Source of the DNA: Spirochaetes bacterium ADurb.Bin215
Lineage (GTDB): Bacteria; Spirochaetota; Spirochaetia; Treponematales; Treponemataceae
Length of the DNA: 46,159 nt
Direction of reading: 5' to 3'
Assembly: GCA_002070025.1 (NCBI GenBank)
Contig: MWCL01000015.1
Location: 1-46,159 of the forward strand
Shown here: piece by piece, positions 1 to 46,159 of the stretch
Layout: every line of letters starts with the position of its first letter
Position numbering within the stretch: position 1 is the first letter of the stretch
Position numbers and translations under genes: made by a program
The notes under the pieces: generated by a model
Databases searched by the model: none
Seen by the model: the letters and a program-made list of their open reading frames with translations, nothing else
Told to the model about the DNA's origin: nothing

Positions 1-1
1 T

Positions 2-472
2 CGTCTCGTCGAACACCGGACGGTGAGTTCCCGGCTTCCCCGAACGAGAAAGAATCCCCTGTTTCCAGTGAACTACCTTGACCGGGAGATCCGGAAAAAC
101 TCGGCGGCGCATTGTCGGGAGACGGTCCGGGGAGATCGGGAAGTTGGGATGACGATGGCGCGGATGGTGATAACCCTCGGGTACCACACCTTCCGCAAGC
201 CCTACCGGATTGACAACCGGGTGGCGCGGGCGGAAACGAAGACGCATGCGGACATAGTCGGGCTTCTTGCAGCGAAAGAGGCCCGAAGCGCATTCCAACG
301 GTTATACACGAAGCGGCATGTGTGGACTCATCAGGTGCAGCAGGCTGAGTGGATGGAAGAAATCTGGCTGAGAAGAAAGAAAAACCCGCCGGTTGTGTGT
401 TTCCGGACGGGTGTGGTACCCGAGAAGGGTCAGCCGGGCAACGGTTGGGTCGCCCGGCATCTTGTAGTTTGA
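2..472 (+). CDS. Probable transposase, C-terminal fragment (cut by window edge)
   Basis: The reading frame is open from the left edge and ends with TGA at 470-472; a GTG at 23 is the first possible start, but the frame continues upstream, so this is probably the C-terminal part of a longer gene. It is rich in basic residues and holds the segment NYLDREIRKN followed by H-RETVR and a later LGYHTFRKPYRI. This pattern resembles, from memory, the C-terminal end of insertion-sequence transposases found in many copies in spirochaete genomes; I could not confirm the family. The catalytic part lies outside the window. The stop is only 7 bases from the stop of the convergent methyltransferase gene, so an intact element end would have to overlap that gene. 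A GC-rich hairpin (433-439 with 452-458) lies inside the last codons. Confidence 0.45.
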   Translation, partial: RLVEHRTVSSRLPRTRKNPLFPVNYLDREIRKNSAAHCRETVRGDREVGMTMARMVITLGYHTFRKPYRIDNRVARAETKTHADIVGLLAAKEARSAFQRLYTKRHVWTHQVQQAEWMEEIWLRRKKNPPVVCFRTGVVPEKGQPGNGWVARHLVV

Positions 473-479
473 TCGCTAT

Positions 480-1250
480 TTATCTGATTTTGGTTTCAAC
501 AATTTTGATAGCAGTATAGATGAGTATCCCCGCAGCTTGTGCTACATTAAGACTCTCAATAGCCCCTGTCCCGGAAATCTTCACCAGACAATTACACGCT
601 TTTTTCGTTTCCGGAGAAAGACCTGTTTCCTCATTACCAAGAACTATGAGCGGCGTAGCTCCGTTCGGTATCAGCCTGTCCAATTCATGTACTTCATTGG
701 AAGAACGGTGATCCGCTCCAACGCTCTTTACATTGGGGGGAAGTTTGTCGAGAATCCAGCAAGAAGAAGGGACTCGCCACAATGAGACAAATTCCATACC
801 ACCTTGTGCGACGCGATACATGCTGGTCGATACTTGCGCCTGATCATCTTCTTCGCTGAGAATTATTGTGTCAGCTCCAAAAAATGCGGCACTTCTGATT
901 ATTGCTCCCAGATTGTTTGCATTTCCGACACGATCCAGCAGCAGTACCATTTTTTTCGTGCCAAGTTCCTGCAAGGCTTGTCCGGTCAATGACGGTATTT
1001 CCGGTTCGGGAATCATGGCGACAACGCCCTGATGGTGCACGCTGCCGCACAATTTTTCCAGTTCCTTTTCAGATTCAACGGTCCGGTACACTTTTCTTTC
1101 TGAGGCCAATGTACGGCAAACAGGACCAAAATATTTTGACCGATCATGGGTGAAAAAAAGGCGTTGTATTTTTTCAGGATGTTGTTCTGCAAGGGCACGT
1201 ACTGCTTCAAATCCGCAAACGGCAAGTTCGCGCAACTGTTTATTTTTCAT
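480..1250 (-). CDS. SpoU/TrmH-family RNA 2'-O-ribose methyltransferase
   Basis: A 256-residue SPOUT methyltransferase that would move a methyl group from S-adenosylmethionine to a ribose 2'-OH in rRNA or tRNA. The N-terminal ~80 residues form the substrate-binding (L30e-like) domain. The C-terminal domain shows all three SpoU motifs: D106-R-x-GNANNLGAIIR119 with the catalytic arginine, V203-LGNEETGL, and a final SLNVAQAAGI (233-242) that makes the SAM-binding knot. Length and two-domain layout fit the RlmB/TrmH group (23S rRNA Gm2251 or similar), but the exact target nucleotide cannot be read from sequence. GGAG lies just before the ATG at 1250. It is transcribed alone, divergent from the efflux operon. 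The local sequence looks less G+C-rich than the rest of the window by eye. Confidence 0.9.
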   Translation of the reverse strand: MKNKQLRELAVCGFEAVRALAEQHPEKIQRLFFTHDRSKYFGPVCRTLASERKVYRTVESEKELEKLCGSVHHQGVVAMIPEPEIPSLTGQALQELGTKKMVLLLDRVGNANNLGAIIRSAAFFGADTIILSEEDDQAQVSTSMYRVAQGGMEFVSLWRVPSSCWILDKLPPNVKSVGADHRSSNEVHELDRLIPNGATPLIVLGNEETGLSPETKKACNCLVKISGTGAIESLNVAQAAGILIYTAIKIVETKIR

Positions 1251-1311
1251 GTTTTCTCCTGGGGAGTCAGTGTATCACAGTGCTTTTTTTTCAGGAAGAT
1301 TGCTTTTCTGC

Positions 1312-1340
1312 TTGACTCGAAAGTAAAAATTCCGTACGGT
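1312..1340 (+). promoter_or_regulatory. Predicted promoter of the efflux operon
   Basis: TTGACT (1312-1317) and TACGGT (1335-1340) are separated by 17 bases and precede the TetR-type gene by 63 bases. The -10 box overlaps the first half-site of the palindromic operator, so a repressor bound there would block polymerase. Confidence 0.6.
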
Positions 1341-1364
1341 AATGTTACCGAACATTCGGTAACA
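1337..1364. promoter_or_regulatory. Palindromic operator, probably for the double-TetR repressor
   Basis: A perfect 22-bp dyad spans 1343-1364 (arms TGTTACCGAA and TTCGGTAACA around a CA centre). A second, overlapping 14-bp dyad spans 1337-1350 (CGGTAA-TG-TTACCG). The half-site CGGTAA therefore occurs at 1337-1342, inverted at 1345-1350 and again direct at 1357-1362, the two direct copies being exactly 20 bp apart. The site overlaps the -10 region and sits directly before the regulator gene, the usual place for TetR-family autoregulation. Confidence 0.75.
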
Positions 1365-1403
1365 ATTTACGCAACTCATGTGTTGTAGTAATTGAGGTAA
1401 ATC

Positions 1404-2582
1404 ATGGCAAAAAACTCCCCGGGCACGTCAATTTCACGCCGGGAACAGATTCTTGATGCCGCTTTTTCAATCGCACGACGGAATGTTTCCTGGAGTATGC
1501 GCGATGTTGCGTGGGAAGTGGGTGTCTCAAAACCGGCGTTGTATCGTCATTACACCAGTCGCGCGGATTTGGAGCAAGCCATGGAATCTCGTGTACTTGA
1601 GCTCTTGCTCAGTTCAATCGAGTCCGCCCGGGAGAACACGGAAAGTATCCGTACGGCCATGGTACGGGATTTGCGTGCCCACCCGGATTATTTCATGTTT
1701 TTTGCGCGAAATCTGATTACTGTGGAATCTTTTCATGAGCGGGTTCTCGCGTATCTCATTGAGAATTCCCGGCAAATCGGGGACTTTTTCTCACGGTTGC
1801 GTCAGGAATCCCCGGAAGTTCTCCAGCGGAAGACACTGGCCATTCAGAAGAACGCGATTACGATTCTTCTTGCCGGTTATGATTCTCCGATGATCAGGGA
1901 GTTCCAGGATGAGTTGCTCCGGCGGAATGCAGAGGGCTTCCCGGAACTTGCGTTTCCGCCGGAAGTTCGGCTTGATGAACTTGATAAGATTCCGCTTCAA
2001 TCGGAGACAGGCGAAAACGTCAAATTATTCGAAGCGATTTCGCGGGCAATTCAGGCGCAGGGTATCGGTACCGTAACTATCGAGAAAATAGCGGAGGAGA
2101 TGGGGACCGCCAAAAGCAGTCTGTATTTCTATTTTGACAACAAGCAGGCCATGCTTTCCGAGTTGGTTGCCCATGAGTCTGACGTGTTCCTGTCAGTGTT
2201 GTCGGAGCATGTCAAATGGGGCAAGACGACCGAGGAACAGTTGTATCTGGCCATGATCGCTCATACCCAGTATTTATTGAATAAACCCGGGATCATTCCG
2301 GTGTTCAACTGGATCCGTTACGAGATGGTCACTCATCATCATGAGGTAAGTCATCCGGATGTGCATCATAACGCGCTGCGTGACACCTTCGATTTCAGCC
2401 GTATCAAATCACGAACTTCCAACGAAGCCCTGGAAGCATTAAGCATTGTTAAATGGGCAATGATTCTCAGCAGCGGGTGCACAATCAGGGAACATGAAAG
2501 TGGTAAAAGCAAAGAGGATATTTTGAAAAGTATCCGTAGCATGTATAAACTAATTTTGTTTGGTGACAAGGAGCTCTTATGA
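1404..2582 (+). CDS. Double TetR-family transcriptional regulator
   Basis: A 392-residue protein made of two complete TetR-like units in one chain. The first helix-turn-helix lies at about residues 12-58 (SMRDVAWEVGVSKPALYRHY), the second at about 205-255 (TIEKIAEEMGTAKSSLYFYF), each followed by a helical ligand-binding/dimer region of ~140 residues. Ordinary TetR proteins are about 200 residues with one HTH and act as dimers, so this is a tandem duplication or fusion. The start is ATG 1404 with GAGG 5 bases upstream (1395-1398). It is the first gene of the efflux operon and its stop overlaps the next ATG (2579-2582), so it probably represses its own operon through the dyad at 1337-1364 and is released by a pump substrate. 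Confidence 0.88.
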   Translation: MAKNSPGTSISRREQILDAAFSIARRNVSWSMRDVAWEVGVSKPALYRHYTSRADLEQAMESRVLELLLSSIESARENTESIRTAMVRDLRAHPDYFMFFARNLITVESFHERVLAYLIENSRQIGDFFSRLRQESPEVLQRKTLAIQKNAITILLAGYDSPMIREFQDELLRRNAEGFPELAFPPEVRLDELDKIPLQSETGENVKLFEAISRAIQAQGIGTVTIEKIAEEMGTAKSSLYFYFDNKQAMLSELVAHESDVFLSVLSEHVKWGKTTEEQLYLAMIAHTQYLLNKPGIIPVFNWIRYEMVTHHHEVSHPDVHHNALRDTFDFSRIKSRTSNEALEALSIVKWAMILSSGCTIREHESGKSKEDILKSIRSMYKLILFGDKELL

Positions 2583-3961
2583 TTTTCCCCAAAAAGCTGT
2601 GGACGGTTCTTTTTTTCTTTCTGTTCATCAGTTTTATTGTACAAGCCGATGAATCTCCGCTTCCGACGGACACCCCGGTAATTGAAGTGGTTACGGTTGA
2701 GCGTGCGGTCGAGCTGGCAATGCAGAACAATATTCAGCTCGCTTCCACGGCAATTGATGTACGAATGAAAAAGCGGGCACGGGACTACGCGTGGAATGTT
2801 TTTGTCCCTTCGGTTCAGGCGACAGGTACTCTTGCCCGGAGTAATAATGTCAGCAATCCGTATGAAGATCTGATCCGTATGCTGAATCCGATGTACCAGT
2901 CTCCAGAAATCACGGAATCGGATCATTGGAACGCGATTGCCGGTTTGAATATCAGTCTCAATCTCAACCTTGCTCTGGTCGAAGGTTTTCGCGCCACCCG
3001 TCAGAATTACGAGGCGGGAGTCCTGACCTACGAACAGGCTCGTCAGGAGACCGAGATCAATGTCCGCAAGGCTTTTTATGGTCTGCTCCTGCAGGAAGGC
3101 AGCTTGGCGGTAGCCCGGGATAAACTGGCTACAAGCGAGGAACGTCTCGAGCAAACCCGCATCAACTATCAAAACGGTCTGGTACCGGAGTTATCGTATC
3201 TGCAAATGCAGCTTGCGGTGGAAACTCAAAAACCGGCAATCATGGAAACGGTTCTTCAGCTTGACCAAAACAAGAATCTGTTCGGGTTTCTCATCGGTCT
3301 TCCCCCGGGATCAGAGATTGTACTGGAAGGAAGCATCAATCCTGAAACACAGTCATTCGATGCGGACGAGCTTGTCGAACAGTACCTGGGCAACCGGTTT
3401 GATCTCGCCCTTTTGGAACAAAACCGGTTGATGCTCGAAACGAGTCTGCGTGCGACCCAGATTCAGCGGTTTACTCCGAGCATTGCCCTGAGTCAGACCT
3501 ATTCACCGCGTCTTTCGTCAATCGAAGATTCCTGGACGGATACGGGGAATTGGACAGACAGCAGTGGCGCATTCAGTGTAACGGTACTGTTCAACATCAT
3601 GGAAATGTTTCCCTTCTCCTCAAGCGGCGTCAAAGCAGCTGATACTCGCGACCAGATTGAGAAGCTTAATCTCGCATTCAATCAGCTCGCCGACAACGCG
3701 GAGATCGAGGTTCGGGATCTGGTCAAAAAACTCGACAAGTCCCGTGCGGCCATCACGGCGATGGAACTTAATGTCTCAATGGCGGAAAAAGCCTTCACGT
3801 TGACAGAGCAGGCCTACCGCGCAGGAATCAAGGAGTATCTTGACTTGAAGGATGCAGAAAACATGCTCGTTGAAGCACGCGTCGGTGTTCTTTTGGAAAA
3901 GTTTAATTATCTTTCGGCTCTTCTCGATCTCGAAAAAGCGCTGAACATCACATTACAATAG
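2579..3961 (+). CDS. TolC-like outer membrane efflux protein
   Basis: A 460-residue outer membrane efflux protein (OEP/TolC family) that would form the outer-membrane channel of the adjacent RND pump. An N-terminal signal peptide (residues 1-23, KLWTVLFFFLFISFIVQA then DE) is followed by the two OEP repeats, recognisable by VERAVELAMQNNIQLAS near residue 38 and the long alanine/glutamate-rich coiled-coil helices (for example the 'YEQARQETEINVRKAFYGLL' region and the C-terminal 'EQAYRAGIKEYLDLKDAENML' region). Length fits the family. The ATG overlaps the regulator's stop by 4 bases, showing translational coupling, and it is followed by the membrane fusion protein after 25 bases. Confidence 0.88.
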   Translation: MIFPKKLWTVLFFFLFISFIVQADESPLPTDTPVIEVVTVERAVELAMQNNIQLASTAIDVRMKKRARDYAWNVFVPSVQATGTLARSNNVSNPYEDLIRMLNPMYQSPEITESDHWNAIAGLNISLNLNLALVEGFRATRQNYEAGVLTYEQARQETEINVRKAFYGLLLQEGSLAVARDKLATSEERLEQTRINYQNGLVPELSYLQMQLAVETQKPAIMETVLQLDQNKNLFGFLIGLPPGSEIVLEGSINPETQSFDADELVEQYLGNRFDLALLEQNRLMLETSLRATQIQRFTPSIALSQTYSPRLSSIEDSWTDTGNWTDSSGAFSVTVLFNIMEMFPFSSSGVKAADTRDQIEKLNLAFNQLADNAEIEVRDLVKKLDKSRAAITAMELNVSMAEKAFTLTEQAYRAGIKEYLDLKDAENMLVEARVGVLLEKFNYLSALLDLEKALNITLQ

Positions 3962-3986
3962 GTAGTGGACACATAAGGAGAAATGT

Positions 3987-4940
3987 ATGAATAAGAGCAG
4001 ATTCAGACGATACGGCATAATGAGTATTCTTGCCGTTCTTTCAATTACCATGCTTTCCTGCAGCAAAGATAAATCTGACAAGGATGCGTCAGCGGCGGAA
4101 GAGGCCGAGGCTGTTGTTTTTGCAGTTACCACCGTAACCGCCACCCGGGGCGAACTGAACGACTATCTGGAGTTCGGTGGAGATGTCGTTGCGAAAAGCA
4201 ATCTCGACATTCTCCCCGACGCCGCGGGGAAAATAGCGCAGGTATTGGTTTCTGTGGGCGACACAGTCAAGAAGGACCAGGTAATCGCGTATGTCGATCC
4301 TTCCCGTCCCGGAATGAATTATGAGTACAGCCCGGTCAAATCGCCCATTTCGGGAACGATCACTGCGGTTAATGTGGTTCCGGGATCCATGGTTGCCCAA
4401 CAGCTTTCCATCGCAAAGGTAAGCAAGATGGAAACCCTCGAAGTCATCATGAATGTTCCTGAACGGTTCGTATCCAAAGTCAAGCTGGATCAGAAGGCGT
4501 ATCTCAAGTTTGACGCGTATCCGGGGGAAACTTTTCTTGCAGAAGTATCCGAGGTAAGCCCCGTTCTGGATCAGGCATCCAGAACAATGGGAGTCAAGCT
4601 GAGTTTTATAGCAAAAGATCCCCGCATCAAGGCGGGAATGTTTGCCCGGGTCAAGCTGATAACGGACATCCGGTCCAATGTCGTCAAGATTCCCGAAACG
4701 GCTATCGTGAACCGGTTCGGCGAGAATTTCGTCTTCATGGTTGTACCGGGAGAAAAGCCTGCCGTACGAAAACAACTGGTATCCGTTGGAATTCGTGTCG
4801 ACGAAAAGGCGGAAGTTCTTTCCGGGCTTTCTCCGGATGCCGAAGTTGTTGTCCGCGGTCAAACTCTTCTTGAAGAAGGGTCTCTCATAAATATAGTCTC
4901 GCGCATGCAGCCGCTTCCTGAACAGGAGTCCATTCAATGA
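3987..4940 (+). CDS. RND efflux periplasmic adaptor (membrane fusion lipoprotein)
   Basis: A 317-residue adaptor that would bridge the inner-membrane RND pump and the TolC-like channel. The N-terminus carries a lipoprotein signal with cysteine at residue 25 (ITMLSC), so it is probably anchored in the outer leaflet of the inner membrane. The middle shows the lipoyl/barrel-sandwich halves (GDVVAKSNLDILPDAAGKI and the SPVKSPISGTITAV segment), followed by a beta-barrel domain ending in IKAGMFARVKL and a membrane-proximal domain. The usual long coiled-coil hairpin between the lipoyl halves is almost absent, as in short adaptors. A good ribosome-binding site (AAGGAGAAA) precedes ATG 3987. The stop overlaps the pump start (4937-4940). 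Confidence 0.9.
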   Translation: MNKSRFRRYGIMSILAVLSITMLSCSKDKSDKDASAAEEAEAVVFAVTTVTATRGELNDYLEFGGDVVAKSNLDILPDAAGKIAQVLVSVGDTVKKDQVIAYVDPSRPGMNYEYSPVKSPISGTITAVNVVPGSMVAQQLSIAKVSKMETLEVIMNVPERFVSKVKLDQKAYLKFDAYPGETFLAEVSEVSPVLDQASRTMGVKLSFIAKDPRIKAGMFARVKLITDIRSNVVKIPETAIVNRFGENFVFMVVPGEKPAVRKQLVSVGIRVDEKAEVLSGLSPDAEVVVRGQTLLEEGSLINIVSRMQPLPEQESIQ

Positions 4941-7900
4941 GTTTATCAAAAACAGCCGTAAACCGGCCGACAACCATATTGATCCTTTTCACCGTTCTTG
5001 CCGCACTCGGCATGTACGCGACAATGGATCTTCCGCTTGATCTTCTGCCCGATATTGAACTTCCCTACGTCGCCATTAGCACGGTGTATCCGGGCGCGGG
5101 ACCGGAAGAAGTTGAGCGTCGTGTAACCCGTCCCGTTGAGAGTGCCCTCTCGGGTGTTTCAGGCATCGAATATCTGGGATCCCAATCGTCGAGCAATTCG
5201 AGCATGGTCTATATCCAGCTCACGTTTGGCAGCAATCTTGATGAATCCATGAACGACATCCGGGCAAAACTCGACTATGTAAAGGGAACGCTCCCGGACG
5301 ACGCGGAAACGCCCATGATTTTCAAGATGGATCCGACAATGATCCCGATCATGTTCTACGCAATAAGCGGCAACCGCACACCGGAAGAGCTGTACCAATA
5401 CGCGGACGATCTCGTCCCCCGGCTTGAACAAATTGACGGTGTAGCTACCGCATATGTAATTGGCGGTCGGGAGCGCGCCATTGTCATCGAGATACCCCGG
5501 GACCGTTTGCAGGCGTATAATCTTACCGTCACACAGGTTAGTCAGATGCTTGCTGCGCAGAACATTCAGATCGCCGGTGGAACCATCACCGAGGCGGATC
5601 TGAACTACGCAATCAGCACGGTGGGTGAATACAAGAATCTTGAAGACATCCGCAATACCGTAATCACCTACAAGCAACGCGGCTCGGTGGATGATGCACA
5701 GCGGGGCGGCCCCATGCCGTCCGTTACCACCGTTCGTCTCAGAGATATCGCCAATGTGTACGACGGGTACAAGGATCAAACGTCCATGTACTACTTTGAC
5801 GGTGAACCATGTGTACGCATGGCCATTCAAAAACAGAGCGGCACCAATTCGGTAAAAACGGCGCGTGCGGTTCAAAAACGAATGGCGGAGATAATCATTG
5901 ATGCACCATCAGATGTCACCATTACCGAGACAGGAAATACTACCGACATCATTCAGCGTTCGGTAGACAACGTTGCGTCCAGCGCCATTCAGGGAGCAAT
6001 ATTTGCAATCATCATTTTGTTCATCTTCCTGAGAAGTTTGCGCAGTACTATCATCATCGGTCTCACCATTCCCATATCGCTGATCATTACGCTCGGCATC
6101 ATGTACTTCTCGGGTATGACGCTCAACATCATGACCCTTGCAGGACTCGCACTCGGTGTCGGTATGCTCGTGGACAACTCGATTGTTATCCTCGAAAACA
6201 TTTACTCGTATCGGGAAAAGGGCGCAAAACCGAAACCGGCGGCCATTCTCGGCTCACAGGAAATGGTCCTCGCCATATCGGCGTCTACCCTGACCACCAT
6301 CTGCGTATTTCTTCCGCTCATCATGTACCGGAAGGAACTTGAAGTTATCGGTGAAATCTTCCAGGGGCTCGCGTTCACCGTCGTCATCTCCTTATTATGT
6401 TCGCTTATAGTGGCCATTGTTCTCGTACCCGTTCTTACCAGCAAGTACTTCAAGATTGGCGGTAAAAACCGTCGCACCTACACCGGGTTTTTCGGGAAAT
6501 TGGATCTCCGGCTCGGAAACTTCTTTACCCGCCTGGATGATAGCTACTTCAAGTCGATTCGTTGGGTTCTCCGTCACAAGCTCATAACGATCGGTACCAT
6601 TGTCGGTTTGTTCGTCCTGAGTATTGCACTCATTCCGGTTCTCGGATTTGTGTACATGCCCGAATCGGCTTCCGACAGAATTCAGCTTGATGTTACGCTG
6701 CCGGTGGGAACAAAACTTGAAACAACAGAAGCGGTTCTCAAGCAGTTTGAACAATTCGTAGTCCGCGAGGTAAAGGGTTACAAAAGCATTTCACTCCTTG
6801 CCGGCGCCAGCGACGGATGGGGCTTTGGAGGTGAAAGTTCCTACAAAGGGCAACTTACCATTGACCTCCCCGAATTGTCGAAACAGATAGACAATGAAGA
6901 GCAAATCAAGGAAAAACTCCGTTCCCACTTCGGAGAATTCCCCGGAGCGACCTTCAATATCACCGCCGGTCGGGGAGGTGGTGTCGGTGGCGGCAGTAAA
7001 GCGGTACAGGTAAAGGTTAAGTCCGAAGACCTGGACAAGGCCCGCACAATGGCGATAGCGATCCGCGATCTCCTTGCCGAAAAAGCGAAGGAGCACGTAA
7101 CCGAGCCAAGCATCAGTCTGCAGGACGGGCTTCCCCAGGTTGATATCGTGATAGACCGCGAACGCCTCTATAATCTTGGTCTCAACATCGCATCCGTCGG
7201 GCAGGAAATCCGCGCGAATATCGCGGGAACTACGGCAACAAAGTACCGTGAAGAGGGCGAAGAGATTGACATAGTGGTCAAGCTCGATGAAATCGATCGC
7301 ACCAAACTCGGCGACCTTGAACAAATCTTTGTTACCAATGCCCAGGGTGAAAAAATCCCGGTTTCAAGTTTCGCGCGCTATGCGGAAGGCACTTCACCCA
7401 TATCTATCACCCGGGAAAACCAGAGCCGCATCATCACGGTCAGCGCGGGAACCACAACCGGGGCATCCATCAACGTCGTTCAGAAAGCCGTTGAAAAACT
7501 CATCCAGGAAGAAATCCCGAAGGATCCCGCTGTCCGGATCGAATACGGCGGAGACTATGAAGATCTCATGAAGGCTATCCGGCAGTTCGTCATCATCATT
7601 TTTATGGCCATCATTCTGGTATTCGCCGTCATGGCAAGTCAGTTCGAGTCCTTCCTTGATCCGTTCATCGTGCTCTTTACCATGCCGCTCACCGTTATCG
7701 GAATTGTAATCCTCTACGGCATCATGGGGCAAAAACTCAATGTCATGACCGCGGTCGGTATGCTCATCCTTGTCGGTATCATAGTCAACAACGGTATCGT
7801 TCTTGTTGACTACACCAACCTTTTGAGGAAACGCGGAATGGCCCTCAAGGACGCGTGTGCGGAAGCAGCCAGAAGCCGCCTCCGGCCCATTCTCATGACT

Positions 7901-8146
7901 ACGCTTACTACCGTCCTCGGGCTGACCCCGATGGCATTCTTCCCCGGCGAAGGATCCGAAATGGTTCAACCCATAGGACAAACGGTATTGGGCGGACTTT
8001 CCTTCGGAACGCTCATGACCCTCTTCCTCATGCCGGTACTGTACTATGGTTTCAACCGTATACGGGAAAAACGGGACATCAAGAAAGAGCTCAGGATTAC
8101 CGAAAAGCTCGCGCGTATTGAAAGTAAAAGGAGTGGAATTCTGTGA
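4937..8146 (+). CDS. RND multidrug efflux transporter (AcrB/HAE1-type)
   Basis: A 1069-residue proton-driven exporter of the HAE1 branch of the RND superfamily. Two halves are visible, each with one leading membrane helix, a large periplasmic loop and a block of six helices (roughly residues 350-520 and 875-1045). The N-terminus contains the conserved DLPLDLLPDIELPYV and YPGAGPEEVERRVTRPVE. In helix 4 the sequence is GMLVDNSIVILENI, with one aspartate followed by Asn where E. coli AcrB has Asp-Asp; this VDN form is common in HAE1 pumps outside the enterobacteria. A glycine-rich stretch (GRGGGVGGGSKA) lies in the second periplasmic loop. Substrate cannot be told from sequence; hydrophobic toxins or drugs are the general case. 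It is coupled at both ends to its neighbours. Confidence 0.93.
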   Translation: MSLSKTAVNRPTTILILFTVLAALGMYATMDLPLDLLPDIELPYVAISTVYPGAGPEEVERRVTRPVESALSGVSGIEYLGSQSSSNSSMVYIQLTFGSNLDESMNDIRAKLDYVKGTLPDDAETPMIFKMDPTMIPIMFYAISGNRTPEELYQYADDLVPRLEQIDGVATAYVIGGRERAIVIEIPRDRLQAYNLTVTQVSQMLAAQNIQIAGGTITEADLNYAISTVGEYKNLEDIRNTVITYKQRGSVDDAQRGGPMPSVTTVRLRDIANVYDGYKDQTSMYYFDGEPCVRMAIQKQSGTNSVKTARAVQKRMAEIIIDAPSDVTITETGNTTDIIQRSVDNVASSAIQGAIFAIIILFIFLRSLRSTIIIGLTIPISLIITLGIMYFSGMTLNIMTLAGLALGVGMLVDNSIVILENIYSYREKGAKPKPAAILGSQEMVLAISASTLTTICVFLPLIMYRKELEVIGEIFQGLAFTVVISLLCSLIVAIVLVPVLTSKYFKIGGKNRRTYTGFFGKLDLRLGNFFTRLDDSYFKSIRWVLRHKLITIGTIVGLFVLSIALIPVLGFVYMPESASDRIQLDVTLPVGTKLETTEAVLKQFEQFVVREVKGYKSISLLAGASDGWGFGGESSYKGQLTIDLPELSKQIDNEEQIKEKLRSHFGEFPGATFNITAGRGGGVGGGSKAVQVKVKSEDLDKARTMAIAIRDLLAEKAKEHVTEPSISLQDGLPQVDIVIDRERLYNLGLNIASVGQEIRANIAGTTATKYREEGEEIDIVVKLDEIDRTKLGDLEQIFVTNAQGEKIPVSSFARYAEGTSPISITRENQSRIITVSAGTTTGASINVVQKAVEKLIQEEIPKDPAVRIEYGGDYEDLMKAIRQFVIIIFMAIILVFAVMASQFESFLDPFIVLFTMPLTVIGIVILYGIMGQKLNVMTAVGMLILVGIIVNNGIVLVDYTNLLRKRGMALKDACAEAARSRLRPILMTTLTTVLGLTPMAFFPGEGSEMVQPIGQTVLGGLSFGTLMTLFLMPVLYYGFNRIREKRDIKKELRITEKLARIESKRSGIL

Positions 8147-8415
8147 AAAGGATCGAAATAATATTCAGCCAGGCGCTTGAGGAAGACATACTGTCCGCCC
8201 TGTCAAAGGTCCCGGAAGCCCAGTTCTACACAATCATCCCCGAAGTTTGGGGAAAGGGATACTCAACGCCGAAGATGGGAAGTCCGGTCTGGCCGGAAAC
8301 CAACGAGATCATGATCATCTATTGTGACGATGACGTAGAGCCAAAAATAACCGGACCCGTCAAGGAACTGCAGGCGAAATACACCCGCGAGGGTCTCGCC
8401 TACTTCGTCATATAA
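8143..8415 (+). CDS. Small transporter-associated protein (PG0541-like, PII-type fold)
   Basis: A 90-residue soluble protein starting with GTG at 8143, overlapping the RND stop by 4 bases. It reads as a small ferredoxin-like/PII-like domain: an initial KRIEIIFSQALEEDI strand-helix, a central GKGYSTPKMGSPVWPETNEIMIIYC, and a C-terminal YTREGLAYFVI strand. This matches the small proteins annotated as PG0541-family transporter-associated, which repeatedly follow RND pumps in diderm anaerobes. PII-type proteins bind nucleotides or small molecules and gate transporters, so a regulatory role on the pump is plausible but not shown. It is the last gene of the operon and ends 6 bases from the convergent Nudix gene, with no terminator between. 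Confidence 0.7.
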   Translation: MKRIEIIFSQALEEDILSALSKVPEAQFYTIIPEVWGKGYSTPKMGSPVWPETNEIMIIYCDDDVEPKITGPVKELQAKYTREGLAYFVI

Positions 8416-8421
8416 GAAAAA

Positions 8422-8967
8422 TTATTGTCCGTCCCGCCAGGCGATGAGTGCCCGGCGGGCGGATTCAAAGGCGATGGGGGCGGTTTCAAAATCTGCCGGA
8501 GCCACAAGTTCCAGCGACGAAACCTCCCCCGCCTCCGCCGTAAATACGGACAGATCCCCGGAAAAAACCGCGCTGAAATACAAATCGCAGGTTTTATACC
8601 ACACGTCCCGGTAGGTGTAAGTATTTGGCCAACTTCCAACAAATTTGGTAGCAGTAACTGCCAGCCCCGTTTCTTCACGACACTCCCGCACGGCAGCGTC
8701 TTCCGCCCGCTCGTCCGGATCCACAAACCCGCCGGGAAGCGCGAGCAATCCCTTTGCCGGATCCCGGTTCCGCCTGAGCATGACAACGAATCCGTCATGC
8801 TCAATGATGACACTCGCGGAAGCGGCGACATTATGATAATAGACAAACCCGCAGGCGGGACATGCCCAGTATTTTCCGTCGTGATACGCGATACCCGGCT
8901 TTCCGCAGCGGGAACAGTAATCGATCGGTGCGGGATTCATGGCAGTATCCCCGGAGGGCGCACTCAT
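8422..8967 (-). CDS. Nudix hydrolase with N-terminal zinc ribbon
   Basis: A 181-residue Nudix protein. An N-terminal zinc ribbon (CSRCG about residues 18-22, CPACG about 36-40) precedes the Nudix domain, whose box is complete: GGFVDPDERAEDAAVRECREETGL-type spacing G-x5-E-x7-REC-x-EE-x-G from about residue 78. Such zinc-ribbon Nudix enzymes resemble NudC-like NADH/NAD-cap pyrophosphatases, but the NudC SQPWPFPxS signature is missing, so the substrate is undefined. The annotated ATG (8967) overlaps the stop of the ECF fusion by 4 bases; ATG 8940, with GGGGA upstream, is an alternative. It is the last gene of the pdxK-ECF operon. Confidence 0.85.
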   Translation of the reverse strand: MSAPSGDTAMNPAPIDYCSRCGKPGIAYHDGKYWACPACGFVYYHNVAASASVIIEHDGFVVMLRRNRDPAKGLLALPGGFVDPDERAEDAAVRECREETGLAVTATKFVGSWPNTYTYRDVWYKTCDLYFSAVFSGDLSVFTAEAGEVSSLELVAPADFETAPIAFESARRALIAWRDGQ

Positions 8968-11111
8968 ACACTACCCCGCCGGGAAATGATCGACAAGAAG
9001 ACGATTCCGGCCGCAAGCAGCAGGGAAAACGCAACAAGAACATGCTGGCGCAATCCGGATGTCCAGTAAAAATAGCGTGTGTGGTTTCCGCTGCCGTAAT
9101 AGCGCGCGGTTACCGCTTCGGCAAGGTGTTCTGCACGGGCCAGGGTGCGGATTACCAGAGGAACAAAAAGGCTGGCCATGGACCTGAGTCCGTGAAACCG
9201 GCCCCGGTTTTCGCTCCGGCCGGCTTTGCGGATAATTCGCGCCCGGGCAATCCTGCCCGCCTCGGTATAGAGGAGCGGAATAAAACGAAACACGATACCG
9301 GTAAGCAAGGAAAGATCCCGCACCGGTACCCGAAGCACGTTGAGGGGTTTGAGTAGATCCTCAACGCCGTACATGATTTCAGTATGACTCGTTATGAACA
9401 CAAACACGGAAAGCGGTATGAACAAGGCAATGAACCGCAACAAAAAAACCGGATTAACGCTCTGTCCCCGGAATACCGCATACTGCATCACTGCAATAAG
9501 CGCAATCCAGGGAAGAATTTTCAGCAATCCCCGGCCAAGCCGCACAAGCGGATAACGGGAACACAGAACCGTTATCAGTTCGAGAGCCAGCACGGCAAGC
9601 ATAACCGGAAGGGTTTCGGCGGCAAGAGCGGCAGTAATAGCCGAGATGGTGCACAGGTATTTACCCGCGGGCGACAGGCCGTGATAGACCGATGTGCCCT
9701 TTTCATAACTCCCCGTTTCTCCCTGTCGAAGCCGCTCTATGGTTTGCTGGTCCTTGTCCAGCTTCTTTTTGACGGCTGGTCGTACCCGGTACGAATCCGG
9801 AACCTGCAGGGTAATAACCTGATCGGCCAGACGGCATTCTTCTTCCCGATTGGTAGAAAAAATGACGGTCTTTCCCCGGGACGCGAGCGATACAATCAGC
9901 TCCAGAAGCTGGGCCCGGCTCCGGACATCGAGGGCCGACGAGGGTTCGTCCAGCAAGATAACCGGGGTATCAAGTGCGATGATGCCGGCAAGGGCGGCCT
10001 TTCGCCGCTCACCGCCGGAAAGTGAAAAGGTCTGCCGGTCCTTGAACTCGGCGAAGGGCAGCGACGCGGCGTCCATCGCGGAGGAAACTCGTTCAACGAG
10101 CGTCTTTCCGGAAAGCCCCGCGTTTCGCGGGCCGTACGCTACATCGTCGGCCACGAACTCGGCAAAGAGGCTGGCCTCGCTTTCCTGAACCGCGAGGGCG
10201 GATCCCGCGTCGGCCGCTCGGGTCACGGTTCCGCTGTCCGGAACGCGCAATCCGGCAAGAATTTCAAGAAGCGTTGATTTGCCCGAGCCGGATTCGCCGG
10301 TAATTGCGGTTACGCTCCCCCGGGGGAACCGGGCGGAAAAATTTTCCAGCGGTCCTTCGCAAAGATCGCGGCATTCGAGAATGATATCCTCCACAGTCCG
10401 GGACACGGGCTTTTCCGGGAACCGGGCAGATATTCCCCAGCGTTCCTGATCCGCACCGCTCACGGTATGAAGTTCGCGCGGCGTTCCGTCAAAGACAACC
10501 GCGCCGTCCTCCATGACCAGCACACGGCCGGCCCGGGCCGCTTCATCCCGGTCATGGGTAATATGAATGATGGTTCCGCCGGATTGGTGGCGGGTATCGA
10601 GATAGTCAAGCAATTCGGCGCGGACCACCGGGCTGAGCATGGACGTCGGCTCGTCGAGAACGAGAACCGCGCTTTCGAGCACATGCACACCGGCAAGCGC
10701 GAGCAGCTGCTTGTTCCCGGTCGAAAGCAGGGCGCTGGCCTCACCCGCGCGGGACGCGAGGCGAAAGGCATCAAGAGCCCGCGGTACCCGTTCCTTCATA
10801 ACGTCGCGGGGAACGGCGAGGTTCTCCAGCCCGAAGGCGGTATCGAGTTCTACCGTTTCCGCCACGATCTGGTCGCCGGGTGACTGGAAGACGAGCGCGG
10901 TGGGAACACCTCCCTCGTCGTCAATAGTGACCGTTCCGGCATCGGGCACGAGCAGGCCGGTGATGCAGCGGGCAAGCGTGCTCTTCCCCGATCCGTTAGC
11001 GCCAAGTACCGCAAGATATTCGCCGGTTCCAATCGAACAGGTTATACTCCGGAGCGCAGGAGAATCAGAGCCGGGATAGGTATAGGAGAGTCCCGTAATA
11101 CTGACGGACAT
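8964..11111 (-). CDS. ECF transporter energising module: ATPase-ATPase-EcfT fusion
   Basis: A 715-residue single chain with the full energy-coupling module for vitamin uptake. Domain order: ATPase 1 (residues ~1-235, Walker A GANGSGKST at 37-45, Walker B VLVLDEP, switch region ITHDRDEA); ATPase 2 (~243-440, Walker A GESGSGKST at 272-280, signature LSGGE at 364-368, Walker B ILLDEP); EcfT membrane domain (~478-715) with several helices and the two arginine motifs ARARIIRKAG and TARYYG that couple to the ATPases. ATPase 1 has LSTGNKQ where the LSGGQ signature is expected, and ATPase 2 has FSTNREE with Asn421 in place of the switch histidine. It lies 28 bases after pdxK, and the S component is divergent nearby. 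No strong ribosome-binding site is seen before ATG 11111. Confidence 0.88.
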   Translation of the reverse strand: MSVSITGLSYTYPGSDSPALRSITCSIGTGEYLAVLGANGSGKSTLARCITGLLVPDAGTVTIDDEGGVPTALVFQSPGDQIVAETVELDTAFGLENLAVPRDVMKERVPRALDAFRLASRAGEASALLSTGNKQLLALAGVHVLESAVLVLDEPTSMLSPVVRAELLDYLDTRHQSGGTIIHITHDRDEAARAGRVLVMEDGAVVFDGTPRELHTVSGADQERWGISARFPEKPVSRTVEDIILECRDLCEGPLENFSARFPRGSVTAITGESGSGKSTLLEILAGLRVPDSGTVTRAADAGSALAVQESEASLFAEFVADDVAYGPRNAGLSGKTLVERVSSAMDAASLPFAEFKDRQTFSLSGGERRKAALAGIIALDTPVILLDEPSSALDVRSRAQLLELIVSLASRGKTVIFSTNREEECRLADQVITLQVPDSYRVRPAVKKKLDKDQQTIERLRQGETGSYEKGTSVYHGLSPAGKYLCTISAITAALAAETLPVMLAVLALELITVLCSRYPLVRLGRGLLKILPWIALIAVMQYAVFRGQSVNPVFLLRFIALFIPLSVFVFITSHTEIMYGVEDLLKPLNVLRVPVRDLSLLTGIVFRFIPLLYTEAGRIARARIIRKAGRSENRGRFHGLRSMASLFVPLVIRTLARAEHLAEAVTARYYGSGNHTRYFYWTSGLRQHVLVAFSLLLAAGIVFLSIISRRGSV

Positions 11112-11139
11112 CAGCGGATTCCGGCGAACAAGGCCATCA

Positions 11140-11949
11140 TCAATTAAAGCCTTTCCGCCATCCGGAGGGATTACCGGGACCGACCCAGCGGTTGAGCGGG
11201 AAGCTGCCGCGGAGATTGTAGGTTACGAATTTTTTCGCCCGGCTCACCGCTTCATAGGGGTCAAGACCCAGCGCAAGCGCGGCGGTTACCGCGGCGGAAA
11301 GGGTGCAGCCGGCGCCGTGAACCCACTTGGTATCGATGAGGGCGCTTTCCACCTGGTTGAAATTTTTACCGTCGAAAAAAATGTCCACAGCGGTGGTCTG
11401 TCCGCTCAAGCGGGAGCCGCCCTTTATGAATACATTCCGCGCGCCCTTCTTATGGATTATTTTGGCGGCCTTTTTCATGTCTTCCAGGTTCGTCGGAGTT
11501 TCCACCCCGGCAAGTTGTCCCGCCTCAAAAAGATTCGGCGTAACCACGAGAGCGAGCGGCAGCAGTTTTTCTTCCACAAGCCGGTTCAATTCGGGATGCA
11601 GGGCTTCGCTCGCACCCTTGCAAACCATGACGGGGTCAAGCACGTAGCGATCGAGTTTTGCTTCTCGGATAAAGGTTTCAGCAAGCAGAACCGCCTGTTC
11701 TGAACCGAGCATACCGGTTTTCGCAGCGTCTACGCCAACTCCGTGGAAAATGGTGTGCAGCTGGGCACGGAGGACCGATTCATCAAGGGGATAAACCCCG
11801 TGAGACCACTCGTTATCGGGATCCATCGTCGCGATGAGGGTGACTGCCGCCATGCCGTATACACCGTATTCTTCAAATGTCTTGAGGTCGGCTTCCAGTC
11901 CGGCGCCGCCGGATGCATCGGAACCGGCAATTGTTGCTACTTTAACCAT
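11140..11949 (-). CDS. pdxK: Pyridoxine/pyridoxal kinase of the ThiD-like (PdxK) type
   Basis: A 269-residue ribokinase-fold kinase. It phosphorylates B6 vitamers, or hydroxymethylpyrimidine if it is a true ThiD. The start chosen is ATG 11949 (MVKVATIAGSD), with AAAGGAG 8-9 bases upstream; a longer frame upstream has no such signal. Visible motifs are GSDASGGAGLEADLKTF near the N-terminus, DPVMVCKG at ~115 and the anion-hole/catalytic HGAGCTLSAAV near 215. The DPVMVCKG form and the C-terminal SFPLNRWVGPGNPS closely recall the Bacillus subtilis PdxK-type enzyme more than classical ThiD, in line with the nearby vitamin transporter. First gene of the operon with the ECF fusion and Nudix hydrolase. 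Confidence 0.82.
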   Translation of the reverse strand: MVKVATIAGSDASGGAGLEADLKTFEEYGVYGMAAVTLIATMDPDNEWSHGVYPLDESVLRAQLHTIFHGVGVDAAKTGMLGSEQAVLLAETFIREAKLDRYVLDPVMVCKGASEALHPELNRLVEEKLLPLALVVTPNLFEAGQLAGVETPTNLEDMKKAAKIIHKKGARNVFIKGGSRLSGQTTAVDIFFDGKNFNQVESALIDTKWVHGAGCTLSAAVTAALALGLDPYEAVSRAKKFVTYNLRGSFPLNRWVGPGNPSGWRKGFN

Positions 11950-11972
11950 GTATAGAGCTCCTTTACCCCACA

Positions 11973-12002
11973 AGTATACTGAAATTCAAACGCCCTGAAC
12001 AA
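11973..12002 (-). promoter_or_regulatory. Predicted promoter of pdxK-ECF-nudix operon
   Basis: Reading the minus strand, TTGTTC (12002-11997) and TATACT (11978-11973) are 18 bases apart and lie 24 bases before the pdxK ATG, with AAAGGAG between. It is separate from, and divergent to, the repeat-bearing region of the S-component gene. Confidence 0.55.
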
Positions 12003-12024
12003 TAGCGGATCATTCACAAATCAG

Positions 12025-12107
12025 TTTATATTGACACTATACGGGCAAAGTGTCATCATAATTTTTATATTGACACTATACGGGCAAAGTGTCATCATAA
12101 TTTTTAT
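12025..12107. repeat. Tandem 39-bp repeat carrying a duplicated dyad (operator candidate)
   Basis: The sequence from 12025 to 12068 recurs identically from 12064 to 12107, a period of 39 bp and about 2.1 copies. Each copy contains TGACACT-N10-AGTGTCA, a 24-bp dyad (12032-12055 and 12071-12094). TTGACA at the left arm of each dyad also reads as a -35 box, with CATAAT 20 bases downstream (12057-12062 and 12096-12101), a long spacing that would suit a promoter needing an activator. The repeat ends 20 bases before the S-component start. No regulator is encoded beside it, and I cannot match the motif to a known regulator. Confidence 0.8.
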
Positions 12108-12127
12108 CTTGCCGTAAGGAGCGTCTC

Positions 12128-12736
12128 ATGGACAACAAAAAATCTTCTGTGATTCGAAAACTGGTTATCACCGCCGCGCTTGGATCGCTCACCATATTTC
12201 TCGGGATAACCCGTCTCGGTCTCATTCCCTGGGTATCCGGAGTTTCCATAACCATCATGCACATTCCTGCGATCATCGGAGCCATCCTTGAGGGATCCTT
12301 CGTTGGAGCCGGAATCGGCGCGATATTCGGTATCTTCAGCCTCTTCCAGGCAAACCAGACACCGGCCGGGTTTGACACCCTGTTCCGGAATCCGCTCGTT
12401 TCGGTACTGCCCCGGATTCTTTTCCCGGTGATTACCTGGGGTGTGTATTATCTCGTTTCCCGATGGAAAAAAATCCCGGCGGTCATTATCGCGTCAGTAA
12501 CCGGAACGATTATCCACACCGCGCTCGTCCTCGGCATGCTCGTGCTCACGAACGGCTCGGGGGTCCTCACCGGCGGTGCCGAGGGCGTTACCCTCTGGGC
12601 GGTACTCGGCGCGATATTCGTGGCCAACGGAATTCCGGAAGCGATCGCGGCCGGTGTACTCACAACGCTCGTGGTCGCGGCCCGGCTCGGCTTCTCGTCG
12701 TCCAGGCGAAAATCGAAACTTTCTTCTGAAGAATAA
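12128..12736 (+). CDS. ECF transporter substrate-binding (S) component, probably for vitamin B6
   Basis: A 202-residue membrane protein with about six hydrophobic helices, of the ECF S-component superfamily (PanT/PdxU-like group). The N-terminal part ITAALGSLTIFLGITRLGL carries the Ala-x-x-x-Ala-like helix-1 face that docks on EcfT, followed by the group's typical VSITIMHIPAIIGAILEG and NPLVSVLPRILFPV. S components bind the vitamin and use a shared ATPase/EcfT module; here such a module is encoded divergently with a B6-type kinase, so pyridoxine or pyridoxal is the likeliest substrate, with pantothenate or another vitamin possible. TAAGGAG precedes ATG 12128. Its transcription is probably controlled through the duplicated dyad just upstream. 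Confidence 0.82.
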   Translation: MDNKKSSVIRKLVITAALGSLTIFLGITRLGLIPWVSGVSITIMHIPAIIGAILEGSFVGAGIGAIFGIFSLFQANQTPAGFDTLFRNPLVSVLPRILFPVITWGVYYLVSRWKKIPAVIIASVTGTIIHTALVLGMLVLTNGSGVLTGGAEGVTLWAVLGAIFVANGIPEAIAAGVLTTLVVAARLGFSSSRRKSKLSSEE

Positions 12737-12738
12737 TG

Positions 12739-12774
12739 AAAAAGGCCGGTTCACATTGAACCGGCCTTTTTTTT
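12739..12774. terminator. Rho-independent terminator, probably bidirectional
   Basis: A perfect stem GGCCGGTTCA (12744-12753) / TGAACCGGCC (12757-12766) with a 3-base loop is flanked by AAAAA on the left and eight T on the right. It ends the S-component transcript and, read on the other strand, can also end htpG, whose stop lies 40 bases away. Confidence 0.9.
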
Positions 12775-12813
12775 CCTCTGCCTCGGTGACAGCGCCACCG
12801 CTGTCCCGACCTG

Positions 12814-14760
12814 TTACTTGCTCAACAGCCGGTTCAGCTTTTTCACAAAGTCTGCGGGATCCTTGATATCCGAGCCCTCAACAAGCAGAGCCTGGTCGAG
12901 GAGCACCGACGATACATCGTCGATATAGCCTTCGTCATCAGTATCTCGAAGCTTGGTTACCAGCGCGTGATCGGGATTTATTTCCAGAATCGGTTTTACC
13001 TCGGCGAGTCCGGCCTGGCCCATGGCTTTCATCATGCGTTCCATCTGGAGGCTCGGGTCATTTTCGTCCACCACGATACAGGACGGGGAATCGGCGAGCC
13101 GGCGGGAAACGCGAACGTCTTTAACCCGCTCCCCGAGCGCTTTCTTGATTTTCTCAACGACCGGCTTGCTGTCTTTTTCCTTTTCCTTCGCGGCTTTCTT
13201 TTCTTCTTCATTCGCGAGCTCATCATCGGAACCGGCACGGTTTACCGCCTTGAGGTCCCAATCCTTGTACTTTCCAAGCGAGGGAATCACGATATCGTCA
13301 ATCTCGTCGCTCATGATGAGCACTTCAAAACCCTTGGCGCGATACGCTTCAAGATGTGGCGACTGGCGGAGGGTCTTTTCGTCGCCGCCGGTAATGTAGT
13401 AGATGGCCTTCTGATCCGTCTTCATGCGGCTTACATAGTCTGCGAAACTGGTCCAGACGGATGCCGGTTTTTCATTACCGTCCTCATCCTTTTCCGCCGC
13501 CGCTTCAAAAGTAGTCTTGAAGCGAACGAGTTCGGCAAGCTCTTCCCGATGCGCGTAGTCGCTGTACAGACCTTCCTTCAGCGGCCGGTTGAACTCGGTA
13601 ATGAAGGTGTCATATTTTACCGGATCGGATTCCGCGAGTTTGCGGAACTCGCCGAGAAGTTTCTTGACCGATGCCGACTGGATTCCCGCAAGAATCCGGT
13701 TTTGCTGCAGAATCTCGCGGCTCACGTTGAGCGGGAGATCCTCGCTGTCAATAATACCCCGGACAAAGCGGAGATATACCGGCAGAAGCTCCTTCTCGTC
13801 GTCGGTGATAAACACGCGTTTCACAAAGAGTTTCACGCCGCTTTTATAGTCGGCATGGAACATGTCAAATGGCGCTTTCGAGGGAACGTAAAAGAGCGTG
13901 GTGTACTCCTGGGTTCCTTCAGCCTTGGTGTGCACGTACAACAACGGATCATCGGAATCGTGGGAAATCGTCTTGTAAAACGAGACATAGTCCTCGTCCT
14001 TGAGATCGCTCTTGGATTTTTGCCACATGGCGCTCGCGTCGTTGATCTGCTCGGAAACCGGCTCCTCGCTTTTCACCTTGCCCTTGTCATCGTATTCTTT
14101 CTTTTCATAGTGCAGATAGATGGGGAAGGCGATGTGATCAGAGTAGCGCTTCACAATGTCTTCAATTTTCCACCGGGAAGCGAATTCCTTGTCGTCGTCA
14201 TTGAGATGCATGACCACGCAGGTTCCGTGACTTGCTTCTTCAACGCCTTCGATAACCGGAAAAGCCGACGCGTCCACGCCGTCAAGTTCATAGGCGCCCT
14301 TTCCGTCCGACACCCATTTCCATACAGTATCTGTCCCGGCTTTTTTGGATATCACTTCAATCTTCGAGGCGACCATGAAGGCTGAATAGAACCCGACACC
14401 GAACTGGCCGATAAGGTTTGAATCCCGTTTGGCGTCGTTGGCGAGTTGATCCAGGAAGGCCTTGGTTCCCGAACGGGCAATAGTTCCCAGATTGGTAACG
14501 ATATCCTGCTCGTCCATGCCGATACCGGTGTCGCGCACCGTCAGGGTGTTGTCTTTTTCGTCAAAGAGGATGTCAATTCGGGGCGAAAACCGTACGGTCT
14601 TGTACGCTTCGTCGGACAGGGTCAGATATTTCAGCTTGTCGAGCGCGTCGGACGCATTTGACACAATCTCCCGCAAAAAGATTTCCTTGTTTGAATACAG
14701 GGAATGAATAATCAGGGTTAACAGCTGGTTAACCTCGGTTTGAAACTGATGGGTGGCCAT
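12814..14760 (-). CDS. htpG: Molecular chaperone HtpG (bacterial Hsp90)
   Basis: A 648-residue Hsp90 homologue, a cytosolic ATP-dependent chaperone dimer. The N-terminal GHKL ATP-binding domain shows REIVSNASDALDKLKY (catalytic Glu, adenine-site Asn), DTGIGMDEQDI and the lid-region GQFGVGFYSAFMV. The middle domain includes the conserved LFVKRVFITDD and GIIDSEDLPLNVSRE with the arginine that contacts ATP. The C-terminal dimerisation domain ends with DQALLVEGSDIKDPADFVKKLNRLL. A lysine/glutamate-rich linker (EEEKKAAKEKEKDSK) sits near residue 500-515. AGGAG precedes ATG 14760. It is monocistronic, with a divergent promoter region shared with the omptin gene. Confidence 0.97.
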   Translation of the reverse strand: MATHQFQTEVNQLLTLIIHSLYSNKEIFLREIVSNASDALDKLKYLTLSDEAYKTVRFSPRIDILFDEKDNTLTVRDTGIGMDEQDIVTNLGTIARSGTKAFLDQLANDAKRDSNLIGQFGVGFYSAFMVASKIEVISKKAGTDTVWKWVSDGKGAYELDGVDASAFPVIEGVEEASHGTCVVMHLNDDDKEFASRWKIEDIVKRYSDHIAFPIYLHYEKKEYDDKGKVKSEEPVSEQINDASAMWQKSKSDLKDEDYVSFYKTISHDSDDPLLYVHTKAEGTQEYTTLFYVPSKAPFDMFHADYKSGVKLFVKRVFITDDEKELLPVYLRFVRGIIDSEDLPLNVSREILQQNRILAGIQSASVKKLLGEFRKLAESDPVKYDTFITEFNRPLKEGLYSDYAHREELAELVRFKTTFEAAAEKDEDGNEKPASVWTSFADYVSRMKTDQKAIYYITGGDEKTLRQSPHLEAYRAKGFEVLIMSDEIDDIVIPSLGKYKDWDLKAVNRAGSDDELANEEEKKAAKEKEKDSKPVVEKIKKALGERVKDVRVSRRLADSPSCIVVDENDPSLQMERMMKAMGQAGLAEVKPILEINPDHALVTKLRDTDDEGYIDDVSSVLLDQALLVEGSDIKDPADFVKKLNRLLSK

Positions 14761-14812
14761 TTTTATCTCCTGTGATGAAAATTCGCAGATTCCCGAATAA
14801 GGGTCTGATGAT

Positions 14813-14842
14813 AATGTAGTGAAATTTCCCGGGTGTCGGCAA
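14813..14842 (-). promoter_or_regulatory. Predicted htpG promoter
   Basis: On the minus strand, TTGCCG (14842-14837) and TACATT (14818-14813) are separated by 18 bases and lie about 50 bases before the htpG start. It overlaps the upstream region of the divergent omptin gene. Confidence 0.45.
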
Positions 14843-14850
14843 GACTTTTA

Positions 14851-14859
14851 TGGTAAAAT
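14851..14859 (+). promoter_or_regulatory. Extended -10 promoter of the omptin gene (possible leaderless transcript)
   Basis: TGG-TAAAAT is an extended -10 element (TG at 14851-14852, hexamer 14854-14859). The A of the start codon at 14866 is the seventh base after the hexamer, the usual place for transcription to begin, and no Shine-Dalgarno sequence precedes the ATG. Confidence 0.5.
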
Positions 14860-14865
14860 GCCCTC

Positions 14866-15819
14866 ATGCGTATCCGGATTATGGCATTGTACGTATTTTT
14901 ACTCCTTCCTTTGTTGCGTCCCGCCGCCGAAGAAGCGTCCTGGTTTGTTTCATCAGGTATTCACTCGGGGGAAATCCGCGAGCTGGTATACGAGGGCGAC
15001 GAAATCTTGAGCGAACTCGTATGGCCGCTTGATTCACTTCTAACGGTTACGCTCGGCGGCTCTCTTCCGCTTGGCGGAGGCGTTCATCTTTCAGCCTCGC
15101 TCGAGGCGGGTTCCCTGCTCATGGAGCAAAGCATGACAGATTCCGATTACCTGAACCTCCCGGAAAGAAGCGAAAAAACGCATTTTTCCCGTCATCCGGT
15201 GGATATGAAGCAGTATCTAGAATTCCGCGGCGCGCTCCGCCGCCCGGTCACCACGGGTTTATCAGGAGTATGCACAAACAGAAAAATCCGCATCAGCCCC
15301 GGACTCGAGTTCCGCTTGTCTTCCGCGGCCTGGACCGGCAGGGACGGGTATCTCCAATATGGCACCTGGAACGGTGACTTCTGGAACCCCTGGCATTCCG
15401 GCCTCCCCAAGACCGAAACTCCTGGAACGGTAATTACCTGGCACTGGACACGTATTCTTCTTGCGGCGTCCCTCTCCGTCGATGTTCCGGTGGGAAACCG
15501 GTTTCTTGTTTCCGCATCCATTCTTGCCTCCCCGCTCATCAAGGCCGACGGCAATGATATGCACGTACTTACCGGTACGGTGTTTCGGGATACCATGTAC
15601 GGAGGGGTTTTTCTTGAACCCGCACTTCGTGCAGAGTATCGCATTGCGTCCGGATATCATCTTTTCGCCGTGGGGTCCTGGTCGTACCAGGCGGATACCC
15701 GGGGGGACACCCGAAGCGGTCCGGTCGGCGGTGAGCTCGCTACCACTTTTAAAGGCGGCGGTGGCAACGACATGACACTGATTTCCTTTTCGCTCGGCTT
15801 GAAAAAAACAACGGAGTAA
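14866..15819 (+). CDS. Omptin-family outer membrane protease
   Basis: A 317-residue exported protein with a short signal peptide (residues 1-20, ALYVFLLLPLLRPAA) and alternating polar/hydrophobic strands of a ten-strand barrel. The pattern follows E. coli OmpT: an early SGEIRELVYE (OmpT SGKTKERVY), then TDSDYL with D92 and D94 (OmpT Asp83/Asp85), SRHP at 108-111 (also in OmpT), and GNDMHV with D231 and H233 (OmpT Asp210/His212). All four catalytic residues are therefore present with OmpT-like spacing. Omptins cleave between basic residues at the cell surface and, in enterobacteria, need lipopolysaccharide for activity. It lies between htpG and the Mla-like operon but has its own promoter. Its occurrence outside Proteobacteria is unusual; identity is by motif and length, not by alignment score. 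Confidence 0.82.
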   Translation: MRIRIMALYVFLLLPLLRPAAEEASWFVSSGIHSGEIRELVYEGDEILSELVWPLDSLLTVTLGGSLPLGGGVHLSASLEAGSLLMEQSMTDSDYLNLPERSEKTHFSRHPVDMKQYLEFRGALRRPVTTGLSGVCTNRKIRISPGLEFRLSSAAWTGRDGYLQYGTWNGDFWNPWHSGLPKTETPGTVITWHWTRILLAASLSVDVPVGNRFLVSASILASPLIKADGNDMHVLTGTVFRDTMYGGVFLEPALRAEYRIASGYHLFAVGSWSYQADTRGDTRSGPVGGELATTFKGGGGNDMTLISFSLGLKKTTE

Positions 15820-15863
15820 CGGTACGTCCCGGGCAATAAAGAATCTCCAAAAGAATCAATTTC

Positions 15864-15893
15864 TTGTGCATTTCTTCCATAATGAGATATAAT
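15864..15893 (+). promoter_or_regulatory. Promoter of the mla-like operon
   Basis: TTGTGC (15864-15869) and a perfect TATAAT (15888-15893) are 18 bases apart. The start codon at 15900 is the seventh base after the -10 box, so the transcript may begin at the AUG. GAGG at 15894-15897 is too close (2 bases) to act as a normal ribosome-binding site. Confidence 0.65.
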
Positions 15894-15899
15894 GAGGCA

Positions 15900-16679
15900 A
15901 TGATAAAAAGGATTGGATCGCGGATACTCACCAACTACCAGTCTGCCGTGTACACGGTGGGATTCTTCGGAAAAACCCTGCGGGGAGTTCCTCCTTTTGT
16001 GTATCGGGGACAGGCGTCCTACAAGATACTGATCATGCAGATCCTGTTTACCTTTGTTGAAGCCCTCAGTGTTTCCCTGCTTCTTGCCATCGGCATCGGT
16101 ACCGCAGTCAATGTTCTGGGACTTCCGATTCTGGCGAGCTTTTCCCAGGAAAAACTCATCTACCCGCTCATTATAACCATCGTTACCCGGGAGCTTGGCC
16201 CCCTACTCACCGCGTTCATCATAATCGCCCGCTCGGCAACTGCAATCGCGACGGAAATTGCCGGCATGGTTGTTTCGCACGAAATTGAAGCGTATATTTC
16301 CGTCGGCATCGACCCGATCGAACATATCGCCGTGCCCCGGTTTCTCGGAGTTACCCTTTCGCTGTTCCTGTTGAACATTTATTTTTCCATTGCCGGTCTC
16401 GTCGGCTCATTTTTTCTTGTACAAATTCTCGGTATCCTCCCGGCTACCGACTATTTCAACAACCTGCTCCAGAACCTGACCGTTGCCGACATACTGGTAT
16501 CGCTCCTCAAGAGCGTCGTATTCGGGATGATTCTGGCGGTAGTCGCCACGGTGCAGGGATTTTCGGTGGAACGTGCATCCACAGAAATTCCCCAGGCAGG
16601 ACTGCGTGCGGTAGGAAGCGCTTTTGCCTGGTGCATTATCGCAAACCTGGTCATCTCCGCCATCTTTTACATGGTATAG
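15900..16679 (+). CDS. mlaE: MlaE-like ABC permease (phospholipid transport)
   Basis: A 259-residue inner-membrane permease of the MlaE family. It has about five to six hydrophobic helices and the family core TRELGPLLTAFIIIARSATAIATEI followed by GIDPIEHIAVPRFLGV, which interacts with the ATPase. In the Mla system the MlaE dimer moves phospholipids between the inner membrane and the periplasmic MCE ring. The start ATG 15900 (MIKRIGSRIL) was chosen because it matches the usual N-terminus and lies at the predicted transcription start; ATG 15882 would lie upstream of the -10 box. It is the first of four tightly spaced genes (8-base gap to the ATPase). Confidence 0.9.
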   Translation: MIKRIGSRILTNYQSAVYTVGFFGKTLRGVPPFVYRGQASYKILIMQILFTFVEALSVSLLLAIGIGTAVNVLGLPILASFSQEKLIYPLIITIVTRELGPLLTAFIIIARSATAIATEIAGMVVSHEIEAYISVGIDPIEHIAVPRFLGVTLSLFLLNIYFSIAGLVGSFFLVQILGILPATDYFNNLLQNLTVADILVSLLKSVVFGMILAVVATVQGFSVERASTEIPQAGLRAVGSAFAWCIIANLVISAIFYMV

Positions 16680-16687
16680 CGAAGCAT

Positions 16688-17425
16688 ATGGAAACACCGG
16701 TCATCGAACTGAAAAACATTTCCCTCACGGCCCAGAACATGACGATTGTTCAGAATGTTCAGCTTTCGATCAAGGATGGACAGACAGCGGCTTTCGTGGG
16801 GCCTTCCGGCGGAGGGAAGAGTACACTCCTCAAGCTCGCAGCCGGACTGATTGTTCCCACGGGCGGCGAGGCTTATTACCGCGGACAGGCGATTTCCACC
16901 ATGAACCGGCAAAGCAATCTGAATTTCCGGCGAAAGACCGCCTTCGTATTCCAGGATTCCGCACTCTGGGCGAACCAGAGCCTCCGGCAGATTCTCGAGC
17001 TGCCCCTCAAGATACACTTCCCCCGCATGACGGAAAAGCAACGTACCGCGCGCATTGTTGAGGTATGCGCGGAAGCGGGATATCGGCGGGAACTCGATAT
17101 ACGTCCGTCCCAGCTTTCCATGGGCGAGCAAAAGCTTATTGCTTTCGCACGAGCGCTGGTTTGCGATCCGGATCTCCTGTTCCTGGACGAATGGACGGAA
17201 TCGCTCGATGACGCGTCAGCACGCCGCCTGATAAACGCGGTCAAGAAACGTCAACAGGCGGGAAGCACCATCGTGTTCGTAAGCCACAACTTTATGGTAA
17301 TCAAGGAACTTGCCCAGCGAATATGCATGATCATGGACGGGAGACTGTCCATGGAAATTTCCGGAAAGGAAATCGCGCAAAACGAAGCCCTTGCCCAAAT
17401 GGTTCAAAAAGGAATAGCCCTATGA
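16688..17425 (+). CDS. mlaF: MlaF-like ABC transporter ATPase
   Basis: A 245-residue ATPase that would power the MlaE-like permease. Walker A is GPSGGGKST (about 39-47), the signature region reads LSMGEQKLIAFARAL, Walker B is LLFLDEWTESLD and the switch histidine is in FVSHNF. Two positions differ from the usual forms: LSMGE for LSGG and DEW for DEP after Walker B, though the catalytic glutamate is kept. Start ATG 16688 (METPVIELKN) fits the family; the longer frame upstream overlaps mlaE. It overlaps mlaD by 4 bases (17422-17425). Confidence 0.9.
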   Translation: METPVIELKNISLTAQNMTIVQNVQLSIKDGQTAAFVGPSGGGKSTLLKLAAGLIVPTGGEAYYRGQAISTMNRQSNLNFRRKTAFVFQDSALWANQSLRQILELPLKIHFPRMTEKQRTARIVEVCAEAGYRRELDIRPSQLSMGEQKLIAFARALVCDPDLLFLDEWTESLDDASARRLINAVKKRQQAGSTIVFVSHNFMVIKELAQRICMIMDGRLSMEISGKEIAQNEALAQMVQKGIAL

Positions 17426-18402
17426 AATTCAAAATCAGGTACGCGGATCAAATTGTGGGGATTCTGGCCATCACGGCCATTCTTGCCCTCGTACTGACCA
17501 TCTTCATGCTCGGCAGCCGGCAACGCTGGTTTGCCCGCAACTATAATTTTCAAACGACCTTTGAAACGGCAAGCGGTCTCTCGGTGGGGATGCCTATTCA
17601 GTACAAGGGTTTTACCATAGGTAAAATCAAAAGCATCTTCCTGAACAAGTCTGACGGAGTCGATGTTTCCCTCTACATCTTTGATACCTACGCGAACCGG
17701 GTCCGGGAGGGCTCGGTGGTTGAGCTCATCGTCAATCCGATCGGTCTCGGAAACCAGTTCCTGTTTCATCCGGGAATCGGCGAAACGCCCCTTGCCGAGG
17801 GCAGTCATATCCCGCGTCTGGATTCCCCGGAGGGACAGGCCTTCCTTGCGACCGGACGAGTCACCATTCCTCGCCGGGACGATACCGTCGCAAACATTAT
17901 CGCGCAGGTTAATCCGTTCCTGACCAAGCTCAATGATACGCTGCACATCGTAAACGGCGCGCTGGACGGCAGCGGGAAGGGCCCGCTTGCGGATACCATG
18001 GTTAACACCGCCGGCATTACCGAAGAACTGTATGAATCAATGGACTCGATCCTTGCGGACGTATCGTCCATGACGGCAAATCTTGAGGAACTTTCAAGAG
18101 CCCTTTCGGATCCGACCGGACTCGTACCGACACTGATCGATCCTGACGGAACCATGTTCCGGAGCATCGAGAATTCCCTGCTCGCGGTAGAGGGAACGCT
18201 GAAAAATGTTGAAGACTCATCCGAGATTGTCAAATTCCAGTTTCCGCAGATTGCCCGGCTGATCGAGGATATACGGATCGCGATTGTGCAAAGCCAGGAC
18301 GTAATGGAAGGACTTCGCAATAACCCGTTGATACGGGGCGGTATTCCCGAGCGGGGAAAAACGGATCCCTCCGCCGCCAATTCACAAACCATCGAGTTTT
18401 AG
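17422..18402 (+). CDS. mlaD: MlaD-like MCE-domain protein
   Basis: A 326-residue periplasmic protein anchored by one N-terminal helix (about 12-34, IVGILAITAILALVLTIFML). The MCE domain follows (~residues 45-115: ETASGLSVGMPIQYKGFTIGKI through IGLGNQFLFHPG). In the family it forms hexameric rings that channel lipids above the permease. The C-terminal two-thirds is predicted helical (for example SMDSILADVSSMTANLEELSR), longer than E. coli MlaD (183 residues) and more like the needle-forming or Mce-type extensions. The gene overlaps mlaF and is followed 9 bases later by the lipoprotein gene. Confidence 0.9.
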   Translation: MKFKIRYADQIVGILAITAILALVLTIFMLGSRQRWFARNYNFQTTFETASGLSVGMPIQYKGFTIGKIKSIFLNKSDGVDVSLYIFDTYANRVREGSVVELIVNPIGLGNQFLFHPGIGETPLAEGSHIPRLDSPEGQAFLATGRVTIPRRDDTVANIIAQVNPFLTKLNDTLHIVNGALDGSGKGPLADTMVNTAGITEELYESMDSILADVSSMTANLEELSRALSDPTGLVPTLIDPDGTMFRSIENSLLAVEGTLKNVEDSSEIVKFQFPQIARLIEDIRIAIVQSQDVMEGLRNNPLIRGGIPERGKTDPSAANSQTIEF

Positions 18403-18411
18403 GGGGACGTC

Positions 18412-19317
18412 ATGATATGTAACAACCGGATACGCAAAACCCGTCTTATACTGGCACTGCTCGCAAGCCTGCTTGTCGTTTCCTGCTCCTCGGCGCCCAA
18501 GCGGCCGCCGGAAGTATTTGCCAACCGTAACGCCGCCATTGCCCAGATGGAACTTGCCCACAAGGCGGTCATGAAACATGAACCCGATGTCGCACGGCAA
18601 TTCCTTGCCGAAGCATGGCGGCTCGCCGTTTCAACCGATGACGCGGAAACCCGCGCGAGGGTTCTCCTCGCCACCGGTAATGCCTGGTACAGCGAAGGTT
18701 CGGTGGATCACGCGGCGCAAATGTGGGAACAGGCAAAAAGCGAAGCCGCTGCTGCGGATCTTGTCACCATGGTAGCCGCGGCGAATGTATACATTGCCCG
18801 GGGTAATCTCGCGGAGGGTCATTATCAAAAGGACATGGAAGAATCCGAACGCAAACGCCGCGCGGAAGAATCCCGTTCTACCGTTCTGACAGCTCAAAAT
18901 GCCCTCAAGGAAAATCCGTTGTACACGGCGTTCGCCTGGCGGGTGCTTGCCCTTGCAGAAAAAGAACTGGGAAACACGGAAGCCGCGATCGCCGCTATCG
19001 ATGAATCAATCGACATTCACGGCTCCGGTCAGTACCTGGAGGACGCGGCGTACGACTGGTACATCAAGGCTTCAATTTTATCAAAAGCTGAACAGTATCC
19101 TGCCGCAGTAGACGCGTTGAATCAGGCACTCGGGTATGACCGCCGCGCGGAGAACTCGGCCGGTATTGGCCGCGACTGGATGGCTATCGGCGCCGTTCGT
19201 GAAAAATCCGGAGACGCCGACGGCGCCCGCGCGGCCAGAACCCGCGCGCGGGACATTTTCCGCGCGGCATTCCTCGCCGTCCAGGCACAGGAAGCGGAAA
19301 CTCTGCTTACTCGGTAA
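18412..19317 (+). CDS. TPR-type lipoprotein in the mla-like operon
   Basis: A 301-residue lipoprotein with a basic, hydrophobic signal (residues 1-24) and cysteine 25 after LLVVS. The mature part is alanine-rich and helical with tetratricopeptide-like repeats, for example LLATGNAWYSEGSVDHAAQMWEQA near 85-108 and the later ALAEKELGNTEAAIAAIDESI and MAIGAVREKSGDADGARAARTRA. TPR proteins act as binding scaffolds. Its place as fourth gene of the operon suggests an outer-membrane or periplasmic partner in lipid transport, where E. coli has MlaC/MlaB, but sequence does not show lipid binding. Its stop lies inside the end of the convergent aminotransferase gene (11-base overlap). Confidence 0.8.
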   Translation: MICNNRIRKTRLILALLASLLVVSCSSAPKRPPEVFANRNAAIAQMELAHKAVMKHEPDVARQFLAEAWRLAVSTDDAETRARVLLATGNAWYSEGSVDHAAQMWEQAKSEAAAADLVTMVAAANVYIARGNLAEGHYQKDMEESERKRRAEESRSTVLTAQNALKENPLYTAFAWRVLALAEKELGNTEAAIAAIDESIDIHGSGQYLEDAAYDWYIKASILSKAEQYPAAVDALNQALGYDRRAENSAGIGRDWMAIGAVREKSGDADGARAARTRARDIFRAAFLAVQAQEAETLLTR

Positions 19318-20482
19318 AGGGTTTCCCCTCAACCATGAGCGCGAAGCGCCGCATGGCTTCCTTGAGTTTGCCCACTTCCGTCGCATAGCAGCAACGAACA
19401 AATCCTTCCGCGCCGGCGCCGAACGCGTCGCCCGGAACAACCGCAACCTTGTACTCGTTAATCAGTTTTGTCGCAAATTCTTCGGACGTAAGCCCGGTCT
19501 TGCGGATATCGGGGAAGATGTAAAACGCGCCTTCCGGTTCCGCGACCGGAATGCCCATGTCGGCAAATGCCTTCATCATGAGGTTTCGGCGCTGCTGATA
19601 GGAAATCCGCATTTTTTCCACCTCGTCGGCACCGTTCCGGAGTCCTTCAAGCGCGGCGTACTGGCTCATGATCGGCGCACAGATGGTTGAATACTGGTGG
19701 AGCTTGTGCACCTGCACCATGAGTTCGGCCGGACAGGCAAAGTACCCGATACGCCACCCGGTCATGGCAAAGGCTTTTGAAAATCCGTTCAGGACGACGG
19801 TGTAGTCCTTCATGCCGGGGAGCGACCCGATGGACACATGTTTGCGGTCGTCGTACACAAGCTCGCTGTACACCTCGTCCGAAAGCACCCACAGTTCGTG
19901 TTTTTTCACCACATCGGCGATTTTGCCCAGCTCGTCGGGGGGAATCATGCGCCCGGTGGGGTTACTCGGAGAGCAAAGCATAACCGCTTTGGTTTTGGGC
20001 GTTACGAGCCGCTCAATCGATTCGGCGCGCGGAATGAAACCATCCGGCGCCGTATCAAGGCGCACCAGTGTTACGTCGCAAAGTTCGGCGAGCGGCTGGT
20101 ACGAAACGTAGCAGGGCTCTGCCACGATAATCTCGTCTCCGGGATTGAGAATCGACCGGAGCACGGCGTCTATCGCCTCGGAAACACCGATCGTTACGAG
20201 AATCTCGCTTTTCGGATCGTAGGAAAGCTTGTATTTTTCAAGGTATCGGGCAATTTCCACGCGAAGTTCGGTAAGTCCCCAGTTGGAGGTGTATGAGGTG
20301 TGGCCCTCTTCAAGATGATAAAAGGCTTCCTCCCGCATAACCCAGGGAGTGGGGAAATCCGGCTCGCCGACACCGAGCGAAATGATATCGTCCCGACCTA
20401 TGATCAGGTCGAAGAACTTGCGGATGGGAGACGGCGGTGTCCGCAGAATTTTTTCGGAATAGCGGTCTGGTCGTGAATTCAT
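19307..20482 (-). CDS. Class I pyridoxal-phosphate aminotransferase
   Basis: A 391-residue fold-type I aminotransferase (aspartate/PatA-like group). The PLP lysine is K236 in NGFSKAFAMTGWRIGY. Other marks are GVGEPDFPTPWVMREEA near the N-terminus, SPSNPTGRMIPPDE in the middle, LSDEVYSELVYDD (PLP-binding Asp/Tyr) and the C-terminal substrate arginine region EGFVRCCYAT. It transfers an amino group between an amino acid and a 2-oxo acid; aspartate, alanine or aromatic substrates are all possible. GGCAGG lies upstream of ATG 20482. It follows the Lrp-type regulator gene by 14 bases, so it is a likely target of that regulator. Confidence 0.9.
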   Translation of the reverse strand: MNSRPDRYSEKILRTPPSPIRKFFDLIIGRDDIISLGVGEPDFPTPWVMREEAFYHLEEGHTSYTSNWGLTELRVEIARYLEKYKLSYDPKSEILVTIGVSEAIDAVLRSILNPGDEIIVAEPCYVSYQPLAELCDVTLVRLDTAPDGFIPRAESIERLVTPKTKAVMLCSPSNPTGRMIPPDELGKIADVVKKHELWVLSDEVYSELVYDDRKHVSIGSLPGMKDYTVVLNGFSKAFAMTGWRIGYFACPAELMVQVHKLHQYSTICAPIMSQYAALEGLRNGADEVEKMRISYQQRRNLMMKAFADMGIPVAEPEGAFYIFPDIRKTGLTSEEFATKLINEYKVAVVPGDAFGAGAEGFVRCCYATEVGKLKEAMRRFALMVEGKPFTE

Positions 20483-20496
20483 TCAGTTTTCCTGCC

Positions 20497-20982
20497 TCAG
20501 GCGGTAACGCTTTCGCGGTTGTCTTTTTTGGAATCGACGTACACGATGTCATTTTCCTTGTACGTCTTTAACACGAAGTGGGTCTTGGTACTCTTTACCC
20601 CGTTGAGGGTCGCGAGCTTCTGCGATACGAAGAACGCCACTTCCTTGAGTGTCTTTCCTTCTATGATAACTTGCAGATCATACCCGCCGGACATGAGGTA
20701 GAGGGCTTTTACCTGCGGGAAGCGGTAAATCCGTTCGGCAAGGGAATCAAACCCGTGTTCCCGTTCAGGGGTAACCTGAATTTCAATGACCGCGCGAACG
20801 GTATCATTTTCTGACGGAATCTTTTCCTGGTTCACGATCGCGGTGTACTTGAGAATAACACCATCTTTTTCCAGCTGCGCGATCACCGCCGCGACCTCTT
20901 CAACTGATTTTTTGGTCATGGCCGCGATATCCTCCGGCGAAAGCCGGGCGTCATTCTGTAAAAGATCAAGTATTTCCTGCAT
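20497..20982 (-). CDS. Lrp/AsnC-family transcriptional regulator
   Basis: A 161-residue regulator. Start ATG 20982 (MQEILDLLQNDARLS) is chosen for the AAAGGAG 7 bases upstream; a longer in-frame opening has no such site. The N-terminal winged helix-turn-helix reads LSPEDIAAMTKKSVEEVAAVIAQLEKDGVI, and the C-terminal RAM domain (~70-150) contains the family's IEIQVTPEREHGFDSLAERIYRFPQV and LMSGGYDLQVIIEG. Lrp/AsnC proteins form octamers and sense amino acids. It is co-transcribed with the aminotransferase and divergent from purL, over a pair of ACCGGT repeats. Confidence 0.9.
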   Translation of the reverse strand: MQEILDLLQNDARLSPEDIAAMTKKSVEEVAAVIAQLEKDGVILKYTAIVNQEKIPSENDTVRAVIEIQVTPEREHGFDSLAERIYRFPQVKALYLMSGGYDLQVIIEGKTLKEVAFFVSQKLATLNGVKSTKTHFVLKTYKENDIVYVDSKKDNRESVTA

Positions 20983-21024
20983 GGTCCGCTCCTTTGTCCC
21001 CGTTCTTCGGGGAAACATTGTATA

Positions 21025-21054
21025 AATATACTACGTCACTGTATTTTTATTCAA
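21025..21054 (-). promoter_or_regulatory. Predicted promoter of the lrp-aminotransferase operon
   Basis: On the minus strand, TTGAAT (21054-21049) and TATATT (21030-21025) are 18 bases apart, about 43 bases before the regulator start. Confidence 0.5.
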
Positions 21055-21069
21055 CCGGTTCACACCGGT
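21054..21069. promoter_or_regulatory. Paired ACCGGT sites between divergent promoters
   Basis: ACCGGT, itself palindromic, occurs at 21054-21059 and 21064-21069 with TCAC between. The pair touches the -35 box of the Lrp promoter and that of the purL promoter, so a bound regulator could act on both. Confidence 0.45.
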
Positions 21070-21096
21070 GACGCATAGAATTTTCCCTGATAATAC
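21068..21096 (+). promoter_or_regulatory. Possible purL promoter
   Basis: GTGACG (21068-21073) and TAATAC (21091-21096) are 17 bases apart, with the start codon 38 bases downstream. No riboswitch-like fold is evident in the short leader. Confidence 0.4.
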
Positions 21097-21134
21097 GGCA
21101 TACTGGGGCATTACCGAAACCCGGAGGAATCGTG

Positions 21135-24100
21135 ATGGAAGCATCCGTACACCGTCTCTTTATAGAACGGAAAGATGGATTTGACAATGAGGCAAAACGG
21201 ACCAGGGAAGAGATTACCTCCCTTCTCGGCATACAGAATCTCGCTGGTGTACGCTACTGCAACCGCTATGACCTTGAGGGCATTGATACAGACGTCCTCG
21301 ATACGGCTGCAAGCAGGATTTTTTCCGAACCGCAGAGCGACCGGGTCTACCGGGAAATTCTCCCCGTTTCGGAAGACGAGACCGTCATCACGATTGAATA
21401 TCTTCCCGGTCAGTATGACCAACGGGCCGACTCTGCCGGGCAATGTCTGGCGCTGATCCCCGGACTTGAGGGAAAAAACGTACTGGTCCGGTGCGCCAGG
21501 GTCTACATTCTCTCCGGAAACCTTACGTCGGGTGATCTCGAGCGGATACGCAACTATCTCATCAACCCGGTTGACTCCCGCGAGGCGGACAGCGCCAAGC
21601 CGGCGACCCTTGCCATGAAAACCCCGGCCGTTGCGCAGGTCCCCGTACTGTCCGGATTCACCGCATACTCGGCCGTTGAGCTTTCCGCGTTCAGGGTGGA
21701 CTACGGTCTTGCCATGGACGACGCGGACATTGTCTTTTTGCAGCAGTATTTTCAAAAAGAAGGTCGGGACCCTACCGAAACTGAAATCCGGGTTCTCGAC
21801 ACCTACTGGTCGGATCACTGTCGCCACACCACCTTCAATACCATTCTCGATTCAATTGACGTTGAAGACGGCCCGTACGCGGAAACCGTCCGCGAAGCAT
21901 TGAACGTATACACCAACCTCCGCGCGGAACTCCATTCCGGCCGCGACAAGCCGGTAACCCTCATGGACATGGCGGTAATCGGAGCGAAAGCGCTGCGGAA
22001 ACGCGGACTTCTCGACGATCTCGAAGAATCCGCCGAAATAAACGCCTGTTCAATCTTTATCGACGTTACCCTTCTCGACGAACACGGTGCCCGGAGCGGA
22101 ACCGAATCCTGGCTGCTCATGTTCAAGAATGAAACACACAACCATCCCACCGAGATTGAACCCTTCGGCGGCGCGGCGACCTGTATCGGCGGCGCCATCC
22201 GTGACCCCCTTTCCGGCCGTGCCTGGGTTTACCAGGCGCTTCGGGTAACCGGCGCGGGCGATCCAACCGTTCCGTTGAAAGACACCCTTCCCGGAAAGCT
22301 TCCCCAGATTTCCCTTACCCGCGGCGCCGCCGCCGGGTTCAGCGCTTACGGTAACCAGATCGGCCTTACCACCGGCCAGGTTGTTGAATACTACGATCCG
22401 GGCTTCCTTGCCAAACGCATGGAACTCGGCGCCGTTATCGCGGCAACTCCCGTTTCCTCCGTGGTACGCGAGGAACCCGAAGCCGGCGACGTGGTCATCA
22501 TGGTCGGCGGCGGAACCGGACGGGACGGTATCGGTGGAGCAACCGGCTCATCAAAAGCGCATACCGCAGAATCGGTAACCGAAGCAAGCGCCGAAGTTCA
22601 AAAAGGCAACGCCGTAGAGGAGCGGAAAATCCAGCGGCTCTTCCGCGATCCCGCCGTAACACGGCTCATTCGCCGGTGTAACGACTTTGGCGCGGGCGGC
22701 GTTTCCGTCGCGGTCGGAGAACTTGCTCCGTCGCTTGATATCGACCTTTCCGCCGTCCCGAAAAAATATGAAGGCCTCAACGGTACCGAGCTCGCCATTT
22801 CCGAATCCCAGGAACGCATGGCCGTCGTGGTCCGTGAAAAAGACGCCGCCGCTTTCATTGCAGCAGCAAACCGTGAAAACCTCAATGCAGCCGTTATCGC
22901 TCGCGTTACGGACACCGGCAGACTCGTCATGCGGTGGCAGGGGGATACCATCGTGAACATCGACCGGGAATTCCTGGACACGGCAGGCGCCAAACGGAAC
23001 GCCTCCGTAACAATCTGCCAGCCCTCCGCCGAGTGGAACTGGCAAATCGCGGCGGACAAACCGTTCGCGGACCGCTGGTACTCCGTTCTCTCCGATCTCT
23101 CCGTTGCTTCACAGCGGGGTCTGACCGAACAGTTTGACGGCTCCATCGGGTCATCGTCAATCCTTTTCCCCGCAGGTGGCTCATTCCAGGCAACTCCCGA
23201 ATGCGGCATGGCCGCGCGTATCCCGGTCGGCCCCGGAAAAGAGACAAGCACCGTCAGTCTCATGACCATGGGCTACGACCCTAAAGCCGCGTCCTGGAGT
23301 CCCTTTCATGCGGCTCAGTACGCCGTTCTCGAATCTCTTGTAAAGATCCTCGCCCTCGGCGGTGATCCGCGTACCGCGCGCCTCACCTTCCAGGAGTACT
23401 TTGAACGGACAAGCTCGCCGGAAGCCTGGGGCAAGCCCGCCGCGGCCCTTCTCGGCGCCCTGCAGGCGCAGCTCGGCGCGGGAACCGCGTCCATCGGCGG
23501 CAAGGACAGCATGTCCGGCACCTTTCACGATATCACGGTACCGCCGACACTCGTTTCGTTTGCCGTAGCCGTAACCGACCAGCAGAAGGTCAGGGGAGGC
23601 GCCTTTACCGGTGTGGGCAATGCCATCGTACTTGTCCAGACCCCCTGGAAGAAGGATCGTACGCCGGACTGGAACGTATTCCATAAAAACACCGAAGCCC
23701 TTCTCGCACTTGCCGAAACCGGTTCGGTACACGCGGCGTATCCGGTTACGGCAGGCGGTATCGCGGCGGCAGTAACAAAGATGGCTTTCGGCAACAGGAT
23801 AGGCGCGGCGCTTGATACCGGGCCCCTTTCCACGCTTCAGCCCCAGGGCTTCGGGAATGATCCCGCAGCGGCCCTTTTTGCCCCGTGCTATGGTTCGCTC
23901 ATCCTGGAAGTATCCAGCGCGGACATTCTGGCTTTCAGCGCCAACTGTCCGGAAGCGTCAAACTGGAAAGTCATCGGAAAAACACTACTGGATCCGGTTA
24001 TCACCTACGGAGAACACACCATCAATCTTGACCGGGCGCAAACGGAATGGGAACGGCCGCTCGCAAAGGTTTTCCCGCCGGTTTCAAGTACCAACGCGGC

Positions 24101-25022
24101 GGACTCCTCCGTCGGAGAGCTTCCTTCCTGGGCTCTGAATCTTGTGAAAGCCGGGAAACCGGACGCCCCCGCGGGCATCAGCACCGCAAAGGCGAAACCG
24201 CTTGTTGTTCTGCCGGTCTTCCCCGGAACCAACTGCGAATACGACATGGCCCGGGCCTTTGCCCTCTCGGGCGCCGAAACCCGACTGGTTGTGCTCAGAA
24301 ACCGTACCGCGGCCGATCTCGAAGAATCCCTCGCCGAACTTGCATCGGCGATACAGGACGCGCAAATTCTCGCGTTCTCGGGAGGCTTTTCCGCGGGAGA
24401 CGAACCGGACGGCTCGGGAAAGTTCATCGCGAACATTCTCCGGGAGCAGGTAATCGCTGACCGGATCATGGATCTCGCCGGAAATCGCGACGGTCTCATC
24501 CTCGGTATCTGCAACGGATTCCAGGCACTGATAAAGGTAGGACTCATCCCTTACGGTGAAATCCGTGAACCTTCCGCGGACATGCCGACCCTTACGTACA
24601 ATACGGTCGGCCGTCATATTTCCCGCTTTGTCCGTACCCGCATAACATCAGACAAGTCCCCCTGGGCCTCCGGGACAGGGCTTGCCGCCGGTTCAATCCA
24701 CGAAATTCCGGTTTCCCACGGCGAAGGCCGGGTCATCCTTGATGCAGGACTCGCGGAAAAACTCTTTGCCAACGGCCAGGTCTTCACGCAATACGTGGAC
24801 CGATCCGGTAAACCGACCATGGTTGAACCGGACAATCCCAACGGATCACTGTTTGCCATTGAGGGCTTAACCGATGAAACCGGAAGGATTTTGGGAAAGA
24901 TGGGACACAGCGAACGTGCTATAGATACAGAACCGGGCGGAAAAACCCGTCATCTTTTCAAGAACATACCCGGCGATACCTGTGAGAACATATTCGCCGC
25001 GGGTGTCCGCTATTTTTTATAG
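21135..25022 (+). CDS. purL: Phosphoribosylformylglycinamidine synthase, single-chain large form
   Basis: A 1295-residue enzyme of the fourth step of purine synthesis (FGAR + glutamine + ATP to FGAM). The order is an N-terminal PurS-like region, a linker, two AIRS-type ATP-binding halves (motif DTYWSDHCRHTTF near 232 and KNETHNHPTEIEPFGGAAT near 335) and a C-terminal class I glutaminase with nucleophile C1126 in LGICNGFQAL. In many bacteria PurS, PurL and PurQ are separate; the fused form of about 1240-1300 residues is known from enterobacteria and, as a distinct clade, from clostridia and treponemes, which this resembles. ATG 21135 is preferred over GTG 21132 because GGAGGA lies 6 bases before it. 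No other pur genes are in the window. Confidence 0.95.
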   Translation: MEASVHRLFIERKDGFDNEAKRTREEITSLLGIQNLAGVRYCNRYDLEGIDTDVLDTAASRIFSEPQSDRVYREILPVSEDETVITIEYLPGQYDQRADSAGQCLALIPGLEGKNVLVRCARVYILSGNLTSGDLERIRNYLINPVDSREADSAKPATLAMKTPAVAQVPVLSGFTAYSAVELSAFRVDYGLAMDDADIVFLQQYFQKEGRDPTETEIRVLDTYWSDHCRHTTFNTILDSIDVEDGPYAETVREALNVYTNLRAELHSGRDKPVTLMDMAVIGAKALRKRGLLDDLEESAEINACSIFIDVTLLDEHGARSGTESWLLMFKNETHNHPTEIEPFGGAATCIGGAIRDPLSGRAWVYQALRVTGAGDPTVPLKDTLPGKLPQISLTRGAAAGFSAYGNQIGLTTGQVVEYYDPGFLAKRMELGAVIAATPVSSVVREEPEAGDVVIMVGGGTGRDGIGGATGSSKAHTAESVTEASAEVQKGNAVEERKIQRLFRDPAVTRLIRRCNDFGAGGVSVAVGELAPSLDIDLSAVPKKYEGLNGTELAISESQERMAVVVREKDAAAFIAAANRENLNAAVIARVTDTGRLVMRWQGDTIVNIDREFLDTAGAKRNASVTICQPSAEWNWQIAADKPFADRWYSVLSDLSVASQRGLTEQFDGSIGSSSILFPAGGSFQATPECGMAARIPVGPGKETSTVSLMTMGYDPKAASWSPFHAAQYAVLESLVKILALGGDPRTARLTFQEYFERTSSPEAWGKPAAALLGALQAQLGAGTASIGGKDSMSGTFHDITVPPTLVSFAVAVTDQQKVRGGAFTGVGNAIVLVQTPWKKDRTPDWNVFHKNTEALLALAETGSVHAAYPVTAGGIAAAVTKMAFGNRIGAALDTGPLSTLQPQGFGNDPAAALFAPCYGSLILEVSSADILAFSANCPEASNWKVIGKTLLDPVITYGEHTINLDRAQTEWERPLAKVFPPVSSTNAADSSVGELPSWALNLVKAGKPDAPAGISTAKAKPLVVLPVFPGTNCEYDMARAFALSGAETRLVVLRNRTAADLEESLAELASAIQDAQILAFSGGFSAGDEPDGSGKFIANILREQVIADRIMDLAGNRDGLILGICNGFQALIKVGLIPYGEIREPSADMPTLTYNTVGRHISRFVRTRITSDKSPWASGTGLAAGSIHEIPVSHGEGRVILDAGLAEKLFANGQVFTQYVDRSGKPTMVEPDNPNGSLFAIEGLTDETGRILGKMGHSERAIDTEPGGKTRHLFKNIPGDTCENIFAAGVRYFL

Positions 25023-25030
25023 GAGTTATC

Positions 25031-25945
25031 ATGAGAAAATCTCTGCTTCTTGTTGTATCACTTGTTGTCCTTCTTGCCGCAGGTTGCGTACGCGGACAAA
25101 AAACCTGGATTACCGATCTGGACACCGCGGCCGCGGAAGCGGGCAATAACGGAAATAGCATTCTCCTTGCATTCACCGGGTCGGACTGGAATGAAGAAAG
25201 CAAGCTTTTTGCCGAATCTCTCTTTACCGAAAAATTCTTCGCGCTCGGCTCAAAGGAATTTGTCCTGTGCAATGTTGATGTAGTGAAAAACGAAGAGCTT
25301 CTCGACGAAGAAACACGCGAGAAAAACTACCAGCTCGCGCAATCATATGCCGTACAGCAAATTCCGTCCTTTTTCCTGCTTACCCCGGATAAGGACATCT
25401 ACGGCATGTTTTCCGTCGAAGCGGCAACAACGACGATTGATTCCTTTTATGAACAAGCGGCCTCCTATACTGAGGCACGGGACAAGTTGATCACCCTGAA
25501 AAAGAAGATCGCGGAATCCGAAGGCCTGGAAAAAGCCGGTTTCATGGACCAGTTCATGGAAGCGGTTTCTCCCCAGCAACGGGATAATTACCGGAGTTTC
25601 ATCGAAGAAATAACCACACTCGACGCCGATTCCACCGCGGGGCTCAAACCGAAATACCTGCTGCAGCTCCAGTACATGAAAGCGGTGGACCTCTACCAGG
25701 CAGGAAACCTTGGTGAAGCGGGCGAGGGATTCTTTGAGCTTGCCCGGGGCGGGTTGCTTGAACCGGCGAAAAAACAGGAAGCGCTCTACATGGGTACCTA
25801 CATGTATGCTATGTCGGAGACAATTCCCGCCGAACAGCTCATAGCCTGGCTTGAGGAAGCCATCGCCGCGGATCCGGAAAACCCCGGAGTAACGCAAATT
25901 GTCAACACGATTGAACAGATCAAACAGAATGATACCGGCCAGTAA
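25031..25945 (+). CDS. Thioredoxin-fold lipoprotein lacking redox cysteines
   Basis: A 304-residue lipoprotein (signal 1-18, lipobox LAAGC with C19). Residues ~25-150 look like a thioredoxin fold of the kind whose active site usually reads GSDWCxxC; here it is TGSDWNEESKLF (49-60), so both redox cysteines are missing, while the cis-proline loop QQIPSFFLL (P112) is kept. The C-terminal half (~155-300) is helical and TPR-like (AVDLYQAGNLGEAGEGFFELA). A redox function is unlikely; a structural or chaperone-like role in the envelope is possible. The gene begins 8 bases after purL and may be co-transcribed with it. Confidence 0.75.
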   Translation: MRKSLLLVVSLVVLLAAGCVRGQKTWITDLDTAAAEAGNNGNSILLAFTGSDWNEESKLFAESLFTEKFFALGSKEFVLCNVDVVKNEELLDEETREKNYQLAQSYAVQQIPSFFLLTPDKDIYGMFSVEAATTTIDSFYEQAASYTEARDKLITLKKKIAESEGLEKAGFMDQFMEAVSPQQRDNYRSFIEEITTLDADSTAGLKPKYLLQLQYMKAVDLYQAGNLGEAGEGFFELARGGLLEPAKKQEALYMGTYMYAMSETIPAEQLIAWLEEAIAADPENPGVTQIVNTIEQIKQNDTGQ

Positions 25946-25964
25946 CAGCCGCTCCCGGCTATTC

Positions 25965-25993
25965 TTGACGGCCGGGAGTGTATACAGTAGGCT
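25965..25993 (+). promoter_or_regulatory. Weak predicted promoter for the CorC pair
   Basis: TTGACG (25965-25970) and TAGGCT (25988-25993) are 17 bases apart. The start codon at 26009 is about 15 bases beyond the -10 box and has no clear ribosome-binding site. The -35 box lies in the loop of a GC-rich hairpin (25952-25978). Confidence 0.35.
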
Positions 25994-26008
25994 GGTACCC
26001 GAGTAACC

Positions 26009-27301
26009 ATGGAAGTTCCTGATACATTGCCTGCGTTGTTGTACGGTATCGCGTTTCCCGTTTTGCTTCTTCTTTCGATGTTCTTTTCATCGTCGGAAAC
26101 CGCGTTCCTCTCGGCAAGCAGGCTCCACATCCGATACCTCAGGGAAAAAAACAACAGGGCGGCCCGGCGTGTGGAACGCTTGCTTTCCAGAAAAACTTTT
26201 TTCCTGAATACAATCCTTGTCGGAAACAACATCGTCAACATTTCATTATCTTCGCTCGCGACCGCTCTTGCGATCGGCCTTTTCGGGTCCGCCGGTGTCG
26301 GAATAGCCACGGTTACGGCGACAGTACTCGTACTGCTCTTTGGAGAAATCATTCCCAAATCACTCGCGCTCACCTATCCGGAAAAAATGGCGCTGCGCTT
26401 TTCACTTCCGGTAACCCTTTTCGGCATTCTCGCCTTCCCGATTACCGCCATCTTTTCGCTGGTAACAGCCCTGGTGCTCTTTTTCACCGGCACCGCGCGC
26501 AGATCTTCCACCGGCCATGTCACCGAAGAAGACCTCCGGACGCTCATAGAAGTCGGAGAAGAAGAAGGCGTTCTCGAATCTGATGAACGCGACATCCTCC
26601 ACCGCATCCTGGATTTTACCGATCTGACCGCACGGGATATCATGACGCCCCGGACTGCGCTTGTCGGAATAACTCTTGATACCGGGTACGACGAACTGCT
26701 TTCCCTTTCCGCGTCTTCCGGTTTTTCCCGCTTCCCCGTTCAGGGAGATGACATTGACGACATCCAGGGCATCGTATACATCAAAGACCTTCTGATGACG
26801 GAGAAATTCAGCGAGCAGGGTATTCGCGCACGGGACATCATGAGAAGCGCACTCTTCGTGTTTGAAACGCAGAGTATTCCGCTGCTGCAGGAAAAACTGA
26901 AAAGCGGAAACCAGAACTGCGCGATCGTTCTGGACGAATACGGGGGGACTGCCGGCCTGGTTACCATTGAAGACATATTCGAAGAAATTTTCGGTAGCAT
27001 CCAGGACGAGTTTGACCATCTTGAAATCACGACAGAACAGTCGGCGGATCACGGCAGGGGGAATGACGAAGAACTGCTTCTTCCCGGAGCCGAGCGTATT
27101 GAAACCGTGAACACGCTTCTGGACATCAATCTTGAGTCACAGTACTACGACACCATTGCAGGCTTTCTGCTCGAACGGGCCGCGGACATCCCGGCCCCGG
27201 GGTTTACCATTGAAGAACAGGACTATCGTTTTACCGTTCATGAACGGTCCGGAAACAGGATAGAAACAGTGCGAATACAGCGGAGCGGGGGTACAGAATG
27301 A
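26009..27301 (+). CDS. CNNM/CBS/CorC-domain membrane protein (TlyC-like) 1
   Basis: A 430-residue protein with an N-terminal DUF21/CNNM transmembrane domain (~1-190, with [13 protein letters not shown] and [11 protein letters not shown]), a CBS-pair domain (~205-330; [33 protein letters not shown]) and a C-terminal CorC/HlyC domain (~345-425; [21 protein letters not shown]). Bacterial members bind ATP/Mg2+ in the CBS unit and are linked to Mg2+/Co2+ export; the older 'hemolysin' name is not informative. The stop overlaps the start of a paralogue (27298-27301). Confidence 0.9.
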
Positions 27302-28572
27302 CCGGAATTCCGCTGTATCTGATTGCGGCGCTCGTGCTGCTGTTTATTCTCTCAGCCTTCTTTTCAGCCTCTGAAACCGCGCTTACGGCCATTTCAAAAG
27401 TACGCTTGCGCCAGCTGCGGAAAAGCAACAACAAGCGCGACCGGCTCATCGTCTTTCTTCTCGACAATCCCTCCCGCCTGATTACCACCATCCTGGTCGG
27501 AAACAATATTGTGAACATATGGGCAACCAGCATCGCCACAGCGGCGGCTCTTGCCATTGCGGGTCCGGACGGATTACCCGCGGTGACCATGATCATGACA
27601 GGGGTCATTCTCGTATTCGGTGAAATTCTCCCAAAAACAATTGCCTCCGCCCGAAGCGAGTCCTGCGCACGCATCCTTGCCCTTCCCGTCGCTCTTGTAC
27701 AGAAAGCGCTATTCCCGATAGTGCTGCTTTTCTCGGCATTGAACTCGACCATGCTTTCCGTACTCCACCGCTTGCATCCCCAATCCGCGACCCGTCTCAC
27801 GGAAGAAGAACTCAAGATCATGGTGCATGCCGGAAAAAAAGACGGCGCACTCGATGAAAGCGAACACAGTCTGCTGAACCGCGCGTTTTACTTTGCCGAT
27901 ACCCGGGTTCGGGAAATCATGACCCCCAGAACGGCCATAACCGCTATATCGGGGGAAGCAACCCTTACCGACGCCGTGTCGTTCTTCCGGAAACACCAGT
28001 ACTCCCGTATTCCCGTCTACCAGGACACGGTAGATCACATAATCGGCATGATCCATTACAAAGATATCCTCTTTCACGTACGAACGGACGCAAACGCTCA
28101 GCTCAGAACGCTGGTCCGGCCGCTCCTGTTCGTTCCGGAAACACAGACAACCGCGGATCTTATGGGAGAACTCAGGAATTCACGGCAAAACATCGCCATT
28201 GTTATCGACGAGCATGGAGCTACAGCCGGACTCGTAACCATAGACGACGCCATAGCTTCAATTCTCGGAGGAATTCATGACGAGTACGACAAGGGAACGG
28301 AACGTCCCCTGGAGCGGGTCAGGATACTCTCACCGGGACATATCAGGGTGCCGGGAAACCTCCGACTGGATGACATTAATGCACTGCTCCGGACATCACT
28401 CGATTCACGATATTACGAGACCCTGGGCGGGTTCCTCATGGAACAGCTAGAGCGCCTGCCGGTACGGAATGATTCCTGGAGCTCCGGCGCGGTCCGCATG
28501 CGGGTCGTCGAAATGGCGGGAAGAACGGTACAGACTGTCGATATTTTTCTTGATTCCGGGGATAAAGCATAG
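27298..28572 (+). CDS. CNNM/CBS/CorC-domain membrane protein (TlyC-like) 2
   Basis: A 424-residue paralogue of the preceding gene with the same domain order: CNNM (~1-180; SASETALTAISKVRLRQLRKSN, FGEILPKTIAS), CBS pair (~200-325; MTPRTAITAI, IHYKDILF, VIDEHGATAGLVTIDD) and CorC (~345-420; LLRTSLDSRYYETLGGFLME). The two differ enough that they may form a hetero-oligomer or act on different ions. Tandem pairs of such genes are common in bacteria. ATG 27298 overlaps the upstream stop by 4 bases. Confidence 0.9.
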   Translation: MTGIPLYLIAALVLLFILSAFFSASETALTAISKVRLRQLRKSNNKRDRLIVFLLDNPSRLITTILVGNNIVNIWATSIATAAALAIAGPDGLPAVTMIMTGVILVFGEILPKTIASARSESCARILALPVALVQKALFPIVLLFSALNSTMLSVLHRLHPQSATRLTEEELKIMVHAGKKDGALDESEHSLLNRAFYFADTRVREIMTPRTAITAISGEATLTDAVSFFRKHQYSRIPVYQDTVDHIIGMIHYKDILFHVRTDANAQLRTLVRPLLFVPETQTTADLMGELRNSRQNIAIVIDEHGATAGLVTIDDAIASILGGIHDEYDKGTERPLERVRILSPGHIRVPGNLRLDDINALLRTSLDSRYYETLGGFLMEQLERLPVRNDSWSSGAVRMRVVEMAGRTVQTVDIFLDSGDKA

Positions 28573-28756
28573 ACCCGGCCGGGAAAAACCCGAAATCTGC
28601 CGAAAAAACCCATCAGAAACAACAAACCAGCACTATTTTTCACTATACTTGAATAAGCGTGTGGACCAAAGGCGTGTCCGGACCGGATACCGTACATTCA
28701 CGTTACTACAAACAGGGTCCTCACAGCCGGAATAAATTCATTTTTAGGTGAGGTCT

Positions 28757-30940
28757 ATGAAACTCAAACGCAAACTGGGAATCATTTTTGTTTTGATCGC
28801 GATACTGCCGTACGTCGTCGGCATGATCATTATCACTCTTGCATCCAGCACGACCATCAAGGCAAACGCAGACGGGTATTTCTTTGAATATACCCGGAAT
28901 GTCGCCAACACGGTGTCCAATTTTTTCGCTGCCGAACGCGGATATGTGGAAGCTTTTTCCCAGTACCCCGAAATTCGGTCGCTGAACTGGTCCCAGTTTC
29001 TTCCCGCGCTTCAGGAGATCGAGGCGAAAAGCAACAAGATCGACTCTTTTCTCCTGGTTCGCCGGGATGGTGCGTACTACCGCTCGGACAATCCCGGAAA
29101 TCCGGCGTTCGGCGGACTGGTCTCCCCGGATAATGAAGATCCGGACTCCCAACCCACCGATCTTACAACACGCGATTATTTCCAGCGTCTTGTCGTGAAC
29201 AACCGGCTTTCCATAAAGCAAACCGTATTTTCAAATCCCAACTTGTCAAAATCGACCGGAAAAAAACAGATCGTATTAGCTTCAAACATTATCGGAACTT
29301 CAGGCATAACAGCGGGCCTTTTTGCTGTTACCATTGAAGGCCCCGTTCTTGACGCGGCTATCAGAGACGCAACCGGTAACCTTGAAACCCAGTTCGGTCG
29401 CCGGGGAGAACTCTTTCTCATCTCGGACGATGGAGCCCTGGTGGCCCACGAGAAGTATGACCGTGAGAAAAAGGAATACACCGAGCTGATCCTGACCTCT
29501 GAACAAACCGCAACCGTATCAAATCTCGACGAAACTCTTGCAGGCGCCATACAAACCATGCTTTCAGAAAAGCATGCGGTAATGACGTACCAGGATGCTT
29601 CCCGGCGAACCTGGCATGTCGCCGGACAGGCGATTGCGGGAACAAATTACTTCGTTGTATTCACGCTTCCGGAAAGCGACCTGTATTCCGCCATCAACAA
29701 CATCTGGAAATCCGTGTTCGTCATCACCGGCCTTACCTTCTTCGCTGTCCTCGGAATTTCCCTCCTGCTCGGACGCCGCCTCACCAGACCGCTCATTGAT
29801 ACAGCCAACACACTCAAGAACATCTCCCAAGGTTCGGGGGACCTCACGTACCGCATCTCCCTGAGCGGAAAAGATGAAATTACGGACGTTGGCAAGTACT
29901 TCAACAACTTCATGGAAACCCTGCACGGCATGATCACCGAAGTCAAGGATGATACGGCAACCATGTCCCGCCTCTCGGACGAACTGGCAACCCGTGCAAA
30001 GAGCATCAATACCGACATTGGCGCAATTTCTTCCAACGTTTCGGATCTCAATTTCCAGACCGAAGAACAAAGCGCGAGTGTCACCGAAACATCGTCAACC
30101 ATTCACGAAATAGCCAGGAATATTGAAAGCCTCACCCAGCAGATTGAAGGACAGACTGCTGGCGTCAATGAATCGTCCGCAGCCATTCAGCAAATGGTTT
30201 CCAACATCAACTCAATCACCAATAATCTGGATCGTGCCGGCTCCGGTTTTGAATCGCTCCTTTCGGCGTCCAGAACCGGGCGCGACAGCATGCAGAATGT
30301 CCGGGAACTCATCAAGGATGTATCAAACCAGTCGCAACACCTCCTGGAAACAAACGAAATCGTGGACGCAATCGCGAGTCAGACCAACCTGCTCGCCATG
30401 AACGCTGCCATTGAGGCGGCTCACGCGGGAGAAGCCGGAAAAGGATTCTCCGTTGTTTCGGACGAAATCCGCAAGCTTGCAGAAAGTTCCTCCGAACAGT
30501 CGCGGGTCATTGAAACCGCGCTCAAAAAGGTGGTCGGCACCATCGATACCATCGTGGACGCGTCCGCTCATGCCGATGAGGCCTTTGAGTCCGTAGCGAA
30601 ACAGATCAACGAAGCAAACGGCCTCGTACAGGAAATCCGCATGGCCATGAAAGAACAGAATGAAGGCAGCCGGCAGGTGCTTGAAGCGCTCGACGAGATT
30701 CAAAACATCACGGTACAGATCCGGGACGGCTCGCTCGAAATGAACCAGGGCGCAGACATGATTCTCAAGGAAATGACCCGTCTTGAAGACATTTCGCTGA
30801 AAGTTCAAAAGAGTACCCAGGATATTGCCCGCTCCAGCGACGCCATTACCACGGCGATCGGCGAGATTACCTCGGTTACCGAGCGGAATTCGGGGGCAGT
30901 GAACTCGCTTACCAAGCTCGCCGAACGTTTCAAGACCTGA
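28757..30940 (+). CDS. Methyl-accepting chemotaxis protein
   Basis: A 727-residue transducer. Start ATG 28757 follows AGGTGAGG. Membrane helix 1 (~8-33, [23 protein letters not shown]) leads to a periplasmic dCACHE-like sensor domain (~40-310), helix 2 (~315-338, [21 protein letters not shown]), a HAMP domain (~340-395) and a long cytoplasmic coiled coil. The signalling tip is clear around residues 530-575 ([32 protein letters not shown] in the plain family pattern, here complete). It would signal to CheA/CheW to steer the flagella; the ligand is unknown. The 184-base region upstream holds no other gene. No chemotaxis or flagellar genes are next to it. Confidence 0.95.
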
Positions 30941-30965
30941 TACGTCATGCCTGAACTCCACAAAT

Positions 30966-30997
30966 CGCCCCGATTTTTCTCTTGAAAAGTCGGGGCG
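30966..30997 (+). terminator. Possible terminator after the chemotaxis gene
   Basis: A 13-bp stem (CGCCCCGATTTTT with AAAAGTCGGGGCG, one G-T pair) and 6-base loop lies 25 bases after the stop. The following sequence CTTGTG is not a good U-run, so termination may be weak. Confidence 0.45.
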
Positions 30998-31039
30998 CTT
31001 GTGTCATGATAGTTGAAACAGGAAACAAACGGAGGAACC

Positions 31040-33463
31040 ATGACCTACGGACATTTTGACGATGCCAATCGCGAATACGTAATTACCAATCCGCGCACCC
31101 CGGTAAAATGGGTGAACTATGTTGGAGCCCTTGCCTTTGGCGGGTTTCTTGACCATACCGGCGGATCCCAGATCTGCAAGGGTGATCCCGCACTCAACCG
31201 CATTACCAAATACATCCCCCAGCTCCCGTCAGCGGACTTCAAGGGGGAAACTGCTTACGTTCGCACCCGCAAACCGGGAAGTCCCGCAAAAGACGCAACG
31301 ATAGCTTCTCCGTACTGGGTTCCCTGTCTCGGCGCCTATGACTCCTTCGAATGCCATGTAGGCATGTATTATAACCGCTGGGTTACCAAACTCGCCGGGC
31401 TCACGTTCGACATTCTTGCCTTCGTTCCGCGCGGCGGAACAGAACTGGTACGCCGGTATACGATAACCAACACGGGCAAGGAAGCCCTCGCCGTCGATCT
31501 CGTTCCGGTTGTGGAGTTCAGCCACTTTGACGCCCTCAAGCAGCTCACCAATGCCGACTGGGTGCCCCAGACCATGCACTCACAAGCCGTGGCGACCAGG
31601 GACGGGCGTACCGCCATCGCATCCTATGCCTTCATGAAACGCGACTCGGAAGTAAACATCCTGTACGCGAACAAACCCGCCGCGTCCTGGGAAACAGACC
31701 GCAAGCGATTCCTGGGCGACAACGAATACGGTACCTGGCGGGAACCCCTCTCCCTGAGAAACGAAAAACTCTCCGGGAAAGACGCAGTCCGCGGCGACAT
31801 CATCGCGGCGCTTCAGCTTGACCTGGGAACCCTGCAGAGCGGAGAAACAACGTCCGTAATCACCGTGCTCACCCAGAAAGGCGCGCTTTCTACCGTAGCG
31901 GACTCCTGCTCGGCATTTACGACGGACGCCGAGGTTGACCGCGCGTTCGCCGATCTCTCAGCGTTCTGGGACGACTACCTGTCCGTCCTCAAGGTGCACA
32001 CCCCGTCGGACGCATTCAATTCCATGATCAACCTGCACAACCCGCGCCAGTGCTATACCACCAAAATCTGGTCGCGCTACCTCTCGCTCTACCAGCTCGG
32101 CTACGGTTCTGACCGGGGAATCGGTTTCCGCGATTCCTCCCAGGACACCATGGGTGTTATTGCGCAGATTCCGGACGAAGCCCGCGAACTCATGGAAAAA
32201 CTCCTCTCGGTACAGAGTACCGACGGCTCCGCGTATCATCAGTTCAATCCCCTCAGCATGGAAGCGGGACGTGGAGACTCCATGGAGTATGAAGACCGGC
32301 CCCACTTCTATTCCGACGACCAGCTATGGATCGTGCTCGCGGTATGTTCCTATCTCAAGGAAACCGGCGATTACGCCTTCCTCGACAAGAAGATTCCCTT
32401 TTATGAAAAGGACAAAAGCGGCAGCCCGGTCGAATCCGGAACCGTATACGACCACCTCAAACGGGCGGTAACCTTTACCCGGAACAACACCGGCGCACAC
32501 GGCCTTCCCCTGCTCGGCTTTGCCGACTGGAACGATACGGTCAACCTTCCCACCGGCGCGGAAAGCATCTTTACCGCCAACCTCTACGGCTGGGCGCTGC
32601 ACGAGCTTTCCGAACTCACCGAATTCCGCGGCGAAAAGGATCAGAAAACGGAATTTGACCACTGGTATGATGACATGAAGCAAGCGGTTCTCGAAGCCGC
32701 ATGGGACGGCGAATGGTTCGTACGGTACTTTGACGACAAGGGCAATCCGGTCGGCTCAAAAAGCAATGACTACGGAAAACTCTGGCTCAACGCCCAAAGC
32801 TGGTCGCTTCTTTCCGGCTTCGCCGCCGATTCGGACAAGGGACGTGCGGCCATGGACGCCGTCAAGAAACACCTGGCGACCGAAAAGGGCATCAAACTCT
32901 CCTGGCCCGGATATAACGGATATGACCGGGAGAAAGGCGGCGTAACCACCTATCCGCCCGGAGCAAAAGAAAACGGCGGTATCTTCCTCCATCCGAATCC
33001 CTGGGCAATCATCGCGGAAACCATTTTGGGAGACGGGGATCAGGCGTTCCGCTACTACAACAACGTGAACCCGGCTGCAAAGAACGATTCAATCGATGAA
33101 TACGAATGTGAACCATACTGTTATGCACAGAACATTCTTTCCGATGAACACCCCCTGTTCGGTCTTGGCCGGAATTCCTGGCTTTCGGGAACATCCAGCT
33201 GGATGTATCAGTCGTCTACCAAGTATATTCTCGGTATCCGGCCGGAACATACCGGAATCCGGCTCGACCCCTGTGTGCCCAAAGACTGGAAGGAATTCTC
33301 CGTTGAACGCAAATGCCGCGGCGCGACCTATGCCATTTCGGTGAAGAATCCCTCCGGCAAGAGCAAGGGAATAACATCGCTGGTGGTTGACGGCAAGGCG
33401 GTGGAAGGCACGGTGATTCCGTACTTCAAGGACGGAACTCATACCGTGGAAGCGGTGATGTAA
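31040..33463 (+). CDS. GH94 inverting disaccharide phosphorylase, acceptor unassigned
   Basis: An 807-residue glycoside hydrolase family 94 phosphorylase. These enzymes split a beta-disaccharide with phosphate to give a sugar 1-phosphate plus a free sugar. The start ATG 31040 follows GGAGGA. The N-terminal beta-sandwich begins YGHFDDANREYVITNPRTP as in cellobiose phosphorylase; the (alpha/alpha)6 barrel includes RGIGFRDSSQD, and DWND at 496-499 with the general-acid aspartate. It differs from the nearby true cellobiose phosphorylase in the region after DWND (TVNLPTGAESIFTANLYG instead of [15 protein letters not shown]) and in the loop before it, so the acceptor site is probably different (laminaribiose, chitobiose and cellobionate enzymes are all GH94). 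It stands alone between two terminators. Confidence 0.85.
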   Translation: MTYGHFDDANREYVITNPRTPVKWVNYVGALAFGGFLDHTGGSQICKGDPALNRITKYIPQLPSADFKGETAYVRTRKPGSPAKDATIASPYWVPCLGAYDSFECHVGMYYNRWVTKLAGLTFDILAFVPRGGTELVRRYTITNTGKEALAVDLVPVVEFSHFDALKQLTNADWVPQTMHSQAVATRDGRTAIASYAFMKRDSEVNILYANKPAASWETDRKRFLGDNEYGTWREPLSLRNEKLSGKDAVRGDIIAALQLDLGTLQSGETTSVITVLTQKGALSTVADSCSAFTTDAEVDRAFADLSAFWDDYLSVLKVHTPSDAFNSMINLHNPRQCYTTKIWSRYLSLYQLGYGSDRGIGFRDSSQDTMGVIAQIPDEARELMEKLLSVQSTDGSAYHQFNPLSMEAGRGDSMEYEDRPHFYSDDQLWIVLAVCSYLKETGDYAFLDKKIPFYEKDKSGSPVESGTVYDHLKRAVTFTRNNTGAHGLPLLGFADWNDTVNLPTGAESIFTANLYGWALHELSELTEFRGEKDQKTEFDHWYDDMKQAVLEAAWDGEWFVRYFDDKGNPVGSKSNDYGKLWLNAQSWSLLSGFAADSDKGRAAMDAVKKHLATEKGIKLSWPGYNGYDREKGGVTTYPPGAKENGGIFLHPNPWAIIAETILGDGDQAFRYYNNVNPAAKNDSIDEYECEPYCYAQNILSDEHPLFGLGRNSWLSGTSSWMYQSSTKYILGIRPEHTGIRLDPCVPKDWKEFSVERKCRGATYAISVKNPSGKSKGITSLVVDGKAVEGTVIPYFKDGTHTVEAVM

Positions 33464-33485
33464 GCTACTGCTACCAAAATTGTTG

Positions 33486-33525
33486 AAAAAAAAAGCTGTC
33501 CGGTTTGCGCCGGACAGCTTTTTTT
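33486..33525. terminator. Bidirectional rho-independent terminator
   Basis: A stem GCTGTCCGG (33495-33503) / CCGGACAGC (33510-33518) with a 6-base loop is flanked by nine A on the left and seven T on the right. It separates the convergent GH94 and glycosyltransferase genes; the latter's stop codon lies in the T-run. Confidence 0.92.
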
Positions 33526-35092
33526 ATTCTACGGTCACCTTGTACACATGAAAGAACGCATAATAACTTATATGCTCATACTCGGTTGTCTCAGGAAGGT
33601 AATCATCCACCAGCGCATAGACAACCGGAGAACCGCTTTCACGGGCAATGGCATACAAATTCACGGATTCCTGTTCCATTACGTATACCCGTTTGTCGTG
33701 CGGGATATTCAGGTAGGGAACCATGTTTTTCCAGGTATAACCCCAGGGCGTCCCGATGATCATGAGGGGGATATCGTCGGTCAGATAAGACCGTTCTTCC
33801 GGTACGGGGTAGTCCTCATGAAACACGTTCATGTTTCCCGGCAACACTCCATATACGAAAACCAGTACAGCCGACGCGGCAAGCAGGACGAGCGCGCTGC
33901 GGTACCGGAGCAAGACCAAAATCACCGAAACAAATGTTAACGCATACGCCGGAATGAAGGCGGCAAAGTACCGTACGGTCTGGTAGGGAGCGGAAATGGA
34001 AATGATTGTGAATGTGAAGAGAAATATCAGGACCATCAGGATCATGAATGGAACGGTGTTTCTACCGGGCTTTTCTGATTCGTCAGCAGAACCATTGCCC
34101 TCGATCCGTCCGCGAATCTGCTGGAAAACCGCGAGACCCGCAGCAACAACGAGTACGGCAAGAGGAACCAGATTTCGTGAAAGAAGCCGTATATACATCC
34201 AGATGCTTTCGAGCTTTGAAAGTGTCGTTTTTGTGGTGAGATTGGCAATGCTCTGGCCTGCCCGCTGCGATTTTGTGAGATGGTCAATCATGGGAGGGAA
34301 GAGCCGCAGCGCTACATAGAGGCCCGCAAGAACGACAAGCATGCTCCAGAGAAGGGCCGCCGGGCGTTTGGTTATGAGCAGATAGAAAAAGGCGAACACA
34401 CACACCGGTACGATAAACAACAGGAAGTAATACTGAGTCATCAGTCCCATGAATGAAAACACCATGAGGCCCGCGATACCGGTAATCAGCACCGGGAGCG
34501 GCTTCCGGTCCCCGTCGGGGAAACAGACCAGCACGGCACTGTACAAAAATCCGAGGCAGACCATCTGGAGCAGTTCATACATGCGCATATACACCGTAAG
34601 GGAAATGGTCGCCGACGAAAAAGCGAAGAGTATGAACGCCAAAAAGAGTATGCGGGTGTCTTTCCATATCCGGGAAACAATTCCAATGAAGAAAAAACAG
34701 GATACAAGAAAGAAAAGCATGTTAAGCGTAATGGAGGCAAGATGATGATTCGACGGCCCTATGATTCGTCGTGCGTCGAAAAGCAGCCAGTAATACAACG
34801 GAGGATGAACATCTCGTGCCGTTGCTTCCGTAAGTGTGTCGTAATCAACCTTGCCGCGTTCGAGCCGGCTGTCGAACATCCGGTGGGAAAGTTCACCCAT
34901 GTCCATCCAGACAAGCCGATGGTCGGTCGCCACATGTACCGGCCAGGTTCCGTTGGTCAACGCGAGGGTAATACCCTCGTCACAGTGATAGTCATTCTTG
35001 ACGACTCCGAAGAAAACCCGTACCAGCACGGCCAATACCAGCAGAACCAGCATGATGGTTCGCTTCTTTTTGAGTATTGTTTCAATTGTCAC
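33524..35092 (-). CDS. Membrane glycosyltransferase of the GT-C/ArnT-PMT type
   Basis: A 522-residue polytopic membrane protein with about ten to twelve hydrophobic helices. The first external loop carries the GT-C acidic motif in KNDYHCDEG (D34, D38-E39) and DVHPPLYYWLLF near 95, as in the PMT/ArnT superfamily, which transfers sugars from a polyprenyl-phosphate carrier to a lipid, protein or glycan in the periplasm. A soluble C-terminal segment follows the last helix. Its start overlaps the stop of the GT2 gene by 4 bases, so the GT2 enzyme probably makes the lipid-linked sugar that this protein uses. The acceptor is unknown. Confidence 0.78.
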   Translation of the reverse strand: MTIETILKKKRTIMLVLLVLAVLVRVFFGVVKNDYHCDEGITLALTNGTWPVHVATDHRLVWMDMGELSHRMFDSRLERGKVDYDTLTEATARDVHPPLYYWLLFDARRIIGPSNHHLASITLNMLFFLVSCFFFIGIVSRIWKDTRILFLAFILFAFSSATISLTVYMRMYELLQMVCLGFLYSAVLVCFPDGDRKPLPVLITGIAGLMVFSFMGLMTQYYFLLFIVPVCVFAFFYLLITKRPAALLWSMLVVLAGLYVALRLFPPMIDHLTKSQRAGQSIANLTTKTTLSKLESIWMYIRLLSRNLVPLAVLVVAAGLAVFQQIRGRIEGNGSADESEKPGRNTVPFMILMVLIFLFTFTIISISAPYQTVRYFAAFIPAYALTFVSVILVLLRYRSALVLLAASAVLVFVYGVLPGNMNVFHEDYPVPEERSYLTDDIPLMIIGTPWGYTWKNMVPYLNIPHDKRVYVMEQESVNLYAIARESGSPVVYALVDDYLPETTEYEHISYYAFFHVYKVTVE

Positions 35093-36024
35093 TTGCTTTG
35101 CTCCTTGATTATGTATACCGGACGTTTTTTAGTCTCAAGATAGGTTTTCGCGAGATACTGGCCAAGAATGCCAACGGCAAACAATTGCACGCCGCCGATA
35201 AAGAGGATTATGCTCAACAACGAGGGATACCCGGCGACCGGATCACCCCAGAGCAGGGTTTTAACCACGACAACGCAGATGGTGATGAACGCGATCAGAC
35301 AAAAAAGCATACCCATAACCGAGGCAAAAATGAGCGGTGCCGTTGAAAAGGCGGTAATGCCTTCGAGTGAATACAGAAACAGTTTCCAGAATGACCACTT
35401 GGTCTCACCGGCCACGCGTTCAATATTTTGATATTCAAACCAGCGGGTTTCAAAGCCGACCCAGGAGAAAATACCTTTCGAGAAGCGGTTATATTCCTTG
35501 AGCGACAAGATGGCGTCGACCATCCGGCGGCTCATGAGGCGGTAATCGCGGACACCGTCAACAATATGTGCATCGGAAATCTTCGACATGAGCCGGTAAA
35601 AAGAACGGGCAAAGAAGGACCGGATGAGCGGCTCACCTTTCCGGGAAACTCGGCGGGTTGCCGCGCAGTCATAGTCACCGGATTTCACCACGGAATACAT
35701 CTCCGGAAGGAGAGATGGCGGATCCTGGAGATCGGCGTCCATGACGGCGACATATTTCCCCCGGGCGGCTTCAAGGCCGGCGAGCAGCGCCGCTTCCTTG
35801 CCGAAGTTCCGGGAAAAAAATACGTAGCGGACGTCTGCATCATTTTGCGAAAGGTCCCGGATAACGTCCCGTGTTCCGTCCGTTGATCCGTCATCAACCA
35901 GCACAAACTCGAATGAAACGCCGGGGAGCTTCTGTTTCAAGGCGGTAAGTTCGGTATACAGATGCGGCAAGGCCGGCGCTTCGTTGTAACAGGGAACGAC
36001 TATGGATATTTCTCGTTCTTGCAT
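35089..36024 (-). CDS. GtrB/DPM-like polyprenyl-phosphate glycosyltransferase (GT2)
   Basis: A 311-residue family 2 glycosyltransferase. Start ATG 36024 (MQEREISIVVPCYNE) follows GGAGGAG. The GT-A domain shows VDDGSTDGT (D44-D45), MDADLQDPP (D96, D98 and the QDP of polyprenyl-phosphate enzymes) and SRNFGKEAAL; two C-terminal hydrophobic helices (about 230-300) anchor it in the membrane. Relatives transfer glucose, mannose or another sugar from a nucleotide sugar to undecaprenyl phosphate on the cytoplasmic side. It is first in a two-gene operon with the GT-C enzyme, so the two form a likely charge-and-transfer pair. Confidence 0.9.
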   Translation of the reverse strand: MQEREISIVVPCYNEAPALPHLYTELTALKQKLPGVSFEFVLVDDGSTDGTRDVIRDLSQNDADVRYVFFSRNFGKEAALLAGLEAARGKYVAVMDADLQDPPSLLPEMYSVVKSGDYDCAATRRVSRKGEPLIRSFFARSFYRLMSKISDAHIVDGVRDYRLMSRRMVDAILSLKEYNRFSKGIFSWVGFETRWFEYQNIERVAGETKWSFWKLFLYSLEGITAFSTAPLIFASVMGMLFCLIAFITICVVVVKTLLWGDPVAGYPSLLSIILFIGGVQLFAVGILGQYLAKTYLETKKRPVYIIKEQSK

Positions 36025-36077
36025 CAGGTTTTCTCCTCCGGGGAATACAATCCGGGTGCGCATTCCATTGTATCACA

Positions 36078-36109
36078 TAAAAGAAAACCCGCCAGAAGGC
36101 GGGTTTTCT
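36078..36109 (-). terminator. Rho-independent terminator of the cellobiose phosphorylase transcript
   Basis: Read on the minus strand, AGAAAACCCGCC (36109-36098), a 4-base loop and GGCGGGTTTTCT (36093-36082) form a 12-bp stem followed by a TTT run. It lies about 31 bases after the phosphorylase stop and before the GT2 gene. Confidence 0.85.
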
Positions 36110-36139
36110 ATTGATCACTTGTCGAAGTTCATGGACACA

Positions 36140-38617
36140 TTAGCCGACGACAACCTTGAGCTGTACTTCGGATTTTCCGGGAGAAACGAGTGTTCCGTCC
36201 ACGGAGACACCGCCGGAAACCACCGACACGGCGATTTTTCCCGCAGGGTCGCGGTTCTCGATGTCGATGACATATTTGCAGCCGCGGTACGTCCGGGTAA
36301 TGGTCGCGTTCTTCACATGCGCGGGAAGCCGCGGTTCAACACGGAGTCCCTGGTGCTCGGAACGGATACCGCAAATCCACTGCGACAGCGCGACAAAGTT
36401 CCAGGCGGCGGTTCCGGTGAGCCAGCTGTTCTTGGCTTCACCGTGGCGGCGCGCGGCCTTACCCGCAACCATCTGGGCGTATACGTAGGGCTCCAGGCGG
36501 TGGATTTCGCTGATGTCTTCAAGGAAGGCAGGCGCGATCTTCTTGTAATATTCCCAGGCATTCTGCGGGCGGCCGGATTTTACTTCACCGATGATTACCC
36601 AGGGGTTATTGTGACAGAAGATACCGGCATTTTCCTTGTATCCGGGCGGATAGGAGGACACTTCACCGAGCTCAACGTGGTAATCCTTGTAGGGCGGATC
36701 AAGAAGGACGATACCGTACTTGGTATCGAGGTGTTTCTTCACGCTGTCGAGGGCCTTTATGGGATAGCCCTTGTCCGCACCGATCTGAGCCATGGAGCCA
36801 AATCCTTGCGTTTCAATGAAGATCTTTCCGTCTTCACATTCTTTTGAACCGATCTTGTTGCCAAAGTCGTCGTAAGCGCGGACATACCATTCGCCGTCCC
36901 AGCCCTGTTCGCAGATCTTGGCAGCCATTTTTGCGGCTTCTTCCTCGGCGAACTTCGCTTCGGCTTCATCGCCGAGCATGCGGCACATGGCGGCATATTC
37001 GGGTGCTGCGTACACGAACATCTGGGCGATCATGACCGACTCGGCGTTCTTTCCGTCCTTGTTGGTGCTGGTCTGGAACGAGTCGTTGGGGTCGGTGCTG
37101 AAGCAGTTCAGGTTGAGACAGTCGTTCCAGTCGGCGCGGCCGATGAGGGGGAGCCCGTGGGGTCCCAGGTGGTCAACGGTGTAGCGGAAGGACCGCTTGA
37201 GGTGTTCGAACATGGACGCCTTGTTGGTGTCGCTGTTGTCGAAGGGTACGTCGACCTTGAGGAAGTCCACGTCGCCGGTCTCGCGCAGGTAGCCGCCGAC
37301 ACCCAGGATGAGCCAGAGCGGGTCATCGTTGAAGTTGCTGCCGATATCGGCGTTTCCGCGCTTGGTAAGCGGCTGGAACTGGTGGTAGGCGCTTCCGTCT
37401 TCGAACTGGGTGGACGCCACGTCGAAGAGGCGTTCCCGTGCGCGCGAGGGGATCTGGTGAACGACACCGAGCATGTCCTGACTCGTATCGCGGAATCCGA
37501 TACCGCGGCCGATTCCGCTTTCAAAGTAGCTGGCGGAACGCGCGAAGTTATAGGTAACAATACACTGATACTGGTTCCACACGGCCATGCGGTCGAGTTT
37601 TTCATCCCCGGTCTTGAGGGTAAAGTTGGAAAGGAGTCCGTCCCAGAGCTTCTTGAGCTCGTTGAACGCCGCGGTAACCTGCTCGGGGGTTTCAAACCGC
37701 TTCTGCAGGGCAACCGCTTTTTCCTTGTTGATTACGCGCATGGCGGGGTTGGTCTGGAGAAGACCGGCGGACGCGGGAGCGCAGCCGTTCTCGCCTGCCC
37801 ATTTTTTCTTCTCGTCCATCTCGATGTACCCGAGCACGAAGATGAAGGTGCGGGATTCACCGGGGGCGAGATCAATGTTGATGCGGTGGCTCGCAATGGG
37901 AGACCAGCCGTCTGCGACGGTGTTCTCGCTCTTGCCGGCCATAACGGTGTCCGGAGCATCGTAGTTGTTGTGAAGGCCGAGGAAGGTCTCGCGGTCGGTG
38001 TCGAATCCGTCGATTTTGGTGTTGACGGAATAGAACGCGAAATGATTCCGGCGTTCGCGGTACTCGGTCTTGTGATAGATCGCGCTGCCGTCAATTTCCA
38101 CCTCGCCGGTGGAGAAGTTGCGCTGGAAGTTCGTAGTGTCATCAAGCGCGTTGTACAGACACCATTCCACAAAGGAGACGAGAGAAATCTGTTTTTTGGC
38201 GCTGCCGGTATTGGTCAGGGTGAGCATCTGAACTTCGGCGTCCTCGCCGTTGGGAACCATGTACAGGACGTCCGCCTTCACATTGTTCTTTGACGAAGAA
38301 ATCTTGCTGTAGCCGAAACCATGGCGGCATTCATAGGAATCGAGCTCAACCCGCATGGGCTTCCAGCCGGGATTCCACACGGAGTCGCCGTCCTTGATGT
38401 AAAAATAGCGTCCGTTGTTGTCGAGGGGTACATCATTGTAGCGATACCGGGTCAGACGGCGGAGCCGGGCGTCGGTATGAAAGGAATAACCGCCCGCGGT
38501 GTTGGATATAAGGGAAAAGAATTTCGTATTCCCAAGATAGTTGATCCAGGGATACGGGGTCCGGGGAGTCTCAATGACATACTCCCGGTTTACATCGTCA
38601 AAATGTCCGAATTTCAT
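36140..38617 (-). CDS. cbp: Cellobiose phosphorylase (GH94)
   Basis: An 825-residue enzyme that converts cellobiose plus phosphate to glucose 1-phosphate and glucose, saving one ATP per disaccharide. The sequence follows the Clostridium thermocellum cellobiose phosphorylase closely along its length (about 811 residues there): [21 protein letters not shown] at the start, [45 protein letters not shown]-type core, and [16 protein letters not shown] with D496 and D499 in the catalytic motif. GAGGAG precedes ATG 38617. It lies downstream of nagB on the same strand (113-base gap) and ends in a strong terminator. No cellobiose transporter is present in the window, so uptake must be encoded elsewhere. 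Confidence 0.95.
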
Positions 38618-38730
38618 AGCGTCTCCTCAAAATAATTGCCGTAAGAAACAAAGCTGATACTACCATAGCGCCCCTGCGGTGTCAAACCTTGCGGGGGTTA
38701 CGACCGCTCCTGGCGGGCCTTGCAGCGGCT

Positions 38731-39528
38731 TCAGGGACGGGTGTTTTTGGCTTCAATATCCTTGTAATAGCGGACGGTTCCCACCCGCAGTTCATCGGTC
38801 GCATCTTCGTCACAGACAATGATGGCTTTCGGATGCAGCTGCAGGATGCTTATTGACCATTTGTGGTTCACTCCCTCCTCGATCGCATGTCTGATGGCCC
38901 GGGCCTTGGCGTAACCGGAAGCAAGAATCATCACTTCCTCGGCATCGGTAATGGTACCGACTCCCACGGTCAGCGCCTGCGTAGGCACCTGTTCCGGATC
39001 CCCGCCGAAAAAGCGCGAATTCATGATGATGGTATCCTGAGTAAGGTTTTTCATGCGCGTCCGGGACGTGAGGGACGATCCGGGCTCGTTAAAGGCAATA
39101 TGTCCATCCGCGCCGACACCGCCGAAGAACAGATGAATTTTCCCGTACGACGCGATCTTGTCCTCATACCGTTTGCATTCGGCAACGGGGTCCGCGGTCA
39201 TCCCGTCAAGAAAATTGACATTGTCCATCTGCACATCCACATGCGAGAAAAAATTGTCCATCATGAACCGGCGGTAGCTCTGGGGATGATCACGATCAAG
39301 ATCCTTGTATTCATCCATGTTGAACGTAACTACGTTTTTGAATGAAACCTTTCCTGCCTTGTTCAGCCGGACAAGTTCCCGATACACACCGAGCGGACTC
39401 GAGCCGGTCGGAAGCCCGAGGACAAAAGGCCTGTCCGCGGTGGGAGCAAATTCAGTAATCCGCCAAACGATATGGTTTGCCGCCCATTCTGCACAGGTGG
39501 CATAATCCTGCCGTACAATAACACGCAT
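38731..39528 (-). CDS. nagB: Glucosamine-6-phosphate deaminase
   Basis: A 265-residue enzyme that turns glucosamine 6-phosphate into fructose 6-phosphate and ammonia, feeding amino sugars into glycolysis. All catalytic residues known from E. coli NagB are present at the same numbers: D72 in FNMDEY, D141 and H143 in [11 protein letters not shown], and E148 in NEPG. The [13 protein letters not shown] phosphate-binding loop is intact. The usual start is ATG 39528, with AGGAGT upstream. It sits between the ROK regulator and cellobiose phosphorylase on the same strand. No nagA or PTS gene is present. Confidence 0.96.
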
Positions 39529-39564
39529 AACAACTCCTGAAGCGAAAATAAAAGGTAGTTTTAA

Positions 39565-39593
39565 TGATATACGACAACCAGTTCCCGCGCAAT
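39565..39593 (-). promoter_or_regulatory. Possible nagB promoter
   Basis: On the minus strand TTGCGC and TATCAT are 17 bases apart within the 82-base gap between the ROK gene and nagB; positions are approximate to a base or two. Confidence 0.35.
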
Positions 39594-39610
39594 TAAAAAG
39601 AATTCACGGG

Positions 39611-40786
39611 TCAGTTTTTGGCGCCCATCCCTGCCCTGCGAGCGCACGAGATAACCTCATCCCAGTTCTGACATTCGTGTCCGATCCCGTCCATGACCGG
39701 AAGACTGAAAAGACGCATCAAGAACATGTGGGCCGCACCAATGGCCACAGAACGCGGATCCCCGTCCGAAAAAACGAGCCCGCAGTCGTTCCGCTTCAGG
39801 ATATCGCCGAAACGAGGAACGTCACGTTCCAGAACACGCTGAACATCGTCACGGTGCCGGGCAAGTTCCCCGTGAACTATTACCGCATGGGGATCAAAGA
39901 CCGAGACAACCGGAACAAGGCTCTCAAAAAGCTCTCTGATCCATCCGTCCAGTACCGGCGATCCCAGCCGGCTGTCTCCCGGAGGAACCCAGAAGTTTCC
40001 CTGCCCGGCCATGTTGCCGCTCCAGCGGTACGAGACAAATTCTCCCGCGGCGAAACGACTGCCGCCGTATACTCGTCCGTCAAGGGCAACGCCTACCCCT
40101 ACGGCCAGACCATTGCAGGAGGAGAACCGCGACGCGTCCCGGGTATACTCGGTATTTACACAGATCAGGGATCGGCATTCCTGTTCACGATTGCGCAAGA
40201 GTTCGTACCAGGCAATACAGTTTGCCTCGTTTTCAATATGGAAGGGAACTCCAAACCGGGCCGCAGTATTGCGGGGGAAAGCAACATTTCTTGCATTAAA
40301 TATTTCCGAACGGATAACGGTGCCGCCGCAGGCATCTATGATTCCCGGAAGACCCATGCACACCGCGAGCGGAGCGAGTCCCACCGAACGGATATCGGCC
40401 TCCAGGTCTTCCATGATCTTGACCGGAAGCTGTTCAAAAGAACCTTCCGGAAGCGGACCCGACCTGCTTGCGCGAACAACCCCGGTAAAATCGGTAATTA
40501 CGGCAGTATACCCGGAGGGTTGGAGTTCAATCCCCGCGACACAGCCAAAATCGGGGTTCAACTCGAGCTGTAGCGGTTTTCTACCGCCGAGCGAAGAGCA
40601 GTTTTCTTTTCGTGATTCAAGAACAACACCGGTTTCAACCAGGGCGTTGATAATATTAGAAATGGTGGAGCGGTACACTCCGAGTTTTTTTGCGATATCT
40701 ATCCGGCTGATACCGGGATAGCGCCATAAAAGCCGCGCGGCCATGGACATGTTGGCATTTTTTTGAAAATTGTTGTTAATCTGCAT
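39611..40786 (-). CDS. ROK-family transcriptional regulator without the zinc motif
   Basis: A 391-residue ROK repressor. The start ATG 40786 (MQINNNFQKNANMS) follows GGAGG; the open frame continues further upstream without support. A winged HTH (~18-60, ISRIDIAKKLGVYRSTISNIINALVETG) precedes the ROK sugar-kinase-like domain (~85-380; LAVCMGLPGIIDACGGTVI, ENEANCIAWYE, LAVGVGVALDGRVYGGSRFAAGEF). ROK proteins normally carry a CxCGxxGCxE zinc site after the GEFGH-type motif; here the region reads GQGNFWVPPGDSRLGSP and has no cysteines. It may sense glucosamine, N-acetylglucosamine or glucose derivatives, as it precedes nagB and cellobiose phosphorylase. A 22-bp dyad lies just before its start. 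Confidence 0.85.
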   Translation of the reverse strand: MQINNNFQKNANMSMAARLLWRYPGISRIDIAKKLGVYRSTISNIINALVETGVVLESRKENCSSLGGRKPLQLELNPDFGCVAGIELQPSGYTAVITDFTGVVRASRSGPLPEGSFEQLPVKIMEDLEADIRSVGLAPLAVCMGLPGIIDACGGTVIRSEIFNARNVAFPRNTAARFGVPFHIENEANCIAWYELLRNREQECRSLICVNTEYTRDASRFSSCNGLAVGVGVALDGRVYGGSRFAAGEFVSYRWSGNMAGQGNFWVPPGDSRLGSPVLDGWIRELFESLVPVVSVFDPHAVIVHGELARHRDDVQRVLERDVPRFGDILKRNDCGLVFSDGDPRSVAIGAAHMFLMRLFSLPVMDGIGHECQNWDEVISCARRAGMGAKN

Positions 40787-40801
40787 CCGGCCTCCGCTCA
40801 C

Positions 40802-40823
40802 CTGTATACTAGCATGAATACAG
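40802..40823. promoter_or_regulatory. Dyad before the ROK regulator (possible autoregulatory operator)
   Basis: CTGTAT (40802-40807) and ATACAG (40818-40823) form an inverted repeat with a 10-base spacer, 15 bases upstream of the ROK start. ROK repressors commonly bind dyads of this length. The site also lies in the last codons of the upstream helicase-partner gene's downstream region. I see no second clear copy before nagB or the phosphorylase. Confidence 0.45.
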
Positions 40824-40838
40824 TGTTCTGTGCGGACA

Positions 40839-42893
40839 TTACCGGTTCTGGGTCGGTTCAGAAAAAATGGAGCCCCGGATCCGCCGAACCAGAACGGCCC
40901 GACTGAGCGAAACAGTCTCGATCGATCCATCCACCTCATTTGCAAGCTTTACCAGAACATCTCCGCGTTTTTTCTCCATCGACAGCGGTTTCCCCAGCAG
41001 GGTCCGGCTTCCGGAATCTGTTTGTATCTCCAGAAGGGATCCCGACGCGGATGCTTGCTCCGCAATCCGCACCTTGCCCAGGAAGTCCACACCGCGAGCC
41101 TCAAGTTTTTCCGGGCGAACCGAGTCGGGATCAAGCTGGTCGGGGGATACAATGATTTTCCGGTGTATGCGGGAAAGGAGCGCTTCTTTTTGTTCCTTTT
41201 CCGGTTTCATTTTTTCCAGTTCATATATAAGCGCCGAGCGGATTTCCGCATCTTCCCCGGTTGAAGCCACCGGAAGATCCTTTGATGAAGTACCGGACGC
41301 GGTGTTTGCCGAAAACCGGAGCGGTGGTAGCGGCGCCGGATCGGTACGGGGGGTTCCCATGGCAACCGAGGGAATAAAATCGAGCCCTGCCCGTGACGCG
41401 GCGTCCTGCAGCTCCTCGGGAGAATCCATGTCGAGAAGATACACCCCCGGCGCAAGGGTTTTGCGGACAAGCCGGGACAGCTCTTCGTTCTTCTCGAAGA
41501 GTATCCGGCGCGAATCGTCAACCTTGAGCACATACCCATGATACAGGGAAAGCGCGGTATAACCGGAAAACCAGTCGCGGACAGAAAAAAGAAGATTTCC
41601 CGGCAGGGGAGACGGACTGTGTTTCTCCAGCAAGGTCAGTATGGACTCTGCGGTTGCACCCTGGTCAAACGCCGTTGCGCAGGACTTCCGGTTTATTTCA
41701 TAGTTTCCTACGGTCTGGACCGATGCCACGGTCATGAAGGAAACCAGCGGCAGCAATTCGGCCAGTGAGCTTCCCGGCATCAGAACCACCTCATACGACG
41801 GCGATACATACACGGTAGCGGACAGGTCCCCGTTCCCTTCGGAAAAAGCGGCATTTGGTGTCAGGAAACCGTCCTGTTCCGAAAGAAGTCCGAACATGCG
41901 TGCGGTTTCACCCCGGTCGGGAGCGGAGTCAGCGGATACGCCGGTTCCCTCCCGGTTGTTTTCCTGTAAAATCTTCGAGAACCGGCTCCGTGTACCGGCA
42001 ACGGCTCCGCCGCGTTCGGTAACAAGGTAGGCAGCACGGCTGACTGCATTGAGGGAATACCGGCCGCCGGGAATCAGGAACCCCGCAAGATCAAGAAACG
42101 ACTGACCGCTCCGCTGCAGGGCTTCGCGGGTAAGGCGTCCGTAAACCGCCGCGCACAGATACGCAATACGGGATGCGTTGTCGCAACGGGCAAAAAGATT
42201 CCACCGGTCCCGGTCCGGAACAAGGACACCGTCGTGCACACAGAGCAGGGAAAGATTTCTCAGGGCAATCACGGCTAAAGAAAGCGTAGCGCCCCGCGCG
42301 GCGAGATCCGGAAAGGCAGCGTCCAGCGCGTCGAGCGTCCGTTTGCGCAAGGTACCGTCATTGCGTACCGCGGGACGTTCATGGAGGAAAAACCCGTAGA
42401 GGCCGGCAAGAACACTGTCGCTCAGGGGCAGCGGTACCGACACCGGGTCGGAGATTGTTTCAGGACGGATGAGCTGTTCTATGGAAACATGCGGCTCAAG
42501 CGCATCGGCAAGAAGCGGATTCAACGAGTACTCTCCGTTGACTTCCTCGTCGGTCCGGTAGATGAGCAAACGTTCTTCAAGATTCAGAATACGTTCATAC
42601 ACTTCCGGAAACGACCGGCTCCCGGACAGGAGCTGTACCAGCTTTCCCCGAGTCGGGGAAGGAAGGGAGCGGATCCCGGCAAGTATTTCACGGTCAAAAT
42701 TGTCCAGGCAGGCAAGAATTCTGCCGCGGTTCTCTGCGTTTCTCAAAAAAGCCGAGAGGGACTCGATAATTTTCTGTTTGTTGAACGGCGTTTTAATCGC
42801 GCCGAGATACATGCGCACCAGATCAAAAAAATGTTGATCGGAAAGACGGGTGAGCGCTTCTCGCCATTGAACAACCGCTTCGGCCTTTGTCAT
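40839..42893 (-). CDS. Helicase-associated partner protein of the XPB helicase
   Basis: A 684-residue protein, encoded directly after the XPB-type helicase and overlapping it by 4 bases. The N-terminal ~120 residues are helical (for example LSDQHFFDLVRMYLGAIKTPFNKQKIIESL), and the central part (~320-500) resembles the helicase-associated domain called Helicase_C_3 (segment VYVSPSYEVVLMPGSSLAELLPLVSFMTV, then SILTLLEKHSPSPLPGNLLFSVRDW), the same kind of domain as forms the helicase's own N-terminus. The C-terminus (LVKLANEVDGSIETVSLSRAV) recalls a WYL-like strand-rich fold. A DNA-repair or damage-recognition accessory role is inferred only from pairing. Confidence 0.7.
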   Translation of the reverse strand: MTKAEAVVQWREALTRLSDQHFFDLVRMYLGAIKTPFNKQKIIESLSAFLRNAENRGRILACLDNFDREILAGIRSLPSPTRGKLVQLLSGSRSFPEVYERILNLEERLLIYRTDEEVNGEYSLNPLLADALEPHVSIEQLIRPETISDPVSVPLPLSDSVLAGLYGFFLHERPAVRNDGTLRKRTLDALDAAFPDLAARGATLSLAVIALRNLSLLCVHDGVLVPDRDRWNLFARCDNASRIAYLCAAVYGRLTREALQRSGQSFLDLAGFLIPGGRYSLNAVSRAAYLVTERGGAVAGTRSRFSKILQENNREGTGVSADSAPDRGETARMFGLLSEQDGFLTPNAAFSEGNGDLSATVYVSPSYEVVLMPGSSLAELLPLVSFMTVASVQTVGNYEINRKSCATAFDQGATAESILTLLEKHSPSPLPGNLLFSVRDWFSGYTALSLYHGYVLKVDDSRRILFEKNEELSRLVRKTLAPGVYLLDMDSPEELQDAASRAGLDFIPSVAMGTPRTDPAPLPPLRFSANTASGTSSKDLPVASTGEDAEIRSALIYELEKMKPEKEQKEALLSRIHRKIIVSPDQLDPDSVRPEKLEARGVDFLGKVRIAEQASASGSLLEIQTDSGSRTLLGKPLSMEKKRGDVLVKLANEVDGSIETVSLSRAVLVRRIRGSIFSEPTQNR

Positions 42894-44584
42894 GCAGTAC
42901 CGCCTCCTTCCGTCATTTCATCCCATCGCGTAATGCTGTATTCATACCCCTGCTCGGCCAGGAATTTCTGGCGGTTTGCGGCAAAATCCTCCTCCACGGT
43001 GCGGGCGGTAACGATGGTATAAAAATGTGAATCCTTGTCTTTGGGGCGGAGAATCCGTCCAAGACGCTGGGCTTCCTCCTGCCGGCTCCCGAAGGTGCCC
43101 GATATCTGGATGGCAACCGAGGCGTCGGGCAAATCGATCGCGAAGTTCGCTACTTTTGAAACCACGATGACCTTCATGGCTCCTGAGCGAAACTCCCCGT
43201 AAATACGGTCACGTTCAACATTCGGCGTTTTTCCGGTTATGATGGGAACACCGAGTTCGGACGCTATCTTCTCCAGCTGCTTCAGATACTGGCCAATCAC
43301 CAGAATGGAATCTCCCTCATGCTCGCGAATCAATTCAAGCACCACCGCGTATTTGGCCGGGTTCTCGCTGGCTATCCGGTATTTCTGCCGCTGTCCGGCA
43401 ACCGCATAGTCAATTTCATGTTCCGTGGCAAGGGGTACCCGGATTTCCATACAACGGGCTGTCGCGATCCAGCCCTGCTCTTCAAGATCCTTCCAGGGAA
43501 CATCGTAGCGCTTCGGCCCGACAAGGGAAAACACATCGCCTTCGCAGCCGTCTTCACGGACCAGCGTGGCGGTAAGACCGCAGCGGCGTACGGTCTGAAT
43601 CTCAGCGGTAACCCGGAACACCGGCGCCGGCAAAAGGTGCACCTCGTCATAAATAATCAAACCCCAGGCCCGTTCCCGGAAAATGCTGAAATGGGGAAAG
43701 GGGCTTTCCTTGTCCGGCCGCCACGTGAGAATCTGGTAGGTCGCGATCGTTACTGATTGTATCTCTTTTTTATCGCCGGTATACTCGCCGATTTCTTCCC
43801 GCGTCAGCGTGGTCTTGTCCACAAGCTCGGCCGCCCATTGATGGACCGCCGCGACATTTGTGGTAAGAATGAGCGTACTGGTGGCAAGCATTTCCATGAC
43901 GGTCATACCCACCACGGTTTTTCCCGATCCGCAGGGAAGCACGATGGTACCGAATCCGGTCCCCGGGCCCTTGTCGCCCACAAGGGCAGCCGCCGCGGTT
44001 CGCTGATAATCCCGGATAACGAGCGGGGATCCGGAAAGCGTCGTTTCACGAAGGGAGATTTCGAGCGGATCACCGTCCTTGAGCGGCGCTTCATCCTGTA
44101 CCGGCCAGCCGAGTTTGAGCAATTCCTGTTTTACCGTCCCCCGGTCGAGTACCGCCAGACGAAATTCGTCAGTTCCGGAAGGAACGAGGTATTTCTTCAT
44201 TTGCCGGGACGCTTCGAGCTCACGGTATACGAGCGGGATATCGGTAGTAAGCACAAGATAATCCGGATCGTCGGACGGAATCATCCTGATTGACCCGAAC
44301 CGGGCCATGGTTTCCACCACCCAGGTTCGAACCGCCGGAGGAACCGGAAAGCGGCTGAATCCGTCGAGCGTATCGGATACTACGTCGGGCGTAAAGCCGG
44401 CGCTCGCCGCATTCCACAGGGAAAGCGGTGTTATCCGGTAGGTGTGCAAGTGTTCAGGCGACTTTTCAAGTTCGGCGAAGGGAATAAGCGCGTTCCGGGC
44501 TTCGTCGGCCCGGGGCGCATGAACATCCAGCAGTATGGTGCGGTCACCCTGTATGATGAGGGGGTTGTCGGTCAAATTTGGCAT
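42890..44584 (-). CDS. XPB/Rad25-type DNA repair helicase
   Basis: A 564-residue superfamily 2 helicase of the XPB group. An N-terminal helicase-associated domain (~1-150) precedes RecA domain 1 with Walker A LPCGSGKT (216-223), motif II DEVH (313-316, in IIYDEVHLLP) and the XPB-specific RED motif in LTATLVREDG (R343-E344-D345), then RecA domain 2 with VSKVANFAIDLP and QRLGRILRP. XPB opens DNA in eukaryotic transcription-coupled and excision repair; bacterial homologues, including one in Treponema pallidum, are known but little studied. It has no Shine-Dalgarno sequence and starts 8 bases after a predicted -10 box, and its gene is coupled to the partner gene. Confidence 0.93.
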   Translation of the reverse strand: MPNLTDNPLIIQGDRTILLDVHAPRADEARNALIPFAELEKSPEHLHTYRITPLSLWNAASAGFTPDVVSDTLDGFSRFPVPPAVRTWVVETMARFGSIRMIPSDDPDYLVLTTDIPLVYRELEASRQMKKYLVPSGTDEFRLAVLDRGTVKQELLKLGWPVQDEAPLKDGDPLEISLRETTLSGSPLVIRDYQRTAAAALVGDKGPGTGFGTIVLPCGSGKTVVGMTVMEMLATSTLILTTNVAAVHQWAAELVDKTTLTREEIGEYTGDKKEIQSVTIATYQILTWRPDKESPFPHFSIFRERAWGLIIYDEVHLLPAPVFRVTAEIQTVRRCGLTATLVREDGCEGDVFSLVGPKRYDVPWKDLEEQGWIATARCMEIRVPLATEHEIDYAVAGQRQKYRIASENPAKYAVVLELIREHEGDSILVIGQYLKQLEKIASELGVPIITGKTPNVERDRIYGEFRSGAMKVIVVSKVANFAIDLPDASVAIQISGTFGSRQEEAQRLGRILRPKDKDSHFYTIVTARTVEEDFAANRQKFLAEQGYEYSITRWDEMTEGGGTA

Positions 44585-44587
44585 AAC

Positions 44588-44621
44588 GGTACATTGTACC
44601 TGCCTGACGAATTGTGGACAA
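44588..44621 (-). promoter_or_regulatory. Promoter and dyad of the XPB helicase operon
   Basis: On the minus strand TTGTCC (44621-44616) and TACAAT (44598-44593) are exactly 17 bases apart. A perfect 13-bp dyad GGTACA-T-TGTACC (44588-44600) covers the -10 box, so it may be an operator. The ATG (44584) begins 8 bases past the hexamer, leaving almost no leader. Confidence 0.6.
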
Positions 44622-44626
44622 GTCTT

Positions 44627-45661
44627 TTATTGATACATTATAAGGTATGGGCGCGGATCAAGGGAAAGAACTTCTTCCGGACTCATGAGCGGCTGATCCC
44701 AACCCGCTTTTTCAATCGTCGGTTTCAAAAAAAGCTTGAATGACTTGAGCGGAATGTTCTCTGCAAGGGCGTTAAAGCGGTACGCGTTTATTTTTTGTCC
44801 TGGATTTCCGAATCCGTCCGCACAGTGAATGAGTTTGACCCGTTCAAAATCGCTTCGAACCGCGTTCCGGTTCGCGATCATTTTCGGTTTGAATTGATGA
44901 AACACGAGCATCCGGCGTCCGGGAAGATTGTTTTCAACAATGTAATCCTGGATCATCTGCTGCGCCATGTTGAGTTCATCGCCGGTTACATACCCGATTT
45001 CCTGCATCGGTTTGTCCGTCCGCCATTCCGGATCGATCGCGAGATGCACATTGGGATATTTGAGCCAGGGAAGCAGGGTTTGTACTGCGTTTTCAACGGA
45101 GTACCGGCCAATCTGATGATCGATAAAAACATACCAGCCCCGCTCATGCGCGAACTCGATGTATTCCTGAATGACCGCTTCGCGGGTCAATCCGATTTCA
45201 CCCTCGGGCCACACCGTTCCATAAATGATGTACACCGCGGGGATTACGCCCCGGATGCCGTTCGCTTCATCATACGCGCGGACAAATTCATCCATGACCG
45301 GTTCGATTTCTTCAATTGTATACTGACCAAGAATACCCATGTTCCGGGCACCCGGCTTTCCATACAACGCGACAACGTCATTATTGAGAAGTTCGGACTG
45401 GAGCCGTGAAAAAGAGGCAGGGGGTTCATTCGCGTTCTGTTCGTCGTGTACGGTTGCCACAAGCGTTTCAGCCAGAACGGTACTGTCATGCGCATGTTGC
45501 CAGTACAGGGCATTCGGGAAGAGAGGCGAAAAACGTGACACGGAGTCATTCTTTTGAATTGCGTCGACCATGGTCGCACGGGAGTCGGCAACGGCTGTTG
45601 CGGACATACAGACAAACATAACCGCTGCTGCGAGCAACGGGTACCAATGATGCTTTTTCAT
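44627..45661 (-). CDS. Secreted conserved protein of unknown function, TIM-barrel-like
   Basis: A 344-residue protein with a clear signal peptide (residues ~1-26, cleaved after AVA-DS). GGAG precedes ATG 45661. Distinct blocks are VALYGKPGARNMGILGQY near 97-114, IYGTVWPEGEIGLT, FIDHQIGRYSVENAV followed by WLKYPNVHLAIDPEWR near 200-216, ENNLPGRRMLVFHQFKPKMI, and a C-terminal LMSPEEVLSLDPRPYLIMYQ. This set of blocks recalls a family of exported proteins seen in Actinobacteria and Chloroflexi that I believe is of unknown function; beta-strand ends carrying D-x-E and H-Q are typical of glycosidase-like barrels. No catalytic role can be assigned. It precedes the helicase operon by 42 bases but is probably transcribed separately. 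Confidence 0.65.
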   Translation of the reverse strand: MKKHHWYPLLAAAVMFVCMSATAVADSRATMVDAIQKNDSVSRFSPLFPNALYWQHAHDSTVLAETLVATVHDEQNANEPPASFSRLQSELLNNDVVALYGKPGARNMGILGQYTIEEIEPVMDEFVRAYDEANGIRGVIPAVYIIYGTVWPEGEIGLTREAVIQEYIEFAHERGWYVFIDHQIGRYSVENAVQTLLPWLKYPNVHLAIDPEWRTDKPMQEIGYVTGDELNMAQQMIQDYIVENNLPGRRMLVFHQFKPKMIANRNAVRSDFERVKLIHCADGFGNPGQKINAYRFNALAENIPLKSFKLFLKPTIEKAGWDQPLMSPEEVLSLDPRPYLIMYQ

Positions 45662-45733
45662 GCTGGCTCCTGTACTTTCTTATCGGAGCGAAGAACAGGG
45701 AACTCAAGCGAAACCGTGTACAACGGACGGCAA

Positions 45734-46159
45734 TCAGTGCGCGTTCTGGAGACTTTTTTCCACCTGTTCGAGGCGGGCCGTCAGAGTAGCTATGGTCTTT
45801 TCAAGACGTATCTTCTCGCGGGCGAGCCGTTCAACCGGATCTTCGGCTTCCAGCCGGCGGGCGAGTTCGGTTTTAACCAGATCGGGGCTCTTGTGCGCGG
45901 CAAACTGTTCTTCGGCCGCAGCGCGTTTTTCCGGGGTGCCCTGCGCCGCGACAATTTTCATGCTTTCATACCCCATGGACGGGTTAATGTCGAGGGTGCT
46001 CACCTTCACGACAGTTTTCGCGGCGGTACGGGGAAGGCAGAGAACGCGGTCAATGTAGTCCTCGTACCGGAGGCCTGCCGCTTCGCAGAGTTCATGCGCC
46101 TTCAACAGAAGGGTCCCGAGCTCCTTCATGAGCCGTCCGTTTTCGGCAAGGTATTTCCC
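45734..46159 (-). CDS. Unrecognised protein with C-terminal coiled coil (cut by window edge)
   Basis: The minus-strand frame runs from the right edge (46159) without a stop; an ATG at 46129 is in frame but the codons before it also read as protein, so the true start is probably outside the window. The visible ~141 residues hold EAAGLRYEDYIDRVLCLP, STLDINPSMGYESMKIVAAQ and a C-terminal heptad-like stretch LAREKIRLEKTIATLTARLEQVEKSL. I do not recognise it. It lies upstream of the secreted protein gene on the same strand. Confidence 0.55.
   Translation of the reverse strand, partial: GKYLAENGRLMKELGTLLLKAHELCEAAGLRYEDYIDRVLCLPRTAAKTVVKVSTLDINPSMGYESMKIVAAQGTPEKRAAAEEQFAAHKSPDLVKTELARRLEAEDPVERLAREKIRLEKTIATLTARLEQVEKSLQNAH

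Follow-up and report, generated by a model that had tools for sequence, protein, structure and literature searches.

The 39-bp tandem repeat upstream of the gene for an ECF transporter S-component (hereafter S) in Spirochaetes bacterium ADurb.Bin215 is probably the doubling of one promoter-operator, which is conserved before S and before separately located nadC and which, judged from sequence comparison, would be repressed by an NAD-responsive dimer or tetramer. The window, i.e., the whole stretch of DNA analysed, comprises 46,159 nucleotides (contig MWCL01000015.1). The genus comparison covered 12 genomes including the present one (G000), and the wider set consisted of 59 relatives. The features of the region are as follows.

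8422-8967, minus strand: Nudix hydrolase with a NUDIX domain only, without winged-helix domain
8964-11111, minus strand: fused ECF module, two ATPases and a CbiQ-type T component
11140-11946, minus strand: divergent ThiD/PdxK-like kinase, whose own promoter (TATACT) lies outside the repeat
12025-12068, plus strand: repeat copy 1, 44-bp exact direct repeat (unit 39 bp)
12031-12059, plus strand: promoter P1 (promoter scan), -35 TTGACA 12031-12036, 17 bp, -10 CATCAT 12054-12059
12032-12055, plus strand: predicted operator dyad, copy 1, conserved core TGACA-N14-TGTCA
12064-12107, plus strand: repeat copy 2, 44-bp exact direct repeat
12070-12098, plus strand: promoter P2 (promoter scan), -35 TTGACA 12070-12075, 17 bp, -10 CATCAT 12093-12098
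12071-12094, plus strand: predicted operator dyad, copy 2, conserved core TGACA-N14-TGTCA
12116-12121, plus strand: ribosome-binding site AAGGAG, read from sequence
12128-12736, plus strand: ECF transporter S-component (PF12822), predicted niacin or pantothenate uptake
12739-12771, scored on the minus strand: terminator-like hairpin between S and htpG

Conservation of the site

As the initial annotation had reported, the duplication is exact: TTTATATTGACACTATACGGGCAAAGTGTCATCATAATT is doubled in tandem and stands in the window as two identical copies, which share 44 bases at an offset of 39, and Tandem Repeats Finder outlined it at 12025-12111 (period 39, 2.2 copies, 97% matches). The exact dyad TGACACT-N10-AGTGTCA occurred in the window only at 12032-12055 and 12071-12094, and the genome search with this 24-bp dyad, which had been proposed for defining the regulon, gave no exact match beyond the two copies in 2.6 Mb. 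Chance matches to the dyad with up to three mismatches are not rare (1.09 on average, with four matches reached in 3 of 100 shuffles), thus the evidential weight lies with the exact copies and their conservation. Two separate observations were made elsewhere in the genome. A palindrome, TTTGACACAGTATACTATCCGTGTCAAAG, lies between GGDEF-type and CsoR-like genes named by eye (G000:C3:13190-13213, L003) and is a separate site, and the smpB region of contig C32 (L004) looks clostridial by eye and is likely contamination of the assembled genome.

TTGACA followed by 14 bases and TGTCA stands upstream of S in 11 of the 12 genus genomes, with CGTCA as the second arm in G002, G005 and G010, so that the suggestion of an operator before this gene is supported and the dyad is far from missing before S orthologues. 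The -10 box of the copy nearest to the S start codon is 29-51 bp away from it in all 11 site-bearing genus genomes. The longer string TTGACAC-N14-GTCATNAT was found with 0 mismatches in at least 9 of the 12 genomes, and among the matches listed it occurred only before S. The S gene of G006, closely behind a 5'-nucleotidase gene, lacks the site; in G007, the 5'-nucleotidase gene lying upstream has its stop codon within reach of the site, and the two overlap (L075, about 12541, minus strand). Brucepastera parasyntrophica (G028) carries the site about 270 bp upstream of S, and none of 67 more distant S homologues (L092-L158) has the dyad within 300 bases upstream.

In 15 aligned rows, both G000 copies counted, TTGACA, G22, C24, A25 and T29 were invariant and T23 was kept in 14; these sites are not independent because they come from related genomes, and ordinary promoter features (TTGACA, the TG, and A and T in the -10 box) account for part of their conservation. 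Column pairs 2-6/21-25 were complementary in 14, 14, 13, 14 and 11 of 14 sites, and the inner pairs in one to five, i.e., the symmetry ends after five base pairs. The 7-bp arms TGACACT/AGTGTCA described initially are exact in both copies, but their innermost CT/AG is not conserved over the 14 sites. As a control of the spacing, TGACA-Nn-TGTCA was counted over 185 kb of genus loci; it gave seven matches at n=14, against a simulated mean of 0.04, and none at n=8-13 or 15-21. Exact TTGACA-N14-TGTCA was found at 14 places in the 12 genomes, ten of them before S or nadC, while the reversed-pattern control gave three places.

Genes behind the site

The site is shared with the genes of NAD biosynthesis. 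The order S-nadC-nadA-nadB occurs in G001, G002, G005, G008 and G009, while in G000 (contig C35) and G010 (C90) nadC-nadA lies apart from S and a separate copy of the site precedes nadC, which is less exact in G010 (second arm TGCCA). In all seven genomes with nadA, a nadC-nadA cluster thus stands behind the site; in G000 nadB comes next, but not within the part of G010 that was read. The assignments of nadC, nadA and nadB in G000 and G008 have the support of NCBIfam, the G008 nadA being below the curated cut-off of TIGR00550 and the other nad genes passing the TIGR model. The second nadA of G001 (C4) had no site detectable with the site model. Five genus genomes lack nadA and retain S, and a PncB-like gene was found in 10 of the 12, including three of these five. 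A scan of the genus with the model, built from the S and nadC sites themselves and scoring 141 to 150 candidates per genome, added no member below an E-value of 0.02.

The composition of this putative regulon makes it likely that NAD biosynthesis and the S-component are controlled together, and not vitamin B6 metabolism. The link to B6 drawn earlier does not agree with the genes that would be co-regulated through the shared site, nadC, nadA and nadB; its sole hint was the ThiD/PdxK-like neighbour, which has its own promoter, and a B6 regulon was rejected. Beside S, thiD was not seen in G002, G003, G005, G008 and G009. The switch is probably not about vitamin B6. The block of ThiD-like kinase, fused ECF module and Nudix hydrolase (window 8422-11946) adjoins S in most of the genus.

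Substrate of the S-component

S was found in 42 of the 59 relatives and in every one of the 12 genus genomes. The protein scored 60.9 bits against PF12822, and it has the S-component domain and the fold of the PanT group: PanT chains (4rfs, 6zg3) were its only clear PDB sequence matches and also led the fold search (Foldseek 4rfs_S, E 2e-5; S model with mean pLDDT 76.7), at 22-25% identity in the structure alignment. Unlike PanT, the S-component of the genus travels with nadC-nadA-nadB. Gene context would make niacin or another NAD precursor the substrate, and to niacin we give about an even chance, while homology speaks for pantothenate, which we hold to be somewhat short of even. The absence of panC from 11 of the 12 genus genomes is in keeping with the predicted pantothenate transport, and an S homologue in Anaerolineae is followed by a type III pantothenate kinase gene (coaX).

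Fatty-acid genes

The rival that we take most seriously, unlikely as we consider it, is that the reader of the dyad is a lipid or acyl-CoA regulator which is widespread in Treponemataceae and which, in the present genus, has been co-opted for NAD and vitamin genes. Among the best 18 other loci of the family found with the NAD-site model, 12 precede fatty-acid or acyl-CoA genes (fabD in six, an AMP-dependent acyl-CoA ligase in five, a carboxyltransferase in one), which were named by eye; Pfam served to check one of the fabD and one of the ligase assignments. Most of these sites in other Treponemataceae (L201-L218) have identical arms and the same spacing, TTGACA-N14-TGTCA, but their E-values of 6e-4 to 0.03 per genome are weak, and the TTGACA arm is a -35 box, so that any overlapping repressor can end up with such an arm. 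Within the genus, the divergent region between fabH and an oxidoreductase gene carries TGACA-N13-TGTCA in 9 of 11 genomes and the N14 form in two (G007 was left out because of a contig end), although fabD of the genus was not among the matches of the site-model scan or of the exact TTGACA-N14-TGTCA search. A PanT-like S together with the missing panC would tie S to CoA and the acyl carrier protein. The like dyads before the fatty-acid genes and in the fabH region make a shared or related regulator possible. More specifically, a spirochaete repressor outside both tested NAD families might control fatty-acid genes across Treponemataceae and have been rewired here to NAD synthesis and precursor uptake, with its operator doubled in one species, a scenario that we regard as rather improbable.

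The fabH/ferredoxin-oxidoreductase divergent region (L239-L249) contains a conserved array of TGACA-N13/14-TGTCA, TTTGACATATTGACA, GCACATGTGC and TTTAGACACCGGTGGTCTAA-like elements, which looks like several operators.

Promoter architecture and the doubling

The promoter scan of 11900-12800 returned only P1 and P2, with TG preceding the -10 box; P2 ends 29 bp before the S start codon. Across the sites the consensus is CATNAT 17 bases after TTGACA with TG in front, and the dyad spans both the -35 and the -10 box. Since the -35, the TG and the 17-bp spacing fit sigma-70 rules, the conserved sequence could be nothing but a strong promoter with consensus -35 and extended -10, the dyad being its by-product. 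We find this improbable, as T23 and C24 (-13 and -12) are nearly invariant and the site is common to S and nadC and to almost nothing else. Our main argument concerns position -12, which is C in 15 of 15 aligned sites, though off-consensus, while the divergent thiD promoter TATA(C/A/T)T has T there in all seven genus genomes with thiD in the loci read (by eye, G028 outside the count). This suggests a reader of the site other than RNA polymerase.

Only G000 has the doubling, with a single copy before the S orthologue in 10 of the other 11 genus genomes and none in the remaining one; this speaks against the strong selection for two copies that had been considered. The doubling is probably recent, and it is a minor, lineage-specific change. 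The cooperativity suggested for the two copies is speculative; at an offset of 39 bp, or 3.7 helical turns, a position of both on one face is not favoured. It is very unlikely that only the single site is real and the second copy is an assembly error of this metagenome-assembled genome: the genome is in 189 contigs and no other genus genome has two copies, but the 39-bp unit twice (87 bp) fits one short read. A riboswitch or other RNA element was rejected, because Rfam gave no match anywhere in the window and the predicted folding of the second copy as RNA was no more stable than that of shuffled sequences (z -0.76).

In MerR-type promoters a spacer of 19-20 bp separates the -35 from the -10 box and contains the dyad. 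The annotated pairing of TTGACA with CATAAT at 20 bp does exist in G000, but CATCAT at 17 bp is the better -10, and CATAAT at 20 bp is found in G000 only: the other 11 S sites have varying hexamers there (CATAAA, TATCGA, TATGGC, GATGAG, etc.), whereas all of them start with CAT at N17. As the 17-bp spacing is conserved, the 20-bp one is not, and the dyad extends across the -35 as well as the -10 box, the proposed activator dependent on a stretched spacer, which would be of the MerR kind, hardly comes into consideration.

Candidate regulators

According to PMC7713382, NiaR (YrxA) is the niacin-responsive repressor of Firmicutes, Fusobacteria and Thermotogales; through a site on the promoter it controls the genes of nad biosynthesis together with a transporter for niacin (niaX, niaY or niaP). 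The putative spirochaete regulon resembles that description in having nadC, nadA and nadB among its predicted targets and the site on the promoter. The operator differs: the NiaR cores given there, TGT-N4-ACA (type I) and ACA-N5-TGT (type II), are both absent from all 14 sites with 5-bp flanks, which have TGACA-N14-TGTCA instead, and no type I boxes were found before the 67 distant S homologues. NiaR was rejected as the reader since the 59 relatives, the 12 genus genomes among them, gave no match to its 3H domain (PF02829) in a search that recovered it in the controls B. subtilis and T. maritima.

The Nudix-related NAD regulator NrtR controls nadA-nadB-nadC via a long palindrome, and its mycobacterial and streptococcal operators, as quoted in PMC6800001, differ from TGACA-N14-TGTCA. 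The winged-helix domain of NrtR (PF21906) was absent from 12 of 12 genus genomes and present in three of the 59 relatives, more distant ones, and NrtR was thus rejected. The Nudix hydrolase of the window, lacking this domain, is not NrtR.

No regulator gene is linked to the site, and the analysis yielded no other regulator. A LysR gene lies near nadC in G000 and G010 and was not seen beside the S-nadCAB operons; LysR sites have a different shape, and we consider its product a weak candidate for the reader. BirA is unlikely, because the birA promoter of G008 (L192) carries a BirA-like box of different sequence, GTTAACC-N13-GGTTAAC. Among the literature matches listed, we found no paper on a spirochaete regulon of such kind.

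Proposed mechanism and significance

Because the site covers the region from -35 to -10, a repressor is its natural reading. The sequences show the repeat, its conservation, the spacing and the site shared with nadC, and from them we infer repression, its ligand and the effect of two copies. When NAD or a precursor is plentiful, a loaded dimeric or tetrameric repressor would cover both promoter boxes and shut off NAD synthesis and vitamin uptake jointly, in the manner of NiaR in Firmicutes; at low cofactor levels RNA polymerase would gain the promoter. The second copy is likely to have arisen by a recent slippage-type duplication, after which promoter and operator are each present twice at a distance of 39 bp, and it probably tightens the switch or changes it only slightly.

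The interest of the finding rests on the regulon and its regulator rather than on the doubling. Our results point to an NAD and vitamin regulon in spirochaetes with an operator unlike those of both tested NAD regulators, NiaR and NrtR, and a 25-bp bait for finding the regulator is now at hand. With a PanT-like S-component brought into the orbit of NAD synthesis, the choice between niacin and pantothenate becomes a sharp, testable question.

Follow-up and report, generated by a model that had tools for sequence, protein, structure and literature searches.

An omptin ordinary for its lineage in a spirochaete very probably without lipopolysaccharide

Omptins have been described, at least in the part of the literature available to us, as an enterobacterial family and as enzymes that require lipopolysaccharide (LPS). 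A gene annotated as an omptin on a contig of Spirochaetes bacterium ADurb.Bin215 (46,159 nucleotides, analysed as a whole and referred to here as the window; Table 1) thus raises the question of whether the encoded protein is a true omptin and, if so, how it could work in a bacterium that might have no LPS to offer. Taken jointly, the best reading of our sequence comparisons and structural model is that the protein would be a functional aspartate/histidine protease of the outer membrane, which folds and acts without LPS; we give this reading a probability of about 0.8.

Table 1. Features of the omptin gene and its immediate surroundings, in window coordinates
Feature	Coordinates	Strand	Evidence and remarks
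Omptin-family outer-membrane protease (predicted), 317 aa	14866..15819	+	PF01278, AlphaFold2, 1I78 fold match
Probable signal peptide, about residues 1-24	14866..14937	+	Inspection; helix 2-12 precedes barrel
Catalytic D92-S93-D94 (OmpT D83, D85)	15139..15147	+	D92 in 102/106 and D94 in 106/106 phylum copies
S108-R109-H110-P111 (OmpT S99-R100-H101-P102)	15187..15198	+	Ser kept in 102/106 copies
Catalytic D231-M232-H233 (OmpT D210, H212)	15556..15564	+	D and H each in 105/106 copies; remaining row gapped
htpG (Hsp90), divergent neighbour	12814..14760	-	NF003555, 769 bits; linkage kept in relatives
mlaE-mlaF-mlaD-like lipid-transport genes	15900..18402	+	PF02405, PF00005, PF02470

Family identity and predicted fold

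The open reading frame comprises 317 codons from an ATG start to a TAA stop, and its product scores 62.7 bits with the Pfam Omptin profile (PF01278; MEROPS A26; cut-off 22.6; E = 3.8e-17), in a match that spans residues 25-313 of the protein and positions 6-280 of the 283 in the profile. Matches to the NCBIfam omptin models were weaker and stayed under their curated cut-offs, and the best sequence matches in the PDB were entries for Pla of Yersinia pestis (E 0.004). An AlphaFold2 model, built from an alignment of the window omptin with 14 relatives from named genomes, reached a mean pLDDT of 93.2 and a pTM of 0.86, and the long strands of the modelled barrel can be counted as ten, as in OmpT of E. 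coli. In a Foldseek search of the PDB the first 11 rows were Pla, OmpT and pOmpT (for OmpT, 1I78_A: E 7.3e-20, TM 0.82/0.87). With VIA-align the model matched OmpT (1I78_B) with a Z score of 30.7 and an rmsd of 2.2 Å over 280 residues, and the Pla structures 2X4M, 2X55, 2X56 and 4DCB with Z scores of 28.6-30.4; the next non-omptin was OpcA, with a Z score of 19.4. Sequence identity to OmpT is 18%. The profile match and the likeness of the modelled fold to OmpT and Pla far exceed chance. Both the profile search and the comparison with 1I78, which the first-pass annotation had proposed as checks, thus bear out its assignment: the protein is a genuine omptin, one more member of a family already known.

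In the model, D92 and D94 end strand 88-94, and D231 and H233 end strand 213-233. The first-pass annotation would have counted a location of the two pairs on different strands against an omptin; this was mis-specified and would reject real omptins, because their catalytic pairs lie on different strands and oppose each other across the barrel (PMC7696990). The predicted strand-end placement is as expected for an omptin. The N-terminus resembles a signal peptide by inspection (MRIRIMALYVFLLLPLLRPAAEEA), with helix 2-12 modelled at low confidence and the barrel beginning at residue 24, and the protein would be exported through Sec and form a ten-stranded barrel in the outer membrane. It ends in KKTTE and lacks the usual C-terminal aromatic residue, so that insertion by BAM is an assumption.

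The host had been taken for a probable spirochaete from the sequence alone, and the closest relatives agree with this. A scan of named-genome contigs with the window omptin sequence as the only query gave no match, and with a 4-row alignment as query the closest relatives were all Spirochaetales or Treponema metagenome-assembled genomes (MAGs), the nearest being Spirochaetales bacterium Spiro_10 (L096; 37% identity). An Rfam scan of the whole window gave no match.

Distribution, lipid A genes and the LPS-binding motif

Among 393 genomes drawn from the window's phylum, 121 encode an omptin above the PF01278 cut-off. Sub-counts made by hand from the listed rows place 99 of these in the window's class and show an omptin in 68 of the 80 sampled genomes of the window's family, where the gene, first regarded as unusual, is therefore standard. 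In a quick tree the window-family labels were clustered (6 changes versus 30.8 in shuffles), the omptins of this family did not form one clade, and many deep branches were weak. The tree is consistent with long vertical transmission in which paralogues arose, copies were lost and some transfer perhaps occurred; on the basis of the clustered family codes, the omptin has been largely inherited within the Spirochaetia and diverges fast. Tandem or multiple omptin genes per genome occur at L045 and L065 and in genomes G107 and G170. One genome of the window's family (G056; 1.1 Mb, one contig) has no omptin though its congeners have one; judged from its size only, it perhaps represents the T. pallidum lineage.

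Lipid A genes were sought with Pfam families. LpxC (PF03331) was detected in 110 of the 393 genomes, none of which belongs to the window's class, and LpxB (PF02684) exceeded the cut-off in 115, likewise all from other classes. Consequently, the 99 omptin genomes of the class yielded neither gene in these searches, and the ready detection of both elsewhere in the phylum serves as a positive control. Seven omptin genomes are LpxC-positive, all in other classes (G008, G012, G021, G033, G087, G131, G170), and LpxC was not found with PF03331 in the remaining 114 of 121. The assembly of the window's genome consists of 189 contigs with 95.5% completeness, and neither KdtA (PF04413) nor LptD (PF04453) was detected in it by Pfam; the latter is a weak test because some LPS-free spirochaetes have divergent Lpt proteins, which are thought to carry glycolipids (PMC10353723). 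With LpxC, LpxB, KdtA and LptD all undetected, lipid A synthesis is very probably absent from the host, in line with the supposition of the first-pass annotation. The window omptin is thus ordinary for its lineage, its host very probably lacks LPS, and since no lipid A pathway is recognisable, the active form of the enzyme would have to be reached with a lipid other than LPS or with no lipid cofactor.

The putative LPS site of OmpT consists of Y134, E136, R138, R175 and K226 (PMC7356225). The corresponding residues of the window omptin are F, L, S, T and Y, so that all five motif residues are missing, although a two-residue length difference in this region of the alignment makes statements on single residues approximate. 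Pla, whose activity needs R138, R171 and lipooligosaccharide (PMC7696990), differs as well, these two positions being S and T in the window omptin, and at most two of the five motif residues occur in any copy from the phylum. We had considered loss of the motif as a marker of LPS independence and rejected it, because, with OmpT for comparison, most of it is missing from the omptins of the LpxC-positive phylum genomes, of Desulfobulbaceae and of Lentisphaerales as well, and because OmpT with all five residues changed is still active and stimulated by LPS (PMC7356225). The motif characterises enterobacterial omptins and has no diagnostic value. At the two Arg positions, one LpxC-positive copy (L111) carries Lys.

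These results also bear on an alternative in which a specific spirochaetal glycolipid replaces LPS as activating cofactor and binds at its own dedicated site on the barrel. Enterobacterial omptins are stimulated by LPS (PMC7356225, PMC7696990) and LPS-free spirochaetes possess membrane glycolipids (PMC10353723), given which the window omptin may have a lipid ligand, and the absence of all five OmpT residues would also count in favour of this alternative. However, no conserved replacement site was identified, motif loss does not track LPS loss in the controls, and OmpT is still active after mutation of all five residues; we therefore regard a dedicated glycolipid cofactor as rather unlikely. 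The first-pass annotation had suggested adaptation to another outer-leaflet lipid, which is conceivable but conjectural.

Active site and substrate pockets

The catalytic residues and the SRHP segment named in the first-pass annotation align with their OmpT counterparts (Table 1), the quartet being the same as in Pla, and the equivalents of OmpT E27, S40, S99 and H101 are present too. In an alignment of 106 phylum copies (87 rows in an earlier version) the quartet is complete in 101, and the S40 equivalent is invariant. Outside the catalytic positions divergence is extreme, with a mean column identity of 28% in a 16-row omptin alignment. That the quartet has been kept despite this points to purifying selection on the active site and argues that catalysis is under selection across the omptins of the phylum. 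By analogy with OmpT, D92/D94 and D231/H233 would activate a water molecule at the outer rim of the barrel, and peptides or proteins would be cut at the cell surface.

Which substrates these might be is less clear. The dibasic preference of OmpT rests on E27 and D208 in the S1 pocket and on D97 in S1' (PMC11410778). The window omptin keeps the E27 equivalent and has Gly in place of D208 and His in place of D97, and thus does not possess the OmpT-like set; Asp at the D208 position is found in just 23 of the 106 phylum copies. The earlier expectation of Arg-Arg specificity is therefore uncertain: cleavage at such sites cannot be assumed, and because S1' and part of S1 differ, the substrates probably differ from those of OmpT. 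The protease would be likely to destroy cationic peptides or to trim proteins of the cell surface.

A second omptin-like subfamily has Tyr at the E27 position (L105, L108, L110-L115). Apart from L105, it is found in LpxC-positive genomes and in genomes of family f38 or of other classes, and it keeps the catalytic residues except in the fragmentary L113_3, which ends before D210/H212.

The altered pockets might be taken to mean that the protein is an adhesin or structural protein of omptin fold with little or no proteolysis, all the more as omptins of the Pla type double as adhesins (PMC7696990) and as the acidic residues D208 and D97 of S1 and S1' are both replaced. We consider this improbable, because the window omptin and nearly all other copies retain the catalytic quartet and the equivalents of E27, S40 and S99 although the sequences diverge very strongly otherwise.

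Gene neighbourhood and implications

The omptin gene lies between htpG, on the opposite strand upstream, and the mlaEFD-like set, on the same strand downstream. The start of mlaE is probably better placed at the ATG at 15900, which leaves a gap of 80 bp past the omptin stop. The first-pass annotation had read this lipid-transport operon as a functional clue, and the relatives show it to be incidental. L096 and other Spirochaetales and Treponema MAGs share the catalytic set and the htpG-omptin context with the window, and in five relatives (L032, from the same genus as the window organism, L093, L094, L095 and L096) the omptin is located between htpG and mla. In all five, however, a minus-strand gene of about 740-800 aa, which looks by eye like a B12-binding radical SAM protein, parts the omptin from mlaE; L095 has a further plus-strand gene between htpG and the omptin. 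The intervening gene is absent at 15820-15899 of the window and was undetected elsewhere in its assembly by a search that finds it in G367. The contact between omptin and mla is thus most simply explained by a local loss, is not ancestral and points to no functional link, and an omptin-mla operon is rejected by synteny.

That the omptin acts jointly with the Mla-type operon in outer-membrane lipid homeostasis, as the short same-strand gap and the htpG-omptin-mla order in five relatives could suggest, is very improbable, since the opposite-strand gene in 5/5 relatives precludes a single operon and most omptins of the window's family sit elsewhere, 24 of them tail-to-tail with a CNNM/CorC gene.

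These 24 loci (L019, L030, L031, L035-L040, L042, L046, L049-L052, L054, L058, L059, L065, L067, L069, L071, L075, L076) represent a conserved neighbourhood without co-transcription. The CNNM/CorC gene is homologous to window 27298-28572 and is often found downstream of a homologue of purL (window 21132-25022). Elsewhere in the window, the open reading frame at 8964-11111 (-) joins a CbiQ/EcfT transmembrane domain to two ECF-type ATPase domains, and near it are genes for a ThiD-like kinase (12128-12736 (+)) and an ECF substrate component (11140-11973 (-)), which suggests a cluster for uptake of a thiamine precursor or vitamin.

Spirochaetal omptins are poorly known, although they will already carry automatic Pfam annotations. 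A Leptospira protein, LIC20019, has been modelled as Pla-like (PMC5406399), and our literature search for spirochaetal omptins found no study, which does not show that none exists. A predicted surface protease common across a Treponemataceae-like family has now been identified. We think the odds slightly favour a wider interpretation, namely that the Spirochaetia hold a large and conserved set of omptins active without LPS, so that LPS dependence would be a derived enterobacterial property, or another glycolipid would substitute. If this is true, LPS dependence is not part of the omptin mechanism. Most valuable in this respect is that intact omptins and missing lipid A genes go together class-wide, which provides a natural control for the need of omptins for LPS; through the LPS-less spirochaetes, the supposed LPS requirement of the family becomes testable.
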